Of a stretch of 64,000 nt of DNA, positions 1 through 64,000 are shown piece by piece. The notes under the pieces were generated by a model. The model was not told the DNA's origin, did not search any database, and saw only the letters and a list, made by a program, of their open reading frames with translations. A program made the translations under genes and the position numbers. The first letter of the stretch is position 1, and each line of letters opens with the position of its first letter. Origin of the DNA: Gemmatimonadota bacterium (GTDB taxonomy: Bacteria; Gemmatimonadota; Gemmatimonadetes; Longimicrobiales; Gaopeijiaceae); NCBI GenBank assembly GCA_009841165.1, contig VXMI01000114.1, positions 1 through 64,000 of the forward strand, given 5' to 3'.

Positions 1-441
1 GACACAAGCGCCGCACGGAACATCTATCACATCACCGCCACCGTGCGGGAAGAGGTTGGGCGCCTTCAGACTTCCGTCGGGGGGCTGGCGGGGGGATTGG
101 AGCAGGCGTCCACACAGTTGCAACGCCGCTTGAAGGATCTTCTCGCACTGGTCGATCTGGCGCAGTCCGAAGCCGAGGAAGCGGTGCTGGAGACCGCGGC
201 CAGGGTCCGTGCGCTCCGTGCGAATGCGGGAGGGTTCCTGCTCGCCCAATTGCGTCGCAACCTCACCGGGGATGCGGCCGGGGACGGGACTCGCAAGAGC
301 GAGGCCGGGCCCGCAGCGGAAGGCTTGCCGGAGATGGAAGAGGCAACCGGGACGGATGGATCACCGGCTGCGGAGGCGTCACAAGCCGCGGGTGGGGCCC
401 GGTTGCGCGAGACGCCCGGGTCAGGACCCACATCGCCCTAG
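1..441 (+). CDS. DUF948-like coiled-coil protein, 3' part
   Basis: The reading frame is open from the first base, so the start lies outside the window; the visible 146 residues are the C-terminal part. They form a long amphipathic helix region rich in Ala, Gln, Leu and Glu (about residues 15 to 90), followed by a low-complexity Ala/Gly/Pro/Glu tail. The pattern of a helical 'VREEVGRLQTSV...LEQASTQLQRRL' type segment resembles the DUF948 (YtxG-like) family of membrane-anchored coiled-coil proteins, whose function is not known; the N-terminal membrane anchor would be upstream. Its TAG stop shares the four bases CTAG with the stop of the convergent helicase gene. Family assignment is tentative because only the tail is visible. 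Confidence 0.6.
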   Translation, partial: DTSAARNIYHITATVREEVGRLQTSVGGLAGGLEQASTQLQRRLKDLLALVDLAQSEAEEAVLETAARVRALRANAGGFLLAQLRRNLTGDAAGDGTRKSEAGPAAEGLPEMEEATGTDGSPAAEASQAAGGARLRETPGSGPTSP

Positions 442-2678
442 AAGTAGTCCTTCTCCAGCCCGGCGTAACGTACCACGAGTTTCTTGCGCCCCGCGTCGCC
501 GAAGTCGACGGTGACCTTCATGTCCGGTCCGAATCCGGAGAGTTCCACGATCACACCCGAACCGAAGGTCTGGTGGACCACGCGTTCGCCCTTGACGTAG
601 CTCGGGCGATCCTGATTGAAGCCATCGTCGTAGGCTGGTTTTCCGGTCCAGGCGGCGGATGACCTGCCGCCTCCCGATCGATGACCGACGGCCCAACGCG
701 ACGCCCTCAGGCGATCGGTCCGGATCTCCTCCAGGTCCTCCAGCACATCCATGAACGTGGAACCACGCGACCGCAGGACCTCGCCGGCCCGGCGCCTCGA
801 CCGGGCGTGGATCAGATACAGCTTTTCGCAGGCACGCGTCATGCCCACATAGAAGAGCCTCCGTTCCTCCTCGAGAAGCTGCTCTTCGTCGTATGCCCGA
901 GAGAGGGGGAAGAGTCCCTCCTCCAATCCGCTGATGAATACGACCGGAAACTCGAGCCCCTTGGCACTGTGGACGGTCATCAGCGTGACCGCATCGGCGC
1001 CCGGATCGTGCCTGTCGATGTCGGCGACGAGGGCCACGTGCTGCAGGAAGAGGCTCAGGTCCGTGAATGTGTCGCGGTCACCCTCGTCCAGTTCCAGCAG
1101 CTGCTCCGCCTCGAACTGTCGGGCCGCCGCGACCAGTTCCCGCACGTTTTCCGCCCGGTCGTCGCCGTCGGGGCTCTCCTCCCGCAGCAACCGGACCAGG
1201 GCCAGTTCCTCGATGAGAGCCTCGAGCACCCGTCCCGCCGAATGATCCGCCGCCCTGGCCGAGTAGCGGCGGATGAGATCCGCCAACCGTGACAGCCCCT
1301 TCCGTGGAGACTTGCCGAGGCCCGGCACCTCGGCGGCGCGTGCCGAAGCTTCCAGCAGATTGATCCCCGATTCCCGGGCAAATGCGGACAGGCGGGCGAG
1401 CGAGACGGCTCCGACTCCGCGTCGCGGATAGTTCACCACGCGCTCGAAAGCGTCGGCATCGCGTGGATTCACAATGAGGCGGAGGTAGGACAGCACATCC
1501 TGGATCTCGCGACGCTCGTAGAATCGAACGCCCCCGACGATCTGATAGGGGACGCCCCTGCGCCAGAAGCGGTCTTCCAGGGCCCTGGCCTGGGCGTTGG
1601 TCCGGTAGAGCACCGCAAAGTCCCGGTGGTCGAGGCTCGGTTCGGAGAGCATCCTGCGCTCGATCTCCTCGACGATCCAGCGGGCCTCGTCGGTCTCGTC
1701 GGCCGCCTCGACCCGGGTCACCGGAGGACCGCCGACGCGCTCCGTCCGCATCGTCTTCTCCTTGCGGTACAGGTTCTGCCGTATCACGACGTTTGCGGCA
1801 GTCAGGATCACGGGGGTCGAGCGGTAGTTCTGTTCGAGCCTCACTACACGCGCTCCCGGGAAGCTGTGTTCGAAGTCGAGGATGTTGCTGATGTCGGCGC
1901 CTCTCCAGCCGTAGATGCTCTGGTCGTCGTCGCCAACCACCATCAGGTTCCGATGGCTGGAAGCGAGCAGCTCCAGGAATCTGAACTGCGCGCGGTTGGT
2001 GTCCTGGTACTCGTCCACCAGGATGAAGGCGAAGTGCTCCTGATAACGCTCGAGAAGACACCGGTTTTCGGTCAGGAGCCGGACCGGCAGGAACAGGAGA
2101 TCGTCGAAGTCCATCGCGTCCTGCTCCCGCAGGGATTGCTGGTACACGGGGTAGACGCGAGCCACCTGCTTCAGCATCAGGTCGGCACCATCGGCGTGGG
2201 CGCGAGCGAACGTCTTGGGATCCACCAGTTGGTTCTTGGCATCCGAGATGCAGCTGCGAATGGCTTTCGGGGACCAGCGCCTGATGTCGACCTCCGCGGC
2301 CCTCTGCGCCCTCTTCACCTCGCGCAGCGCCTGTTCCGCATCGCGTATCGCAAAACCGCGAGTCCACCCCACTTCCGGCGCATGACGCCTGAGAAGACGG
2401 GCTCCGATCGCATGGAATGTGCCGATCCACGCCCCGGCGCGCTGTCCGTCCAACATCTCGGCGACACGCTCGCGCATCTCGCCCGCCGCCTTGTTGGTGA
2501 AGGTGACAGCCATGATCCGGTCGGCGGGCACCCCGTGCTCGATGATCAGGTGCCACACCCGCGTGGTGAGCACCCGCGTCTTCCCCGATCCGGCCCCGGC
2601 GAGCACGAGGCTGGGACCCTGGAAGTGCTCGACCGCTTCCCGCTGCTCTCGATTCAGAGAGTCCAGGAAGGCCGTCAC
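438..2678 (-). CDS. pcrA: UvrD/PcrA-type superfamily 1 DNA helicase
   Basis: ATP-dependent 3'-5' DNA helicase of the UvrD/PcrA family, acting in excision repair and in clearing stalled replication. The 746-residue protein has the Q-motif region 'LNREQREAV' near residue 8, Walker A GAGSGKT at about 28-34, the Walker B/motif II VDEYQDTN, motif III GDDDQSIYGWRG, 'LEQNYRS' (motif IV) and 'TVHSAKGLEFPVVF' and 'LFYVGMTRA' (motifs V and VI), plus a C-terminal tail with a PcrA/UvrD tudor-like module. The frame is open further upstream, but a GTG at 2678 is chosen because it overlaps the stop of the upstream sensor kinase as GTGA and leads directly into the conserved N-terminus. Translation is therefore probably coupled to the kinase gene. 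Confidence 0.95.
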   Translation of the reverse strand: MTAFLDSLNREQREAVEHFQGPSLVLAGAGSGKTRVLTTRVWHLIIEHGVPADRIMAVTFTNKAAGEMRERVAEMLDGQRAGAWIGTFHAIGARLLRRHAPEVGWTRGFAIRDAEQALREVKRAQRAAEVDIRRWSPKAIRSCISDAKNQLVDPKTFARAHADGADLMLKQVARVYPVYQQSLREQDAMDFDDLLFLPVRLLTENRCLLERYQEHFAFILVDEYQDTNRAQFRFLELLASSHRNLMVVGDDDQSIYGWRGADISNILDFEHSFPGARVVRLEQNYRSTPVILTAANVVIRQNLYRKEKTMRTERVGGPPVTRVEAADETDEARWIVEEIERRMLSEPSLDHRDFAVLYRTNAQARALEDRFWRRGVPYQIVGGVRFYERREIQDVLSYLRLIVNPRDADAFERVVNYPRRGVGAVSLARLSAFARESGINLLEASARAAEVPGLGKSPRKGLSRLADLIRRYSARAADHSAGRVLEALIEELALVRLLREESPDGDDRAENVRELVAAARQFEAEQLLELDEGDRDTFTDLSLFLQHVALVADIDRHDPGADAVTLMTVHSAKGLEFPVVFISGLEEGLFPLSRAYDEEQLLEEERRLFYVGMTRACEKLYLIHARSRRRAGEVLRSRGSTFMDVLEDLEEIRTDRLRASRWAVGHRSGGGRSSAAWTGKPAYDDGFNQDRPSYVKGERVVHQTFGSGVIVELSGFGPDMKVTVDFGDAGRKKLVVRYAGLEKDYF

Positions 2679-3922
2679 GCTTCGACCGCCTGGGGCAAGC
2701 GAGCCTGGAAGGTCACACCGCGGTCGCCCCGGTCCAGGAACTCGACCCGCCCGCCGTGAACACCCTCGACAATCCGGCGCGTAAGGGTGAGTCCGACACC
2801 CCATCCACCCGACTTGGTAGTGACTCCGGGATCAAAGAGCCTGTCGCGTATCTCGAAGGGAACACCGGGCCCCGTGTCCCTGATCCGCAGGAGAACCCAG
2901 CGTCCCTCCGACGCGCGCGCGGAAATCGTGATCGCACCGCCGGTTCCGGCCATCGCATCGAGCGCGTTCTTCACGACGTTCTCCAGCGCCCACGTGAGGA
3001 GAACCTCGTGGCCCTTCACGTCGGGAAGATCCAGGGGAACATCGACATGCAGCGCCACGCCGGGGCCCAGCCGTGGCAGCCGGACTTCCATGTATGCGCG
3101 CAGTTCCGCCACCACGTCCTGCAGGGAGACGCGCCTGAGCTCGGGATCCCTGCCGATCAGTTCGAAGCGCCGGCTCACGCGCTCCAGCCTGACCAGGTCT
3201 TCACCGATCGCGTTGGCGATCTCCACCTGGGGCATCCGACCCGGCCGCTGACCCGGATCCAGGCCTAGTACTTCCACCCAGCCCTGGAGCGAACTGATCG
3301 GGGTCCCGAGTTGATGAGCCAGTTCCCGGGCCATCGCGGTCCACGCCTGTTCGGCGGCCGTCCTCCTCTGATAGCGAAAGACGGTCACCGCCAGCAACAG
3401 CGTCAGGAGCAGTCCGGTCGCCCAGAGCACCGGCATCCAGCGCAGCCGGGCGGCCTCGGGTGTGATTCCGTAGTGGACCAACTGGCTGGCGGGGTCCCCG
3501 ACCGGCGCGTTTCGGGCGTCCAGTTCCTCCGCGTATGCGAGGATGCGCTCCACGTCATCGGGAGTCGGGGGATCGGATACGGAAAAGGGGAGGTTGACCG
3601 AAGTGTTGTAGTCTCCGCCCGGCTCCGAAGTCACCACGAAGGGCACGCCGAGTTCCACCAGCAGTCCCTGAAGGTTCGTGAGGGCGGCGAGTTCCGCTCC
3701 CGGCTCCTGGCTCGTGAGCCCGCGCTGCACCTGGGCGTACACACGGGTAAACGTCTCGGCATCCGCTTCCCGGGAACGAACGATTTCGCCCGTGTAGATC
3801 ATGTACAACACCAACAGCGTCGAAAAGAGGACAGCCAGAGTGATGGGCCATTTGCGGGACACACCCACATGACTGGAGCTGCTCCCTCTGCCCTTCCGGT
3901 GCCGTGCCTTTCGCTTTTTCAT
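2675..3922 (-). CDS. Membrane sensor histidine kinase
   Basis: Two-component sensor kinase of 415 residues. A very basic N-terminus (MKKRKARHRKGRG) precedes a first membrane segment at about 26-44; an extracytoplasmic domain of roughly 115 residues follows; the second membrane segment is at about 163-183. The dimerisation/phosphoacceptor helix has ELAHQLGTPISSLQGW with His203 as the likely phosphorylated residue, and the ATPase domain has the N box (ENVVKNALDAM), DTGPGVP and the G2 box GWGVGLTLTRR. No HAMP domain is evident between membrane and H-box. No response regulator gene is adjacent; the neighbours are serS upstream and the helicase downstream, so the partner and signal cannot be told from context. 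Confidence 0.9.
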   Translation of the reverse strand: MKKRKARHRKGRGSSSSHVGVSRKWPITLAVLFSTLLVLYMIYTGEIVRSREADAETFTRVYAQVQRGLTSQEPGAELAALTNLQGLLVELGVPFVVTSEPGGDYNTSVNLPFSVSDPPTPDDVERILAYAEELDARNAPVGDPASQLVHYGITPEAARLRWMPVLWATGLLLTLLLAVTVFRYQRRTAAEQAWTAMARELAHQLGTPISSLQGWVEVLGLDPGQRPGRMPQVEIANAIGEDLVRLERVSRRFELIGRDPELRRVSLQDVVAELRAYMEVRLPRLGPGVALHVDVPLDLPDVKGHEVLLTWALENVVKNALDAMAGTGGAITISARASEGRWVLLRIRDTGPGVPFEIRDRLFDPGVTTKSGGWGVGLTLTRRIVEGVHGGRVEFLDRGDRGVTFQARLPQAVEA

Positions 3923-4012
3923 CGCAAACCCCGGCCAGGCCGTACCGATAGGGCCTGTTTATCCCGTCTGTGTAGTGGCCCTCGGTGTCCGGTCGGATTC
4001 ATCCGTGAACCA

Positions 4013-5296
4013 CTAGCCCTCCGGCGTAATGTCGGCGAAGCCGAGAAACTGCCGAAGCACCTTCGGGAGCCGGATGGACCCGTCTTCACGTTGGCAGGTT
4101 TCCAGGAGCGCGACCATCAGGCGCGGAAGCGCCAGCCCCGACCCATTGAGCGTGTGGACGAACTCGGTGCCGGCTCGCTGCTCCCGCCGGAAGCGGATGC
4201 GCGCCCTCCTTGCCTGGAAGTCCGTGAAGGTCGAGCAGCTTGACACCTCCAGCCATTGGCCCACCCCCGGCGCCCACACCTCGAGATCGTAGGTGAGCGA
4301 GGCGGAAAAACCGAGATCGCCAGCGGCCAGCACGACCACTCGGTACGGCAACCCGAGCATTTCCAGAACTCGTCCGGCTTCGCCTGTGAGTTCCTCAAGC
4401 GCGGCGGAGCTGGCCTCGGGCTTTTCGAAGCGCACCAGTTCAACCTTGTCGAACTGGTGCACCCGCAGCATACCGCGCGTGTCCTTCCCGGCTGCTCCGG
4501 CTTCGCGTCGAAAACAGGGCGAGTAGGCGACGTACTTGATCGGCAGCGAGTCGCTTCGGAGGATCTGTCCCCGGTGCAGGTTCGTGACCGGGACTTCCGC
4601 AGTCGGGATCAGCCACAGGCCGTCGCGCCGGGTGACATAGGATTCTTCGGCGAACTTTGGCAGTTGGCCCGTGCCTGTCATCGCGTCTTCATTGACGAGG
4701 TAGGGCACCCGCACTTCCGAGTAGCCGTGTTCCCGGGTGTGGAGGCCGATCATCCAGTTGATCAATCCGCGTTGGAGCGCCGCGCCGCGTCCACGCAGGA
4801 CGAAGAAACCCGAACCGGATACGCGGCTCCCGCCGGGCAGATCCAGGATCCCGAGGGATTCTCCGAGCTCCCAGTGCGGGCGCAGGGAAAACGGGGATTC
4901 GGCCGGGCTTCCCCACGTGCGCACGACCCGGTTGGCCTCCACGCCACCCTGCGGCACCTGCGGATCCGGCAAATTGGGAATGTTCGCCAGGGTTTCGGCG
5001 ATCCAGGCATCGGCGTCCGCCACCGCTGCGTCCAGCTCGGCTATGTTCGTACGCACCTCGCGCATGACCTCGATCTGTTCGTCCGCAGGCCTGCCCTGGC
5101 GCCTGGCTTCGCCGATCTCCCTGGAAACCCGATTGCGCAGTTGCTTGAGCTCATTCCCCCGCGCGAGGGCGTGCCGCCGCGACGTGTCCCGTTTTCGCAC
5201 GGCGTCGATCAGCCCAGCCGCGTCGGTCAAGCCACGCTTCGCGAGCGTAGCGGCCAACCCCTCGGGGTCGTGGCGAAATGCCTTGATATCGAGCAT
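4013..5296 (-). CDS. serS: Seryl-tRNA synthetase
   Basis: Charges tRNA-Ser (and tRNA-Sec where present) with serine in the cytoplasm. The 427 residues match the full family length: an N-terminal coiled-coil tRNA-binding arm (about 1-110, starting MLDIKAFRHDPEGLAATLAKRG), then a class II catalytic core with motif 2 (YSPCFRREAGAAGKDTRGMLRVHQFDKVE) and motif 3 (NGSGLALPRLMVALLE). The ATG is the first residue of the conserved N-terminus. The gene lies 29 bases after a small lipoprotein gene and 90 bases before the sensor kinase on the same strand, so it probably belongs to one leftward transcription unit. Confidence 0.97.
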   Translation of the reverse strand: MLDIKAFRHDPEGLAATLAKRGLTDAAGLIDAVRKRDTSRRHALARGNELKQLRNRVSREIGEARRQGRPADEQIEVMREVRTNIAELDAAVADADAWIAETLANIPNLPDPQVPQGGVEANRVVRTWGSPAESPFSLRPHWELGESLGILDLPGGSRVSGSGFFVLRGRGAALQRGLINWMIGLHTREHGYSEVRVPYLVNEDAMTGTGQLPKFAEESYVTRRDGLWLIPTAEVPVTNLHRGQILRSDSLPIKYVAYSPCFRREAGAAGKDTRGMLRVHQFDKVELVRFEKPEASSAALEELTGEAGRVLEMLGLPYRVVVLAAGDLGFSASLTYDLEVWAPGVGQWLEVSSCSTFTDFQARRARIRFRREQRAGTEFVHTLNGSGLALPRLMVALLETCQREDGSIRLPKVLRQFLGFADITPEG

Positions 5297-5325
5297 CCGG
5301 CGTCAGCAGCCCGCGTCGCCAGGCC

Positions 5326-5943
5326 TCAGTCCGGTGGAATGAGATCGCGGTTGTTGCATGCCTGGCTCACGTCGAACTGGAAATGGATCGACCCCGAAAC
5401 GAAGTCCGTCGCCAAGGGCTCGATCTTGCCGTAGTAGTTGCAGAGCGTGCCGAAGAAGCCGGGGTGTCGTCGCGTCCGGATCACGTAGATCTGGCCAGCC
5501 CGGATCGGAACTGCGGCGTCGGTAATGTACCGCGTCGTATCCTCCGGTGCTTCCGTGGCCGACTCGAAGGTCTCGCCCTCGAGAATCGCGACCGCGGCTT
5601 CAGAGGGGATTCCGAGCGCGCCGGGGGGCAGCCAGACGAATGCCCCGTCGCGCACGTCGACCGCCAGATCCCAGTCGTCTCCGGTCGTCGGCGCCTCGAT
5701 CCGAACCGCCTGACGCGGGAAGAAGTCGTAGCCGGAAACCAGGTTGGGCTCAGGCCGGGAGAGTGCGTAAAGTCTTACTGTATCTGGATTTACTGTCCAA
5801 CGTATTGCGAACGGATCGTCGTCGCAGGCCACCATCGGGAGGAAGGCCACCGCCATCGCAAGGAACACCGCGCCACACAACCGTTCACCGGGGCGGATGA
5901 AGTTGGCGGACCGGGTTCCTGCTGAAGCACCACTCACTCTCAT
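5326..5943 (-). CDS. Putative lipoprotein of unknown function
   Basis: A 205-residue protein that I cannot assign to a family. It begins with a signal sequence ending in a plausible lipobox (hydrophobic stretch AVFLAMAVAFLPMVA followed by Cys40 and three Asp residues), so it is probably a lipid-anchored envelope protein. The mature part contains predicted beta strands and one Cys in 'GTLCNYYGK' and another in 'VSQACNNRD', which could pair. The frame continues upstream to 6228, but that would overlap the divergent manC promoter region; ATG at 5943 is preferred because the signal peptide follows it. It lies just upstream of serS. A promoter is placed so close to the ATG that the message may be leaderless. 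Confidence 0.6.
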   Translation of the reverse strand: MRVSGASAGTRSANFIRPGERLCGAVFLAMAVAFLPMVACDDDPFAIRWTVNPDTVRLYALSRPEPNLVSGYDFFPRQAVRIEAPTTGDDWDLAVDVRDGAFVWLPPGALGIPSEAAVAILEGETFESATEAPEDTTRYITDAAVPIRAGQIYVIRTRRHPGFFGTLCNYYGKIEPLATDFVSGSIHFQFDVSQACNNRDLIPPD

Positions 5944-5949
5944 GGCCGA

Positions 5950-5979
5950 AACGTACTCGTTGCGCGGTCCCGGAGTCAA
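5950..5979 (-). promoter_or_regulatory. Sigma-70-type promoter for the lipoprotein-serS unit
   Basis: Read leftward, TTGACT (5979-5974) and TACGTT (5955-5950) are separated by 18 bases. The expected start of transcription, about seven bases after the -10 element, falls on the A of the ATG at 5943, which would make the transcript leaderless. There is no Shine-Dalgarno sequence before this ATG within the promoter, which agrees with that reading. Sequence inspection only. Confidence 0.4.
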
Positions 5980-5983
5980 CCTC

Positions 5984-5998
5984 AAAACCGTTGGTTTT
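5984..5998. repeat. Short palindrome between divergent promoters
   Basis: The perfect inverted repeat AAAACC-GTT-GGTTTT sits exactly between the two outward-facing -35 elements (5974-5979 leftward and 6000-6005 rightward). The position suits an operator controlling both promoters, but six-base arms are short and no regulator gene is adjacent. Confidence 0.35.
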
Positions 5999-5999
5999 C

Positions 6000-6029
6000 T
6001 TGACTTTGGCTCGCCGGTCCGAGTAGCTT
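6000..6029 (+). promoter_or_regulatory. Sigma-70-type promoter for manC-glmU-MBL
   Basis: TTGACT (6000-6005) and TAGCTT (6024-6029) are spaced by 18 bases and read into manC. The expected transcription start is near 6036, leaving a leader of about 100 bases before the ATG at 6134. The -35 element is identical to that of the divergent promoter. Confidence 0.5.
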
Positions 6030-6133
6030 CGCGCGTCGCTGTCGACCCGGATGGGGGGTCGGCCGGTTCCAACCGCAAAGCCGGACCGAATCGTCGGGAA
6101 TCCGCATCCGGAGCGCAAACCTTGGGCGATTTG

Positions 6134-7231
6134 ATGACAGGGTCCTCGGGAACTTCCGTATGGGCGACGATCCTGGCCGGAGGTGCCGGGCACCGTTTCT
6201 GGCCGCTCAGCACGGAGTCCCGCCCCAAGCAGCTCCTGCCACTCGGTGGCCCCGAACCTCTGGTCGTCGAGACCCTGGCCCGCGCGCTAGGCGTGGTCTC
6301 CGCGGACCGCGTTCGCGTCCTGACGGGGCAGGAACTGATGGTTCCGATTCAGGCTTTGACCGGCCTGCCGGATGATGCGTTCATGCTCGAGCCCCGTGCC
6401 AGGGGAACCGGTCCGGTACTCGTACGCGCGGCATGGGAGGCAGCGCAAGAGGACGCGGACGCGGTCATGATCTCGCTGCACAGCGACCACGTCGTTCGTC
6501 CGGCCGACGAGTTTCGGAACGTTCTGGCGGCCGGGGTGGAAATCGCACGTCGCGAACGACTTCTCATGACCGTCGCAATCCAGCCGGACAGGCCCGAAAC
6601 CGGATTCGGCTACATCAAGCCGGGCCGCGCCCTGGTCACGCGGGACGAACACCGAGCCTACCGCGTCGACGCCTTTGTGGAGAAGCCCGACAGGGCAACG
6701 GCTGTCGCCTACCTTGCCGCGGGCTATCGCTGGAACTCTGGAATCTTCGTCTGGTCCGCTCGGGTGTTTCTGGACGAGGTCCGGAAGCATGCTCCGGAGA
6801 TCGCAGGCGCCCTGCCCTGTTTGGAGCGTGGCGACATTGCAGGGTTTTTCGATGAGACGGCCGCGATCAGCGTGGATAAGGCAGTCCTTGAGCGAAGCAC
6901 CCGCGTCGGTTCCATCGATGCCACCTTTCAGTGGGACGACCTGGGAAGCTGGGAAGCACTGGCACGGCACCGCGGTTCCGACGCGGAAGGAAATGTCCTG
7001 GATGGGCATGTCCACCTCGTCCAGGCCCGCAACAACCTGGTCGTCGGGGATTCCGGACGCCTCGTGTTGCTCGGTGTCGACGACCTCCTTGTGGTCCAGA
7101 CCGGGAGCACGACCCTCGTGATGCCGAGGGCCAAGGCTCCCCGCCTCAAGCAATACCTGGCAAGACTGCCACGACGCGTTGTCCTGGACGATCCACCCCG
7201 CCGGTCCCGGGTACCGGGTTCGGAGTCATGA
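6134..7231 (+). CDS. manC: Mannose-1-phosphate guanylyltransferase
   Basis: Makes GDP-mannose from mannose-1-phosphate and GTP for glycan and polysaccharide synthesis. The 365-residue protein starts with the nucleotidyltransferase signature ATILAGGAGHRFWPLS-type loop (residues about 10-25) followed by RPKQLLPL, and contains the family motif FVEKPDRATAVAYLAAGYRWNSGIFVW with the sugar-binding residues. Only the nucleotidyltransferase domain and a short tail are present; the phosphomannose isomerase domain found in bifunctional homologues is absent. The open frame reaches back to 5897, but ATG 6134 begins just before the conserved loop. The stop overlaps the next start as ATGA. A phosphomannomutase that could supply its substrate is encoded at 38626-39996. 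Confidence 0.92.
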   Translation: MTGSSGTSVWATILAGGAGHRFWPLSTESRPKQLLPLGGPEPLVVETLARALGVVSADRVRVLTGQELMVPIQALTGLPDDAFMLEPRARGTGPVLVRAAWEAAQEDADAVMISLHSDHVVRPADEFRNVLAAGVEIARRERLLMTVAIQPDRPETGFGYIKPGRALVTRDEHRAYRVDAFVEKPDRATAVAYLAAGYRWNSGIFVWSARVFLDEVRKHAPEIAGALPCLERGDIAGFFDETAAISVDKAVLERSTRVGSIDATFQWDDLGSWEALARHRGSDAEGNVLDGHVHLVQARNNLVVGDSGRLVLLGVDDLLVVQTGSTTLVMPRAKAPRLKQYLARLPRRVVLDDPPRRSRVPGSES

Positions 7232-8451
7232 ACCCCGGGCGCCTCTTCCTGTACGACGACGCCGTCGCGCGGAATTGGCATCCATTCAGTCTGACCCGAC
7301 CCGCCGGAGAGTTGCTGTTCGGGACCGAGACGCTCAGGGCACGGATCGAGCGTGTCTTCGGAATGGCGTGCAGCGGCCACCTGGCGGGTGGCGGACTGCT
7401 CGGGTTCGAAGAGCCGGATGCTCCCGGATGCACCACCCTCAAGCGTACGGGCGTCACCGGTGCGCGCCTGTACCTGAACAGCCGGTTCGTTCCGGAGGAG
7501 GGTGCCGTCCCACCCATCGACAACGGCGGTGCCACGCTGCTCACTGCAGGATCGGCGGTGGTCGGTGCCCTGGTTCCGCACGGCGTCCAGGTCCCCGTGG
7601 CTTTGCTCGCGACCGAAGAGCCACCCGCGTGGCCGGAAGTCCCGCTGGCCGGTGAGATGCTGCACACGGTCTGGGGGCTGATGGCGTCCAGCGGCAACCG
7701 GATTCGAAGTGACGGAGCGCGCTACGAGGGAACAGACGTCCCGGCGGGAGTCCATGTGGTCGGTTCCGGAATGGTCTCGGTAGCGGAAGGAGCGCAGGTG
7801 GAGCCCGGGGTATTCCTGGACTTGTCCGCAGGGCCGATCATCGTGTCCGGAGGCGCCCGGGTGCAAGCTCCGGCGCGCATCGTCGGTCCGACCTATGTGG
7901 GTCCGGACTCGCTGGTCCTCGGAGGAGTAGTGGCCGGGTCCGCCATTGGACCGGGGTGTCGGATACGGGGTGAGGTCGAATCGAGCGTGATTCTGGGTTT
8001 TGCCAACAAGGCTCACGATGGCTTTCTGGGTCACTCGATCGCAGGGCGGTGGGTGAATCTGGGAGCGATGACCAGCAACTCCGACCTCAAGAACACCTAT
8101 GGTGTTGTCCGTCTGCGCACCGGAGGCGGCGTTGTGGACACCGGACTGTTGAAGGTCGGGTGCTTTCTTGGGGACCATGTGCGCACTGGGATCGGTACGC
8201 TCTTCAACACCGGCACCGTCGTCGGAGCGGGCTCGCACCTCTTCGGAGGAGGGATGCCCCCGCGTGATATCCCGCCGTTTTCCTGGGGGGGCGAAAGGGA
8301 ACTCGGGGAATACCGCCTCGACCGGTTTCTGGAGACAGCCGCAAGGGTCATGGCGCGGCGAGGAGTACCGATGAACAACGGGATGCGGAGCCTCTACCGC
8401 CGCGCCTTCAGTTCCACAGCTCCCCTTCGAGCTTCCACGCAGCCTTCCTGA
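7228..8451 (+). CDS. Alternative GlmU-type sugar nucleotidyltransferase/left-handed beta-helix protein
   Basis: Predicted two-domain enzyme of 407 residues. The N-terminus (LFLYDDAVARNWHPFSLTRPAGELLFG) matches the divergent 'alternative GlmU' family known mainly from Bacteroidota, believed to make UDP-N-acetylglucosamine. The C-terminal half consists of hexapeptide repeats of a left-handed beta helix, with the characteristic segment HDGFLGHSIAGRWVNLGAMT and SDLKNTYG-type motif around residues 262-290. Start ATG 7228 overlaps the manC stop (ATGA), so the two are translationally coupled. The nucleotide and sugar substrates are not proven from sequence; a role in activated-sugar supply for the cell wall or surface glycans is inferred from family and neighbour. 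Confidence 0.8.
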   Translation: MNPGRLFLYDDAVARNWHPFSLTRPAGELLFGTETLRARIERVFGMACSGHLAGGGLLGFEEPDAPGCTTLKRTGVTGARLYLNSRFVPEEGAVPPIDNGGATLLTAGSAVVGALVPHGVQVPVALLATEEPPAWPEVPLAGEMLHTVWGLMASSGNRIRSDGARYEGTDVPAGVHVVGSGMVSVAEGAQVEPGVFLDLSAGPIIVSGGARVQAPARIVGPTYVGPDSLVLGGVVAGSAIGPGCRIRGEVESSVILGFANKAHDGFLGHSIAGRWVNLGAMTSNSDLKNTYGVVRLRTGGGVVDTGLLKVGCFLGDHVRTGIGTLFNTGTVVGAGSHLFGGGMPPRDIPPFSWGGERELGEYRLDRFLETAARVMARRGVPMNNGMRSLYRRAFSSTAPLRASTQPS

Positions 8452-8454
8452 ATC

Positions 8455-9276
8455 GTGCGCTTTTCAGTACTGGCCAGCGGCAGCCGTGGCAATGCGACCC
8501 TGGTTTGCACGGAGTCTACGCGGATCCTGGTCGATGCCGGACTCAGCGGCCGTGAGCTGGGCAGACGGTTAAACCTGCTCGGGGTGACCCCGGACAGTCT
8601 CTCCGCGATCCTGATCACACATGAGCACGGCGACCACACCCGGGGAGCCGGCGTGTTTGCGCGGGCCCACGGCACCCCGCTGTACATGACTGCAGGAACA
8701 AGGCACGCCTACCGCAAATCGCTGCGGGGCAACGAAACAGTCCACGTCTACCGACCCGGCTACCAACTCGCTCTCGGTGACCTCCGAATTGATCCGTTCA
8801 TCACCGTTCACGACGCAGCCGATCCTGTCGCGGTCGCCGTCGCCGACGCTTTGACCGGCTTGCGTCTGGGCATCGCGACGGACCTGGGTAAGCCCACCAC
8901 CCAGGTCAGACATGCATTGAGGGGCTGCGATGCCCTGGTGATCGAGTCGAATCACGACGAGGCGATGCTCTGGCAAGCCGACTACCCGTTGTCGGTCAAG
9001 TCCAGAATCGCTTCCAGCCACGGCCACCTTTCCAACCGGGCCGCAGCCGCCTTTGCAAGTCAACTGACAAGCTCCCGCCTCTCGGTCGTAGTACTGGCCC
9101 ATCTCTCGGAGGAAACGAACACGCCGGAGCTGGCGAGGTCCGTCATGTCGCGGGCCCTGCGGCGACAGGGGTTCGCCGGTGAGGTCCTTGTGGCCGGAAT
9201 GGAGGAGCCTACCCCGCTCCTCGACCTTGTTGAGTTGCGGAGGCGTGCCGCGCCTGCCCAGCTATCGCTCTTCTGA
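8455..9276 (+). CDS. MBL-fold metallo-hydrolase, YycJ/WalJ-like
   Basis: Metallo-beta-lactamase-fold hydrolase of 273 residues. The N-terminus FSVLASGSRGNATLV and the metal site ITHEHGDHTRG (HxHxDH) are typical of the YycJ/WalJ group, proposed in other bacteria to be a 5'-3' DNA exonuclease linked to repair or cell-wall signalling. Further metal ligands are offered by the downstream FITVHDAADP and SSHGHLSN segments. GTG at 8455 starts three bases after the previous stop and is directly followed by the conserved strand. No other start fits as well. It ends two bases before the stop of the convergent rseP gene. The substrate is not known. Confidence 0.85.
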   Translation: MRFSVLASGSRGNATLVCTESTRILVDAGLSGRELGRRLNLLGVTPDSLSAILITHEHGDHTRGAGVFARAHGTPLYMTAGTRHAYRKSLRGNETVHVYRPGYQLALGDLRIDPFITVHDAADPVAVAVADALTGLRLGIATDLGKPTTQVRHALRGCDALVIESNHDEAMLWQADYPLSVKSRIASSHGHLSNRAAAAFASQLTSSRLSVVVLAHLSEETNTPELARSVMSRALRRQGFAGEVLVAGMEEPTPLLDLVELRRRAAPAQLSLF

Positions 9277-9278
9277 GG

Positions 9279-10616
9279 TTACAGCCCCAGAAAGCGCAGC
9301 AGGTCGTTGCCGAGCGCCCACACCATGATTCCCAGGACGACCCACACACCGACCTTGCTCCAGCGGATTCGCTGTTTGACCGACAGCTTCTCGCCTCGGA
9401 CGAGTTCGATCCCCAGAAACACCATGTGTCCCCCATCCAGCACCGGTATGGGGAGCATGTTCAGGATCGCCAGGTTTACGCTGAAGAGAGCCATGAAGCG
9501 CAGGAACGTCGCAACCCCCTGCGACGCTGCCTCCCCTGACGCCACGGCGATGGTCCCGATGGAGCCCACGTCGCGGGGAGAGACGCTTCCGGTGACGAGA
9601 TCACCCAGGAAGCCCAGGATCAATCGCGTGATCCCGACGGTTTCGTCCCAGCCGGCAGCGACGGCCTGCCCCGGGCGCACCGGAACCGCGACCTCAGGCA
9701 GCGTCTGCACGACGCCCAACCTGCCGCGCTCCTCTTCTCCATCACCAACAGATTCCAGCTCCACCGCCCGGACGAGGGGAGTCTCGCCTCGCAGCACACC
9801 GATCTCCACCCGTTCTCCTGGCCGTGCGCCGATCTCCCTTACCATCTCCGCCCAGTTCGCGACGGGCACACCCGCGACACTCGTCACCCTGTCTCCCGCC
9901 TCCATCGACGCATCGGCCGCCGGAGTCCCCGGTTCGACGCGACCCACAACCGCATCGATCCAGTATTGGAGAGCGCCTGCGAGGGCGAGCCGCGCGTCGG
10001 GATCCTCGGGTATCCGGATCTCGAAGCGGGCGGAGGGATCGACGGTCTCGACCGTCAACGGACCGGGGACTGCGTCGACAAGACCACGCCGCACGTCGCC
10101 CCACAGTTCGGGCACGACCGGCCCGACGCCCACGATCTCGGCCCCCGGGGTCAACCCCGCCAGTGCCTCCGTTCCGGCCGGCAGAGAAGTCTCGTCCACC
10201 GCCATCACCCGGGTCGTGGCCATGTCCCGGTAGCCCCAGAAGGCGGCGACGGAGGTGTAGAGGACGAATGCGAAGAGCATGTTCATGGCGACCCCGGCCG
10301 AGATGACGAAGGCACGGGCCCAGATGGGGCGTCCGTCGAAATCTCCCTCCCGGGGCCTCCTCGGAGCATCCCCGCGGCCACCCTCGAGGTGCTCCATTAC
10401 TTCGTCCTCCATCCCCTGCATCTTCACGTAGCCACCCAGGGGAATGGCCGCCAGGACGTATTCGGTGCCTCCGCGCTCAAATCCCCAAATCCGGGGTCCC
10501 AGCCCGATCGAAAAGCGCTCTACTCCCACGCCCACGGCCTTGGCCGCCCAGAAATGACCCAGTTCATGAACGAAGATGAGGACGCCGAGCAGAACGATCG
10601 TCGCCAATATCGTCAT
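9279..10616 (-). CDS. rseP: Site-2 intramembrane zinc metalloprotease RseP
   Basis: Membrane-embedded protease that cleaves anti-sigma factors and other membrane substrates after a first cut on the periplasmic side. The zinc motif HELGH is at residues 17-21 in the first membrane helix, the C-terminal motif NMLPIPVLDGGHMVF provides the third ligand (Asp) near residue 400, and two PDZ-like regions lie between (about 120-320). The 445 residues match the usual length. It is the last gene of the superoperon, 29 bases after dxr; the order cdsA-dxr-rseP is conserved in many bacteria. No anti-sigma gene is present here to name the substrate. Confidence 0.93.
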   Translation of the reverse strand: MTILATIVLLGVLIFVHELGHFWAAKAVGVGVERFSIGLGPRIWGFERGGTEYVLAAIPLGGYVKMQGMEDEVMEHLEGGRGDAPRRPREGDFDGRPIWARAFVISAGVAMNMLFAFVLYTSVAAFWGYRDMATTRVMAVDETSLPAGTEALAGLTPGAEIVGVGPVVPELWGDVRRGLVDAVPGPLTVETVDPSARFEIRIPEDPDARLALAGALQYWIDAVVGRVEPGTPAADASMEAGDRVTSVAGVPVANWAEMVREIGARPGERVEIGVLRGETPLVRAVELESVGDGEEERGRLGVVQTLPEVAVPVRPGQAVAAGWDETVGITRLILGFLGDLVTGSVSPRDVGSIGTIAVASGEAASQGVATFLRFMALFSVNLAILNMLPIPVLDGGHMVFLGIELVRGEKLSVKQRIRWSKVGVWVVLGIMVWALGNDLLRFLGL

Positions 10617-10645
10617 CTATCCCTTCCTTGCTTCCGTGCTTGCGA

Positions 10646-11806
10646 TCACGCCCCTCCGGCAGCGGCAATCTCCGCTTCAGCCAGTCGCCTGGCGTCGTGG
10701 TCTACCTCCACCACCTGCTCGAGGGAGCGTGCGTTCCGCCCCTCGAGGCCGCGCAGCACCGCCGCGACCACGTCGGCCATTCCGGTGAAGGTAACCCTCC
10801 CGTCCAGAAACGCGGTCACGGCCGCCTCGTTGGCCGCGTTGAACACCGCCGGCGCGGCACCGCCGGCCCGGCCCGCGGCTACTCCGAGCGCGAAGAGCGG
10901 GAAGCGTTCCTCGTCGACGGATTCGAACGCGAGCGGCGAGCATCGTACCGGATCGAAGGTGCACAGTTTCTCATCCGGAGGCCGGCGCGGCCAGGTCAGT
11001 GCGTGGAGGATGGGGAGTTCCATGGTGGGCTCACCCATCTGGGCGAGCACCGAACCATCCACGAACTCGACAAGGGAATGGACGATCGAAGTGGGGTGCA
11101 CGACGACGTCGATGCGGTCGTAGGGAAGCCCGTAGAGGAAGTGTGCCTCGATCACCTCCAGCGCCTTGTTCGCAAGGGTGGCGGAATCGATCGTGATCTT
11201 GGACCCCATGTTCCAGGTTGGGTGCCGCAGTGCCATCCCGGCCGTGACCCGTTCCAGTTCGGCCATGCCGGTCTTGCGGAACGGACCGCCGCTGGCGGTC
11301 AGGATGATGCGCCGCACTTCGGGACGGCTGCCCCCCCCCATACACTGCAGGATCGCCGAATGTTCGCTGTCGACGGGCACCAGTTCACCGCCGCCGCGCC
11401 GCCCGGCTTCGAGAACCAGTTCCCCCGCCGCGACAAGCGACTCCTTGTTGGCCAGCGCACAGCGCTTTCCGGCCTCGAGGGCGGTGATCGTCGCTCGGAG
11501 GCCGGCGGCGCCCACCACCGCATTGAGCACGACATCGGCCTGCGGAAGGCGAGCCAGCTCCGTCACGGCTTCCGGCCCCGCCTGCCAGCCCGCGGTCACC
11601 AGATCAGGTCTGTCGTCGAGTGCCGCCGGGTCCGCCAGCGCAATTCCGTCCGGCGTGAACTCACGCGAGACTGCTTCGAGCGCGGTAACCGACCGGCGCG
11701 CCGAAAGGCCGACGATCCGGAAAAGCGCCGGGTGCCGCCGTATCACCTCGAGGGCGGACCGTCCGACCGACCCCGTCGCGCCCAGGACCACGATGCGTTT
11801 CACCAC
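10646..11806 (-). CDS. dxr: 1-deoxy-D-xylulose 5-phosphate reductoisomerase
   Basis: Second enzyme of the methylerythritol phosphate route to isoprenoids: converts DXP to MEP with NADPH. The 386-residue protein opens with the NADPH-binding KRIVVLGATGSVGRSALEVI; metal and substrate motifs follow (LANKESLVAAGEL, PVDSEHSAI, ILTASGGPF). The start overlaps the cdsA stop by seven bases, so the two are coupled. It sits with uppS and cdsA, consistent with joint supply of undecaprenyl and phospholipid precursors. Confidence 0.96.
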   Translation of the reverse strand: MVKRIVVLGATGSVGRSALEVIRRHPALFRIVGLSARRSVTALEAVSREFTPDGIALADPAALDDRPDLVTAGWQAGPEAVTELARLPQADVVLNAVVGAAGLRATITALEAGKRCALANKESLVAAGELVLEAGRRGGGELVPVDSEHSAILQCMGGGSRPEVRRIILTASGGPFRKTGMAELERVTAGMALRHPTWNMGSKITIDSATLANKALEVIEAHFLYGLPYDRIDVVVHPTSIVHSLVEFVDGSVLAQMGEPTMELPILHALTWPRRPPDEKLCTFDPVRCSPLAFESVDEERFPLFALGVAAGRAGGAAPAVFNAANEAAVTAFLDGRVTFTGMADVVAAVLRGLEGRNARSLEQVVEVDHDARRLAEAEIAAAGGA

Positions 11807-12672
11807 AGGATCCCGCTCATCACAATGAGTCCATAGGCCAGGGGAATCGTGAAGAACAGAGCGTCGAAACGGTCGAGCATTCCGCCGTGCCCGGGCAGGA
11901 TGCTCCCCGAGTCCTTCACCCCCGCCTCCCGTTTCAGGCGGGATTCGGCGAGATCGCCGAGCTGGCCCGCAATGCCCAGCAGGAGTCCAATCAGTGCGCC
12001 GGTGGCGGGTACAATGGGGAAACCGGGGTAGTCGTCGAGCAGGAACCCGAGCGCGAAGCCCATCACCGCGGCTCCCATCAGACCGGCGATACTACCCTCC
12101 ACGGTCTTTCCCGGGCTGACGTGGGGAGCAAGCCTTCTGCGGCCGAGCGTCTTCCCCGCGAAATAGGCGCAGGTGTCCGACGCCCATGTGACCAGCACGG
12201 GGAGCAGCAGGAGAATGAACCCCTCCGACGGCTGTGCCGGGGATGTCCCCCTGACCTCGGGCAGATTGCGGATGAAGATGCCGAAGGAGAGGGTCCCTCC
12301 CGTGTAGAGCGCCCCGGAAACCGTCGCCGCGGACGAAAGAAGCGCCTGCTGGACGCGCTTGTCGAAGACCGCAGCGGCGAGGCTCGCGAGACCAAGGAGC
12401 AACAGCAACGCAAGCGCGTGGTCGGACCACCGCCGAAAGTCGGTTTCAACGGCCGCCAACACGACCAGGAGCACGGACGCGGGAATCCCGAGCCACCGGA
12501 AGGGACGGCCGCCCGGATCGGAGCTGAGGTTGTAGAACTCCCGGGCCGCGAGCGCGGCAACGCCGGACAGCATCACCGCAAGAGCCCAACCCCCGAAGTA
12601 CATCGCAGCGAGGGCGAGGGGGATCCCGCATGCGGCCACCAGGAAGCGAGCGCGGAGTTCCGGCGAAATCAC
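11800..12672 (-). CDS. cdsA: Phosphatidate cytidylyltransferase
   Basis: Integral membrane enzyme making CDP-diacylglycerol from phosphatidic acid and CTP, the branch point of phospholipid synthesis. The 290 residues contain about seven to eight hydrophobic segments; the CdsA signature lies at the C-terminus (DSGSILPGHGGMLDRFDALFF), and a conserved SDTCAYFAGKTLGRR region near residues 165-180 carries polar active-site residues. ATG 12672 begins MISPELRARFLVA, which is followed at once by the first membrane helix. It lies 37 bases after uppS. Confidence 0.94.
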   Translation of the reverse strand: MISPELRARFLVAACGIPLALAAMYFGGWALAVMLSGVAALAAREFYNLSSDPGGRPFRWLGIPASVLLVVLAAVETDFRRWSDHALALLLLLGLASLAAAVFDKRVQQALLSSAATVSGALYTGGTLSFGIFIRNLPEVRGTSPAQPSEGFILLLLPVLVTWASDTCAYFAGKTLGRRRLAPHVSPGKTVEGSIAGLMGAAVMGFALGFLLDDYPGFPIVPATGALIGLLLGIAGQLGDLAESRLKREAGVKDSGSILPGHGGMLDRFDALFFTIPLAYGLIVMSGILW

Positions 12673-12709
12673 GAGCTGAACCCCGCCTCTCGGCGCGCCA
12701 ACACTACTG

Positions 12710-13423
12710 TCATCCCGTCACGATCCGGCCGAAGCGGCGGTCGCGACGCTGGTAGTCGAGTATGGCGGCAAACAGGTCTTCACGCGTGAAGTCCGGCCAG
12801 TACACGGATGTGATGTACAGTTCAGAGTACGCGAGTTGCCAGAGCATGAAATTGCTGATCCGGAATTCGCCGGAAGTCCGGATCAGAAGGTCCGGATCCG
12901 GCAGATCGCCGGTGTAGAGCGCGCTGGCCACGGTGTCCGTGTCGATCTGTTCCGGATCGAGGACACCGTCCTTCGCCTGCACAGCCAGTTCGCGGGCCGC
13001 GCGAGCGATCTCTTCGCGGGCCCCATAGGAAACCAGAAGATTGAGCAGCAGTCTGCTTCCGCCGCGCGTGGCGTCCATGATGCGCCTCACTGCCGCACGC
13101 GATGATCCGTCCAGACGATCGAGTTCACCCAGGACCCTGACTGCCACACCTTCACGAACCAGGTTGTCGCGCTCGCTCCTTGCGAAAGTCTGCAGCACAC
13201 CCATGAGAGCCTCGATCTCGTCGTTGGGACGCTTCCAGTTCTCCGTCGAGAAAGCGAACAGCGTCAGGATTTCGACTCCCGTCGCGCAAGCACCCTCAAC
13301 CGTCTCACGAACCGCCTTCATCCCCTCGAGGTGTCCCGCGTGTCGCGGCAGACCCCTGTGTCGTGCCCAACGACCGTTTCCGTCCATGATCACGGCCACA
13401 TGGCGGGGGACACTGCCGTTCAC
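12710..13423 (-). CDS. uppS: Isoprenyl transferase (undecaprenyl diphosphate synthase)
   Basis: Cis-prenyltransferase that extends farnesyl diphosphate with isopentenyl units to make the lipid carrier for peptidoglycan and glycans. The N-terminal signature HVAVIMDGNGRWARHRG contains the catalytic Asp14; later family motifs are FSTENWKRP and the C-terminal DLLIRTSGEFRISNFMLWQLAYSELYI. GTG start at 13423 gives 237 residues, the normal length. The gene is 23 bases after frr. Confidence 0.96.
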   Translation of the reverse strand: MNGSVPRHVAVIMDGNGRWARHRGLPRHAGHLEGMKAVRETVEGACATGVEILTLFAFSTENWKRPNDEIEALMGVLQTFARSERDNLVREGVAVRVLGELDRLDGSSRAAVRRIMDATRGGSRLLLNLLVSYGAREEIARAARELAVQAKDGVLDPEQIDTDTVASALYTGDLPDPDLLIRTSGEFRISNFMLWQLAYSELYITSVYWPDFTREDLFAAILDYQRRDRRFGRIVTG

Positions 13424-13446
13424 CCTGATCCGGTCCAGTCGATCCT

Positions 13447-13998
13447 TCAGATCGCCATCACCTCCTTCTCCTTCTCGGCGAGGGCGGTGTCGATCCTTCC
13501 GCCGAATTCCTCGGTGAGCTTCTGGACTTCGGCCATGAGCCGATGCGCTTCGTCTTCGCCCGTCTCGTGGGCCTTGAGGCGCTTCTTGACCTCGTCATTC
13601 CCTGCCTGGCGAGCGTGCCGCACCGAAATCCGGCCCTCTTCGGCCATCCGGTGGAGCAGGCGCACGTACTGCCTCCTCCTTTCTTCGCTGAGAGGAGGTA
13701 CGGGCACGCGAATGATGGACCCGTCGTTGGACGGGTTCAGTCCCAGGTTCGCGGTCAGGATCGCCTTCTCCACTTCGGACAGCAGAGACGGGTCAAAGGG
13801 TTGGACCACCAGGAGCGAGGGGTCGGGAGCGGATACGGTTGCAACCTGATTCAAGGGCATCTGACCCCCGTAGGCGCTGACCCGGACGGAATCGAGAAGC
13901 GCTGGGACCGCCTTGCCGGTTCGAACCGTGGCGAACTCGCGGCGCACCGCTGCCAGGGCATTCTCCATCCTGTCTCTTGTATCGTCGATGACCGGCAA
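13447..13998 (-). CDS. frr: Ribosome recycling factor
   Basis: Releases ribosomes from mRNA after termination together with EF-G. Conserved segments include VRTGKAVPALLD, EKAILTANLGLNPSNDGSIIRVPVPPLSEERRRQ and the C-terminal two-helix bundle. The frame remains open to 14259, but the extra N-terminal residues are unlike RRF and overlap pyrH. A TTG at 13998 gives 183 residues, the family length, and has a strong GAGGAGGA ribosome-binding sequence just upstream, so TTG is chosen as the start. Confidence 0.93.
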   Translation of the reverse strand: MPVIDDTRDRMENALAAVRREFATVRTGKAVPALLDSVRVSAYGGQMPLNQVATVSAPDPSLLVVQPFDPSLLSEVEKAILTANLGLNPSNDGSIIRVPVPPLSEERRRQYVRLLHRMAEEGRISVRHARQAGNDEVKKRLKAHETGEDEAHRLMAEVQKLTEEFGGRIDTALAEKEKEVMAI

Positions 13999-14041
13999 GA
14001 CGTCCTCCTCTCGAAATCGGTATTCTGTGAGCGAAACCTCG

Positions 14042-14779
14042 CTAGGAGACCAGCGTTCCCACCCTCTCGCCATGGATCGCCCGACGCACGGCGCCCTGGT
14101 CGTCAAGATTGAGCACGATAATAGGCAGATCGTTGTCCCTGCAAAGGGACACGGCCGCCGTGTCCATGATGCGCAGGTCGCGGGCAACCACCTCGTGAAA
14201 CGAAATGTGCGGGATGAACTCGGCGTTCGGATCGCTCTCGGGGTCGGCCGTGAAGACACCGCGCACCTTGGTCGCCTTTATGACGATGTCCGCATTCATT
14301 TCAATGGCCCTGAGCACCGCAGCCGTATCGGTCGAGAAGTAGGGGTTGCCGGTTCCGCCGGCAAAGATCACGACCCTGCCCTTTTCGAGATGCCGTACGG
14401 CTCTGCGGCGGATATACGGTTCGGCGAGCTGGGGCATGCGAATCGCGGTCATCACCCGCGTATCGACACCCTTTCGTTCCAGCAGATCCTGGATCGCCAG
14501 CGCGTTCATGATCGTGGCCAGCATGCCCATGTAGTCGGCGGATACCCGGTCCATGCCCCGCTGGCTGGCGATGGCTCCTCGAACGATGTTGCCACCACCT
14601 ATGACCAGCCCCAGTGCCACGCCCAGCTTGTGTATGTTCCGTATCTCGTTGGTGAGCCCATCCACAACCTGCGGATCGATCCCGAATCCCTTCTCTCCCG
14701 CTAGCGCCTCGCCCGACAGTTTGAGAAGGACGCGACCGTACCCGGTGCTCCTCTTCCCGCTCATGCCAGGGACCGTCAC
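14042..14779 (-). CDS. pyrH: UMP kinase
   Basis: Hexameric bacterial UMP kinase of the amino-acid kinase fold, converting UMP to UDP. Motifs seen: GRVLLKLSGEAL (residues about 15-26), the glycine loop VIGGGNIVRG, DYMGMLATIMNALA, and the FAGGTGNPYFSTDTAA segment. GTG 14779 overlaps the tsf stop as GTGA; an ATG five codons later (14764, MSGKRS) is an alternative start. The tsf-pyrH-frr order is widely conserved. Confidence 0.96.
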   Translation of the reverse strand: MTVPGMSGKRSTGYGRVLLKLSGEALAGEKGFGIDPQVVDGLTNEIRNIHKLGVALGLVIGGGNIVRGAIASQRGMDRVSADYMGMLATIMNALAIQDLLERKGVDTRVMTAIRMPQLAEPYIRRRAVRHLEKGRVVIFAGGTGNPYFSTDTAAVLRAIEMNADIVIKATKVRGVFTADPESDPNAEFIPHISFHEVVARDLRIMDTAAVSLCRDNDLPIIVLNLDDQGAVRRAIHGERVGTLVS

Positions 14780-15369
14780 CCACCCACCTGGAACCTGGAG
14801 AACCGGGCCACCCTGATCTTCTCGCCGGTCCGCGCCGAGACTTCGGTGATCAGCTCCCCCACCGTCCGGTCGGGGTCCTTGATGTAGGCCTGCTCGACGA
14901 GAACCCGTTCCCTGAAGAACTTCGCGAGCTTCCCCTGGACTATCCTGTCCCGGATGTGTTCCGGCTTCCCGTCGCGCGTCACCTGTTCCGCGAAGATTGC
15001 CCTTTCCCGATCAACCAGGGCGGGATCGATGTCTCGGGCCTCCACCGCGAGAGGGTCGGCAGCGGCCACATGCATGGCAACATCCCTGGCCAGGGCCCGG
15101 AAATGATCCGTGTTGGCCACGAAATCGGTCTCGCAGTTCAACTCGACGAGAACGCCGATGCGTCCTCCGTGGTGAATGTAGCTCGCCACGGTACCCTCGT
15201 TGGCCGACCGCCCGGCCCTCTTGGCCGCCTTGGCCTCTCCCTTGCTGCGAAGGAGATCGATCGCCGCTTCCGTATCGCCATCGGTCTCCTGGAGCGCTTT
15301 CTTGCAGTCCATCATCCCCGCTCCGGTCCTGTCGCGGAGTTCCTTTACCTGTTTCGCACTGATCTTCAT
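14776..15369 (-). CDS. tsf: Elongation factor Ts, short form
   Basis: Guanine nucleotide exchange factor for EF-Tu. It has the N-terminal UBA-like domain (VKELRDRTGAGMMDCKKALQETDGD), the VASYIHHGGRIGVLVELNCETDFVA core, and the TVGELITEVSARTGEKI end. At 197 residues it lacks part of the C-terminal module of the longer E. coli protein and resembles the short form of Thermus. It starts 136 bases after rpsB, the longest gap inside the superoperon, so a second promoter there is possible but I could not recognise one. Confidence 0.96.
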   Translation of the reverse strand: MKISAKQVKELRDRTGAGMMDCKKALQETDGDTEAAIDLLRSKGEAKAAKRAGRSANEGTVASYIHHGGRIGVLVELNCETDFVANTDHFRALARDVAMHVAAADPLAVEARDIDPALVDRERAIFAEQVTRDGKPEHIRDRIVQGKLAKFFRERVLVEQAYIKDPDRTVGELITEVSARTGEKIRVARFSRFQVGG

Positions 15370-15505
15370 CGTGAACCGTTCTTCAGACGTGGTCTATCCC
15401 TTGCTGCCCACCCGGCACGAATTCCGGAGAGGGGCACGCTGCGACCGGAGGCCTCCCATTGCCGACGGTCGCCTTCCGGGCACATGGGCGTCGGTGCCCG
15501 AGCCG

Positions 15506-16483
15506 TCAGTCAGACGGGGGCGTCGGCTCGGGCGAGGAGACCCCGGCACCTTGACCGGCGGATCGCTCTCCACGCGGAGGGGAGGACCTGCGTCGCTTCT
15601 GCCGGGTTCCCTTCGCCGCGGAGTCGTCGCCGTCGCCAACCTTCCTGACCTGCGCGATCGCCTCGGGCCGGGGTCTCCGTCGCCGGGGCCGCGGCCGCAT
15701 TTGACTGGTATCCGCTGACTTTTCACCGGTCTCCGTAGAGTAGGTGGTGACCTCCATCTCGGCCTGTCGCCGCAGTTGATCGTCCGGAACCTCACGGCGC
15801 GCGATCGCTATGCAATCGGCTATCTGCGACGCGATCAGGCTGACCGAACGGATCGCGTCGTCGTTGCCTGGGATCGGGTAGTCGATCAGGGATGGATCCA
15901 CGTTGGTATCGGCGATGGCTATGACGGGAATGCCGAGCCTGTGCGCCTCGCGGACCCCGATGATCTCCCGACGGGCATCCACCACGAAGATTGCGCCAGG
16001 CAGGCGGGTCATCTCCCGCACACCATGGAAGTACTTCTCCAGCTTTGCCCGCTCGCGCTCGAGGAGCAACCGCTCCTTCTTGGTGTAGAACTCGAAGGCG
16101 TTCTCTTCCTGTCCGCGCTCGAGTTCCTTGAGTCGCCGAATCTGTCGGCGAATCGTCTGGAAGTTGGTGAGCATTCCGCCCAGCCAGCGCTCCGTCACGA
16201 AGTGGGCGCCGCATCGCACCGCCTCTTCCTCGATAATGCTCTTCAACTGCCGCTTGGTGGAGAGGAAGAGGACGTTCTCTCCCTTGAGGACGATCCGCCG
16301 AACCGCATCCCGGGCCCGCTCGAGCCGATCGAGGGTCTTGCGCAGGTCGATGATGTGGATCCCATTGCGTTCGCCGAAGATGAACGGGCGCATCCTCGGG
16401 TTCCATCGCCTTGTCTGGTGTCCAAAGTGGACGCCGGCGTCGAGCAATTCCTGCAGCCCGACCTCGTTCAACGCTTGATTCAT
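15506..16483 (-). CDS. rpsB: 30S ribosomal protein S2 with an extended basic tail
   Basis: Small-subunit protein S2, needed for S1 binding and 30S function. The conserved body covers residues 1 to about 235 ([80 protein letters not shown]). After this it continues for about 90 residues that S2 normally lacks: a low-complexity tail rich in Arg, Pro, Ser and Gly with clusters such as [11 protein letters not shown] and [10 protein letters not shown]. The tail is in frame with the body and has no stop. It lies 11 bases after rpsI. Confidence 0.95.
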
Positions 16484-16494
16484 GGAAGTCGGTT

Positions 16495-16890
16495 CTATCT
16501 CTTGCTGAACTGGAAGCGTTTCCGCGCCTTGGGTCGACCCGGCTTCTTGCGCTCGACCTTGCGGGCATCCCGCGTGAGCATCCCGCCCTGCCTCAGAGGC
16601 ACGCGGGCGTCCTCGTCATGGGCGGCGAGCGCCCTGGCGAGCCCCAACCTGATCGCGTCGGCCTGACCGGTGAGTCCTCCGCCCATCACACGGACCTGGA
16701 TGTCGAAGACCCCTTCGGAATCGGCCACGCGCAGCGGATCTTCAACCCGGACGCGGTGCGCGGGTCTGGGGAAATAGTCGTCCAGCGGGCGCCCGTTTAT
16801 AGACCAGCGACCGCCGCCGGGTCTGAGGATGACGCGGGCGACGCTGGTCTTGCGACGTCCGACCGTCTGAATGGGCTCTTGACCGGCCAT
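16495..16890 (-). CDS. rpsI: 30S ribosomal protein S9
   Basis: Small-subunit head protein whose C-terminal basic tail reaches the P-site tRNA. Motifs: [12 protein letters not shown] at the N-terminus, [21 protein letters not shown], and the C-terminal [22 protein letters not shown] with the expected final basic residues. ATG 16890 gives 131 residues; the frame extends upstream but into rplM. It is 16 bases after rplM. Confidence 0.97.
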
Positions 16891-16906
16891 GCAGTCCTCT
16901 CGCGGG

Positions 16907-17338
16907 TCAGATCTCCAGAGCCCGGGGGCTCTGGCCCTGATGTGGATGGGTTGCGCCCCGATAAACCCGGAGCTTCTTTCGCATTCTCCGCCCAAGCTTG
17001 TTCTTGGGGAGCATCCCGCGTACCGCCAGTTCGACGACACGCTCGGGGAACCTGTCAAGCATCGTCTTGAACGGGATGTGCTTGTCGCCTCCCATGAACC
17101 CGGAATGACGGAAATAGGTCTTCTGTTCGGCCTTGCGGCCCGTAAGGCGGACCTTCGACGAATTGATGACGATCACGTGATCGCCGGTGTCGAGGTGGGG
17201 AGTGTACATGGGTTTGTGTTTGCCGCGCAGGATGCGGGCGATCTCCGAGGCCAACCTTCCCAACGGTTGTCCCTCGGCGTCCACGATCCACCACACACGG
17301 TGGATTTCGGCTGTTTTCGGTGTGATGGTTCTGGTCAC
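16907..17338 (-). CDS. rplM: 50S ribosomal protein L13
   Basis: Large-subunit assembly protein. Motifs: WWIVDAEGQPLGRLAS, GDHVIVINSSKVRLTGRKAEQKTYFRHSG and the basic 'GMLPKNKLGRRMRKKLRVYRG' region. GTG 17338 is chosen rather than the upstream in-frame ATG (17410) because it yields the normal 143 residues and has AAGGGG five bases before it (17344-17349). The first gene of the superoperon, with promoter and leader hairpin directly upstream. Confidence 0.96.
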   Translation of the reverse strand: MTRTITPKTAEIHRVWWIVDAEGQPLGRLASEIARILRGKHKPMYTPHLDTGDHVIVINSSKVRLTGRKAEQKTYFRHSGFMGGDKHIPFKTMLDRFPERVVELAVRGMLPKNKLGRRMRKKLRVYRGATHPHQGQSPRALEI

Positions 17339-17357
17339 TCGATCCCCTTCGGCGAAA

Positions 17358-17400
17358 CGAAGCCGCCCCCGGCAGCCACTGGACACGGGGTGCGGCTTCG
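17358..17400 (-). promoter_or_regulatory. Hairpin leader upstream of rplM
   Basis: The arms CGAAGCCGC (17358-17366) and GCGGCTTCG (17392-17400) are perfectly complementary, and inside them CCCC (17367-17370) pairs with GGGG (17387-17390), with one unpaired base at 17391 and a 16-base loop. This gives a 13-bp GC-rich stem filling most of the predicted 74-base rplM leader and ending eight bases before the Shine-Dalgarno sequence. Such a structure could bind L13 for feedback control, as known for L13 leaders in other bacteria; that role is inferred. Confidence 0.55.
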
Positions 17401-17418
17401 GAATGTCCACAGCATTGA

Positions 17419-17447
17419 ATCATATTCGGCTGGCGTTCTGGTGTCAA
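17419..17447 (-). promoter_or_regulatory. Near-consensus sigma-70 promoter of the rplM superoperon
   Basis: Reading leftward, TTGACA (17447-17442), a 17-base spacer and TATGAT (17424-17419) form an almost ideal housekeeping promoter. The transcription start is expected near 17412, about 74 bases before the rplM GTG. Confidence 0.8.
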
Positions 17448-17502
17448 CCGATTCTCGTGCGTTCGGAAGCGGTGGTGCCCGGGTGGCTTGTTCGACGGAC
17501 CG

Positions 17503-18354
17503 CTAGTCCGTAAAGGTCTCCAGAATCCGCGCTCTCGAGGCGTGCCGAAGCCGTGTCAGAGCCTTCTCCTTGATCTGGCGCACCCTTTCGCGGGTAATGC
17601 CCATCTCGGATCCGATCTCCTCGAGAGACCTGGGCGGACGGTGTCCGAGGCCGAAGTACCGGCGAAGGATCGTGGCCTCCCGCTCGTCGAGCGTGGACAG
17701 CGCCGCCTCCAGGCTTTCGGTAAGCGCATTCTCGAAGGTCTCCTCATCGGGGCCCGGGGAGATGCAGTCGGGCAGACAGTCCAGGAGACTGCTGTTGTCA
17801 CCGGGAAACAGAGGGGCGTCCAGGGACAGATGTGAACTCGCAATGCCGAATACCTGCTCCACGTCTTCCGCGCGCAGTTCCAGAACCCTGGCGATTTCAC
17901 TCGCCGTGGGCTCGCGGCCCAGCTCCTGAGCCAACTCCGCTTTTCGGCGGGCGATGCGGTGCAATTGACCGGCCCGATTCAGGGGGACCCGAACGATGCG
18001 GCTCTGCTCGGCCAGCGCCTGGAGAATCGCCTGGCGGATCCACCAAACGGCGTACGTTACGAAACGGATGCCCTTCGTCCCGTCGAATCGTCGGGCAGCC
18101 CGAATGAGACCCAGATTGCCTTCGTTGATCAGGTCGGGGAACGGAACTCCCTGGTTCCGGTACTTCTTCGATACGGACACCACGAAACGCAGGTTGGACC
18201 TTACGAGCTTGTCGAGAGCCTCCTCTTCCCCGCGACGAATCCCCCTGGCGAGCCGCGCCTCCTCGTCCCGGTCGATCAGCGGATACCGGCTGATTTCCTT
18301 GAAGTACTGGCCCAGCGAGCCGTCCATGGCTTCGGAAAACGCAGGTGTTGTCAT
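17503..18354 (-). CDS. Sigma-70 family factor, short primary (RpoD/SigA) type
   Basis: RNA polymerase sigma factor of 283 residues. Region 1.2 (SLGQYFKEISRYPLIDRDEEARLARGI), region 2 (RSNLRFVVSVSKKYRNQGVPFPDLINEGNLGLIRAARRFD...VTYAVWWIRQAI), region 3 and region 4 with the helix-turn-helix SLEEIGSEMGITRERVRQIKEKALTRLRH are all present; the acidic region 1.1 is missing. The shape and length closely resemble the primary sigma factor of Bacteroidota, so it may be the housekeeping factor or a group 2 relative. ATG 18354 is preceded by GGGGA; an upstream in-frame start at 18414 is possible. It lies 67 bases after the NtrC-type gene. Confidence 0.9.
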   Translation of the reverse strand: MTTPAFSEAMDGSLGQYFKEISRYPLIDRDEEARLARGIRRGEEEALDKLVRSNLRFVVSVSKKYRNQGVPFPDLINEGNLGLIRAARRFDGTKGIRFVTYAVWWIRQAILQALAEQSRIVRVPLNRAGQLHRIARRKAELAQELGREPTASEIARVLELRAEDVEQVFGIASSHLSLDAPLFPGDNSSLLDCLPDCISPGPDEETFENALTESLEAALSTLDEREATILRRYFGLGHRPPRSLEEIGSEMGITRERVRQIKEKALTRLRHASRARILETFTD

Positions 18355-18421
18355 GGTGTCCCCAGTATCGATCGCCGCCCGGAACAGTCGCGATGTCGAT
18401 GCCCGCCGACGCAACAGCGGG

Positions 18422-19783
18422 TCAGGTGCTTCGCACCAGTCCGTGCCTCTCGATCTTCTTGTAAAGGTTCGAACGCGGCATCCCCATCTGACGTGCCGCT
18501 TCGGATACGTTCCAGTTGTAGTCCCGCAGCTTCATCGCGATAAAGGCCTTTTCGGACGCGTCCTTGAACTCGCTCAGGGTTGCCAGTGACATCACGTTGT
18601 CCGGCACACCCGACTCCGACCCCGACATGGACACCGACTGTATGACGTCCTTCCGCTCGACGGTTTCGCTGGGGCTCAGGAGCATGAGACGAACGACCAC
18701 GTTTTTCAACTGACGGACATTGCCGGGCCATTCCAGGTCCGTGAGAGCTTCCAGCGCGTCCTTGGCGAAACGCTTGTAGGGCACACCGTAGCTTCCCGGC
18801 GCCAACTCCGCGAAGTGAGCCACCAGCATGGGAATGTCCCCCCTCCTCTCCCTGAGGGGCGGCACGCGGATGGTGACCATGTCGAGACGGTGAAGCAGGT
18901 CCTCGCGGAACTCGCCCTTCTCAATCTGGTCGTGCAGGTCCTTGTTGGTTGCGGTGATGACCCTCACGTCCACCGAAACCGGCCTGGTACCGCCGACCCG
19001 AGTGATGTCCCCCTCCTGCAGCGCGCGAAGGACCTTGGCCTGAGCGGTCAGCGACATGTCTCCGATCTCGTCCAGAAACAGCGTTCCCCGGTGCGCCTGT
19101 TCGAACTTTCCGACGCGATCCGTCACCGCTCCCGTAAAAGACCCCTTCACGTGGCCGAACAGCTCCGACTCGATCAGTTCGGAGGGAATGGCCGCGCAAT
19201 TGACCTCCACAAACGTCCGTCGGGACCGGCTCGACCGTCTGTGCAGCGCCCGCGCGGTCAGTTCCTTGCCCGTTCCGTTCTCCCCCGTGATCAGTACGCG
19301 GGCGTCGGTAGCTCCGACCATCTCGATCTGGTTGAGCACCTGCCGTATCGCGCGTGACCCTCCGACGATGTCGTGATGAATCTCGATTTCACTCGTCAGG
19401 CGCTCAACGCTGTCGGTCAGCCCACGCACCGTAAGCGCGTTTCGCAACGTAACCAGGAGACGGTCGGTATCGAGCGGCTTCTCGAGGAAATCGAAGGCTC
19501 CCCTGCGCGTCGCTTCCACGGCCGTGCTTATGGTGCCATGACCGGAAACCATGACCACCACTGCCGCGGGGTCGCGTTCGCGAATCCTTGCAAGTACTTC
19601 CAGCCCGTCGACCTTGGGCATCTTGACATCCAGGAAGGTCACGTCGGGCCTGAAGTCGGGATAGTCGATCAGACCGGATGGACCGTTTTCGCAGATGTGG
19701 ACGCGGTGCCCTTCGTATTCGAAGAGCTGTCGCAGCGCGACACCGACCGACTCCTCGTCGTCTATGATCAGAATCCTGGCCAT
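18422..19783 (-). CDS. NtrC-family sigma-54-dependent response regulator
   Basis: Transcription activator of 453 residues. The receiver domain (1 to about 120) has the acidic pair DDEES, the phosphoacceptor Asp in TFLDVKMPKVDG and the Lys of FLEKPLD. The AAA+ domain (about 135-375) has Walker A GENGTGKE, the sigma-54 contact loop in the variant form GSFTGA, Walker B GTLFLDEIGDM and the sensor/arginine-finger segment FREDLLHRLDMVTIRVPPLRERRGDI. The C-terminus is a Fis-type helix-turn-helix (NVSEAARQMGMPRSNLYKKIERHGL). ATG 19783 starts the receiver. Its kinase may be the NtrY-like protein at 26864-30913, but they are not adjacent. Confidence 0.93.
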   Translation of the reverse strand: MARILIIDDEESVGVALRQLFEYEGHRVHICENGPSGLIDYPDFRPDVTFLDVKMPKVDGLEVLARIRERDPAAVVVMVSGHGTISTAVEATRRGAFDFLEKPLDTDRLLVTLRNALTVRGLTDSVERLTSEIEIHHDIVGGSRAIRQVLNQIEMVGATDARVLITGENGTGKELTARALHRRSSRSRRTFVEVNCAAIPSELIESELFGHVKGSFTGAVTDRVGKFEQAHRGTLFLDEIGDMSLTAQAKVLRALQEGDITRVGGTRPVSVDVRVITATNKDLHDQIEKGEFREDLLHRLDMVTIRVPPLRERRGDIPMLVAHFAELAPGSYGVPYKRFAKDALEALTDLEWPGNVRQLKNVVVRLMLLSPSETVERKDVIQSVSMSGSESGVPDNVMSLATLSEFKDASEKAFIAMKLRDYNWNVSEAARQMGMPRSNLYKKIERHGLVRST

Positions 19784-19805
19784 ATCCTGGAATCCCGACT
19801 CCCGA

Positions 19806-20387
19806 TCAATCCGCACCCAATTGGCTGGTCGACAGCTCTACAGAATGAATGTTGGCGTATCTGGGCCCGGTGGGGAACAGGTCGCTGCGAACCAGATGAA
19901 CGGCATCGACCACGAAGTCGGAGCAGGCTTCACGCAGTTCGGACCCGGGATCAGGGCGTTCCCGGCCCGACTGGAAGCTGCCACGCCTCCGTCCCCGTGA
20001 CCGACCAATCGTCAGGTGAGGAGAAAAGCGATCGTCACCTCCCCTGACTCCCTTGCTCGCGAGCAGCTGGTCGAGGCGCCGGCGGAGAGGCCGCAACGGA
20101 CCGGCCCGAACCCGGACCCAGTAGACGCGCGGGACGCCGCGGCGCGGAAAGGTGCCCGTTCCGGTGAGCCGTGCCGGAAAGACCGGTTCGCGCGCCAGCG
20201 CCTCGGCGGCCTCGGTGAGCCGCGGAACCTCGGGAGGGGCCACATCACCCAGGAACCGCAGGGTGATGTGATACCGTTCCGGCGGCACCCAACGCACATC
20301 GGGTGCGGCATTGCGCAAGGGCGCCAACGCCCGCCACAGCCGCATCCGTAGCGCCTCCGGAGGCCAGACGGCGAAGAAGAGCCTCAT
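19806..20387 (-). CDS. thpR: RNA 2',3'-cyclic phosphodiesterase
   Basis: LigT/ThpR-family 2H phosphoesterase that opens 2',3'-cyclic phosphates on RNA ends. The two HxTx catalytic motifs are HITL at residues 40-43 and HLTI at 124-127, with family-typical spacing, and the N-terminus MRLFFAVWPPEALR is characteristic. The 193 residues match the family. Start overlaps the preceding stop as ATGA. It has a 22-base gap before the NtrC-type gene. Confidence 0.9.
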   Translation of the reverse strand: MRLFFAVWPPEALRMRLWRALAPLRNAAPDVRWVPPERYHITLRFLGDVAPPEVPRLTEAAEALAREPVFPARLTGTGTFPRRGVPRVYWVRVRAGPLRPLRRRLDQLLASKGVRGGDDRFSPHLTIGRSRGRRRGSFQSGRERPDPGSELREACSDFVVDAVHLVRSDLFPTGPRYANIHSVELSTSQLGAD

Positions 20388-21553
20388 CCGGCTCGTGCAA
20401 CCGGGACGGACACGGGCCTGAGCAACTGCGCCACACCGGCGACGGCCGCGTCCACGTCCTCCTGCGTCGATGCCCAGCCGAGCGAGAACCGCACCGCGCC
20501 AGATTCGGTGGTGCCCAGGATTCGGTGCACTTCGGGAGCACAGTGCAGTCCGGCGCGCGTCTGGACGCCGTACTCGGAATCCAGGCGGCCCGCCAGCGAG
20601 GCCGAATCCATTCCGTCCGCCTTCACGGTGACGACGGGAACCCCCTCGGGTCCCGGGGGCGAGAGTACCTGAAGACCCGCGATGCAGTCCAGTCCGTCGC
20701 GAAGCCGGGCCTTGAGCGCCATTTCACGGCCATGGATGGCTCCAACACCCGTGTCCCTGAGGAACGCGCAACCTGCCAGCAGGCCCGCCATTCCCGGAGA
20801 GTTGCCGGTTCCCGCCTCCAGGCGATCGGGCATGGCGGCAGGCATCTCCCGATTGCGGGAATCGCCTCCGGTACCCCCGCTCAGAAGCGGGTCGACCTCG
20901 ATACCCTCCCTGGCCCACAACCCTCCCATTCCCTGGGGGCCCAGCAGCCCCTTGTGCCCGGTGAAGGCGACGACATCGGCCCCCTGGGTGGCCGGGCTTT
21001 CAACCGAGTGTCCGGCGGACTGCGCCACGTCCGCGACCACCACCGCGCCCGCGTCGTGTGCGATTCGCGACAGCTCCCTCATCGGCAGAAGCGTGCCGAG
21101 GACGTTCGAGGCCACGTTCGCGACCAGCACACTCGCGCCGTCGAGCAACGTGGCAGCCTCCTCGAGGTCGACCCCGCCGTCGGGACTGCCCGACAGCATG
21201 CGCACGCCGACTCCCCTGTCACGGGAAAGGTGGTGCGCCGGTCGAAGCACGGCGTTGTGGTCATACTGGGAGATCACCAGGACGTCCCCCGGTCCCAGGA
21301 GCCCCCAAAGCGCGGTGTTGAGCGCGTGCGTGGCATTGTGCATGAAGGCGATGCGGCCAGGGTCGCCGGGCAGTCCCAGCGTCCGCGACAGGGCGCGCCG
21401 GCAGCGAAAGGCAAGGCGCGCCGCCTCCACCGCTCCCGAATGGCCTCCGCGGCCGGGAGTGCAGGCGACGCCATCGAGGAATGCGGCCATCGCCCGCCCA
21501 ACCTCCGGCGGCCGAATCGCCGACGTGGCGGCATAGTCCAGGTAATGAGGCAA
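20384..21553 (-). CDS. Cysteine desulfurase-like class V aminotransferase
   Basis: PLP-dependent enzyme of 389 residues related to cysteine desulfurases. The N-terminus YLDYAATSAIRPPEV, the PLP-binding lysine in AFTGHKGLLGPQGMGGLW (about residue 185) and the candidate catalytic Cys in TRAGLHCAPEVHRILGT point to the subfamily typified by the Enterococcus EF2568 protein, whose sulfur acceptor is not well defined. No iron-sulfur scaffold gene is near. The start is uncertain: TTG 21553 fits the conserved N-terminus, while a well-placed ATG with AGGAGA at 21585 is in another frame. It lies 52 bases after comM and overlaps thpR by four. Confidence 0.8.
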   Translation of the reverse strand: MPHYLDYAATSAIRPPEVGRAMAAFLDGVACTPGRGGHSGAVEAARLAFRCRRALSRTLGLPGDPGRIAFMHNATHALNTALWGLLGPGDVLVISQYDHNAVLRPAHHLSRDRGVGVRMLSGSPDGGVDLEEAATLLDGASVLVANVASNVLGTLLPMRELSRIAHDAGAVVVADVAQSAGHSVESPATQGADVVAFTGHKGLLGPQGMGGLWAREGIEVDPLLSGGTGGDSRNREMPAAMPDRLEAGTGNSPGMAGLLAGCAFLRDTGVGAIHGREMALKARLRDGLDCIAGLQVLSPPGPEGVPVVTVKADGMDSASLAGRLDSEYGVQTRAGLHCAPEVHRILGTTESGAVRFSLGWASTQEDVDAAVAGVAQLLRPVSVPVARAG

Positions 21554-21605
21554 GGCTCCGGTCCCGGTCGCACGTTTGCCAACATGACGTCTCCTGTTTT
21601 GCAGC

Positions 21606-23147
21606 CTAATCTGTGCGGCCAGCTGGGGACAAGGCGTCGCGCGAGCCCGATCCCGCGCGGAGCCGCAGCGCCTCGGCCACATCGAACTCTCCGATGTCAC
21701 TCCTTCCACCCAGATCCGCGATCGTGCGAGCGACTCGAAGCGTGCGATGAACCGTGCGTGCCGAGAGGCCGTATCTCCTGACGCCTTCGTCCAGGAGCCT
21801 CGCTCCGGCGGGGTCAAGGCGGCATAGCTTCATCACACGGTCCGCAGGCAACAGGGCGTTGAGCCCATGATCCCCGCCGAAGCGTGCGGCCTGGCGTGCC
21901 CTGGCCTCGATGACCCGCTGAAGAACGGTACCCGAGGTCGTCCCATCGGCGCGCGTCCGGGCCAGTTCGTCCCAGGTAACGGGGTCCATCCATACCTGCA
22001 GGTCGATCCGGTCGAGCAGCGGGCCCGAGAGACGCACGCGGTATCGCGTGATTTCGCGCACGCCGCAGACGCAGTTGTCTCCCGCCATGCCGCACGGACA
22101 GGGATTCATGGCGGCGATCAGCTGGAAGCGCGCGGGGAAGGTGACCGTTTGGCGCACCCTGGCGATGTGAACCTCCCCGGACTCAATGGGTTGTCTCAGC
22201 GTCTCGAGCACCTGGCGGCCGAACTCGGGGAACTCATCGAGAAACAGCACCCCAAGATGCGCGAGGCTGATCTCGCCGGGACGCGGCGGATTCCCCCCTC
22301 CGATCAGGCCACCGGCGGAAATCGTATGATGGGGGGCCCGAAACGGACGCGTGGTCTTCACCGGCTCCTCGCTGTCCAGCAACCCGGCCACGGAGTGCAC
22401 CCTCGTCACCTCCAGGCATTCGGACTCCGCCAATGGAGGGAGGAGCCCCGGCAGCCTCTTGGCGAGCATCGTCTTGCCGGATCCGGGGGGGCCCGACATC
22501 AGGAGGCTGTGCCCCCCTGCGGCCGCGATCTCCAGCGCGCGCTTTGCGAGACCCTGTCCGCGAACCTCGCTCAGATCGGGGCAGCGCAGCACCGCGACCG
22601 GGGCCCGGTGGCGTTGCGGACGGAAACCGATGTCTCCGTCGAGTATCCCGATCAGCTCGCGCAGGGTGCGGATCCCCATGACCTCCACGCCGGGGACCGC
22701 CGCCGCTTCAATCAGGTTCCCATGGGGCACGAAGAGACGCGCAGGACCATGCTCGCGACAGCTCATCGCCAGCGCGATGGCCCCGCGCACCGGCCGCACC
22801 GAGCCGTCGAGTCCGAGTTCCCCCACGAACGCGGTCCCGCCCAGCCCGCTTCGGGAGACGCGTTCGCGAGCGGCGAGCAGCGCGACCGCAATCGGAAGGT
22901 CGAACCCCGACCCGGACTTCGGCAGATCGGCGGGGGCGAGATTGACCGTGACGCGCCTGGGTGAAAGTCGGAATCCCGTCTGCGCCAGTGCCGCGAAGAC
23001 CCGCTCCTTGCTCTCGCGCACCGCGCCCGCCGGCAGACCCACGACGGTGAATATCGGCAGCCCGTCCTGGACCTTGACCTCGACCCTTACGGGCTTCCCC
23101 TCCACACCATGGACCCAGCAGGAATCTACGACAGCGAGCACCGGCAT
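21606..23147 (-). CDS. comM: ComM/YifB-type Mg-chelatase-like AAA+ ATPase
   Basis: AAA+ ATPase of the YifB/ComM family; ComM in naturally competent bacteria is a helicase that extends branch migration of incoming DNA during recombination. The 513 residues show an N-terminal ribosomal-S5-like fold (VEGKPVRVEVKVQDGLPIFTVVGLP), Walker A GPPGSGKTMLAKRLPGLLPPL near residues 215-235, Walker B GVLFLDEFPEF, and the C-terminal Mg-chelatase domain with a four-Cys element (NPCPCGMAGDNCVCG). ATG 23147 after GGAGGG is chosen; the longer frame adds unrelated residues. Competence genes are not otherwise seen here. Confidence 0.92.
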   Translation of the reverse strand: MPVLAVVDSCWVHGVEGKPVRVEVKVQDGLPIFTVVGLPAGAVRESKERVFAALAQTGFRLSPRRVTVNLAPADLPKSGSGFDLPIAVALLAARERVSRSGLGGTAFVGELGLDGSVRPVRGAIALAMSCREHGPARLFVPHGNLIEAAAVPGVEVMGIRTLRELIGILDGDIGFRPQRHRAPVAVLRCPDLSEVRGQGLAKRALEIAAAGGHSLLMSGPPGSGKTMLAKRLPGLLPPLAESECLEVTRVHSVAGLLDSEEPVKTTRPFRAPHHTISAGGLIGGGNPPRPGEISLAHLGVLFLDEFPEFGRQVLETLRQPIESGEVHIARVRQTVTFPARFQLIAAMNPCPCGMAGDNCVCGVREITRYRVRLSGPLLDRIDLQVWMDPVTWDELARTRADGTTSGTVLQRVIEARARQAARFGGDHGLNALLPADRVMKLCRLDPAGARLLDEGVRRYGLSARTVHRTLRVARTIADLGGRSDIGEFDVAEALRLRAGSGSRDALSPAGRTD

Positions 23148-23326
23148 CCCTCCGCGAGAATCGTGGACGCAAAGGGTGCCCCCAATCCATGGGCGAAGGA
23201 ATGGCTGGATGGGACACTTGCCTCGCGTCGCGCCCACGCCCAGACTTCCCGCCGTCCTGGCAGGGACTGGCGCAATCGGCCCCGACAATGCACTTTGGTC
23301 GCGCTTTTGACCAGGAGAAGAACTTC

Positions 23327-24463
23327 ATGACAATCGCGATCATGGCCGAGAGCCTGCCCGGCGAGCGCCGGGTGGGCCTCGTCCCCGAAGCGGCACGCTA
23401 CTACCTGAAACGAGGCTGGAGCGTTCGCGTCGAAGGTGGCGCGGGGGTCGGGGCCTCCTTCCCGGATGCGGACTACGAAGCCGCCGGCGTCTCGGTCGTA
23501 GCAGACAGGCAGGCATTGCTCGACGGCGCCCGTGTCGTCCTCAAGGTGCAACCGCCTTCGCTTGAGGAGGTCGCCGCGCTGCCGCCGGGCACGGTACTGG
23601 TCTGCCAGCTGAATCCGCTGGGCCCCACAGAGGTCATCGAGGCGCTGGCTGACCGCGGCATCACATCCTTCGCCGTGGAGCTCATCCCGAGAATCACGCG
23701 GGCGCAGAAGATGGACGTGCTCTCGTCGCAGGCCACCGTCGCCGGCTACAAGGCGGTACTGCTCGGCGCCAATGCCATGACCCGGTTTCTGCCGATGCTG
23801 ACCACCGCGGCAGGCACGGTCCGCCCGGCGAAAGCCCTCATCCTGGGCGCCGGCGTGGCCGGACTCCAGGCCATCGCGACGGCACGCCGGCTGGGCGCCG
23901 TGGTCTCCGCCTTCGACATCAGGCCCGCGGTCAGGGAGCAGGTGGAGAGCCTGGGGGCAAAGTTCCTCGAGGCCACGCTGGAGGAGGGCTCCGAGGACGA
24001 GGGCGGCTATGCCAGGGCCCTCTCGGAAGAGCAGCACCAGCGTGAACTCGAGCTGATCGCTGACAACATCAGGGACCAGGACCTCGTCATCACCACCGCA
24101 CAGATTCCCGGAAAGCCCGCCCCGGTCCTCATCACCGAGGAAATGGTGTCCACCATGCGCCCCGGCAGCGCCATCGTCGATCTCGCCTCGGAGTCCGGGG
24201 GGAACTGCGAGGCAACCGTGGCCGGCCAGTCCGTCGACCAGGGGGGCGTTACGGTGATGGGGCCGACCAACCTGCCGGCCGAACTGCCCTTCCACGCCAG
24301 CCAGATGTACGCCCGCAACCTGGCCAGCTTCGTCGACGACCTTTTCGACAGCGAAGAGGCAATCGATTTCGAGGAAGAGATCACTGCCGCCACCTGCGTC
24401 ACCCACGGCGGCGAAATCACCAACGAACGCGTCAGAGCGAAGCTGGCGTCCGCACCGGAGTAA
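23327..24463 (+). CDS. pntAA: NAD(P) transhydrogenase subunit alpha, NAD-binding part
   Basis: Domain I of the proton-translocating transhydrogenase that drives hydride transfer between NADH and NADP+. The 378 residues match alanine dehydrogenase/PNT folds: N-terminal MAESLPGERRVGLVPEA, the RITRAQKMDVLSSQATVAGYKAV segment, and the NAD-binding LILGAGVAGLQAIATARRLGAVVSAFDIR. The ATG at 23327 follows AGGAGAAG; the longer frame upstream is discarded. The alpha chain is split into two genes, as in many alpha- and deltaproteobacteria and other bacteria. Eight bases separate it from the next gene. Confidence 0.95.
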   Translation: MTIAIMAESLPGERRVGLVPEAARYYLKRGWSVRVEGGAGVGASFPDADYEAAGVSVVADRQALLDGARVVLKVQPPSLEEVAALPPGTVLVCQLNPLGPTEVIEALADRGITSFAVELIPRITRAQKMDVLSSQATVAGYKAVLLGANAMTRFLPMLTTAAGTVRPAKALILGAGVAGLQAIATARRLGAVVSAFDIRPAVREQVESLGAKFLEATLEEGSEDEGGYARALSEEQHQRELELIADNIRDQDLVITTAQIPGKPAPVLITEEMVSTMRPGSAIVDLASESGGNCEATVAGQSVDQGGVTVMGPTNLPAELPFHASQMYARNLASFVDDLFDSEEAIDFEEEITAATCVTHGGEITNERVRAKLASAPE

Positions 24464-24470
24464 CCGATCC

Positions 24471-24749
24471 ATGGGTGAACTGCTGATCCTGCTTTACATC
24501 TTCGTCCTGGCGACGCTCGCCGGACGAGAGGTCATCTCCAAGGTGCCCCCAACGCTCCACACACCGCTGATGTCCGGTGCAAACGCCATCTCGGGGATCG
24601 CCATCATCGGTGCCTTGATGGTGACCGCCGCCGCCGGTCAGTTGTGGGTCAAGGTCCTGGGCACCGCGGGAATCGTGATGGCCACGATCAACGTCGTCGG
24701 CGGCTTCATGGTAACCGACCGCATGTTGCAGATGTTCCGGAAACGCTGA
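24471..24749 (+). CDS. pntAB: NAD(P) transhydrogenase subunit alpha, membrane part
   Basis: Small membrane subunit of 92 residues with three hydrophobic segments (about 3-20, 38-55 and 60-82), matching the domain II piece of the split alpha subunit. The loop between the first two contains SKVPPTLHTPLMSGANAISGI, the signature of the family. It lies between pntAA and pntB with seven- to eight-base gaps, so all three are one operon. Confidence 0.95.
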   Translation: MGELLILLYIFVLATLAGREVISKVPPTLHTPLMSGANAISGIAIIGALMVTAAAGQLWVKVLGTAGIVMATINVVGGFMVTDRMLQMFRKR

Positions 24750-24756
24750 GGAAAAC

Positions 24757-26184
<1,428 letters not shown>

Positions 26185-26192
26185 GGGCAGGA

Positions 26193-26208
26193 GCGGCCGC
26201 CCGGCCGC
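26193..26208. terminator. Stem-loop between convergent pntB and RsbRD-like genes
   Basis: GCGGCC-GCCC-GGCCGC, a perfect six-base stem with a four-base loop, lies nine bases after the pntB stop in the 48-base space between the convergent genes. There is no T run on either side, so an intrinsic terminator is only possible. Confidence 0.35.
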
Positions 26209-26232
26209 GCATCCCGCCCGGCGCGCCGTTCG

Positions 26233-26859
26233 TCACCCCGAGCCGGCTTGCACCACGTGCCGCATGGTTCGGCGGCCCTCGTCCCTGAGCTGGCCGATCT
26301 GATCGAGGACTTCACGCAGGTCCTCGGAACGCAGCGGTTCCGGCGCGCCCGAACCGTGCAGCAGGCTGAAGAACAGAAGGTCGGTGTGGCCTACGCTCGA
26401 CTGCGTAACGCCGATGTCGATTGCGCGATTCAGCAGGAGGATCTCTCTGAGCGGCGCCCCGCGCGACGATCCGGGCGCGCCCACTTCGAAGCCCATTCGC
26501 AGGATTACTTCGCGAAGAAGCTGGAACTCCTCGATAACTTCGCCGGCCGACAGCCCCCGCCTCGCCGCGACCGACCCGAAGAGTTCCGCACACTCCGACC
26601 AGAGGGGGAGGATCTCGGTTCGACCAGGGCTGATCATTCCCGGAAGCAAGGACACCAGCGTCCGGCAGAACGGTCGCAGAATGGACTCGCTGGCGCCACT
26701 CCACGTCTCGCCGGATGCCGCGAGTCCCCGTGCCCATCTCTCGGCGAGCCCCGGAGAATGTTCGTGTATCCACCCGGCCAGGTCGAAGGGACGAACACGC
26801 GCATGGCCGGCCGCACGGGCCTCGGGGTCGCGGTTGTGGCCAGGCGTCAAGGTGAGCAC
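26233..26859 (-). CDS. RsbRD N-terminal-like sensory domain protein
   Basis: A soluble protein of 208 residues, mostly helical. Residues about 25-150 resemble the RsbRD N-terminal domain (a sensory helical bundle found in stressosome antagonists), with the typical stretch ARRGLSAGEVIEEFQLLREVIL. No STAS or kinase domain follows, so it is a stand-alone sensor or partner protein. GTG 26859 starts five bases after the stop of the NtrY-like kinase, so the two are almost certainly co-transcribed and may act together. Function beyond this is unknown. Confidence 0.65.
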   Translation of the reverse strand: MLTLTPGHNRDPEARAAGHARVRPFDLAGWIHEHSPGLAERWARGLAASGETWSGASESILRPFCRTLVSLLPGMISPGRTEILPLWSECAELFGSVAARRGLSAGEVIEEFQLLREVILRMGFEVGAPGSSRGAPLREILLLNRAIDIGVTQSSVGHTDLLFFSLLHGSGAPEPLRSEDLREVLDQIGQLRDEGRRTMRHVVQAGSG

Positions 26860-26863
26860 ATCC

Positions 26864-29800
26864 TCATTCTACCGCAGGCGCACCGGAACTGCCAAGCCAT
26901 TTCCCCAACCTGATGCGCACCGTGGTGCCGCGTCCGATTCTGCTCTCAACCTCCACCGTTCCACTCCACGAATCGACCAAACGCTTCACGATGGCGAGCC
27001 CGAGGCCGGCGCCCTTCGAGCGGGTGGAGAATCGCGGCTCGAAGATGCGCGGGAGCAGCTGCGCCGGGATCCCCCGGCCTTGGTCGACGACCGTGACCGC
27101 CACCTCGCCGGCGCGGTCCTCCGCTTCGGCGGCCATGATGCGCACCACGCCGCCGCCTGGCATCGCAGCGCGGGAATTCTCGACCAGATTGAGCAGCACC
27201 TGCTTGAGTTCATCCGCGCGACAAGCGACCCGGGGCAGTTGGTCGGCCAACTCTCCGACCAATTGGACCGAAGCCTGTGCGCCTCCCTCGTAGAGGTCCA
27301 GAACCTCCCCAACGACCAACTCGACATCCACTGCCTCCAGAGGCCCCGTGTTCTCCGCGGCGGGCGAGGCGAGTCGCGAAAAGCTGCGCGCAATCGCCGC
27401 GAGTCGATCAATCTCGCCGAGGATCGTCGTGACGTTGCGATCGAGGATCCCGCCGAAGTCGCTGCGCCGGTGGCTCCACGCCCGGCGCAGGTGCTGCACC
27501 GACAGCTTGATCGGCGTCAACGGATTCTTCACCTCGTGCGCGACCTGCTTGGCCATCTCGCCCCAGGCCAGAATCCGTTCACTGCGGAGTTCGTCCGTAA
27601 CGTCCTCCAGACTTACCACTACCCCGCCCACACGTCCTTCCTGCACGACTCTTCTGGCTCTGGCCCGGATCCTGCGGTCGGTCCAGCGGAAGTCCCCGTC
27701 GGACTCGCTCGCGCCGCTCTTCCTGTAGGTGTCGAGCCAATCCGCCAGCTCCTCGCCCCTCTCTCCGCTCCTCGGGACTGTCACTCCCGTTTCCAGTGGT
27801 GCTCCCAGCAGCGATTCCGCTACCGGATTCGCGACTGTCACGCGACCCCGCGTGTCCAGCGCAATCACCCCCGTAGCGACCTCCTCGACGATTGCCTGGG
27901 TGCGGCGCGTGGTCCTCAGCAGCTCCCTCCGCGCTTCGCCGAGGCGGAGCACCATCCTGTTGAACGCAGTGAACACCGCTCCGAACTCGTCGAGCCGGTC
28001 TTCCGGAAGGTGGACCGCCAGGTTCCCCCGCCCCACCCGTTCCGACGCCACCTGCAAGGTCTGAATCGGCCTGGCCAGCGCCCTGCCCACGATCAGGGCC
28101 AGTCCCAGCGAGAGGATCGGCCCCAGCACGATGGCCACCCCGAGAAGGTCGGCGACATCACGCCGCCTGAGCGCCGCCGCCCCGGCCCTCAGGGGCACCG
28201 GAGACGCGACGATATCCCCGTCGGGAAGACGACGATGCGCGAGCACGTATCGCCAGTCACCCAGGCTGGCGACCTTCGACGCCTCCCGCTGCTGTCCCGT
28301 TTCAAGCGCGGCGTAGATCTCTGGATCCACCCAACTCTCGTACAGCCCAAGCTCGATCAGTTCGTCGGCGGAGCCTCCGACGAGTTCCCCCCGCCGGTAC
28401 TCGAGGAGGTCCGCGCCTACCCGCCTCGCCAGCAGCTCCATCGAACCACCCTCTTCGCGGTACACTTCCGCAATCTGGCTGACGACGCGCTCCGCAAGGG
28501 CCGTGGCGGTTCTTTCCGAGGCGCCCGACAGAGTTCGGTAGGCAAGCGTGCCGAAGACGACGTTGGAAAGGATGAAGAAACCGAAGAGCGTCCAGGTCAC
28601 CCGAGCGCGGAAGGACGTGAACAGCTCCCTCCAGTCGATGGGAACCGAGAAGCGGAACCCGAGGATCCAGACGCTCAGGAGCCACAGCAGCGAGATGACG
28701 ACGAGGTTCAGCACCAGCACCAGAGTCGCGCGCGCGAACATCACCGAGAGATTGGGAATGCTGATGGTATAGGCAACCGAGTAGTTCCCGTCGGGGAACG
28801 CGGCGGAACTCTCCCCCATCCAGCCTTCCGCATTTCGGCTCCATGCGACCCTTCCAGGACCGGGGCCGGGGGTTCCCCCGGGACTGCGAACCAGCGTGAG
28901 GAATTCCTGATCGCCGCCTTCTTCCACGGCGGAGAAGAGCGGCCCGAGTTCCGACGGCTCGGCGATCGTGCGCCGGGGCGGAATGGTCCCGGTCACGACC
29001 CGCCCATCCGAGAGGGACACGGCAATGAGGTGGCGTACGTCGATCTCTGCAAGCAGGTGATGCTCCCTGGTTCCGGCGGTGCGGATCTCGGGCAGGAGTT
29101 CGCCTACAACGGGCGGCAGGTCTCCCTTGACACCGAGCCGCAGCTCCTGCTCGGGATTCCCTTCGCCGGACCACAGCGTCAGGAAGATCGGTGAGCCTTG
29201 AGCCGAGAGCCCGCTCGACACCCAGCTCTGATACATCATCTCGACGGCTCCGGCACCGGCCCGGTGGAGCGAATCCACCTGGTTGGCGAACCGGTCAAGC
29301 AGCGTGTGCACCTCGGGATCCGGCGCGATTCCGAGCTGACCGAGCTGTTGCTCCGCGATGGCCATGCGCGCCTCGGTCCTCATCGACCATGCGAACGGCA
29401 GGACGGCGGTCGCGGAGAGCCAGAAGGCACAGAACCATCGCGGGTAGGAAACGCGGCTACCCGCTTCCACTCCACGCCCGACGAGGATCGCGGGCAGCAC
29501 CCAGAGCATCGCCAGGCCTGGAGCGACATGGGGACCGGTCCGGACACCCGCGGCCACCGCGACACCCAGACCGACGGCCACGGCCATCCCGACCACCGCC
29601 AGCCCCGAACCGCTGCGGGAATCCGCGCTGCTCCGGAACAGTAGCGCCGTCCCGGCCACAAGCGTGAGCACCAATGTTGCAGCGAGCTGAAAGACGACCC
29701 ACTGGAGGTCGCTGGATCCGAGGACCTCGAGTGAAGCGGCATCTCCGAGCCATGACAGGATCAGAGGGAAGCTGATCGCCACGGTCACGGGCAGGACCAA

Positions 29801-30913
29801 GGCGGCCGATCGAAGACGCCATCGGGGCCCGGCCAGGATAACGATCGGTGCGGCGGCGGCACCCAGAAGCAGGACGCGTCCCAGCGACAATGGCAGTGGT
29901 CCGTCCAGACTCCGGGTTGCCAGGGCAAGGAACTCCGGCGTCTTCAGAAAGCTCTCGAGCGGCACCAGGATGGCGGCGGCGACAAGCCCGCCCACTGCGT
30001 ACCGAACGCCCCCTCTGGCGCCGTAGAACGCGTGGAGGAGCCAGGCGAGGGCCGCCAGAATCACCACCAATCCTGCCCGCGACGCCCGCACCTCCGAGCG
30101 GCGTTCGGACGGATCCGGCTCGATGATCGCAATGCTCAGCAGCGTTTCGTCCGGCCACCCAAGATCGAGCACCCCGGGCCCAGCGGTTCTCTCCGAGCTC
30201 TCGATTCGGATCCGCTCACCGGACTCCTCGGCGAACCGCGACGCGAAGTCGCCGAGGCCCGAAGCGAATGGGGCCGGAAGGTCCGATCCCATCAGCGACG
30301 CGGCGACGGCGGTTCCGCCACCGGCGGGCAGCTCCGCCGCAAAGTACAGGTAGGAGAAGAGGGGGGTTCCCGAATACGCGTACCGACTGGTACCGGCTGC
30401 GACGCCTTCGGGCAAACGGCCGTGGTGGCTTCCTTCCCATGCGACGAACCGGCCGTCTTCATCAAGGACCGCCACGGCCGCCATACCGGACTCCTCCAGA
30501 ATGTTCCGCAGCGAATCCTGCAGAACGGCCGGCGGCGATCCGCCGCGCGCCAGTTCCGATACTCTGGCGACCGTTCGTTCCCCTTCAACCACCAGGGCAT
30601 CGAACTCCAGACCCACCCGATCGGCAACGGCACTCCTCCGTTCCTCCCAGTATTCCGCCCAGTCCGAGGACAGTCGTCGGGTCATGGCTTCGGTGTGGAA
30701 ACCCACCACGACTCCGGCACCGAGCAGCAGTGTTGCGGAGGCGTGACGCCAACCCCTGGCTGCGCGGGCAGCAGAGAGCGCGATGCAGATAGATGTGGCC
30801 GCGAGGATCCACGGGGAATCGACCCGGGTCCAGGCAAGCAGACAGAAGAAGCCGATCCAGGTCACGGTCTTCCCCCGGAATCGGTCTCCGATACGACCGG
30901 CAGTGTCCGTCAT
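26864..30913 (-). CDS. Giant NtrY-like membrane histidine kinase
   Basis: A 1349-residue sensor kinase, about twice the usual NtrY length. Order: several N-terminal membrane helices (about 18-75); a first extracytoplasmic region (about 76-280); a block of roughly eight hydrophobic segments (about 285-560); a second soluble region (about 565-745); two helices (about 750-785, 800-820); a third extracytoplasmic region; a last helix near 935-955 followed by HAMP, a PAS domain (about 1005-1110), the phosphoacceptor helix QVAHEVKNPLTPIKLS with His1126, and an ATPase domain with the N box (LVENSRAAM), DQGRGIP and GAGLGLAI. The kinase end is typical NtrY. The RsbRD-like gene follows directly. Residue positions are estimates. 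Confidence 0.88.
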   Translation of the reverse strand: MTDTAGRIGDRFRGKTVTWIGFFCLLAWTRVDSPWILAATSICIALSAARAARGWRHASATLLLGAGVVVGFHTEAMTRRLSSDWAEYWEERRSAVADRVGLEFDALVVEGERTVARVSELARGGSPPAVLQDSLRNILEESGMAAVAVLDEDGRFVAWEGSHHGRLPEGVAAGTSRYAYSGTPLFSYLYFAAELPAGGGTAVAASLMGSDLPAPFASGLGDFASRFAEESGERIRIESSERTAGPGVLDLGWPDETLLSIAIIEPDPSERRSEVRASRAGLVVILAALAWLLHAFYGARGGVRYAVGGLVAAAILVPLESFLKTPEFLALATRSLDGPLPLSLGRVLLLGAAAAPIVILAGPRWRLRSAALVLPVTVAISFPLILSWLGDAASLEVLGSSDLQWVVFQLAATLVLTLVAGTALLFRSSADSRSGSGLAVVGMAVAVGLGVAVAAGVRTGPHVAPGLAMLWVLPAILVGRGVEAGSRVSYPRWFCAFWLSATAVLPFAWSMRTEARMAIAEQQLGQLGIAPDPEVHTLLDRFANQVDSLHRAGAGAVEMMYQSWVSSGLSAQGSPIFLTLWSGEGNPEQELRLGVKGDLPPVVGELLPEIRTAGTREHHLLAEIDVRHLIAVSLSDGRVVTGTIPPRRTIAEPSELGPLFSAVEEGGDQEFLTLVRSPGGTPGPGPGRVAWSRNAEGWMGESSAAFPDGNYSVAYTISIPNLSVMFARATLVLVLNLVVISLLWLLSVWILGFRFSVPIDWRELFTSFRARVTWTLFGFFILSNVVFGTLAYRTLSGASERTATALAERVVSQIAEVYREEGGSMELLARRVGADLLEYRRGELVGGSADELIELGLYESWVDPEIYAALETGQQREASKVASLGDWRYVLAHRRLPDGDIVASPVPLRAGAAALRRRDVADLLGVAIVLGPILSLGLALIVGRALARPIQTLQVASERVGRGNLAVHLPEDRLDEFGAVFTAFNRMVLRLGEARRELLRTTRRTQAIVEEVATGVIALDTRGRVTVANPVAESLLGAPLETGVTVPRSGERGEELADWLDTYRKSGASESDGDFRWTDRRIRARARRVVQEGRVGGVVVSLEDVTDELRSERILAWGEMAKQVAHEVKNPLTPIKLSVQHLRRAWSHRRSDFGGILDRNVTTILGEIDRLAAIARSFSRLASPAAENTGPLEAVDVELVVGEVLDLYEGGAQASVQLVGELADQLPRVACRADELKQVLLNLVENSRAAMPGGGVVRIMAAEAEDRAGEVAVTVVDQGRGIPAQLLPRIFEPRFSTRSKGAGLGLAIVKRLVDSWSGTVEVESRIGRGTTVRIRLGKWLGSSGAPAVE

Positions 30914-30985
30914 CCGGTGCGCGTTCTCACGGTGTCCCGTCCAGACATCGCATCGCCCCCCTTTGCCATTACCTTATCTATCCTA

Positions 30986-31759
30986 ATGGATCATCGAATG
31001 TGCCCGTCGTCTTTTCGGCCGCCCCGCCGGCCAGGTGCCGCATTTCGAGGGATACGCCCACCTGGTGTCGCTCTCCTGCGCACCGTGCTCCTCGTTGCCG
31101 TACCGCTTGCAGCCCTGCTTCTCGCTCCGTGGCTCGCTGCGGCCCAGCTCGTGGACAACGGCGTGTTTCGGCTCCTTGTGGACGGCGTCGAGGTGGGTAT
31201 GGAGGAGTTCACGATCCAGAGAGTCGGCACTGGAGACGCTCAGCGCACGTTCGCGCGAGGGAACGTCAGCATGAGCGACGGCCGGGTCCTGGAGACGGTC
31301 CTGCAGATGGTTGGCCCGGCGATGGTCCTGCAGGGGTACCGGGCGACGCTCACGGGTACCGACACCGCCCAGGTGGAGTTCGTTCGTGCCGGAAACCGTC
31401 TGCAGGGAACCATCGTCGAGAGGCAGCGGGAGCGGGTTCGGGAGTACCGGGCCGATCCGACGACCGTCATCTTCGAGGAGGGCGTCGCCCACCACTACTT
31501 CGTGCTCGGTTTGCATACGGCCAGCGGGAATCCGGCGGCTACGCTGCACGCCTTCGCCCCGCTGTCGGACCGCGCGGAAGCGACCACCGAGATCCAGGCG
31601 GCGCCCGACGCTCTCGACCTGCAGGGTACGACCGTGGAAACGACCCGTGTGCTGTTCGGAGCCGACGATCGTGCCGGTGCAGCGTGGTTCGACGGAAGCG
31701 GCCGGCTCGTGCGCGTGGAGTTGTTCGCTCAGGGATTCGTCGCTGTGCGCCTGCCCTGA
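30986..31759 (+). CDS. Secreted/envelope protein of unknown function
   Basis: I do not recognise the family. The 257-residue product has a basic N-terminus, then a hydrophobic stretch LLRTVLLVAVPLAALLLAPWLAAAQ that fits a signal peptide cut after 'AAA', and a mature domain of about 210 residues predicted to be mostly beta strand (repeated VxFxRAGxxL-like segments, 'GVAHHYFVLGLH'). The frame continues far upstream without coding character, and ATG 30986 is the first start before the signal peptide; ATG 30998 is an alternative. No ribosome-binding sequence is seen. It lies 160 bases before tolC and probably works in the envelope. Confidence 0.55.
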   Translation: MDHRMCPSSFRPPRRPGAAFRGIRPPGVALLRTVLLVAVPLAALLLAPWLAAAQLVDNGVFRLLVDGVEVGMEEFTIQRVGTGDAQRTFARGNVSMSDGRVLETVLQMVGPAMVLQGYRATLTGTDTAQVEFVRAGNRLQGTIVERQRERVREYRADPTTVIFEEGVAHHYFVLGLHTASGNPAATLHAFAPLSDRAEATTEIQAAPDALDLQGTTVETTRVLFGADDRAGAAWFDGSGRLVRVELFAQGFVAVRLP

Positions 31760-31919
31760 AGTCGAGGTCATGAAGAGACTCGGCGCGCCTGACGTAGACG
31801 GAAACCGTACCGGAGGGGACGGCGTAGGGCTTGGGTCCGTTCCTGAACGCAGCAGTGTCGGCCGGATCTGCGCCCGCAGGCGAAGTTGCGGCATTCGGTC
31901 GTCGAATGGAGACACACCA

Positions 31920-33473
31920 ATGCAGAACATCATGAGTTCGCTCATCGGCCCGGGCCTGCGGCGATCACGCGTGTGGAGAAAGACGCTCGTCGCGGCGGGA
32001 CTTCTGATGGCGGCAGCGGTGCCGGGACCGGTCATCGGCCAGGACATGGTGCCGGCATCCCTGACCCTGGACGAAGCCCTGCGGCTCGCCATCCGCAACA
32101 ACCCCCGACTCCAGGCGGCCCGCAACGACATCGCGGTCGCGGATTGGAATCTCAACGCCGCGTACGGCTCATGGATTCCCTCGGCTTCCCTGAGTTCGAG
32201 CGTCTCCTGGCAGGGAGCCGGAGAACAGCGGTTCGGGAGCATTACCGCGGACCAGCTGGGCTTTCAGGATCAGCCTTCGTTCTTCTTCAGTTCCTATAGC
32301 GCCGGCATCAACTACTCACTCAACGGCCGCACCCTCATGGCGCCCGGACAGGCGAGAAGGAATCGAGACGCCACCCGGGCGCAGGTTCGTTCCGAAGAGT
32401 CCGTGCTGCGCCTCAACGTCACCAGGGCGTATCTGGAAGGGTTGCGGCAAGTCGAGGGACTGGGGCTGGCGGAACAGGAACTCGAGCGGGCGCGGTTCAA
32501 CCTCAGGTTGGCCCGGGGCCGGCAGGAGGTAGGATCGGGCAACGCCATCGACGTTCAGCAGGCCGAGGTCGGCGTGGGGCGGGCGGAGATCGCCCTGATT
32601 CAGGCTCGCACGGGAGTGCGCACGTCGCGCATCCAGTTGCTGCAGCAGTTGGGGGTGACGCTGGCCGCGGAACCTGTGCTGGAAACCACCTTCGCCGTGA
32701 CTGAACCCCTATGGTCGGCCGACGACCTCTATGACATGGCCGTGGGGACAAACCCGAACCTGCAGGCGTTGCGCGCCCAGGAGGAGGCGTCACGGTACGG
32801 CGTGAGCATGGCCCGTTCGGCCTACTTTCCCAGCCTGTCGCTTTCCGCGGGCATCAGCGGATTCACACGCCAGGCCAGCAGCACCGCGGGACAGGAAGCG
32901 CAGGCCATCGCCGCCGGGCGGGCCCGAATGGAGCAGTGCCGAACGCTGAACGGCCTTCTGTCGCTGCTGCCCGCATCCCCTCCACCGCAGGATTGTTCGC
33001 TGCTGGCGACACCCCAGTCCGCGCTCGAAGAAATCCGGGCTCAGAACGACGCTTTCCCATTCAATTTCACGAGACAACCGCCGTCACTGGGTCTGACGAT
33101 CTCCATCCCTGTTTTTCAGGGCCTCGGACGGCAACGTGAACTCGAAAGCGCCCGCGCGCAGCTGAACGACAACAGATTCCTGATCCGCGAGCAGGAGTTG
33201 GCGCTCCGCGCGGACATCGAATCACGCATCGCGATCGTTCAGACAGCATACGAAAGCGCGCTGATCGAGGAGCGCAACCAGGCGCTCGCCGATGAACAGC
33301 TTCGTCTGGCACAGGAGCAGTACCGGCTGGGGCTGTCCAACTTCATCGCGCTGGTCGAGGCGGAAACGGTCAAGGCCCAGGCGGACAGGGAGCGCGTTCT
33401 TTCCATCTTTACCTATCATGACGCAGTGGCAGACCTCGAGGCGGTGGTTGGCACTCCCTTGAGGAATCAATAA
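31920..33473 (+). CDS. TolC-family outer membrane efflux protein
   Basis: Outer membrane channel of tripartite export systems, 517 residues. The signal peptide spans about residues 1-40 (hydrophobic VAAGLLMAAAVPGPVIGQ), the first conserved repeat is LTLDEALRLAIRNNPRLQAARNDIAVADW and a second half carries LALRADIESRIAIVQTAYE...LALADEQLRLAQEQYRLG-type helices, the coiled-coil tunnel. ATG 31920 follows GGAGA; earlier starts in this frame add non-conserved sequence. Eight bases separate it from the fusion protein gene, so the two form one system. Confidence 0.9.
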   Translation: MQNIMSSLIGPGLRRSRVWRKTLVAAGLLMAAAVPGPVIGQDMVPASLTLDEALRLAIRNNPRLQAARNDIAVADWNLNAAYGSWIPSASLSSSVSWQGAGEQRFGSITADQLGFQDQPSFFFSSYSAGINYSLNGRTLMAPGQARRNRDATRAQVRSEESVLRLNVTRAYLEGLRQVEGLGLAEQELERARFNLRLARGRQEVGSGNAIDVQQAEVGVGRAEIALIQARTGVRTSRIQLLQQLGVTLAAEPVLETTFAVTEPLWSADDLYDMAVGTNPNLQALRAQEEASRYGVSMARSAYFPSLSLSAGISGFTRQASSTAGQEAQAIAAGRARMEQCRTLNGLLSLLPASPPPQDCSLLATPQSALEEIRAQNDAFPFNFTRQPPSLGLTISIPVFQGLGRQRELESARAQLNDNRFLIREQELALRADIESRIAIVQTAYESALIEERNQALADEQLRLAQEQYRLGLSNFIALVEAETVKAQADRERVLSIFTYHDAVADLEAVVGTPLRNQ

Positions 33474-33481
33474 GGGAAACC

Positions 33482-34756
33482 ATGCAAACAAGAACCAAGG
33501 TCATCATCGCCGTAGCGATTGTTGCGCTGCTTTCCGTGGCAGCCGTACTCGGCAGCACCAATGGCCGCGCTCGAGGCGTCTCGGTCCGAACCGAGGCCGT
33601 CGACACGCGCGATCTGGTTGCCACCGTCACGGCCAGCGGCAACGTCCGCGCACGGAGAAAGGTCGACATCAGTTCCGACATCTCCGCACGCGTCGCCCAG
33701 CTACTCGTCGACGAGGGCCAGGATGTCGAGCAGGGCCAGATCCTCCTCCGCCTGGATCCGAGCCGCTACCAGGCCGCGCTCGACCGTAGCCAGGCAAACC
33801 TCAGTGCGTCACAGGCCCAGGTCGCGCAGGCGCGCGCGAACCTGTTGCGCGCGCAACGGCAGGCCGAGCGCATGGTCTCGTTGCGAGCGCGCGATTCGCT
33901 CCTGGTGAGCCGTCAGGACGTCGAGAACGCCGAGACGGATCTGGAGGTGCAACAGTCGTTGCGGGACGCCGCGGTGTACGGGGTGAACCAGGCTCAGGCC
34001 GCGGTGGAGGAAGCCCGGGATCAGTTGTCCAAGACGATTATCCGCGCACCCATATCGGGACGCGTGACCCGCCTGAACGTCGAACAGGGCGAAACGGTCA
34101 TCGTCGGAACAATGAACAACCCGGGCAGCCTGGTTCTCACCGTTTCGGACCTGTCGGTCATGGAAGTTGTCCTCGAGGTCGACGAAACAGATGTGCCCGA
34201 GATATCACTGGGGGACAGCGCGGCGGTCGAACTCGACGCCTTCCCCGACCTCGTTTTTCCGGGGACTGTCACGGAGATCGGGAATAGCGCGATACGACCA
34301 CCCTCGCAGGTCGCGGGAACCGGACAGACCCCGACCATCGACTTCGAGGTGGTGGTGACGCTGGAGAACCCCGCCGCCGAACTCCGCCCCGACCTTTCAG
34401 CCACGGCCGAGGTCGTGACCGACACGCGGATCGACCAACTGGCCATCCCGATCATCGCGTTGACGCTGCGCGAAGAGGACCGCGAGGGCCCGAACGGCGA
34501 GACTTCGAGCCAGGACGGAGGGCGCACGGCTTCCGAGCCGATTGAAGGGGTCTTCGTGGTCAAGGACGGCATTGCGGTCTTCACCCCCGTCGAGATCGGA
34601 ATCGCCGGCCAGGAATACTTCGAGGTCGTTTCCGGCCTCTCGGAGGGAGACAGCGTAGTCAGTGGCCCCTATCAGGTGGTGCGTACCCTGGCGGACAGCT
34701 CCGAGGTGAGGGCGGACGAGTCGCCAGGCGTCGAACCCCTGAACGAAACCGACTGA
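33482..34756 (+). CDS. Periplasmic membrane fusion protein (HlyD/MacA-like)
   Basis: Adaptor linking an inner-membrane transporter to TolC, 424 residues. An N-terminal membrane anchor (about 8-26) is followed by beta-barrel/lipoyl sections (VTASGNVRARRKVDISSDISARVAQLLVDEGQDVEQGQILLRLDPSRY), a long alpha-helical hairpin (about 85-180) and the second lipoyl half (IIRAPISGRVTRLNVEQGETVI). The C-terminal part ends with a typical EYFEVVSGLSEGDSVVSGPYQ segment. An insertion near 330-355 (NGETSSQDGGRTAS) is low complexity. The next two genes encode FtsX-type permeases. Confidence 0.92.
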   Translation: MQTRTKVIIAVAIVALLSVAAVLGSTNGRARGVSVRTEAVDTRDLVATVTASGNVRARRKVDISSDISARVAQLLVDEGQDVEQGQILLRLDPSRYQAALDRSQANLSASQAQVAQARANLLRAQRQAERMVSLRARDSLLVSRQDVENAETDLEVQQSLRDAAVYGVNQAQAAVEEARDQLSKTIIRAPISGRVTRLNVEQGETVIVGTMNNPGSLVLTVSDLSVMEVVLEVDETDVPEISLGDSAAVELDAFPDLVFPGTVTEIGNSAIRPPSQVAGTGQTPTIDFEVVVTLENPAAELRPDLSATAEVVTDTRIDQLAIPIIALTLREEDREGPNGETSSQDGGRTASEPIEGVFVVKDGIAVFTPVEIGIAGQEYFEVVSGLSEGDSVVSGPYQVVRTLADSSEVRADESPGVEPLNETD

Positions 34757-34769
34757 CCGACCGGCTCCG

Positions 34770-36011
34770 ATGCGGATCCTGGAAGGGGTCAGGCTCGCCT
34801 GGGACCAGATGCGTACCCAGAGGCTGAAGAGCTTTTTCAGTCTGCTGGGAGTCATCGTCGGTGTAATGTTCCTGATCGTGGTGGTCAGCATCGTCGAAGG
34901 CATGGACCAGTACATTCGGGGCACGCTTACCGAACGGTTCTTCGGCGTGAACACGGTGTCGGTCAACCGCACTCCCCGGGCACCGCTGAGCGCCTCTCCC
35001 GAACAGTGGAGAGCCTGGAACCGAGCGCCCCGCCTCACATACGAGGACTATGAACGCTTGCGTGATCGCGTGTCCCTGCCCGCAGTCATCTCTCCGGAAT
35101 CCGACGCCAGCGGGGAACTGGAATCGGATCGCGGCCGCAAGGTCGAGAACGTCAGAATCGTGGGAGCCGGGGCGGAGATCTTCGACATCCGCAACTGGAA
35201 GCTGGAGCGGGGCCGAGCGTTCACGCGCCAGGAAGCCGAGCGGGGGGTTCCGGTCCTGGTACTCGGGCAATCCACCGCCGAGGTGCTGTTTGAGAATACG
35301 GACCCGATCGGCCAACGTGTACGCATCCGTGGCTTCCCCTACCGGGTCGTCGGAGTACTTGAGGATCAGGGATCGTTCCTGGGACAGTCGTTGAACAACC
35401 TCGCCGTCGGTCCGGCACTCTCGCCCTTGCAGAGCTTCACCGCTCCGCGAGGTCGAGTGGACCAGATTATCCTCAAGGCGGAAGGGCCCGATTACGTACT
35501 GCCGCTGTGGGAAGAGGTTGTCGAGATCATGCGGATCCACCGTCGGCTGGGCCCGGGTGAACTCGACAACTTTGCCGCCGAAACCACCGAAGAGTCACTC
35601 AGCCTCTGGGAGAGAATCAGCCAGATCCTCTTCATGGCGCTCCCCGGTCTGGTCGGGATCTCTCTGGTGGTCGGGGGGATCGTAATCATGAACATCATGC
35701 TGGTGTCGGTCATGGAAAGGACCCGCGAAATCGGGATCCGCAAGGCCCTGGGTGCCCGGCGCGCGGACATCCTGGCTCAGGTGCTGATCGAGAGCGCCAC
35801 GCTCTCGGGAGTCGGGGCCCTCTTCGGAATCGCGATCGGCGTGGGAATGACAGTCATCGTCGGGACGGTAACTCCCCTTCCGGCGGCCGTGGCGCCCAGA
35901 TGGATCCTGCTAGGGGTGTCACTCGGAGTCGTCGTCGGAATTGTCTCAGGGGTCTATCCGGCATCACGGGCTGCAAGGCTGGACCCCGTGGACGCCCTGA
36001 GGTACGAATGA
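34770..36011 (+). CDS. MacB-like FtsX permease, first copy
   Basis: ABC-type membrane subunit of 413 residues. It has one N-terminal helix (SFFSLLGVIVGVMFLIVVVSIVEGM), a large periplasmic domain (about 45-280) of the MacB core type, and three C-terminal helices with the FtsX signature VMERTREIGIRKALGARRADIL in the loop between them. It has no nucleotide-binding domain. It ends in an ATGA overlap with the second permease. Such mechanotransmission permeases need a partner ATPase, which is not encoded next to them. Confidence 0.88.
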   Translation: MRILEGVRLAWDQMRTQRLKSFFSLLGVIVGVMFLIVVVSIVEGMDQYIRGTLTERFFGVNTVSVNRTPRAPLSASPEQWRAWNRAPRLTYEDYERLRDRVSLPAVISPESDASGELESDRGRKVENVRIVGAGAEIFDIRNWKLERGRAFTRQEAERGVPVLVLGQSTAEVLFENTDPIGQRVRIRGFPYRVVGVLEDQGSFLGQSLNNLAVGPALSPLQSFTAPRGRVDQIILKAEGPDYVLPLWEEVVEIMRIHRRLGPGELDNFAAETTEESLSLWERISQILFMALPGLVGISLVVGGIVIMNIMLVSVMERTREIGIRKALGARRADILAQVLIESATLSGVGALFGIAIGVGMTVIVGTVTPLPAAVAPRWILLGVSLGVVVGIVSGVYPASRAARLDPVDALRYE

Positions 36012-37342
36012 CCGACGATCTTCGGACCTCGCGCGCGAATCGACGCCCGCCCGGTGCCCCGGAGGCGAGCCCGCCCGGCTTCGCCAGGATCCTCAAGGAT
36101 GGCGTGGGGGTGGCGATCGACGCCCTCCGTGGCAACTGGACGCGAACCCTCCTCGCCATACTCGGCGTGGGGGTTGGCACGGGCGTGGTCGTGACCGTGG
36201 CGGCCATCATGACGGGCATCCGCACCGAGGTTCTCAACATCTTCGAGGCATCGGGTCCCGACAACTTCACCGTCATGCCCTTCGACTTTTCCGATGTCCG
36301 AATCGCGTTTGACGGATCCGGAAGGCCGCCCTGGTGGGATCGTCCCGAGATTTCCGACAGAGAGATTCGGAGAATGCAGGGGCTCCCTGCCGTACACGAG
36401 TTGAACGCCTTCTTCGACTTCGGCGCGGCGATTCGGTTCGATTCCGACTGGGTGAGGAACCTCCAGTGGCACGGCATGTCTTCCTCCTGGACGATCTCAC
36501 GGCCGGGAGACTTCGTGGCGGGCAGGAACTTCACACAGGCCGAAGTGAACCAGGCCCGGGCGGTCGTGGTCATCTCCAATGAAGTGGCGACGGCCGTGTT
36601 CGGAGAACTGGATCCCGTGGGCAGGCGCGTAAGGGTCAATGCCGGCCGCCGCGCGGCAAACGAGTTGTTTACCGTGGTCGGGGTCTACGCGCCACTCGAG
36701 AACGCCTTCGGTGAGGTCACCGACAATTTCGCCGTTGTTCCATTCACTACTGCCGACAAACGCCTCAAGGCCCGCGATCGCTGGACCTTCATGATGGTGG
36801 ACATCGTGCCGCGAGCAGATGTCGGGTCCGAGGAGGCGGAAAACCAGATCATCTCCGCGCTTCGATCAATGCGCGAACTCGGCCCGGCTGATAACAACAA
36901 CTTCGCCATCGTGCGGGCCGGTCAAATCGTTGACCTCTTCAACCAGATGACGGCCATGTTCTTCGCGGTCATCCTCGGTCTCTCCTCGGTCGGCATGCTG
37001 GTTGGCGGAATCGGCGTGATCGGAATCATGCTCATCTCGGTGACCGAGCGAACCCGGGAGATCGGCATCCGCAAGGCCGTGGGCGCCACGCAGCAAGAGA
37101 TCAAGTGGCAGTTCCTGATCGAGGCGTCGCTCCTCACCGCGGCCGGAGCGCTGGCGGGTATCCTCGTGGGGTGGGCCGGCTCGGAAACCCTGGCGGCGAT
37201 CTCACCGCTGCCGGCAAGGATTCCACTGTGGTCGGTAGTTGCGGCGATCATACTGGCGACCTTCACCGGCATCCTGTTCGGCATGCTCCCGGCGTTGCGA
37301 GCCGCCCGCCTCGATCCTGTCGAAGCGCTCAGGTACGAGTGA
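36008..37342 (+). CDS. MacB-like FtsX permease, second copy
   Basis: Homologue of the preceding gene, 444 residues: N-terminal helix at about 45-65 (ILGVGVGTGVVVTVAAIMTG), periplasmic core (about 70-320), three C-terminal helices and the motif VTERTREIGIRKAVGATQQEI. The N-terminus is about 30 residues longer and is rich in Arg, Pro and Ser. ATG 36008 overlaps the previous stop, so the two subunits are produced together and probably form a heterodimer. Again no ATPase domain is present. Confidence 0.88.
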   Translation: MTDDLRTSRANRRPPGAPEASPPGFARILKDGVGVAIDALRGNWTRTLLAILGVGVGTGVVVTVAAIMTGIRTEVLNIFEASGPDNFTVMPFDFSDVRIAFDGSGRPPWWDRPEISDREIRRMQGLPAVHELNAFFDFGAAIRFDSDWVRNLQWHGMSSSWTISRPGDFVAGRNFTQAEVNQARAVVVISNEVATAVFGELDPVGRRVRVNAGRRAANELFTVVGVYAPLENAFGEVTDNFAVVPFTTADKRLKARDRWTFMMVDIVPRADVGSEEAENQIISALRSMRELGPADNNNFAIVRAGQIVDLFNQMTAMFFAVILGLSSVGMLVGGIGVIGIMLISVTERTREIGIRKAVGATQQEIKWQFLIEASLLTAAGALAGILVGWAGSETLAAISPLPARIPLWSVVAAIILATFTGILFGMLPALRAARLDPVEALRYE

Positions 37343-37385
37343 CCGGGATTCCCACGGGCGGCGGACACGGCGAACTTGAATCCGG

Positions 37386-38111
37386 ATGATCGAACCTCTG
37401 GACGTACTCGCGGTGATGGCGCATCCGGACGACGCCGAGATACTCTGTGGCGGCGCTCTCATCAAGTCCGCGAAAGCCGGGGAAAGGACCGGCGTGCTCG
37501 ACCTGACGGCGGGGGAAGCCGGGTCGAGCGGGACGATCGCCACCCGCGCCCGCGAGGCCGAGTGCGCCGCCGGAGTCATGGGTCTGGCGGTCAGACGCTG
37601 TGCCGGCCTGGAGGACTCGGCGCTGACGAATGATCGCGAGTCCAGGCTGGTAGTCGCAGGTATGATCCGGGCGCTCCGGCCGCGTGTCGTCGTGACGCAC
37701 TGGACCGAAGGCAGGCACCCCGACCATCGGGAAGCGGCGCGCCTGGCTCGGGACGCGAGTTTTCTCTCCGGACTCCTGAAGCTCCCTGTCGCGGGAGCTC
37801 CGCACCGGCCCGAAAAGCTGGTGTACGCCCTTTCCTTTCTGGAGAATCCCATCAAGCCGACGTTCGTTGTGGACATCACCGGCGAGATGGATCGCAAGAT
37901 CGACGCCCTTTCGTGCTACGACTCCCAGTTTCGGGGAAAGACCGGAATGGGCGAGGTGTTTCCGGGCGGCGACCGGCCATTGTTCGAACAGATCAGGAAC
38001 GTCCATGGTTCGTACGGCGCGCTGATCCGGTGCGGATACGCGGAACCGTATTGGACGAAGGAGACGGTAGAGGCGTCGACCCTCGGAACCCTGTCGGTCC
38101 GCTCCTTCTGA
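37386..38111 (+). CDS. bshB1: PIG-L family deacetylase, probable BshB1
   Basis: Zinc-dependent N-acetyl deacetylase of 241 residues. The metal motif AHPDDAE lies at residues 12-18 and the second ligand site HPDHREAAR near 116. The segments AGEAGSSGT, SRLVVAGMIRALRPRVVVTHW and FLENPIKPTFVVDIT match the bacillithiol BshB1 subgroup, which deacetylates GlcNAc-malate. Other members of the family act on different GlcNAc conjugates, so the symbol is an inference. It starts 43 bases after the permease and is followed by a strong hairpin. Confidence 0.8.
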   Translation: MIEPLDVLAVMAHPDDAEILCGGALIKSAKAGERTGVLDLTAGEAGSSGTIATRAREAECAAGVMGLAVRRCAGLEDSALTNDRESRLVVAGMIRALRPRVVVTHWTEGRHPDHREAARLARDASFLSGLLKLPVAGAPHRPEKLVYALSFLENPIKPTFVVDITGEMDRKIDALSCYDSQFRGKTGMGEVFPGGDRPLFEQIRNVHGSYGALIRCGYAEPYWTKETVEASTLGTLSVRSF

Positions 38112-38140
38112 TCGGCTGATTCAGGATTGGAGCCGACGGT

Positions 38141-38173
38141 GGGTCGGCGGACCGCCAGGCGGCCCGCCGACCC
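38141..38173 (+). terminator. Nested hairpin downstream of bshB1
   Basis: The arms GGGTCGGCGG (38141-38150) and CCGCCGACCC (38164-38173) pair perfectly, and the space between contains its own short palindrome CCGCC-A-GGCGG. The structure begins 29 bases after the stop. There is no T tract, so a terminator role is likely but not certain. Confidence 0.5.
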
Positions 38174-38603
38174 GATGCCGCGACGAATCGGGTGCCTGAA
38201 GTAGAACAGTCCGGCGTCGACCGTCTATGAGCCTGGGCATGTCTGCCGCCCTCCACACCAGGTCGCCCTCCGAGGTGTCGCGCGCGAAGGCAATGCCAGC
38301 ACGAGGGGAAGAAGGAGCGGAAAACGAAGCCCGAACCCAGTGTTTTCTCGACAATTGAATCTGGACCAGATTCCTTGCTTGGCTTTGGTTTGCTGGCGGC
38401 TGCGTCCGCTCGTCTTCATTGCCATCGGTGGCTTTTCCCGTCTTCGACCCGGTGGGGTGCTTCGTTCCGTGATCTTCGACCCCGGAAAACGGCGGGATCG
38501 AGCTGACTCGAGTCAGGCCCAAGGAAGATGAACCCTTTTCGGGGGCGTTGGGATAGCTGGATGGGACACACCGTCAGCGAAGAGTCATTGCGCCCACCAG
38601 GAA
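38174..38603. other. Non-coding gap, locally lower GC
   Basis: I see no credible gene here. The longest open frames (on both strands) lack any family similarity and a ribosome-binding site. A stretch around 38320-38400 is only about half GC by hand count (29 of 60 in the line from 38341) in a region otherwise well above 60 percent. The section lies between two terminator-like hairpins of converging operons and may be an eroded segment. Confidence 0.5.
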
Positions 38604-38619
38604 GGCGACCGGCGTCGCC
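38604..38619 (-). terminator. Hairpin after the nuo-manB unit
   Basis: GGCGAC-CGGC-GTCGCC, a six-base stem with four-base loop, begins seven bases downstream of the phosphomannomutase stop in the direction of transcription. It has no clear T run. It is a plausible end for the long leftward operon. Confidence 0.4.
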
Positions 38620-38625
38620 CGGGAG

Positions 38626-39996
38626 TCAGACCTGCACGCCCTGCCTGCGCAACCAGTCCTCCAGCGTCGCCCGGATCGTTCTCAGCCGTTCACGGGACCG
38701 GGCTTCGTATCTCGTCACGATCACGGGCTGGGTGTTGGACGCACGCACCAGCCCCCATCCGTGCTCGAAGAGCACACGCACACCGTCCACCGCCACCACC
38801 TTGTAGCCCGAGCTGAAGTGCTCGCGGGCACGTTCGACGATCCCGAACTTCTCATCCTCCTCGACGGCGATTCGGAGTTCGGGGGTCGAGACATACCTGG
38901 GAAAACCGTCGACTACTTGAGAGAGAGGGCGCGTGGATCTGGATACAAGATCCAGCAGCCGGCAGGCCGCATAGAGGGCGTCGTCGAATCCCAGATAGTC
39001 GTCCGAAAAGCAGATGTGACCGGAGAGCTCTCCCGCGAGACGTGCGCCTGTTTCCCTCATCTTCTCCTTGATGAGCGAGTGACCGGTCTTCCACATGACA
39101 GGCACGCCGCCCGCTTCCGAAAAGACCTCCGGGAGGACCTGCGAGCACTTCACGTCGAACACCAGTTTCTCGCCCGGCCCGCGGCGGCGAAGCAGATCCA
39201 GTCCGAACAGCAGAAGAAGCACGTCTCCCCTGACGATGCCTCCGCGGTGATCCACGACGCCGATACGGTCCGCGTCGCCGTCGAACCCGATCCCCAACTC
39301 CGCGCCGTGCGCCCGCACCGAGGCGATGAGGTCCTGAACGTACTCGTCCACGGTAGGGTCGGGGTGATGGTTGGGGAAGGTGCCGTCCGAATCGCAGTAC
39401 AGCGGAATGACCTCGGCCCCGATCGCCTCGAGAAGCTCGACGGCGACCACCGAACCCGTGCCGTTTCCGCAATCCACCACCACCTTGACCGGGCGTGCCA
39501 GCTTGAACCGTGCAGCCAGGTCGTCCACGTAGCCCGGCAGCACCTCACTGGATTCCGCCCGTCCTGTCCCCGCCGTGAACTCGGCGTTGCGGATGCGGCG
39601 AAGGAGGCCCTGTATCGCGTCCCCGTGCATGGACGCCCCCGCCATGGTCATCTTGATGCCGTTGTACTCCGCGGGGTTGTGGGACCCGGTGATCTGCACC
39701 GCGCCGTCGGCCTGGAGCCGATACTCGCTGAAATAGCTCACCGGGGTGGGAACCGTGCCGAGCCGGATCACGTCGCATCCGACGGACGTCAGCCCGCGAA
39801 CCATCCCGGTGCGCAGTGCGGGCGACGATGGACGGTTGTCTTCGCCTACCACAACCCTGGGCCGGCCAACCGCGCCTCGGTGTCTCAACTCCGAGCCGTA
39901 GGCCTTCCCCACCGCCTCGGCGACGGAAGGATCAAGTTCCTCGCCGACGATTCCACGGATGTCGTACTTGCGGAAGATGTGCTCCCGGAGGGGCAT
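38626..39996 (-). CDS. manB: Phosphomannomutase/phosphoglucomutase
   Basis: Alpha-D-phosphohexomutase of 456 residues, interconverting the 1- and 6-phosphates of mannose and/or glucose. The N-terminus FRKYDIRGIVGEELDP, the phosphoserine loop QITGSHNPAEYNG (about 105-117), the metal site GFDGDADRIGVVD and the sugar-binding loop GELSGHICFSD, followed by the phosphate-binding C-terminal ASNTQPVIVTRYEA, define the family (AlgC-like). It lies 26 bases after nuoN on the same strand, with no promoter seen, so it is probably the last gene of the nuo operon. It could feed the manC product pathway encoded at 6134. Confidence 0.92.
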   Translation of the reverse strand: MPLREHIFRKYDIRGIVGEELDPSVAEAVGKAYGSELRHRGAVGRPRVVVGEDNRPSSPALRTGMVRGLTSVGCDVIRLGTVPTPVSYFSEYRLQADGAVQITGSHNPAEYNGIKMTMAGASMHGDAIQGLLRRIRNAEFTAGTGRAESSEVLPGYVDDLAARFKLARPVKVVVDCGNGTGSVVAVELLEAIGAEVIPLYCDSDGTFPNHHPDPTVDEYVQDLIASVRAHGAELGIGFDGDADRIGVVDHRGGIVRGDVLLLLFGLDLLRRRGPGEKLVFDVKCSQVLPEVFSEAGGVPVMWKTGHSLIKEKMRETGARLAGELSGHICFSDDYLGFDDALYAACRLLDLVSRSTRPLSQVVDGFPRYVSTPELRIAVEEDEKFGIVERAREHFSSGYKVVAVDGVRVLFEHGWGLVRASNTQPVIVTRYEARSRERLRTIRATLEDWLRRQGVQV

Positions 39997-40022
39997 CGCC
40001 GCGCGCCTCGTGCTCGTTCGCG

Positions 40023-41537
40023 TCAGGGCACCAGCGCCTGGGACGCGCCCGCAACCAACAGCCTCAGCCCTTCGACCGAACCATATGCGAGATCGAGAAC
40101 GGTTTCGGGGAAGATCCCGCCCAGGATGATCAGTCCGGCGCTCAAGACGAGCACCGCGTGGGTGGCGAAGGGGGGATCGGCGCTGGACGCGATGGCGGCG
40201 GCGGTATCGTCACCCTCTTTCATCCACATGTACCAGGCCACGCGCAGGTAGTACCAGTACGACACAACGGTGGTGAGCACCAGCACGACCGACAGCCACC
40301 ACAGACGGGCCTCGGCCGCTCCCAGCAGGAGCTGGTACTTGGCGATGAAGCCTGCGGTACCCGGAAACCCGGCCAGCGAGAGCAGAAACACCGTCATGAA
40401 GACGCCCAGAACCGGACGACGCCACCCGAGCCCGGCGTAGTCCTCGATCCGGCTGTTCCCCTCGGACTGGCCGCCGACCGTGACCACGACGGCGAAGGCC
40501 GCGATGGTCATGATCGTGTAGACCAGGAGATAGAAGAGGAGCGAAGCGACCGCGGTGTCGTTGCCGGCCACCAGTGCCACGAGCAGATAGCCGCCGTGTG
40601 CGATCGAGGAGTAGGCCAGCATCCGCTTCACATTGGACTGGGCCAGCGCCACGACGTTGCCGACGACCATGGTAATCGCCGCGAGCCAATACAGAATCGG
40701 CCACCACTGCCCGTACACGCCCTCGAGTCCCACCACGAAGACCCGCAGAAACGCCACAAACGCCGCCGCCTTTACCGCAGCGGCCATGAACGCGGTCACC
40801 GGTGTCGGAGCCCCCTCATACACGTCGGGGGTCCACATGTGGAATGGTACCGCCGCCACCTTGAAGCCGAATCCGATCGCGAGGAGCGCAATTCCGGGAA
40901 CCAGCAGCTGGTTCGCCGTGGTTCCCGCGCCGATGGCCGAAGCGATCATCTGGATGTTCGTGCTTCCGGCCGCACCGTAGATCAGCGCGATTCCGAAAAG
41001 CAGGAACCCGGTGGCAAACGCGCCCAGGAGGAAGTACTTGAGTCCGGCTTCAGCCGACCGCCGATCCCGGCGGTTGAATCCGACCAGGGCATACACGCCG
41101 ATCGACATGAGTTCGAGCCCCAGGAAGATAACCATGAGGTCGCGCGCCGAGGCCATGACCATCATCCCCACGGTCGCAAACAGGATCAGCGAGTAGTACT
41201 CGCCCGCCTGGAGCTTTTGCCGGGTGACGTATGCCAGGGAAATCACGATCGACAGCGCGGCAGCCAGTATGAAGATCCAGTTCGCGAAGAGCCGGAACCG
41301 GTCCACCGCGATCATGGCGCTGGCACCGTCCTCGGCCACCCCGGAGTAGAGCCATCCGTTGGCGACCGCGGCGAGAGCCAGTCCCGCCACAGCCATCCAG
41401 CCGGTTTCCTGGCCCCGTCCTCCACCGTCCTTGCGGACCACCCCCATGATCAGGATGACCATCCCCCAGCACGAGAGCACGACCTCGGGGAGAAGCGCCA
41501 TGACGTAGTGGAAGCTGGACGTATAGTCGAGGAGCAT
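40023..41537 (-). CDS. nuoN: NADH-quinone oxidoreductase subunit N
   Basis: Antiporter-like proton-pumping subunit of complex I, 504 residues and about 14 membrane helices. ATG 41537 (MLLDYTSSFHYVMALLPEVVLSCWG) has GGAG just upstream and is four bases from the nuoM stop; the longer frame is not conserved. Typical segments are KYFLLGAFATGFLLFGIALIYG with the conserved Lys and Glu-containing helix, and VKAAAFVAFLRVF. Last of the nuo genes. Confidence 0.96.
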   Translation of the reverse strand: MLLDYTSSFHYVMALLPEVVLSCWGMVILIMGVVRKDGGGRGQETGWMAVAGLALAAVANGWLYSGVAEDGASAMIAVDRFRLFANWIFILAAALSIVISLAYVTRQKLQAGEYYSLILFATVGMMVMASARDLMVIFLGLELMSIGVYALVGFNRRDRRSAEAGLKYFLLGAFATGFLLFGIALIYGAAGSTNIQMIASAIGAGTTANQLLVPGIALLAIGFGFKVAAVPFHMWTPDVYEGAPTPVTAFMAAAVKAAAFVAFLRVFVVGLEGVYGQWWPILYWLAAITMVVGNVVALAQSNVKRMLAYSSIAHGGYLLVALVAGNDTAVASLLFYLLVYTIMTIAAFAVVVTVGGQSEGNSRIEDYAGLGWRRPVLGVFMTVFLLSLAGFPGTAGFIAKYQLLLGAAEARLWWLSVVLVLTTVVSYWYYLRVAWYMWMKEGDDTAAAIASSADPPFATHAVLVLSAGLIILGGIFPETVLDLAYGSVEGLRLLVAGASQALVP

Positions 41538-41541
41538 CGGT

Positions 41542-43116
41542 CTACTCCTCCTCGCCGGCAGGTCTGGGTGCGAGCCCGGCGCCCGGATCCGACGCACCGT
41601 CGAACAGCACCGTTCGCGCCTCCTCCACACGCTCCAGCACCACCTGGACGCTCGGCTCCATTCGCCGCAGGAAGGGTGCCGGATGGACGCCGATCCATAT
41701 CATCAGCGCCACGAGGGGCCCGAGCACGACACACTCCCGCCGCGACAGATCCGCGAAGGTCCTGTTCTCTGGCTTGTCCAGCTTGTTGAAGAGCACCCGC
41801 TGTACCATCGGAAGCATATAGTAGGCCGCAAAGATCACGCCCGTCGCGGCAATGATCGCCGTCACCGCATGGGTCTCGAAGGTGCCGATCAGCGCCAGGA
41901 ATTCGCCGATGAAGCCGCTTGTGCCGGGAAGGCCGATCGATGCCAGGGCAGTGATCACGAACGCCGTGGCGAAGAAGGGTGCAACCCGGCCGATCCCCCC
42001 GAAGTCCTCGATTCGCCGCGTGTGCCGGCGTTCGTACATCATCCCCAGCAGCAGGAAGAGCGCTCCGGTGGAAATGCCGTGGCTGATCATGACCACGAGC
42101 CCGCCCTGCAGCCCGTTGACCGTCAGCGCGAAGACCCCGATCACCACGAAGCCCATGTGCGCGACCGAGGTGTAGGCCACGAGCTTCTTCGCATCGGGCT
42201 GCACGGCTGCCACCCATGCCGCGTAGATGATCCCCGCAACGCCCAGAACGAGCATGACGGCGACAACCGTGGGGTGTTGCGCCGCTCCCGGGAAGAAAGG
42301 CAGGAGGAAGCGCAGGAAGCCGTAGGTGCCCATCTTGAGCAGCAGCGAGGCCAGAATCACCGACCCCGGCGTGGGCGCCTCGACGTGCGCGTCCGGAAGC
42401 CAGGTATGCAGCGGGAAGATGGGAACCTTGATCCCGAATGCCAGGGCAAAGGCCGCGAAGAGCCAAAGCTGCTCGCGCATCGTCAGGTCGGCACCGAGGA
42501 ATGCCTCGTAGCTGAAGGACCCGGAGCCGCTGCTGAAGTAGATGTAGAGAATGGCGACCAGCATCAGCAGCGAACCCACCGCCGTGTAGAGGAAGAATTT
42601 CACGGCCGCGTAGATCCTGCGCTCACCACCCCAGATGCCCACAATGAAGTACATCGGGATCAGCGTGAGCTCGAAGAACACGTAGAAGAGGAAGATGTCG
42701 GTCGCGAGGAAGACCCCGACCACGCCCGTCTGCAGGAGGAGCATGAGGGCGTAGAAGGCCTTGCGACGGGTCTTGATGTACTCGAACGAACCCAGGATCG
42801 CGATCGGTGTCGTGAGCGTGGTGAGCATGACCATGAACACCGAAATCCCGTCCAGGCCCAGCGCGTAGCTCACGCCCCAGGACTCGATCCAGGGAGTGGA
42901 GGACTGCATGGCGAAGCCGCCGCCGCCCGGGTCGAAGCTCCACCAGAGCCCGAGACTCAGCACGAAGACGGTTCCGGACCACGAGAATGCGATGTGCTTC
43001 GCCCTGTCCTCTGCGGCGGCCATCACATGGAACAGCCCCGCGACAGGGAGCCACAGGAGGGCATGAAGGACCCAGTCCTCGTACAGGGCCGGGATCGAAG
43101 CGATGAAATCCGTCAT
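41542..43116 (-). CDS. nuoM: NADH-quinone oxidoreductase subunit M
   Basis: Antiporter-like subunit, 524 residues, with about 14 helices. Conserved features include SWGVSYALGLDGISVFMVMLT, FFELTLIPMYFIVGIWGG with the glutamate needed for pumping, KFFLYTAVGSLLML with the conserved Lys, and the lysine helix LLLKMGTYGFLRF. It lies between nuoL (seven bases upstream) and nuoN (four bases downstream). Confidence 0.97.
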   Translation of the reverse strand: MTDFIASIPALYEDWVLHALLWLPVAGLFHVMAAAEDRAKHIAFSWSGTVFVLSLGLWWSFDPGGGGFAMQSSTPWIESWGVSYALGLDGISVFMVMLTTLTTPIAILGSFEYIKTRRKAFYALMLLLQTGVVGVFLATDIFLFYVFFELTLIPMYFIVGIWGGERRIYAAVKFFLYTAVGSLLMLVAILYIYFSSGSGSFSYEAFLGADLTMREQLWLFAAFALAFGIKVPIFPLHTWLPDAHVEAPTPGSVILASLLLKMGTYGFLRFLLPFFPGAAQHPTVVAVMLVLGVAGIIYAAWVAAVQPDAKKLVAYTSVAHMGFVVIGVFALTVNGLQGGLVVMISHGISTGALFLLLGMMYERRHTRRIEDFGGIGRVAPFFATAFVITALASIGLPGTSGFIGEFLALIGTFETHAVTAIIAATGVIFAAYYMLPMVQRVLFNKLDKPENRTFADLSRRECVVLGPLVALMIWIGVHPAPFLRRMEPSVQVVLERVEEARTVLFDGASDPGAGLAPRPAGEEE

Positions 43117-43123
43117 GTCGTCA

Positions 43124-45289
43124 TCAGAGGAAGACCGCGGCCCCGAGCACGAGGAGCACGCCCAGGGTCAGCACGAATGCATATGTATTTGCCTGGCCGG
43201 TCTGGAAGAGACTGACCGTCCAGCCGGCGAGACGCGTGAAGTTGCCGACGAAGTTGACGAAACCGTCGATGAGCACCGCATCGACCACCTTCCAGCACCA
43301 CCGCGAGGCCGCCAGCACCGGCCGTACGATCCCCGCGTCGAAGACTTCGTCGAAGTACCACTTGTTGGCCAGAATCCCGCGCAGCCCCCCGGGGGCCGCA
43401 GTGTCCCGGGCAGCTGCGACGTACTTGCGCCCGCCGAGCGCCCGGAGCGCCGCCAGGACCACAACGGCCGCAGCGAGGGTCGACGCGAGCGCCCATGCGA
43501 ATTCCCCACCGCCGACAAGGGGAGCCCCGTATGCCGGCTCTCCCAGTGCGGCCGTCTGGATTGCGGCCGCATCGTGCGTGACGGGTTCGAGCCAGTGATG
43601 CAGCCATTCGCTCATCGGCAGAGCCCCGAAGAGCCCCAGGAAGGACTCGGCCAGCGGTTCGGGGACGTTGACCCAGCCGCCGAAGACCGAAAGCACGGCC
43701 AGAATCGCCAGGGGTACCCACATCACGCGGGGCGCCTCGTGCAGATGCGGGCGGGCGTTGCGTTCCACGCGGCTTTCCCCGTGGAAGGTCATCACCATCA
43801 GCCGGGTCATGTAGAAGGCCGTCAGCATCGCGGTGACGAGTGCGACCAGCCAGTAGACCGTGTAGAGCGTCCCGAAGGGATTGGACGGGGCGCCGGCCCA
43901 CGCCGCCGTATACCAGATGATCTCGTCCTTCGAGAAGAAGCCGGCCAGTGGCCATATCCCGGCGATTGCGAGGGTGGCGACCCACATCACCACCCAGGTG
44001 ATGCGCATGCGGTCCTTCAGTCCCCCCATGTTCCGCATGTCCTGCGCATCCTCGTGGCTGTCGGCCCTGTGCAGGGCGTGGTGCATTGCGTGGATGACCG
44101 CGCCGGCCCCGAGGAACAGCAGCGCCTTGAAGAATGCGTGCGTCATGAGGTGGAAGATGGCGGCGGTGAACGCTCCCACACCCGCTCCCAGGAACATGAA
44201 GCCGAGCTGCGAGACGGTCGAATAGGCGAGCACCTTCTTGATGTCGTGCTGCTGCAGGGCGATGGTCGCCGCCAGCAGTGCGGTGAGCACCCCTACCCCG
44301 GCCACCACCGCCTGGCTGGTGGGTGCGAGCGCGTACAGAACAGAGGATCGCGCCACCATGTACACGCCCGCCGTGACCATGGTAGCCGCATGGATGAGCG
44401 CGGATACGGGCGTGGGGCCGGCCATCGCGTCGGGCAGCCACACGTGAAGCGGAACCTGTGCGCTCTTCCCTGCGGCGCCGAGCATGAGCAGCAGCGTGAT
44501 TGCCGTAACGGTGGCGCCGCCCGCCGCCAGCCGGCCCTCGGCTCCCTCGAATACCGGGCCGAAGTCCAGCGTCCCGAACGCCTGGAAGAGGAGGAACATC
44601 GCCAGCAGGAAGCCGAGATCCCCGATCCGGTTGACGATGAACGCCTTCTTCCCGGCGTCCGACTTCTCACGGTCGGTGAACCAGTACCCGATCAGCAGGT
44701 AGCTGCAGAGCCCGACGCCCTCCCAGCCGATGAACATCATCGCGTAGCCGGCGCCCATCACCAGCACCAGCATGAAGAAGACGAAGAGGTTCAGGTACGC
44801 GAAGTACCTCGGGTAGCCCGTGTCGTCCTTCATGTAGCCGACGCTGAAGACATGGATGAGGAAGCCCACGCCCGTCACGACCAGCATCATGATCATCGAG
44901 AGCTGGTCGAGCTGGATGGCGGCGTCGATCTGCAGGTTCCCGGTTACGATCCAGGTCCAGTACCTCACCACCACGGGATCGTGCAACTCCGCCCCGTACA
45001 TGCCCGCAAAGTTCCAAAGCGCGAGGACGAACGCGACGAACATCACCCCGGGACCGACCCAGGTGGGCAGCGTGTGCGTGCGGGGGCGTGCGGGTCCGGC
45101 GAAGGGATCCCACTCGGTGCCCGAGCGGAGCGCCGCGGACGACCGAGCCGCCGACCGGAGCGCGAGAACGCCGTTGACCACGAACCCCAGCAGCGGGAGC
45201 AGTATGATCAGCCCAGGCAGAACCGGCTCCCATTGCGCGACTTCCTGGACGGGAAGGTGTGGCCCCGGCACGGATGCGGCGAATCCCAT
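43124..45289 (-). CDS. nuoL: NADH-quinone oxidoreductase subunit L
   Basis: Largest pump subunit, 721 residues with about 16 helices and the long lateral C-terminal helix that bridges the other pumps. Motifs: FIGWEGVGLCSYLLIGYW with the conserved Glu, KKAFIVNRIGDLGFLLAM, KSAQVPLHVWLPDAMAGPTPVSALIHAATMVTAGVY and MGGLKDRMRITW. ATG 45289 is four bases after nuoK. Confidence 0.97.
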   Translation of the reverse strand: MGFAASVPGPHLPVQEVAQWEPVLPGLIILLPLLGFVVNGVLALRSAARSSAALRSGTEWDPFAGPARPRTHTLPTWVGPGVMFVAFVLALWNFAGMYGAELHDPVVVRYWTWIVTGNLQIDAAIQLDQLSMIMMLVVTGVGFLIHVFSVGYMKDDTGYPRYFAYLNLFVFFMLVLVMGAGYAMMFIGWEGVGLCSYLLIGYWFTDREKSDAGKKAFIVNRIGDLGFLLAMFLLFQAFGTLDFGPVFEGAEGRLAAGGATVTAITLLLMLGAAGKSAQVPLHVWLPDAMAGPTPVSALIHAATMVTAGVYMVARSSVLYALAPTSQAVVAGVGVLTALLAATIALQQHDIKKVLAYSTVSQLGFMFLGAGVGAFTAAIFHLMTHAFFKALLFLGAGAVIHAMHHALHRADSHEDAQDMRNMGGLKDRMRITWVVMWVATLAIAGIWPLAGFFSKDEIIWYTAAWAGAPSNPFGTLYTVYWLVALVTAMLTAFYMTRLMVMTFHGESRVERNARPHLHEAPRVMWVPLAILAVLSVFGGWVNVPEPLAESFLGLFGALPMSEWLHHWLEPVTHDAAAIQTAALGEPAYGAPLVGGGEFAWALASTLAAAVVVLAALRALGGRKYVAAARDTAAPGGLRGILANKWYFDEVFDAGIVRPVLAASRWCWKVVDAVLIDGFVNFVGNFTRLAGWTVSLFQTGQANTYAFVLTLGVLLVLGAAVFL

Positions 45290-45293
45290 CAGG

Positions 45294-45587
45294 TCACCAC
45301 TTCAGCAGGTTGAATCTGTCCACGTTGACCGTCTTGTAGTGCCTGAAGATGGAGATGATGATCGCGAGCCCGACGGCCGCTTCGGCGGCGGCCACGGTCA
45401 TCACGAAGAAGACGAAGAGCTGGCCTTCGATCCCGGTGTACCGGGACAGCGCCACGAAGGCCAGGTTGACCGCGTTGAGCTGCAGTTCAATGCTGAGGAA
45501 GATGATGATCGCGTTGCGGCGGACGATGACGCCGAGCGTTCCGATCACGAAGAGCGCGGCGCTCAGCAGAAGGGCGTAGGCGAGCAT
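45294..45587 (-). CDS. nuoK: NADH-quinone oxidoreductase subunit K
   Basis: Small three-helix membrane subunit, 97 residues. The second helix carries the two conserved glutamates ([12 protein letters not shown] and the later [14 protein letters not shown]), which form part of the proton path near the quinone site. It sits between nuoJ (16 bases) and nuoL. Confidence 0.97.
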
Positions 45588-45603
45588 GGCGGTCCCCCTC
45601 CCC

Positions 45604-46131
45604 TCAGGTCTTCGGTTTGGCGAGCACGACGGCGGCGACGATCGCGACGAGCAGCAGCAGGCCCATCAGTTCGAAGGCGACGACGTAGTCGGTGAAGAGG
45701 GGTTCGGCGATCACGCCCGCCGCCCCCTGCTCGCGTACGGCGGCGTCGAGCGCGGCCGCGACGGCAGCCCCGTCACCCCGGAACCCCGTGTCCGACGCGC
45801 CCCAGAACGCCTGTCCAAGGACACCCGCCGTGAGCCCCGCGACCACGAGCGCCAGCAACGACCACAGGCCGTACTTCAGATCCGCCCGGTAGTCGTGGCC
45901 GAGGTTCAGCAGCATGATCACGAACAGGAAGAGGACCATGATCGCACCGGCATAGACCAGCACCTGGATCGCCGCTAGGAAGTGCGCCTCGAAGAGCACG
46001 TAGATCCCGGCGACGCTGGCCAGGGTGGCCACCATGAAGAGGAGACTTGCAACCGGCGTGCGGCTGAGCACCACGCCGAACGCTCCCCCCAGGGCGACCA
46101 CGGCGAACAGGACGAAGAGAATCTCGGTCAT
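45604..46131 (-). CDS. nuoJ: NADH-quinone oxidoreductase subunit J
   Basis: Five-helix membrane subunit, 175 residues. ATG 46131 overlaps the nuoI stop as ATGA; the longer frame is nuoI in another frame. The conserved third helix reads [25 protein letters not shown], with the tyrosine and glycine of the pi-bulge. The region between helices 4 and 5 (about 108-150) is rather long and Ala/Gly rich. Confidence 0.95.
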
Positions 46132-46628
46132 TCGGAGCGGGGGTCGGAGGGGTCCCAGAGCAGTGTCGTCGGGTGATCCTGCTCCATCAGACGGTCGAGG
46201 TCGTAGACGAATCGGTCCCGGGTGTACTCCGCATTCTCGAAGTGCTGACCGACGTGAATCGCCTCGACCGGGCAGACCTCCTGGCACATGCCGCAGAAGA
46301 TGCACCGGAATTCGTCGATTTCATACACGATCGGGTAGCGGTTGCCCTGGTCGTCCTCTCCACCCACCAGCCGGATGCAGTTGGCCGGACAAACCGTCGG
46401 GCAGAGTCCGCACGCCACGCACTTCGGCCGTCCGTCCGCATGCACCTCCATCCGGTGCGTGCCGCGCCAGCGGGGGTGCAGATCCGGCTGGTCCTCGGGG
46501 TATTCGAGCGTGACCTTCTTGACGCGCAGCAGGTGCTTGAAGGTGAGGCTCATCCCCTTCAGCGTGGCCCGCATGTACGATGTTCGCCCGGCCTCGGGGC
46601 GACGCATGACCTTGACCGATATCGCCAT
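46128..46628 (-). CDS. nuoI: NADH-quinone oxidoreductase subunit I
   Basis: Peripheral-arm subunit that holds clusters N6a and N6b, 166 residues. It has two 4Fe-4S motifs, CVACGLCPTVCPANCI and CIFCGMCQEVCPVEAI. ATG 46628 shares a base with the nuoH stop (TAATG). The N-terminus is longer than in many homologues (MAISVKVMRRPEAGRTSYMRATLKG). Confidence 0.97.
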   Translation of the reverse strand: MAISVKVMRRPEAGRTSYMRATLKGMSLTFKHLLRVKKVTLEYPEDQPDLHPRWRGTHRMEVHADGRPKCVACGLCPTVCPANCIRLVGGEDDQGNRYPIVYEIDEFRCIFCGMCQEVCPVEAIHVGQHFENAEYTRDRFVYDLDRLMEQDHPTTLLWDPSDPRSE

Positions 46629-47944
46629 TATGAGACACTCCCGTCCGGGTTTGCGGCCGCCCGTCTCGCCAGGAGCGCTCGCGAGGCTTCCCGGCGTCGG
46701 GCAACGGCGCCCATGCCATGCGCTCCCGCGATGACGCGGTCGCGATCGATGAAGAAGAAGAAGGCGATCGTCGTCACCCCGCTCACCCCTGTCAGGACAA
46801 GGCCGTAGAGGAGGCCGAACGGCACACCGAGCTGGTCGAGGACGAGCATGGTACCGGCGATCAGCACGATGTAGCCCAGGGCGGCCGGCAGCAGGACCTT
46901 CCAGCCCAGGTGCATGACCTGGTCGTAGCGGAAGCGCGGCAGCGTCCAGCGAATCCAGATGTAGAGGAAGACGAAGAAGGCCGTCTTGGTGCAGAACGCG
47001 CCCAGGGTCAGCAGCGTGATGAGGACGCTCGGCGTGGCCGCGATCGGCGCGCCCGCATCGTCGAAACCCCTTATCAGCGCCCCTTCGTGCCAGAACATGT
47101 CGTCGCCCGTCCAGACGGGGATATCCCAGCCGCCGAAGAAGAGGGTGGCCATCAGCGCGGACGCGGTGAGAACGTGCGAGTACTCGGCGATGAAGAACAT
47201 CGAGAACTTGATTGCGGAGTACTCGGTGTGGTACCCCGTGATCAGCTCCGACTCGGCCTCGGGCATGTCGAAAGGAAGCCGGTTCGTCTCGGCCAGCGCC
47301 GAGATCACGAAGAAGATGAAGGCGAGCGACAGCGGAAAGACGAACCACAAGCCCAGCTGTTGCTGCTGCCACACCATCTCCGTCAGCGTGACGTTGCCGG
47401 CCAGCAGCAGTACCGCGATCACGGAGAGTCCGAGCGCGACCTCGTAGGAGATCATCTGCGCGGACGCGCGCAGCCCCCCCAGAAACGCATACTTGTTGTT
47501 CGAAGCCCATCCGGCGAGCACGATCCCGTAGACCGCCAGAGAGGAAAGAGCCAGGATGTAGAGGATTCCAATCGGCACGTCGGCCACGATCATGTCGACC
47601 GTACCCACGGGGGTGGGCAGAGGCGCCGCAAATGGGATGACGGCGAAGGTCACCACGGCCGGCATGATCGCCAGCGCAGGCCCCAGCACGAAGTAGAGCT
47701 TCGCACTGGTGCCGGGCATCGTCTCTTCCTTGATGATATTCTTGAGGCCGTCGGCGATGGGCTGAAGGAGTCCGAACGGCCCGACGCGGTTGGGACCCAG
47801 CCGGTCCTGGATGAAGGCCGACACCCTGCGTTCGGCCAGCGTCATGTATGCCACCACCAGCATGACGACGGTGAACACGGCCAGGACCTTCACGCCGCCG
47901 ATCACCCAGAACCAGAAGGTCGTGAGCTGGTTCATCTCATGCAT
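46628..47944 (-). CDS. nuoH: NADH-quinone oxidoreductase subunit H
   Basis: Membrane subunit that forms the quinone chamber with NuoB and NuoD, 438 residues and about eight or more helices. Motifs: MTLAERRVSAFIQDRLGPNRVGPFGLLQPIADGLKNIIKEE and the acidic loop AETNRLPFDMPEAESELITGYHTEYS. Start is ATG 47944, overlapping the nuoG stop by eight bases; ATG 47935 is the alternative. Confidence 0.96.
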   Translation of the reverse strand: MHEMNQLTTFWFWVIGGVKVLAVFTVVMLVVAYMTLAERRVSAFIQDRLGPNRVGPFGLLQPIADGLKNIIKEETMPGTSAKLYFVLGPALAIMPAVVTFAVIPFAAPLPTPVGTVDMIVADVPIGILYILALSSLAVYGIVLAGWASNNKYAFLGGLRASAQMISYEVALGLSVIAVLLLAGNVTLTEMVWQQQQLGLWFVFPLSLAFIFFVISALAETNRLPFDMPEAESELITGYHTEYSAIKFSMFFIAEYSHVLTASALMATLFFGGWDIPVWTGDDMFWHEGALIRGFDDAGAPIAATPSVLITLLTLGAFCTKTAFFVFLYIWIRWTLPRFRYDQVMHLGWKVLLPAALGYIVLIAGTMLVLDQLGVPFGLLYGLVLTGVSGVTTIAFFFFIDRDRVIAGAHGMGAVARRREASRALLARRAAANPDGSVS

Positions 47945-49541
47945 GGGCCGGCTCCAGCACGGCACCCGCGGTGCCGATGGCGTCGTGGCTCAATCCCGCG
48001 AATGCGGCGTACTCCACGGCAAGCGCGGCGAACGCGTCGGCGGCGCTTCCCGGGGGGTTGCCGCCCTCCACCGCCGCCAGCAGCGCACCCAGCACCAGCC
48101 AGGCCGGCCGCGCCGACCCGGGAGCCTGCAAGCCCTGTTCAAAACGCTGCACCCGGCCCTGCGCATTCACGAACGTTCCGTCTTCCTCGGCGAAGGTCGT
48201 GACGGGAAGCACGAAGTCGGCGTTGCGTGCCGCGGGAGATTCGAATGTCCCGAGATACACGTACAGGCTGGCGTCCGCACCGAAGTCCTCGGGCTGATCG
48301 CCCAGCTGGTCGCCCAGCACCACCAGGATTCCGTCGTGGCTCGCCGCCGCGCCCAGTCCGCCGGTGGCGTCGTCCGAGCCGGCGGGCTCGAACCCGAGAA
48401 TGCTCGCCCCGTCGACATTCGGTGCGAGGTCCCGCCGGCGAACGAGCAGCGGGAAGCCCGGCAGCGGGTCTTCGTCCTCGGCCCGTCGGCAGCGGAAAAC
48501 GCTCTCGGTCACGTTCCCCACGGCCCGGCCCAGCCGGTGAAGCGTCCCGAGTGCCTCGTTCGAGGCGAAGGGGGAGCCGACGATCCTCACGCCGGCCCCT
48601 TCGATCTCTCGCAGCCGGTCCAGGAGAGCGCCCAGCGCCGTCTGCCAGTCGGCCGCCCGCCGCTTCCCGCCGCGTCCCACGCCAGGACTCTCGATCCGTC
48701 CAGCCCGGTTGATCCACTCGTAGTTGGCGCGACCGTAGTCGCACATCCAGTGGCCGTTGACCTCCTGGTTTTCCCGGGGCTTGAGCCGCTGCACCAGGTT
48801 GTCGCGGGCATGCAGGTCGATATTGCACCCCTGCGAGCAGTTGGGGCAGATCGATGGGGTGTGATCCAGGTCCCAGGCCCGTGCCTTGTGGAGGAAATCC
48901 TTCGAAACCAGCGCACCCACGGGGCAGATGTCGACGATGTTGCCGGCGAAGGACGCATCGTCCAGCCCACTCTCGAAGAAGGTGTCGATCACCGCGCGGT
49001 CCCCGCGCTCCACAACGGTCAGACGGGCGTCGTCCGCGACCTCGTCCATGAAGCGCACGCAACGGGTGCACATCACGCACCGGTCGCCGTAGTAGAACAC
49101 GTCGCCGCCGAAGTCGTCCCGGCCGAAGACGCGTTTGGGTTCCCGCGCCCTCCCCTGCTCCCGCCCCTCGTCGAACACGTAGTCCTGCAGCTTGCACTCG
49201 CCCGACATGTCACAGATGGGACAGTCGAGCGGGTGGTTGACCAGGTAGAACTCAAGCACGCCCTGCCGCATCCGCTTGGCCGACGGGCTCTCGGTGTGGA
49301 CCACCTGTCCGTCCTGCGCCATCGTCACGCACGACGGTTGCAGCTTGGGCGCCCCCTCGACCTCGACCAGGCAGATCCTGCACTGGGCCGGGGCGGACAG
49401 GCCCGGATGATAGCAGTAGTGCGGCACTTCGATCCCGAGCGTCTCGGCCGCGTGCAACAGCGACGTCCCCTTCGGCACGTTGACCTCGTGGCCGTCGATC
49501 GTGAGGGTGACCGTATCGGCTCTGCGGCTAACATCCGCCAT
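47937..49541 (-). CDS. nuoG: NADH-quinone oxidoreductase subunit G, short form with N7 motif
   Basis: Iron-sulfur subunit of the peripheral arm. The 534 residues begin with the 2Fe-2S ferredoxin-like domain (CRICLVEVEGAPKL), then the NuoG His/Cys cluster region (CPICDMSGECKLQDYVFDEG) and CVMCTRCVRFMDEV...ICPVGAL. After that the molybdopterin-like domain carries C-x2-C-x3-C-x27-C (CPNCSQGC to HWMC), the ligand pattern of the off-path N7 cluster. It is shorter than E. coli NuoG because the end of the molybdopterin-like domain is reduced. ATG 49541 follows GAGGAGC. Confidence 0.93.
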   Translation of the reverse strand: MADVSRRADTVTLTIDGHEVNVPKGTSLLHAAETLGIEVPHYCYHPGLSAPAQCRICLVEVEGAPKLQPSCVTMAQDGQVVHTESPSAKRMRQGVLEFYLVNHPLDCPICDMSGECKLQDYVFDEGREQGRAREPKRVFGRDDFGGDVFYYGDRCVMCTRCVRFMDEVADDARLTVVERGDRAVIDTFFESGLDDASFAGNIVDICPVGALVSKDFLHKARAWDLDHTPSICPNCSQGCNIDLHARDNLVQRLKPRENQEVNGHWMCDYGRANYEWINRAGRIESPGVGRGGKRRAADWQTALGALLDRLREIEGAGVRIVGSPFASNEALGTLHRLGRAVGNVTESVFRCRRAEDEDPLPGFPLLVRRRDLAPNVDGASILGFEPAGSDDATGGLGAAASHDGILVVLGDQLGDQPEDFGADASLYVYLGTFESPAARNADFVLPVTTFAEEDGTFVNAQGRVQRFEQGLQAPGSARPAWLVLGALLAAVEGGNPPGSAADAFAALAVEYAAFAGLSHDAIGTAGAVLEPAHA

Positions 49542-49616
49542 GGGGGCTCCTCGGGTGCGTGAAGCGGTCACCGCCGGTAAGCGGCGGGCGTGCCGGGTGC
49601 CGGGTGCGCGGGCGCA

Positions 49617-50909
49617 TCAGGCTGCTCCCACCCGCTCGCCCCGCCGTATCAGGGCGAGGTAGTCTTCGCGGAACTTCTCTATCGAGGAAATGATGGGCAT
49701 CGCCAGCGAGTCCGACAGAACGCAGATCGTGGTGCCGGTCATCTGCTCCGAGATCTCGATCAGGGTGTCCAGGTCGTCCTCGGTCCCGAGCCCGTCCTCG
49801 ATGCGGCGAAGGATGCGCGTGGCCCACGCCGTTCCCTCTCTGCAGGGCGTACACTGCCCGCAGGACTCGTGCGCGTAGAAGTACGCCATGCGCCTGACCT
49901 GCTTGACGATGTCGGTGTTCTCGTCCATCACGATCACCGACGCGCAGCCGAGCAGGGAGCCCGCGGCTTCGACGCCCTCGTAGCAGAGCGTGCAGCTCCG
50001 GCAGTCGTCCGCGCTCATGATGGGAACCGAACTCCCCCCCGGGATCACTGCCTTGAGGGCCTTGCCGTCCCGCATGCCGCCACAGATGTCCTCGATGAGC
50101 TCCATCATCGGGAAGCCCAGCGGCAGTTCGTAGTTCCCGGGCCTGTTCACATGGCCCGATACGCAGAAAAGCTTGGTGCCCGGGCTCTTTTCGGTGCCCC
50201 ACTGCCGGTACCACTCTGCGCCGTGCCGCACGATGTGAGGCGTCGCCGCGAGCGTCTCGACGTTGTTGATGGTGCTGGGCATGCCGAAGGCGCCCACCGC
50301 CGCCGGAAACGGCGGCTTGATCCGGGGCTCTCCCCGCCGGCCCTCCAGGGAGTTCATGAGGCCGGTTTCCTCGCCGCAGATGTACGCACCCGCGCCGACG
50401 TGCAGCGTCATGTCGATGTCCACCCCGGAGCCCATGATGTCTCTGCCCACGAGACCCTTTTCGTAGGCCTCCTCGAGGGCGCGGGCGAGCACATTGGTGG
50501 TCTCGAAGAACTCGCCGCGCAGGTAGATGTAGCAGTGCGACGCGCCGATGGCGTACGATCCCACCAGACATCCCTCGATGAGCTGATGGGGGGTCCAGCG
50601 GATGATCTCGCGGTCCTTGAAGGTGCCGGGCTCGGATTCGTCCGCGTTGCACAGCATGTAGTGCGGGCGGCCCGAGTCCTTCGGCATGAACGACCACTTG
50701 AGTCCGGTGGGGAAACCCGCCCCGCCGCGCCCGCGCAGCCCCGAGTTCTTCACCTCGTCGATCGTCGCGTCCCGCCCGATCTCCAGCGCCCGCGCAATCC
50801 CCTGGTAGCCGCCGTACCGCTTCCAGCCCTCCACGGTGCGCGCGGCGGGATCTCCGAATCCCTCGCTGAGGACCCGGACCTCCTTGTCGTGTCGGTAGGG
50901 GTATGCCAA
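49617..50909 (-). CDS. nuoF: NADH-quinone oxidoreductase subunit F
   Basis: NADH-oxidising subunit holding FMN and cluster N3. The 430 residues have the NADH/FMN glycine loops GLRGRGGAGFPTGLKW and GAGAYICGEETGLMNSLEG and the cluster motif ESCGQCTPCREGT. The open frame extends upstream into nuoE, but a TTG at 50909 gives the normal length and continues as LAYPYRHDKEVRVL. The gap to nuoG (75 bases) is the longest within the operon. Confidence 0.94.
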   Translation of the reverse strand: MAYPYRHDKEVRVLSEGFGDPAARTVEGWKRYGGYQGIARALEIGRDATIDEVKNSGLRGRGGAGFPTGLKWSFMPKDSGRPHYMLCNADESEPGTFKDREIIRWTPHQLIEGCLVGSYAIGASHCYIYLRGEFFETTNVLARALEEAYEKGLVGRDIMGSGVDIDMTLHVGAGAYICGEETGLMNSLEGRRGEPRIKPPFPAAVGAFGMPSTINNVETLAATPHIVRHGAEWYRQWGTEKSPGTKLFCVSGHVNRPGNYELPLGFPMMELIEDICGGMRDGKALKAVIPGGSSVPIMSADDCRSCTLCYEGVEAAGSLLGCASVIVMDENTDIVKQVRRMAYFYAHESCGQCTPCREGTAWATRILRRIEDGLGTEDDLDTLIEISEQMTGTTICVLSDSLAMPIISSIEKFREDYLALIRRGERVGAA

Positions 50910-50935
50910 AGTGCCGTCCCGGGGATCTCCCCGCG

Positions 50936-51595
50936 CTAGTCGCCCTTGAGTTCGTCGGTCAATCGACGCAGGATGTCCGGCACGTCGCCGGCCGCAACAT
51001 CCTCGAAGTACCGTTCGTTGATCTGCACGCACGTCGGGAATCCGCACGCCGCGAGGCACTCGGCCTCGACGACCGTGAAGTTCTCGTCCGCCGACGTATC
51101 GCCCAGCTCCGTGTCCGTGTGCTGGAGGAACGCCGCCAGAACCTCGTCCGCGCCGCACAGATTGCACGAGATGTTCGTGCACACCTGTATGAGGAAGCGC
51201 CCCACGGGACGCTTGTTGTACATCGTGTAGAAGGTCGCCACTCCCCTCACGTACGCGCTGCTCAGTCCAAGGAGGGCCGCCACTTCGTCCATCGTCTCCG
51301 GGGAGACGTGGCCGCGTATCTCCTGCGCGAGGTTGAGCGCCGGCAGCAGTGCGGCCCTCGCCGTGGGATAGCGCCCCCGGATTTTCTCGAAACGCTCCTG
51401 GTAGGGGCCCTCGAACAGCGGTGCACCGGGGTTCCTCGCGACCAGCATGAACGGGTAGCTCGCCGAGGTGCTGGGGTGCCCGCCGTCCAGGGGCCGCTCG
51501 CCAGCGTAGGTGGTGCCGCGCACGTCGGCTTCGCTCAGGTCGAACTCGCCGGTGTTGCCGGCCCAGCCGGGGTTGCGGAAGGGGACGTCGCTCAA
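50936..51595 (-). CDS. nuoE: NADH-quinone oxidoreductase subunit E
   Basis: Thioredoxin-like 2Fe-2S subunit carrying cluster N1a. The 219 residues contain VCTNISCNLCGA with the first Cys pair and ECLAACGFPTC with the second. The TTG at 51595 overlaps the nuoD stop as TTGA and gives an N-terminal extension of about 50 residues; an ATG at 51448 (MLVARNPGAPLFEGPYQERF) would give a normal-length protein. The TTG is preferred for its coupling but is not proven. Confidence 0.9.
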   Translation of the reverse strand: MSDVPFRNPGWAGNTGEFDLSEADVRGTTYAGERPLDGGHPSTSASYPFMLVARNPGAPLFEGPYQERFEKIRGRYPTARAALLPALNLAQEIRGHVSPETMDEVAALLGLSSAYVRGVATFYTMYNKRPVGRFLIQVCTNISCNLCGADEVLAAFLQHTDTELGDTSADENFTVVEAECLAACGFPTCVQINERYFEDVAAGDVPDILRRLTDELKGD

Positions 51596-52869
51596 CGATC
51601 GATCTCCCCGAGCACGATGTCGAGGCTCGCGTTGATGACGATCAGATCGGCCATGAGGTGCCCTTCGGCGAGCTTCGGAATGGCCGACAGGTTGACGAAC
51701 GACGGGGGCCGTATGCGCCAGCGCACCGGCTTGGGGCCGCCGTCGCCGACCACGTACATCCCCAGCTCGCCCTTCGAACCCTCGACGGAGAACCAGCAGT
51801 CCTCGGCGGGCGCCGGGATTCCCTCGGTGATGAGCTTGAAGTGATGGATCATGGACTCCATGTCGGACATGCAGTCGGTCTTGGACGGCAGGCTGATGCG
51901 TGGATCCGCCACGTCCATGGGCCCGCCCGGCAGACCATCGAGCGCCTGGTGCAGGATGCGGATGCTCTGGCGCATCTCCTCCATGCGCACGAGGTAGCGG
52001 TCGTAGCAGTCCCCGTGGCACCCGATCGGGACCTCGAAGTCGTAGCTCTCGTAGTCGTAGTAGGGGCGGTCCTTGCGCACGTCGTAGGGAACGCCGCTGG
52101 CACGCAGATTGGCGCCCGTAAGGCCGTGGTTTACCGCGTCCTCCGCCGAGATCGCCCCGATCCCCTGCGTGCGCCCGATGTGGATCGCGTTGTGCTTCAG
52201 CAGTCCGTCGATCTCGTCGAGCGTTGCCGGCAGATTGTCGGCGAACTCCCTCACCCCGTCCGTCCAGCCCACGGGAAGGTCGGCCATCATGCCGCCGATC
52301 CGGGTCGCCGACGTGGTGATCCGTGCTCCCGTCAGCGCCTCGTGGAGCTTGTAGACCTTTTCACGCTGCTGGAAGGCGTAGAGGAACGGAGTGAACGCGC
52401 CGACGTCGATCGCCCATGTCCCGAGCCAGAGCAGGTGCGAGAATATGCGGTCCATCTCCATGCAGATCACCCGGGCAACCCTGCAGCGATCCGTTACCTC
52501 GATGCCCATAAGCTTTTCCACGGCCATCACATAGGCACAGTTGTAGATCAGCGGCGCGAGGTAGTCCATGCGGTCCGTGAGCGTGACGATCTGGTTCCAC
52601 GTGCGGTATTCGCCCAGCTTCTCGAACGACGAGTGCAGGTATCCGAGCCGGGGGACCACGCTGACCACGGTCTCGCCGTCGAGTTCGACGACCAGCCGCA
52701 GAACCCCGTGGGTCGCCGGATGCTGCGGCCCGACGTTGACCAGCATGGTCTGGGACCCCAGTTCCGGCTCCGGTGCGTCGAAGGGCTCCGTGGGACTCGC
52801 GACGAGGGTGCCGCCGGGCCCCATTTCGGGGTTGCGGCTGACGCCGTACTCGACCGTTCTAGTCGACAT
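51592..52869 (-). CDS. nuoD: NADH-quinone oxidoreductase subunit D
   Basis: 49-kDa-type subunit that forms the quinone-binding site, 425 residues. Conserved motifs are NVGPQHPATHGVLRLVVELDGE, PRLGYLHSSFEKLGEYRTWNQIVTLTDRMDYLAP and the C-terminal VEGSKGELGMYVVGDGG...PSFVNLSA. ATG 52869 is 11 bases inside the end of nuoC and follows GAGGGAGG. Ends as TTGA into nuoE. Confidence 0.97.
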   Translation of the reverse strand: MSTRTVEYGVSRNPEMGPGGTLVASPTEPFDAPEPELGSQTMLVNVGPQHPATHGVLRLVVELDGETVVSVVPRLGYLHSSFEKLGEYRTWNQIVTLTDRMDYLAPLIYNCAYVMAVEKLMGIEVTDRCRVARVICMEMDRIFSHLLWLGTWAIDVGAFTPFLYAFQQREKVYKLHEALTGARITTSATRIGGMMADLPVGWTDGVREFADNLPATLDEIDGLLKHNAIHIGRTQGIGAISAEDAVNHGLTGANLRASGVPYDVRKDRPYYDYESYDFEVPIGCHGDCYDRYLVRMEEMRQSIRILHQALDGLPGGPMDVADPRISLPSKTDCMSDMESMIHHFKLITEGIPAPAEDCWFSVEGSKGELGMYVVGDGGPKPVRWRIRPPSFVNLSAIPKLAEGHLMADLIVINASLDIVLGEIDR

Positions 52870-53560
52870 CGTCGCCTCCCTCATCGCCTTCCGCATCGGC
52901 GCCGATCACCTGGGGCACGCGCTCGCCGATCTCACCGGGCACGTAGTAGTCCTCCGGATCCTGGGTGAGCGCCCTGCGGGTCTGCTCGGCACGGGAGAAC
53001 CGGCCGCGCAGGGGGAAATCCTTTCGCAGGGGGTGCCCCTCGGCGTAGTTGTCCGGCATCAAAATGCGGCGCAGATCCGGGTGCCCTGCGAAGTCGACGC
53101 CGAAGAGATCGAAAACTTCGCGCTCCAGCCAGTTCGCCCCGGCCCAGATCCCGGTAACGCTCTCGATTTCGAGGCCGTCGAGGGGAAGCTCGCACTTCAC
53201 TCTCAAAGCCCTTCGGTGGGGGATCGACCAAAGCTGGTAGACGACTTCGAGGGGCCTGCCACCACCGTAGTCCACCGCGGTGACATCGGCCAGATGATCG
53301 TACTGCTGCTCGGGCGCGTCATGGAGCCAGCGAAGCATCTCGACGACACGCGCGGAATCGATGTACACCACATCCTCGTCGCCTGCGTGCACGGCGTTGC
53401 GCAAGACCCCGTCCGGAAACCGCTCCCGAAGCGCGGTCACGGCAGGATTGCCGGGGGGAACGACCGCGGGCGCCTCGATGGCTGCGGCCGACTCGCGCCC
53501 GCGCCCCGTACCCGCGGCGACGAGATCGAACGGCGAACCCTGCGACGTCGGAGGGCTCAA
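52859..53560 (-). CDS. nuoC: NADH-quinone oxidoreductase subunit C
   Basis: 30-kDa-type peripheral subunit, 233 residues. Signature: [84 protein letters not shown]. The TTG at 53560 overlaps the nuoB stop as TTGA. The N-terminal 45 residues are low complexity. A separate gene for NuoD, not a NuoCD fusion. Confidence 0.95.
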
Positions 53561-54210
53561 GGCAGGCGGTCCTCCGAGCGGCTGACGGCGTCGGTCTCGA
53601 CGAGGCCGCTCACCCGGTTCTGGTGTGTCGAATTCCCGAACGGTCCGGTCAGGTCGAAGACCTCCCGGTCGTCGGCGCGCGGACGGCCGGCCGCCAGCGG
53701 ATCCTCCGCACGCAGTTCGGCATGGTTGGCAAGACTCTCGCCGCGGATCTTCTCCTGGACCATCATGAGCCCGTAGATCAGCCCCTCCGGACGGGGCGGA
53801 CATCCGGGGATGTAGACATCGACCGGCACGATCGTGTCTATGCCCTGCACCATCGAGTAGACGTCGAAAACGCCGCCTGACGACGCGCACGCGCCCATCG
53901 AGATACACCACTTGGGCTGCATCATCTGATCCCAGATCCGCCGGAGCACCGGAGCCAGCTTGTAGGGAACGCGGCCCGCGCAGATCAGCACGTCGGCCTG
54001 CCTGGGGCTGAAGGACATGCGCTCCATCCCGAAGCGGGCCAGATCGAAGTTGCTGGCCGCCGACGCCATCATCTCGATCGCGCAGCAGGCGGTGCCGAAA
54101 GGCATGGGCCACAGCGAATTGCGCCGGGCCCAGTTAACCACGAAGTCAAGTCTGGTGGTGAGGAAGGTCGGGCTCGCGGAACCCGACATGCCCGGGTTTT
54201 CTACTCCCAT
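53557..54210 (-). CDS. nuoB: NADH-quinone oxidoreductase subunit B
   Basis: Subunit carrying the terminal cluster N2. The 217 residues show the four Cys ligands in [23 protein letters not shown] and [13 protein letters not shown] 54210 ([10 protein letters not shown]) is 10 bases inside nuoA, which is more plausible than the longer ATG 54231. The C-terminal tail after residue about 160 ([27 protein letters not shown]) is an extension of about 60 residues. Confidence 0.96.
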
Positions 54211-54557
54211 TCCAAACCGCCTTTCTTCCATTCATACAACAACCCCACCCCCAGCACGACAACGAAGAGGAGGACCGCCACGAAGGGTCCCCATCCGAGT
54301 TCGCGCACGCGAACGGCCCAGGGCACGAGGAAGATCGTCTCGAGGTCGAACACGATGAAGCTGATCGCGACCATGTAGAACTTGATCGAGAACCGGGCCC
54401 GCGTATCGCCCAGCGGGATCATCCCCGATTCGTACGGCATCGCCTTCTGGGGCGTGGGCCGGCGGGGGTTGAGAACGTGCGAGGCGACCGCCATCCCGAC
54501 GGCGTTGAGGACCGTCACGCCCAGGATGATCAGGAGCGGTATGTAGGACTTCGCCAT
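54201..54557 (-). CDS. nuoA: NADH-quinone oxidoreductase subunit A
   Basis: First gene of the complex I operon; three-helix membrane subunit of 118 residues. The conserved loop [42 protein letters not shown] is present. ATG 54557. The leader upstream holds a Rex-type operator and a sigma-70 promoter, which implies control of the whole operon by cell redox state. Confidence 0.96.
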
Positions 54558-54641
54558 GCTGCGCAGCCTCTCCCCGCGGTGGCACCCCGCCCTGTTGCAG
54601 TTTTCGTCCGCCCGGACAAGCCGGGACTCTGCGCCGCGAGC

Positions 54642-54659
54642 TTGTGAAAACTTTCACGA
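54642..54659 (-). promoter_or_regulatory. Rex-type operator in the nuoA leader
   Basis: TTGTGAA-AACT-TTCACGA matches the Rex consensus TTGTGAA-N4-TTCACAA with one mismatch. It begins about 13 bases downstream of the predicted nuo transcription start, a position at which a bound repressor could block the polymerase. Rex is an NADH/NAD+ sensing repressor, and nuo genes are a known Rex target in Streptomyces. No rex gene is in this window. Confidence 0.75.
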
Positions 54660-54679
54660 ACTCCCGGAATCAACGCCCA

Positions 54680-54708
54680 AAGATACGGGGGCGCGCGGGC
54701 AGATTCAA
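54680..54708 (-). promoter_or_regulatory. Sigma-70-type promoter of the nuo operon
   Basis: Leftward TTGAAT (54708-54703), a 17-base spacer and TATCTT (54685-54680). Transcription is expected to start near 54672, giving a leader of about 115 bases to the nuoA ATG and placing the Rex-type operator just inside the transcript. Confidence 0.7.
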
Positions 54709-54754
54709 GTTTGCGGAGGCGGGTGTCAAAACCGTGCGCCGCGGACCGGGAGTC

Positions 54755-54784
54755 TTGGCACCCGCGCCCCGTCCTGGCTATCTT
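54755..54784 (+). promoter_or_regulatory. Sigma-70-type promoter of dcd
   Basis: TTGGCA (54755-54760), an 18-base spacer and TATCTT (54779-54784), giving a start near 54791 and a leader of about 90 bases to the dcd ATG. The -10 element is the same as at the nuo promoter on the other strand. Confidence 0.5.
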
Positions 54785-54880
54785 GGCGCCGCAGTCCACG
54801 CCGCCGGGCGACTTAGGCTTGCGGTCCGGCGCCCGGTCCACATCCCGCTTCCATCCCGCACCCAACCGCCGACACCTTCG

Positions 54881-55435
54881 ATGCCAGTCAAGAGCGACCG
54901 CTGGATCCGGAAGATGGCCCGTGAACACGGCATGATCGACCCGTTCGAACCCGGACAGATCAGGAACGGCCGCATCTCCTATGGGCTCTCCTCCTTCGGC
55001 TACGACATCCGCGTAGCGCCCGAATTCAAGGTCTTCACGAACGTTCACAACCTGGTTGTGGACCCCAAGTCCTTCGATGAGCGGTCCTTTGTGCACGTCG
55101 ATGCCCCGGAGTGCATCATACCGCCGAATTCGTTCGCTCTCGCGCGGACCGTGGAGCACTTCCGCATCCCGCGCGACGTGCTTGTACTGTGCGTGGGCAA
55201 GAGCACCTACGCGCGGTGCGGAATCATCGTGAACGTCACTCCGCTCGAACCCACCTGGCAGGGCTACCTGACGTTGGAAATCTCCAACACGACTCCGCTC
55301 CCGGCCAGGATCTACGGAGGCGAGGGCATCGCCCAACTGGTTTTCTTCCAGGGCGACGAGGCACCCGAGGTGGCCTACGCGGACCGCAAGGGCAAGTACC
55401 AGGGCCAGGTGGGGGTGACGCTCCCGAAGCTGTAG
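54881..55435 (+). CDS. dcd: dCTP deaminase
   Basis: Converts dCTP to dUTP for thymidylate synthesis, 184 residues. Motifs: [22 protein letters not shown] (beta-rich core), [50 protein letters not shown] with the catalytic Glu and the family's terminal [14 protein letters not shown] 54881 gives the normal N-terminus [22 protein letters not shown]; the longer frame is not conserved. Whether it also hydrolyses dUTP cannot be decided. Confidence 0.94.
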
Positions 55436-55483
55436 CGGTCCAGCGGGGTACCGGCAGTGGGCACCGGCCGTGGACGCGTTGGC

Positions 55484-56053
55484 TCAGGGCTCCACCGCCA
55501 GCAGTTCGAAGCGGTAGACCAGGACCGCGTTGCCGGGAACGCGTCCGTCCAGGGAACCCGCGGCACCGAAACCGAGCCTCGGCGGTACGACGATCTGGCG
55601 CGCGCCGCCGACGCGCATTCCCTCGAGCCCGATGTCCCACCCCGCGATGGTCTGCCCGCTGCCGACGAGGTAGTAGACCTCGCCGTCGAAGGGGCTGATG
55701 AACGCCCCGGGCGAAAACTGATCGATCGGATACTCGCCCCCGTCCACGGGAGTCCCGTCGTGCAACCAGCCCTGGTAGTTGAAACGGGCCCCCTGCTGCT
55801 GTCCCACGGAGGCGCCTTCGCCCACGGTCAGATCGCGGATGTAGAGCCCCGACGGGAGCAGGGTCATCTCGGAGAGGTCGACACCCAGGGACGCGGCGAA
55901 GACCAGGCTCTCGATGTCGGGCGGGCCGGGGTCCAGCGGGTCGCTCTCAACGCCGCAGCCGGCCACAACCGGCAGTGTAGCCACGCCAGGGAGGAACAGC
56001 GACCGCAACCGGCGCCGACCTTCGTTCACGGCGCTGCTTGTGAAGCGCTTCAC
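55484..56053 (-). CDS. FKBP-type peptidyl-prolyl isomerase lipoprotein
   Basis: Envelope-anchored FKBP-type foldase of 189 residues. After a signal sequence with lipobox VAGC (Cys33) comes a linker, then the FKBP domain at about 85-187 (GQQQGARFNYQGWLHDGTPVDGG, GWDIGLEGMRVGGARQIVVPPRLGFG, VLVYRFELL). GTG 56053 overlaps the amidohydrolase stop (GTGA); a second GTG at 56029 (MNEGRRRLRSL) would give a tighter signal peptide and would place a perfect palindrome just upstream of the gene instead of inside it. Confidence 0.85.
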   Translation of the reverse strand: MKRFTSSAVNEGRRRLRSLFLPGVATLPVVAGCGVESDPLDPGPPDIESLVFAASLGVDLSEMTLLPSGLYIRDLTVGEGASVGQQQGARFNYQGWLHDGTPVDGGEYPIDQFSPGAFISPFDGEVYYLVGSGQTIAGWDIGLEGMRVGGARQIVVPPRLGFGAAGSLDGRVPGNAVLVYRFELLAVEP

Positions 56054-56055
56054 AA
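56038..56055. promoter_or_regulatory. Perfect Rex-type palindrome at the amidohydrolase/FKBP junction
   Basis: TTGTGAA-GCGC-TTCACAA fits the Rex consensus exactly, and the symmetry extends to 20 bases (56037-56056). It overlaps the amidohydrolase stop and the GTG of the FKBP gene. A TTGACC lies upstream at 56095-56100, but no clear -10 follows, so a promoter for the FKBP gene is uncertain. Confidence 0.5.
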
Positions 56056-57834
56056 GACGCCGAGCAGGTCATGGACGATCCTGCCCCCCACCACGGTCAA
56101 TTCGACGCGCAGATCCCTGAGGTCGGGGGGATTCACATCGAGCGGGTTGCGGTCCACGACGACAAGATCCGCATAGTACCCTTTCGCGATGCGGCCCTTC
56201 ACATCCTCTTCTCCCGATGCAAACGCGTTGTTGACGGTATAGGCGCGCAGCGCGCTCTCGGCGCTGATCCGCTCCTCGGGGAACCACCCCTCTTCGGGAA
56301 GCCCGTCGAGCGTCTGCCTGGTAACCGCCGAATACATGCCAACGAGCGGGTTGGAGGTGTACCAGGCGGCGTTCGTCCCGGGCCAGTCGCTCCCGAAGGA
56401 GAGGACTACGCCGGCCTCCTCCAGCGTGCCGAAGGCGTAGGCCCAGCGGGCGCGCTCCCCGATCCGCTCCTCCATCCAGCGCAGGTCGTCGATCGTGTGG
56501 TAGGGCTGCATCTCGGCGATGATGTCCAGTTCGGCCATCCGCGCCGCCACCTGGGCCCCGCGCAACACCTGTGTGTGGATGACCGCGAACCGGCGGTCCG
56601 GGTTCGGGCCGTTCGTCTCGATCACGCGTTCGAAGATGTCGAGGAGCGAGTCGACCGCCTCGTCGCCGATCGCGTGGACCCGGGGGGACAGCCCGATCGA
56701 GTCGGCGCCGAACACCAGCCGCTCCATGTTGCCCGGCGGGTCCATCCCCGAGCCCCGGTCGCTGACGTGTCCCGTGTTGGTCGGATTGCGCCACTCGCCG
56801 CGCACTCCGGTGGTCAGGTAGGGCTCGTAGAAGCGGGCCGACGAGTTGCCCATGATTCCGTCGACGAACCCCTTGAGGCCGTTGAAACGGATCCAGCCGT
56901 CGCCGAAGCCGTGGCCGATTCCGGAGTGCCCGAGTTCGTCCCAGGTGTCGAGGACCAGACGCACGTTGACCCGGGTCGTGAGCTCTCCCCGCTCCCGCAG
57001 TTCCTGGTACACGGGCAACTGTTCCGGTGGCGTGATGTCGAAGATCGTCGTCACCCCGTTCTCGGCCAGACGGGCGAGCGCGACGCGGGCCTCGGCCAGA
57101 CGCTGGTCCATGGTCTTCGCCGGGATTGCGCCCCGGATCCGGTCGGCGGCCGCTCTGTCGACGCGCCCCGTGGGTGCCCCGGCCTCGCACTCGACGCCGG
57201 TCCACGTACAGTCCACTCCGGCGGCGCCCAGCGCGGCTTCGTTCGCCAGGTGAAGCGACCGGTCCCAGTTCCAGAGGATCGCCGGGTTGGCGGGAGAGAC
57301 GGGGTCGATGACCGACCGGTCCGGATCGAACGGAACCCCGTCGCCGGCCGCTGCCTCCTCCCTGCCGGTGGAACTCGCTTCCCACTGTTCGTAGGCGCCC
57401 CACATCCCTCCGACCATCCAGGCGCCGGGCGGCAGCCGCTCCGAGGCCTCCCGCACCCGGCGCGCGACCCCGTCGGCGTCCGCCACGTCCAGCAGATTCA
57501 CGCCCAGCAGGAGTTCGCCGGCCCGGTTGAAGTGGGTGTGATTGTCGATGAATCCGGGCGACACGAAACGACCGTCCAACTCGATCACCCTGGTCGTCGG
57601 ACCCGCGAGCGCCAAGACGTCCCCCGTCTCGCCGACCGCCGCGACCAGATCTCCCTCGACGGCAACCGCTTCCGCCCAGGGAGCCTCGTCCACCCCGGTC
57701 CAGACCGTGCCGCCGACGAGCACCAGGTCGACACCGGGGCCCGTTTCGGGAGCGCATCCGCCCGGTACAAAAGCGAGTGCGAGCGCCGCCAGGTGCCTGG
57801 CACGCGGGCGGGCGAACCACTGGGAGCGTATCAT
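56050..57834 (-). CDS. YtcJ-like amidohydrolase, exported
   Basis: Metal-dependent hydrolase of the amidohydrolase superfamily, 594 residues. The signal sequence (about 1-28) ends with a Cys in AFVPGGCAPE; the -3 residue is Pro, so lipid attachment is only possible. The metal sites read GFIDNHTHFN (HxH, near residue 95), VHAIGDEAVDS and FAVIHTQVLRG, and FGSDWPGTNA provides the late Asp. The closest characterised group is YtcJ-like N-substituted-formamide deformylase-type enzymes; the substrate is not known. It precedes the FKBP gene with a GTGA overlap, so they are coupled. Confidence 0.85.
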   Translation of the reverse strand: MIRSQWFARPRARHLAALALAFVPGGCAPETGPGVDLVLVGGTVWTGVDEAPWAEAVAVEGDLVAAVGETGDVLALAGPTTRVIELDGRFVSPGFIDNHTHFNRAGELLLGVNLLDVADADGVARRVREASERLPPGAWMVGGMWGAYEQWEASSTGREEAAAGDGVPFDPDRSVIDPVSPANPAILWNWDRSLHLANEAALGAAGVDCTWTGVECEAGAPTGRVDRAAADRIRGAIPAKTMDQRLAEARVALARLAENGVTTIFDITPPEQLPVYQELRERGELTTRVNVRLVLDTWDELGHSGIGHGFGDGWIRFNGLKGFVDGIMGNSSARFYEPYLTTGVRGEWRNPTNTGHVSDRGSGMDPPGNMERLVFGADSIGLSPRVHAIGDEAVDSLLDIFERVIETNGPNPDRRFAVIHTQVLRGAQVAARMAELDIIAEMQPYHTIDDLRWMEERIGERARWAYAFGTLEEAGVVLSFGSDWPGTNAAWYTSNPLVGMYSAVTRQTLDGLPEEGWFPEERISAESALRAYTVNNAFASGEEDVKGRIAKGYYADLVVVDRNPLDVNPPDLRDLRVELTVVGGRIVHDLLGVL

Positions 57835-57964
57835 ACAGTTGAGCCTTGCTCACGCGAACGGAGCGGTTTGCGAGGGGAGGATCGCGCGGAAAACCAGTCT
57901 GAACGAAGTCTCCCGGGGCGGCAAGGCCACCCGGCGACGGCGTCATCTGCACGGAGAAGAGAGA

Positions 57965-58753
57965 ATGAGGATCGCAATCGGAAGCTGCACCCTGGCGGCC
58001 GCATGGCTGCTCCTCGGCGCGGGTTCGGGGGAACCGGGATCGAAGCCTCTTGCGGAGGTGCGCGACGAGACGGCCGAGGCGCTTGTCGACGGCTGGATCG
58101 AGGCGCTCGGCGGCATGGAGACCTACTGGAAGCTACAAAGCGCGCGCTACACGCTCACCACCGAGATCTACGACCCGGAGAGCGGCCGGCTCCGACGGGC
58201 GCGTCCGCGCTACGTCGCCATCGCGCGCCTCGAGGCCGGTGAGGCCGCCCGCATCGAGCGCTGGGAGGGCGACGACTTCATCCAGCACGGTTTCGACGGC
58301 GTGCAGGAGTGGGCCGTGATGAACGGGGAGGTCCTCGGACCCGGGGACAAGGACTACGACGAGGCGCGGTACGTGTCCGGCGACGTCTTCTACTGGATCG
58401 GGCTGCCGTTCAAGCTCAGGGACCCCGGTGTTTTCCTGCACTACGACGGCACCGACGAGGCGGGGCGGCACCTGGTGCGCGTGACCTTCGGCGACGGGGT
58501 CGGCGACCACAACGACACCTGGTTCTACGTCTTCGAGGAAGGCCGCGCGATGCCGGTATCCATCGGATACCGCGAGGAGGGCCGGCAGAACATCAGCCGC
58601 ACCTACTGGGAGGACGTCCAGGAGGTGGGCGGCTACGTCTTCACCGGTCGGCGGGTGCACGTCAATGCGGAGGGCAAGGTCTGGAAGATCCTGGTTACGA
58701 GCGACTTCGTGCTGAATCCGGATCTGGATCCGGCGATGTTCAAGGGACCTTAG
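57965..58753 (+). CDS. Secreted protein of unknown function (LolA-like or DUF6503-like)
   Basis: A 262-residue product with a signal peptide (MRIAIGSCTLAAAWLLLGAGSG) and a mature domain rich in beta strands with repeated aromatic motifs (ALGGMETYWKLQSARYTLTTEIY, PFKLRDPGVFLHYDGT, DTWFYVFEEGRAMPVSIGYREEG). The pattern resembles large-groove lipoprotein-binding folds (LolA/DUF6503 type), but this is a resemblance, not an assignment. ATG 57965 follows GGAGAAGAGAG. It is divergent from the amidohydrolase with a 130-base gap in which I see no clear promoter. Confidence 0.6.
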   Translation: MRIAIGSCTLAAAWLLLGAGSGEPGSKPLAEVRDETAEALVDGWIEALGGMETYWKLQSARYTLTTEIYDPESGRLRRARPRYVAIARLEAGEAARIERWEGDDFIQHGFDGVQEWAVMNGEVLGPGDKDYDEARYVSGDVFYWIGLPFKLRDPGVFLHYDGTDEAGRHLVRVTFGDGVGDHNDTWFYVFEEGRAMPVSIGYREEGRQNISRTYWEDVQEVGGYVFTGRRVHVNAEGKVWKILVTSDFVLNPDLDPAMFKGP

Positions 58754-58786
58754 CCCGCGCCCCTTCGCCTCCCCGCCGTTCCCGGC

Positions 58787-58819
58787 GGCCGCGTCGATTC
58801 GGCCTCGGCGTCGACGGCC
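58787..58819. terminator. Hairpin between convergent secreted-protein gene and mdh
   Basis: GGCCGCGTCGA (58787-58797) and TCGACGGCC (58811-58819) pair with one bulged base around a 13-base loop, in the 70-base gap between the two convergent stops. It could serve both genes; no T run is seen. Confidence 0.35.
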
Positions 58820-58823
58820 GGGC

Positions 58824-59750
58824 TCAGAGCCGTGCCATCACCTTGCGCACGTGGTCCGCGCTCGCGGCCAGCGCCGCCGCCTCGCTGCCGGTGAGGTCGA
58901 CCTCGACCACCTCCTGCAGACCGCCCGCGCCCAGCTTGCAGGGCACGCCGAGGTAGACCCCATCCTGCCCGTACTCGCCTTCCAGCCAGGCGGCCGCCGG
59001 AAGGATCCGCCGCTTGTTCCTCACGATCGACTCGGCCATCTGGACCGCCGCGGCGGACGGAGCGTAGTACGCACTGCCGGTCTTGAGGAACTTGACGATC
59101 TCGGCGCCGCCGTTTCGCGTGCGTTCGATGATGGCGTCGAGCCGGTCGGGCGGGATCAGGCGGGACACCGGGATGCCGCTCACCGCCGTGTAGGAAACCA
59201 GCGGCACCATGGTGTCGCCGTGTCCGCCCAGGACCATCGCCTGGATGTCCTCCACGCTCACGTCCAGCTCCATGGCAATGAAGGAGCGGAAGCGGGCCGT
59301 ATCGAGCACACCGGCCATGCCGATGACTCGTTCACGCGGGAAGCCGGTGGTCTCCCTGGCAACATACGCCATCACATCGAGCGGGTTGGAAACGACTATG
59401 ACGACCGCATCGGGCGCGACCCGGGCGATCTCGGTGCTCACCGAACGCACGATGCCGGCGTTGGTGCGCAGGAGGTCGTCGCGGCTCATCCCCGGCTTGC
59501 GGGCGATGCCGGCCGTGACGATGAAGAGGTCGGACCCTTCGGCGGGCCCGTAGTCGTTCGAGCCGGTCACCATCGTGTCGAATCCCTCGACCGGCGCGCT
59601 CTCCCACTGGTCGAGCGCCTTCCCCTGCGGGATGCCGTCGATGATGTCGATCAGGACGACTTCCTCGCACAGCTCCTTCTCGGCGAGGCGCTGGGCACAG
59701 ACTTCACCCACGTGTCCCGCACCGACAACCGTAATCTTCCTGGCTGACAT
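58824..59750 (-). CDS. mdh: Malate dehydrogenase, LDH-like type
   Basis: NAD-dependent oxidation of malate to oxaloacetate in the TCA cycle, 308 residues. N-terminal Rossmann loop [16 protein letters not shown], acidic [14 protein letters not shown], substrate-binding [14 protein letters not shown] with the Arg favouring malate over lactate, and the active-site His in [17 protein letters not shown] 59750. It lies 91 bases after moaA on the same strand, with a hairpin between. Confidence 0.95.
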
Positions 59751-59793
59751 CAGTGCACTGCTCCATTGGTGTTGAGGTGGACCAGACGGAATT

Positions 59794-59808
59794 CCCGGAA
59801 ACTCCGGG
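59794..59808 (-). terminator. Short hairpin between moaA and mdh
   Basis: CCCGGA-AAC-TCCGGG, a perfect six-base stem with a three-base loop, 33 bases past the moaA stop. It may end the moa transcript or sit in the mdh leader. No T run. Confidence 0.3.
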
Positions 59809-59841
59809 GCCGATGAAATCTGTCGCCGTCGTGAAGTCCTG

Positions 59842-60864
59842 TCATCCGCCCGTCTGGGAGAGCGCGATGAGTCCCCCGGAACCTGCCGACGATCCCTGCA
59901 CCAGAAGGTGCTTCTCCGGCTTGATCCGCAGGGTTTCCTCGACGAGAGGCCGCAGATCCTCGCCCCGCCGGAGCGGGTCGCGCAACGGCGTCTCGATGGT
60001 CCCGAAGAGACAGGGTCGAAGCTGACCGTCGGCCGTGAGGCGCATGCGGTTGCAGCGGCTGCAGAAGTTGTGGCTCATGGGCGTGATAACGCCGATGGTG
60101 CCCCGCGCGCCGGGAAAGCTGAAGTAGGTGGCGGGACCGTTGCCCGGGGGGCCGGGAACGGGCTCCAGGGCGTCGACCCGGGCGATCGCCGCTAGCGCTT
60201 CGTCGCACGAGAGGAAGCTCGAGGCGCTCAGTTCGAGGTTCGATTCCGTCGGCATGACCTCGATGAAGCGGACATGAAGGGGCCGGTTGCGTGACAGCTC
60301 GGCGAAGTCCGCGACCTCGTCGTCGTTCTCCCCGCGCATGAGCACCACATTGATCTTGATCGGCTCAAAGCCGACCTTCTCCGCGGCATCCAGGCCCCGA
60401 AGGACCCTGGGCAATGTGCCGGGCCGCCGGGCGATCGCGTCGGCGCGATCCTCTCGCAGCGTGTCGAGAGAGATGTTGACGCGGGTGATGCCGGCGTCCT
60501 TCAGGCCGCGGGCCATCGGCGCAAGAAGGACGGCGTTGGTCGACAGCGCGATGTCCTCGATTCCCGGGATGGAAGCGAGCATCGCGACCAGGCGCGGCAG
60601 GTCCTTCCGCACCAGCGGCTCGCCGCCCGTAAGGCGCAGGCGCTTCAGCCCCATCCCGGCCATCACCCGGACGATTTCGGCGATTTCCTCGTAGTCGAGG
60701 ATCTCGGCGCGGCGAAGCCAGGGGAGTCCCTCCTCGGGCATGCAGTAGACGCAGCGCAGGTTGCACTTGTCGGTGACGGATATGCGCAGGTACTCTATGC
60801 GCCTGCCGTAGCCGTCCACCATTCCCGGGGCGGTCCCGTTGGAGATTCCCTCGAAGGGTTGCAC
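59842..60864 (-). CDS. moaA: GTP 3',8-cyclase (MoaA)
   Basis: Radical SAM enzyme that starts molybdenum cofactor synthesis, 340 residues. First cluster motif CNLRCVYC (about residues 34-41), followed by [13 protein letters not shown], and the C-terminal cluster [20 protein letters not shown]. It ends with the conserved double-glycine tail TGG needed for activity. ATG 60864 is followed by a short extra N-terminus. Four bases separate it from moaE. Confidence 0.95.
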
Positions 60865-60868
60865 GCGG

Positions 60869-61321
60869 CTACCCGACCTTCCCGCCGTGCGCCACCGGCA
60901 CCTGGCCGTCGAGCCATTCGGCGTCCCTGTCCAGATAGTACTCCCGCTTCCACACCGGCAGCCGCACCTTGATCTGCTCGATTACATACCTGGCAGCGTC
61001 GAAGGCCTGAGCGCGGTGCGGGGTCGACACCGCGATCGCCACACTCACCTCTCCCACCCCAAGGGCCCCCAGACGGTGCACGGCGGCCACCCGATCGGTC
61101 TGCGCCCGCTCCGCGGCTTCCCCTGCGATCTCCGCAAGCTGCTCTCGCGCCATCTCGGCGTAACCCTCGTATTCCATTCCACTTACCGGACGGCCCTCGT
61201 TGCTGTTGCGGACGATCCCGAGGAACAGGGCGACGGCCCCATCCTCCTCCCCCCCGACCCGGGAAAGCACCTCGCGGGTGTCGATCGGGCTGGTCGTGAT
61301 CGCGCTCCAGATCATCGTCAT
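60869..61321 (-). CDS. moaE: Molybdopterin synthase large subunit
   Basis: Catalytic subunit of molybdopterin synthase, 150 residues. Motifs are AVALFLGIVRNSNEGRPVSGMEYEGY, HRLGALGVGEVSVAIAVSTPHRAQAFDAARYVIEQIKVRLPVWKREYY. ATG 61321 overlaps the moaD stop as ATGA. ATG 61315 is a second possibility. Confidence 0.94.
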   Translation of the reverse strand: MTMIWSAITTSPIDTREVLSRVGGEEDGAVALFLGIVRNSNEGRPVSGMEYEGYAEMAREQLAEIAGEAAERAQTDRVAAVHRLGALGVGEVSVAIAVSTPHRAQAFDAARYVIEQIKVRLPVWKREYYLDRDAEWLDGQVPVAHGGKVG

Positions 61322-61563
61322 CCTCCCGCCACGGGAGGGATCAGCGCGACCTCGTCCCCCTCGGCCAGCTCCGTCTCCATGTGCGCGTAGCGGCGGTTCA
61401 CGGCCACGGCCGCCCTTTCGGGCAACGCGGCCCAGCCCCCGCCCCTGCCCCGCAACTCCGCGAGAACCACCGCAACGGTCGCGCGATCCGGCAGGGACAC
61501 AACGGTCCGGTCCGCGCCGGCAAGGTCCCGGTGAGCGGCGAAGAGCAGTACGGTTACGTCCAC
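61318..61563 (-). CDS. moaD: Molybdopterin synthase small subunit
   Basis: Ubiquitin-like sulfur carrier for molybdopterin synthase, 81 residues, ending in the required Gly-Gly (PVAGG). GTG 61563 is chosen because it gives the normal length and follows a GGGGGG ribosome-binding stretch; an ATG at 61626 lies inside the HU gene. A MoeB-like activating gene is not in the window. Confidence 0.9.
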   Translation of the reverse strand: MDVTVLLFAAHRDLAGADRTVVSLPDRATVAVVLAELRGRGGGWAALPERAAVAVNRRYAHMETELAEGDEVALIPPVAGG

Positions 61564-61579
61564 CGGGTCCCCCCGGACG

Positions 61580-61945
61580 TCAGTAGCCTGGGGAGCCCGG
61601 ACCACCGGAGGGCGGCCACCCGACATGTGGCGGGGATGCCTCGGCGTCCGACTCCTGCGCGTTCAGACGTTCGACCCGGGCCCGCAGGTATTTCGAGGGC
61701 TTGAAGACCGGTGCGGAACGCGCCGGCACCCTTACCGGTTCCCCGGTTCGGGGATTGCGGGCCAGGCGTGCCTTGCGATGACGTACCTTGAACGTGCCGA
61801 AGCCCCTGATCTCGATGTTCTCGCCCCGCCCGAGAGCGTGCTTGACGGCGTTGAGAAACCCATCGACGACGAGCGCGCAGTCCCGCTTGGTGACTCCCGG
61901 GCCGATGGCGTCCGCGACCTGCTCGACTAGGTCGGCTTTCGTCAT
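61580..61945 (-). CDS. HU/IHF-family DNA-binding protein
   Basis: Nucleoid-associated DNA-bending protein, 121 residues. The HU/IHF body (about 1-95) reads TKADLVEQVADAIG...VVDGFLNAVKHALGRGENIEIRGFGTFKVRHRKARLARNPRTGEPVRVPARSAPVFKPSK, including the proline-bearing DNA arm. About 25 extra residues rich in Pro, Gly and Ser follow. SD sequence AAGGGGGG. It is 16 bases before moaD and probably co-transcribed with the moa genes. Confidence 0.93.
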   Translation of the reverse strand: MTKADLVEQVADAIGPGVTKRDCALVVDGFLNAVKHALGRGENIEIRGFGTFKVRHRKARLARNPRTGEPVRVPARSAPVFKPSKYLRARVERLNAQESDAEASPPHVGWPPSGGPGSPGY

Positions 61946-61993
61946 TGTCCCCCCTTAGGGATTGCGGTCGAGGCAGGGCTCCGGTGTGGAAAG

Positions 61994-62023
61994 TAAGTAA
62001 TCGCGGCGAACACGCAGCGTCAA
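61994..62023 (-). promoter_or_regulatory. Sigma-70-type promoter for the HU-moaDEA unit
   Basis: Leftward TTGACG (62023-62018), an 18-base spacer and TACTTA (61999-61994), with a start near 61987, about 42 bases before the HU ATG. Confidence 0.5.
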
Positions 62024-62050
62024 GTTTGTCGTGGGGATCGAGGGCTCGGG

Positions 62051-63202
62051 TCAGCGACCCGCGGCACGTCGACGCGCCCCCATCAGGGCGATGAACTCGT
62101 CGAAGAGATAGGTGCTGTCGTGCGGACCCGGGGCGGCTTCCGGGTGATACTGGACGGCAATCACGGGCAGGTCGCGGTGGGCGATCCCCGCCACGGTGTC
62201 GTCGTACAGGTTGCTGTGGGTGACTCTCAGGTCCGGAGCGCCGGGCACAGTGTGCCGCTCCCCGCGCCGCACCGCGAATCCGTGGTTCTGCGAGGTGATC
62301 TCCACGGTACTCCGATCATGGTTCATTACCGGATGATTGGCTCCGTGGTGGCCGAAGGGGAGCTTGAACGTCTCGCCACCGAAGGCACGTGCGATCAACT
62401 GGTGTCCGAGGCAGATTCCGAAGACGGGGATCTCCCTGCCGGCCACCTCCAGAATCGTTTCCGCGGCCTGCTCGACCGCCGCGGGATCTCCCGGACCGTT
62501 GGAAACGAAGAGGCCGTCGGGCTCCAGCGCCAGCACATCGGCGGTTCCGGCCTGCGCCGGCAGTACCGTCACCCGGCATCCCCGCTCGGAGAGGAGTCTT
62601 GGAGAACTCGACTTCACCCCGAAGTCGAAGGCGGCGACGTGGTACGTCTCGTCGTGGCTGGCGGCCCCTACGACATAGCTCGTATCCGTCGAGACGCCGC
62701 AGGCCAGCTCCAACCCCTCCATCCGCGGATGCGCCAGGATGCGCGACAGCAACTCGTCCGCAGGCGTGTCGGCGCTGGCGATACCGCCGCGCATGGCGCC
62801 CTTGCTGCGGATATGTCGGGTGAGCGCCCTCGTGTCCACGTCCCGGATCCCCACCACTCCGTGTTCCGACAGATAGCTTTGCAGCGTGCTGCGGCTCCTC
62901 CACGAGCTGGGCCGTCTCGCCGCCTCCCGCACAATGAAGCCGGACACCTGGGGCCGGCCGGACTCGATGTCGTCGGCGTTCGTGCCGTAGTTGCCGATGA
63001 GCGGATAGGTCATGGCCACCAGTTGGCCGGCATAGGAAGGATCGGTGAGGATCTCCTGGTAGCCGGTCATCGCCGTGTTGAATACGACCTCTCCGATCGC
63101 AGGACCCCCGGCACCCACCTGAGTCCCTTCGAAACGCCGCCCGTCTTCCAGGAGGAGGCAGGCTGGAGCGACCGTCTCTCTGTCCGGGTTGCGCATACGC
63201 AT
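62051..63202 (-). CDS. carA: Carbamoyl-phosphate synthase small subunit
   Basis: Glutamine amidotransferase subunit feeding ammonia to CarB for arginine and pyrimidine synthesis, 383 residues. The N-terminal domain (FEGTQVGAGGPAIGEVVFNTAMTGYQEILTDPSYAGQLVAMTYPLIGNYG) and the class I glutaminase with catalytic Cys in PVFGICLGHQLIA, plus the VQYHPEAAPGPHDS motif, are intact. ATG 63202; carB is not in the window. 71 bases from the divergent RNase H gene. Confidence 0.95.
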   Translation of the reverse strand: MRMRNPDRETVAPACLLLEDGRRFEGTQVGAGGPAIGEVVFNTAMTGYQEILTDPSYAGQLVAMTYPLIGNYGTNADDIESGRPQVSGFIVREAARRPSSWRSRSTLQSYLSEHGVVGIRDVDTRALTRHIRSKGAMRGGIASADTPADELLSRILAHPRMEGLELACGVSTDTSYVVGAASHDETYHVAAFDFGVKSSSPRLLSERGCRVTVLPAQAGTADVLALEPDGLFVSNGPGDPAAVEQAAETILEVAGREIPVFGICLGHQLIARAFGGETFKLPFGHHGANHPVMNHDRSTVEITSQNHGFAVRRGERHTVPGAPDLRVTHSNLYDDTVAGIAHRDLPVIAVQYHPEAAPGPHDSTYLFDEFIALMGARRRAAGR

Positions 63203-63272
63203 CCGGGGAATGTAAGGAGTCGGTATCTTCCGGGGAAGCCAGCAACCGATTCGCGGTCGGGACGAGGAGAAG

Positions 63273-63857
63273 ATGGAGCGGAATCAGCCATTTGTTCACA
63301 TCCACGCGGACGAGTCGTGCCTCGGAAACCAGTTCAAGGGACGTGACCGGCCCGGAGGGGCTGCGGCGCTGCTCGAGCATTGGACGGGCCGGGTCTGGGA
63401 GCGGCGTGATGTCTGGACATCGGACCCCTCGACGACCAACAACCGCATGGCCCTTGTTAGCGCGATACTCCCGCTCGGAGTTCTGCGTGAGCGCTGCCGC
63501 GTACGATTCGTATCCGATTCGCAATACCTGGTGAAGGGCGCATCGGAGTGGATGCCCGGGTGGAAGCAGCGGGGATGGAAGCGCAAGGGAGGCCCGATCG
63601 AGAACGTCGACCTGTGGCGGCGACTCGACAGTACCATGGCCCGCCACGACGTCTCCTGGGAGTGGGTGAAGGGCCACGCGGGAGACCCCAGGAACGAGTA
63701 CGTCAACGTCCTGGCACAGAGGGCGGCCGGCGAACTCTCGGACACCCCGGTACCGGTCCCGTCGGGCTTTGTGGAGTGGCTCGAGAGCGAGCGTGAATCA
63801 GGCCGGTATCTGGACTACTTCGAGTTCGCCGCGCCGGAATCGTCGACGAAGCCGTAA
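63273..63857 (+). CDS. RNase HI homologue with altered active site
   Basis: Homologue of ribonuclease HI (194 residues) with an added C-terminal tail. It keeps the first catalytic Asp (ADESCLGN, Asp13), the DSQYLVKG motif (Asp82), the substrate-handling KGHAG His (His135) and much of the fold, including ENVDLWRRLD and WEWVKGHAGDPRNE. Compared with E. coli, the second carboxylate (Glu48 in NNRMEL) is Ala60 and the fourth (Asp134) is Asn145, so two of four metal-binding residues are missing. It may be inactive, or use another residue. ATG follows GAGGAGAAG. Its 3' end overlaps the convergent lipB by 43 bases. Confidence 0.85.
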   Translation: MERNQPFVHIHADESCLGNQFKGRDRPGGAAALLEHWTGRVWERRDVWTSDPSTTNNRMALVSAILPLGVLRERCRVRFVSDSQYLVKGASEWMPGWKQRGWKRKGGPIENVDLWRRLDSTMARHDVSWEWVKGHAGDPRNEYVNVLAQRAAGELSDTPVPVPSGFVEWLESERESGRYLDYFEFAAPESSTKP

Positions 63858-64000
63858 CCGAACACCGCCCTCATCGCATCGACCACCATCGGTGCCGCCT
63901 CCTGTGCGGTGACATTCCTGTCGAGCAGGCGGCTGAGGCTCGTCACCGGCCGGCCGCTCAGCCCGCACGGCACGATGGCGTCGAAGTACGTCAGATCGGT
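63815..64000 (-). CDS. lipB: Octanoyltransferase LipB, C-terminal fragment
   Basis: Transfers the octanoyl group to lipoyl domains in lipoate synthesis. Only the last 61 residues are in the window. They contain DLTYFDAIVPCGLSGRPVTSL with the catalytic Cys of the LipB family and end FGYGFVDDSGAANSK. The TAG at 63815-63817 lies inside the convergent RNase H gene. The rest continues beyond the right edge. Confidence 0.8.
   Translation of the reverse strand, partial: TDLTYFDAIVPCGLSGRPVTSLSRLLDRNVTAQEAAPMVVDAMRAVFGYGFVDDSGAANSK

Follow-up and report, generated by a model that had tools for sequence, protein, structure and literature searches.

A putative Rex operator in the complex I leader of a marine Gemmatimonadota bacterium

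In a marine Gemmatimonadota bacterium, the complex I operon carries a putative Rex site, an 18-bp palindrome, shortly after its transcript start. We found no report of Rex in Gemmatimonadota in the open-access literature. The locus raises the question of whether the palindrome is an operator for this redox repressor and, if so, what it would control. Here we analysed a 64-kb stretch of the genome (the window) together with the remainder of the assembly and the corresponding loci of related genomes. Taken as a whole, the evidence makes it very probable that positions 54642-54659 form a true operator of the single Rex protein of this genome, with NADH-released repression of nuoA-N.

The nuoA promoter, its palindrome and the neighboring genes

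Read directly on the minus strand, the nuoA promoter consists of TTGAAT, a 17-bp spacer and TATCTT, followed after 20 bp by the 18-mer, which is TCGTGAAAGTTTTCACAA at 54659-54642 and TTGTGAAAACTTTCACGA on the plus strand. Both the promoter and the 18-bp site were found exactly as an earlier sequence-only reading of this DNA had written them. Counted from the start site inferred from the -10 element, the palindrome spans roughly +15 to +32, and the nuoA start lies 84 bp beyond it. This is the near-promoter placement, ahead of a respiratory operon, that is expected of a Rex operator. The 18-mer contains one departure from TTGTGAA-N4-TTCACAA, located in the promoter-proximal half. A scan for E. 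coli-type promoters missed TTGAAT/TATCTT, but 68/69 relatives have this -35/-10 arrangement ahead of the site, mostly as TTGACA-N17/18-TACCTTT. Coordinates are collected in Table 1.

Table 1 Features of the nuoA region in the window
Feature	Position	Strand	Basis
-35 element TTGAAT, nuoA promoter	54703..54708	-	Read directly; relatives have TTGAAT or TTGACA here
-10 element TATCTT, nuoA promoter	54680..54685	-	Read directly; TATCTT, TACCTT or TACATT in relatives
Putative Rex operator TCGTGAA-AGTT-TTCACAA, nuo leader	54642..54659	-	Sequence, motif counts, conservation
Extended inverted repeat around the operator, possible genus-specific leader hairpin	54634..54667	-	16 leaders
nuoA, first gene of the complex I operon, 118 aa	54201..54557	-	Best family NuoA, below equivalog cut-offs
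nuoA to nuoN, all co-oriented	40023..54557	-	ORFs; nuoN and nuoM at the matching place in relatives
Phosphoglucomutase/phosphomannomutase gene	38626..39996	-	Family match; 26 bp after nuoN
dcd (dCTP deaminase), divergent neighbor	54881..55435	+	Family match

The sequence-only reading had also placed the phosphomannomutase gene under Rex-like control. Its co-orientation stands, and six relatives among those read keep it next to nuoN, one of them at a distance of about 790 bp. The gene is probably a read-through member of the nuo transcript, with co-transcription likely; from co-orientation and conserved adjacency, indirect control by the Rex operator is plausible. On the other side, dcd is not evidently under the operator, which lies about 95 bp from a promoter-like site (54755-54784) belonging to dcd itself. 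A perfect TTGTGAAGCGCTTCACAA is also present at 56038-56055, where the stop of an amidohydrolase-like gene meets the start of a gene for an FKBP-like lipoprotein. We considered this palindrome as a second conserved operator and rejected it: both of the nearest relatives have disrupted versions (TTGTGAAGCGTTCACAA and TCGTGAGGCCTTTCACGG), which places it outside the conserved regulon.

A single Rex protein, and loss of the site with rex

An operator of this kind presupposes a rex gene, and the search for a homologue returned exactly one. Its product is the only PF06971 protein in the genome (E 4.6e-17), scores above the NCBIfam Rex equivalog cut-offs, and combines the PF06971 winged helix at the N-terminus with a C-terminal PF02629 CoA_binding/Rossmann domain for NAD(H). 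Alignment with Rex proteins of solved structure covers nearly all of it (E 1e-42 to 5e-31), and it keeps GAGRIG in the Rossmann fold, QVRKDLS as the recognition stretch and RG in the wing. The winged helix holds the Arg-Lys that reads the half-site in the Rex family. In T. maritima Rex, the equivalent Arg/Lys recognise G5/G7/A8 in each half-site, and the Arg-Gly of the wing contacts the two outer T in the minor groove (PMC8836258). The start of the rex gene itself carries a perfect operator, TTGTGAA-CACT-TTCACAA, and a perfect site lies at the rex start in 8/8 members of the genus and 23/30 members of the family. Such an own-gene operator, typical of the Rex family, suggests autoregulation.

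Conservation was assessed at nuoA loci from 80 public contigs (Gemmatimonadetes/Longimicrobiales and other titles) and from 88/96 genomes of the same family, 84/96 of which encode rex. The recurring layout is TTGAC/TTGAA-N17/18-TACCTT or TATCTT, a gap of mostly 8-20 bp, and the 18-mer. Among the 87 family genomes with readable DNA upstream of nuoA, the exact core GTGAA-N4-TTCAC is present in 67/76 rex-bearing and 2/11 rex-less genomes (Fisher p 4e-6, kinship uncorrected). The two rex-less genomes that keep the site are 73% and 78% complete, and rex may simply be absent from their assemblies. The nine concordant losses of rex and site are spread over four genera (g12, g9, g38 and g40); in g40, the only sampled member without rex, G058, is also without the nuoA site. 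In nine rex-less genomes, no perfect Rex motif occurs anywhere. The palindrome is therefore conserved across the family and tracks the presence and absence of rex, as would be expected of a Rex operator, and with the single rex gene this upholds the proposal that the complex I operon is a Rex-type target. The natural rex-loss lineages serve as controls, making the assignment unusually firm for an argument from sequence.

The exact core is missing at nuoA from nine genomes that do encode rex; in seven of these the site is altered, and in the other two, both of genus g10, there is none. Four of the altered sites, which read AAGTGACCGATTTCACAC and similar, belong to genomes that encode a divergent Rex only (G019, G029, G055 and G069, genera g20 and g29), with E about 1e-12 vs the usual 1e-15 to 1e-20. 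G043 encodes two divergent copies and one normal Rex, and G060 and G065 have altered sites despite rex. The pairing of divergent Rex with altered sites hints at co-evolution, possibly with a shifted recognition code.

Other readings of the palindrome and the spread of perfect sites

Could the palindrome be a chance resemblance? Beyond the single mismatch, nothing speaks for this, and we regard its probability as negligible. The window holds 3 matches with at most 3 mismatches to TTGTGAA-N4-TTCACAA, vs 0.45 expected from shuffles, and 0/100 shuffles reached 3. The whole genome (4.27 Mb in 239 contigs, 96.6% complete) contains 11 perfect and 17 one-mismatch motifs, where a first-order model expects 0.0016 perfect motifs, and a reversed control pattern has 0 matches across the same 4.27 Mb. 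In eight genomes of the genus, which together contain 73 Rex motifs, neither the control palindrome TTGAGAA-N4-TTCTCAA nor the Rex halves with a 3-bp spacer occur at all. With the site also conserved over dozens of genera, chance was rejected. A CRP/FNR-family site is another proposal, as the CRP consensus TGTGA-N6-TCACA is nested within that of Rex and is common to both kinds of operator. The letters fit, and there are 22 TGTGA-N6-TCACA sites genome-wide, but 21/22 also match the additional letters of Rex, departing from them at one position or none. The PF13545 helix-turn-helix of a CRP/FNR-type regulator has 0 matches in this 96.6% complete genome, whereas 14/14 control genomes are positive. 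Given, in addition, that the rex start bears a perfect copy and that the sites disappear where rex does, we consider this reading extremely unlikely and rejected it.

The conserved element could instead, or in addition, act at the RNA level, as a hairpin of the nuo leader. Within the genus, as many as eight positions on either flank are pairable, and the predicted leader fold includes the hairpin. Across 16 leaders, 89.7% of the cells of the inverted repeat are paired and four pairs show two-sided changes, a modest excess over shuffles. This longer inverted repeat around the operator recurs at the same place in L044-L072. However, the outer C.A of the motif is a mismatch that does not vary within the genus, the flanks pair poorly in most other genera while the 18-mer stays, the stability of the leader fold is ordinary (z = -1.2), and there are 0 Rfam matches. 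Loss of the element along with rex would also be left without explanation. An RNA attenuator was accordingly judged a weak candidate, and we hold it to be very improbable.

A second, unrecognised protein of Rex-like specificity might also use the sites of this genus, above all those within genes. It would be suggested by the distribution of perfect motifs, of which genomes in the genus have 5-17 (about 0.002 expected), compared with 0-2 in 15 other rex-bearing genomes sampled. Against it, the Rex present here, with its conserved recognition residues, would be expected to recognise the same sequence, genera without the site expansion share the nuoA site, and there is one PF06971 protein only; we think such a protein distinctly unlikely.

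Many of the perfect motifs are intragenic and occupy orthologous places across the genus. Examples from this genome and seven genus members include L038:3990-4007, L035:5975-5992, L036:4057-4074 and L031:3636-3653, and the genes concerned include salicylyl-CoA hydroxylase/oxidoreductase, carB, gcvP, mnmE and others. The site is perfect in 17/21 orthologues of the oxidoreductase part of salicylyl-CoA 5-hydroxylase/oxidoreductase and in 15/23 orthologues of carB, with two more one base off in each case. The palindromes are spelled in codons that are rare here (TTT for 10% of Phe, ACA for 8% of Thr, TGT for 20% of Cys and ATT for 11% of Ile), and orthologues without an intragenic site mostly have GC-rich synonyms. 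Third-position conservation in carB is no higher within the palindrome than outside it and is no proof on its own, so the case for selection rests on the rare codons and the genome-wide excess. Both suggest selection on the DNA, with the caveat that the species are related. It is a real, if tentative, possibility that Rex acts as a genome-wide DNA-binding protein in this genus, with several intragenic operators, including one in a gene for an ABC-transporter-like ATPase, kept at fixed places through selection for the DNA and not the protein, and with NADH acting within genes. If true, NADH status would act there by roadblock, titration or chromosome organisation. Separately, two tandem Rex-like palindromes, 23 bp apart, lie between convergent genes at L033:3978-4018.

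Half-site asymmetry and a proposed rex/nuo/atp circuit

The nuoA palindrome had been described as one base off consensus. The single mismatch is indeed present, but it belongs to a conserved, operator-specific asymmetry and is not a near miss. Across 69 genomes, the outer bases of the promoter-proximal half at nuoA are TC in 26, TA in 15, AA in 14, AC in 13 and TT in 1, while the distal half ends in AA in 67/69. At the rex operators, the corresponding outer bases are TT in 28/30. The expectation that other respiratory genes would carry the motif held for the ATP-synthase operon, which has a third conserved operator, TTGCGAA-N4-TTCACAA (L024:249-266 on C162, and L319-L347). The upstream half of this operator seems also to serve as the -35 element. 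The atp site is kept in most rex-bearing genomes and is missing from the rex-less genomes read. The departures at nuoA and atp are in different places, each conserved and each in the promoter-proximal half. This pattern suggests graded affinities among the operators; with its consistently poorer promoter-proximal half, nuoA would be a weaker and earlier-released target than rex.

By analogy with the Rex family, repression at this locus would respond to NADH. The rex gene, the sites, their conservation, their loss with rex and the asymmetry are observed in the sequences, and from there we infer Rex binding, the NADH response, the direction of control and the affinity ranking. In the mechanism we propose, a Rex dimer, free or NAD+-bound, would occupy TCGTGAA-AGTT-TTCACAA about 15-32 bp past the nuoA start site and block nuoA-N transcription at promoter clearance or in early elongation. 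A rise in NADH would release Rex and allow complex I, the main NADH oxidase of the chain, to be made. Rex would repress its own gene through the perfect site and the ATP-synthase operon through the -35-overlapping site, with the nuoA operator released earlier than that of rex. The contrast between the asymmetric nuoA site and the perfect rex site would allow a clear test of the idea that respiratory operons answer to NADH in an order dictated by operator strength.

The Rex proteins of Thermus thermophilus and Thermotoga maritima, known from solved Rex-DNA-NAD complexes, align with that of this genome nearly full length through the recognition helix, wing and NAD-binding fold; the difference is that the targets here are respiratory complexes. 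The closest parallel is S. avermitilis, in which Rex directly represses rex-hem, nuoA1-N1, atp and cyd via imperfect sites (PMC5355995). For comparison we used its regulon of rex-hemAC1DB, nuoA1-N1, atpIBEFHAGDC and cydA1B1CD, with sites at rex (TTGTGCACGCGTTCACAA), nuoA1 (TTGTGACCTGCTTCACAT) and atpI (TTGTGATACGGTTCACGA) (PMC5355995). The likeness covers the protein family, the 18-bp motif and the core targets rex/nuo/atp, and it extends to detail, as the nuo and atp sites are imperfect and the atp site overlaps the -35 (PMC5355995). The two systems differ at nuo, where the operator lies between the -35 and -10 in S. avermitilis and downstream of the inferred start site here, and in the systematic half-site asymmetry that here separates nuo from rex operators. 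Judged by its operators, the rex/nuo/atp regulon is as in Streptomyces, a known kind of switch in a group for which we found no earlier account of it, and the redox circuit known there now extends to Gemmatimonadota.
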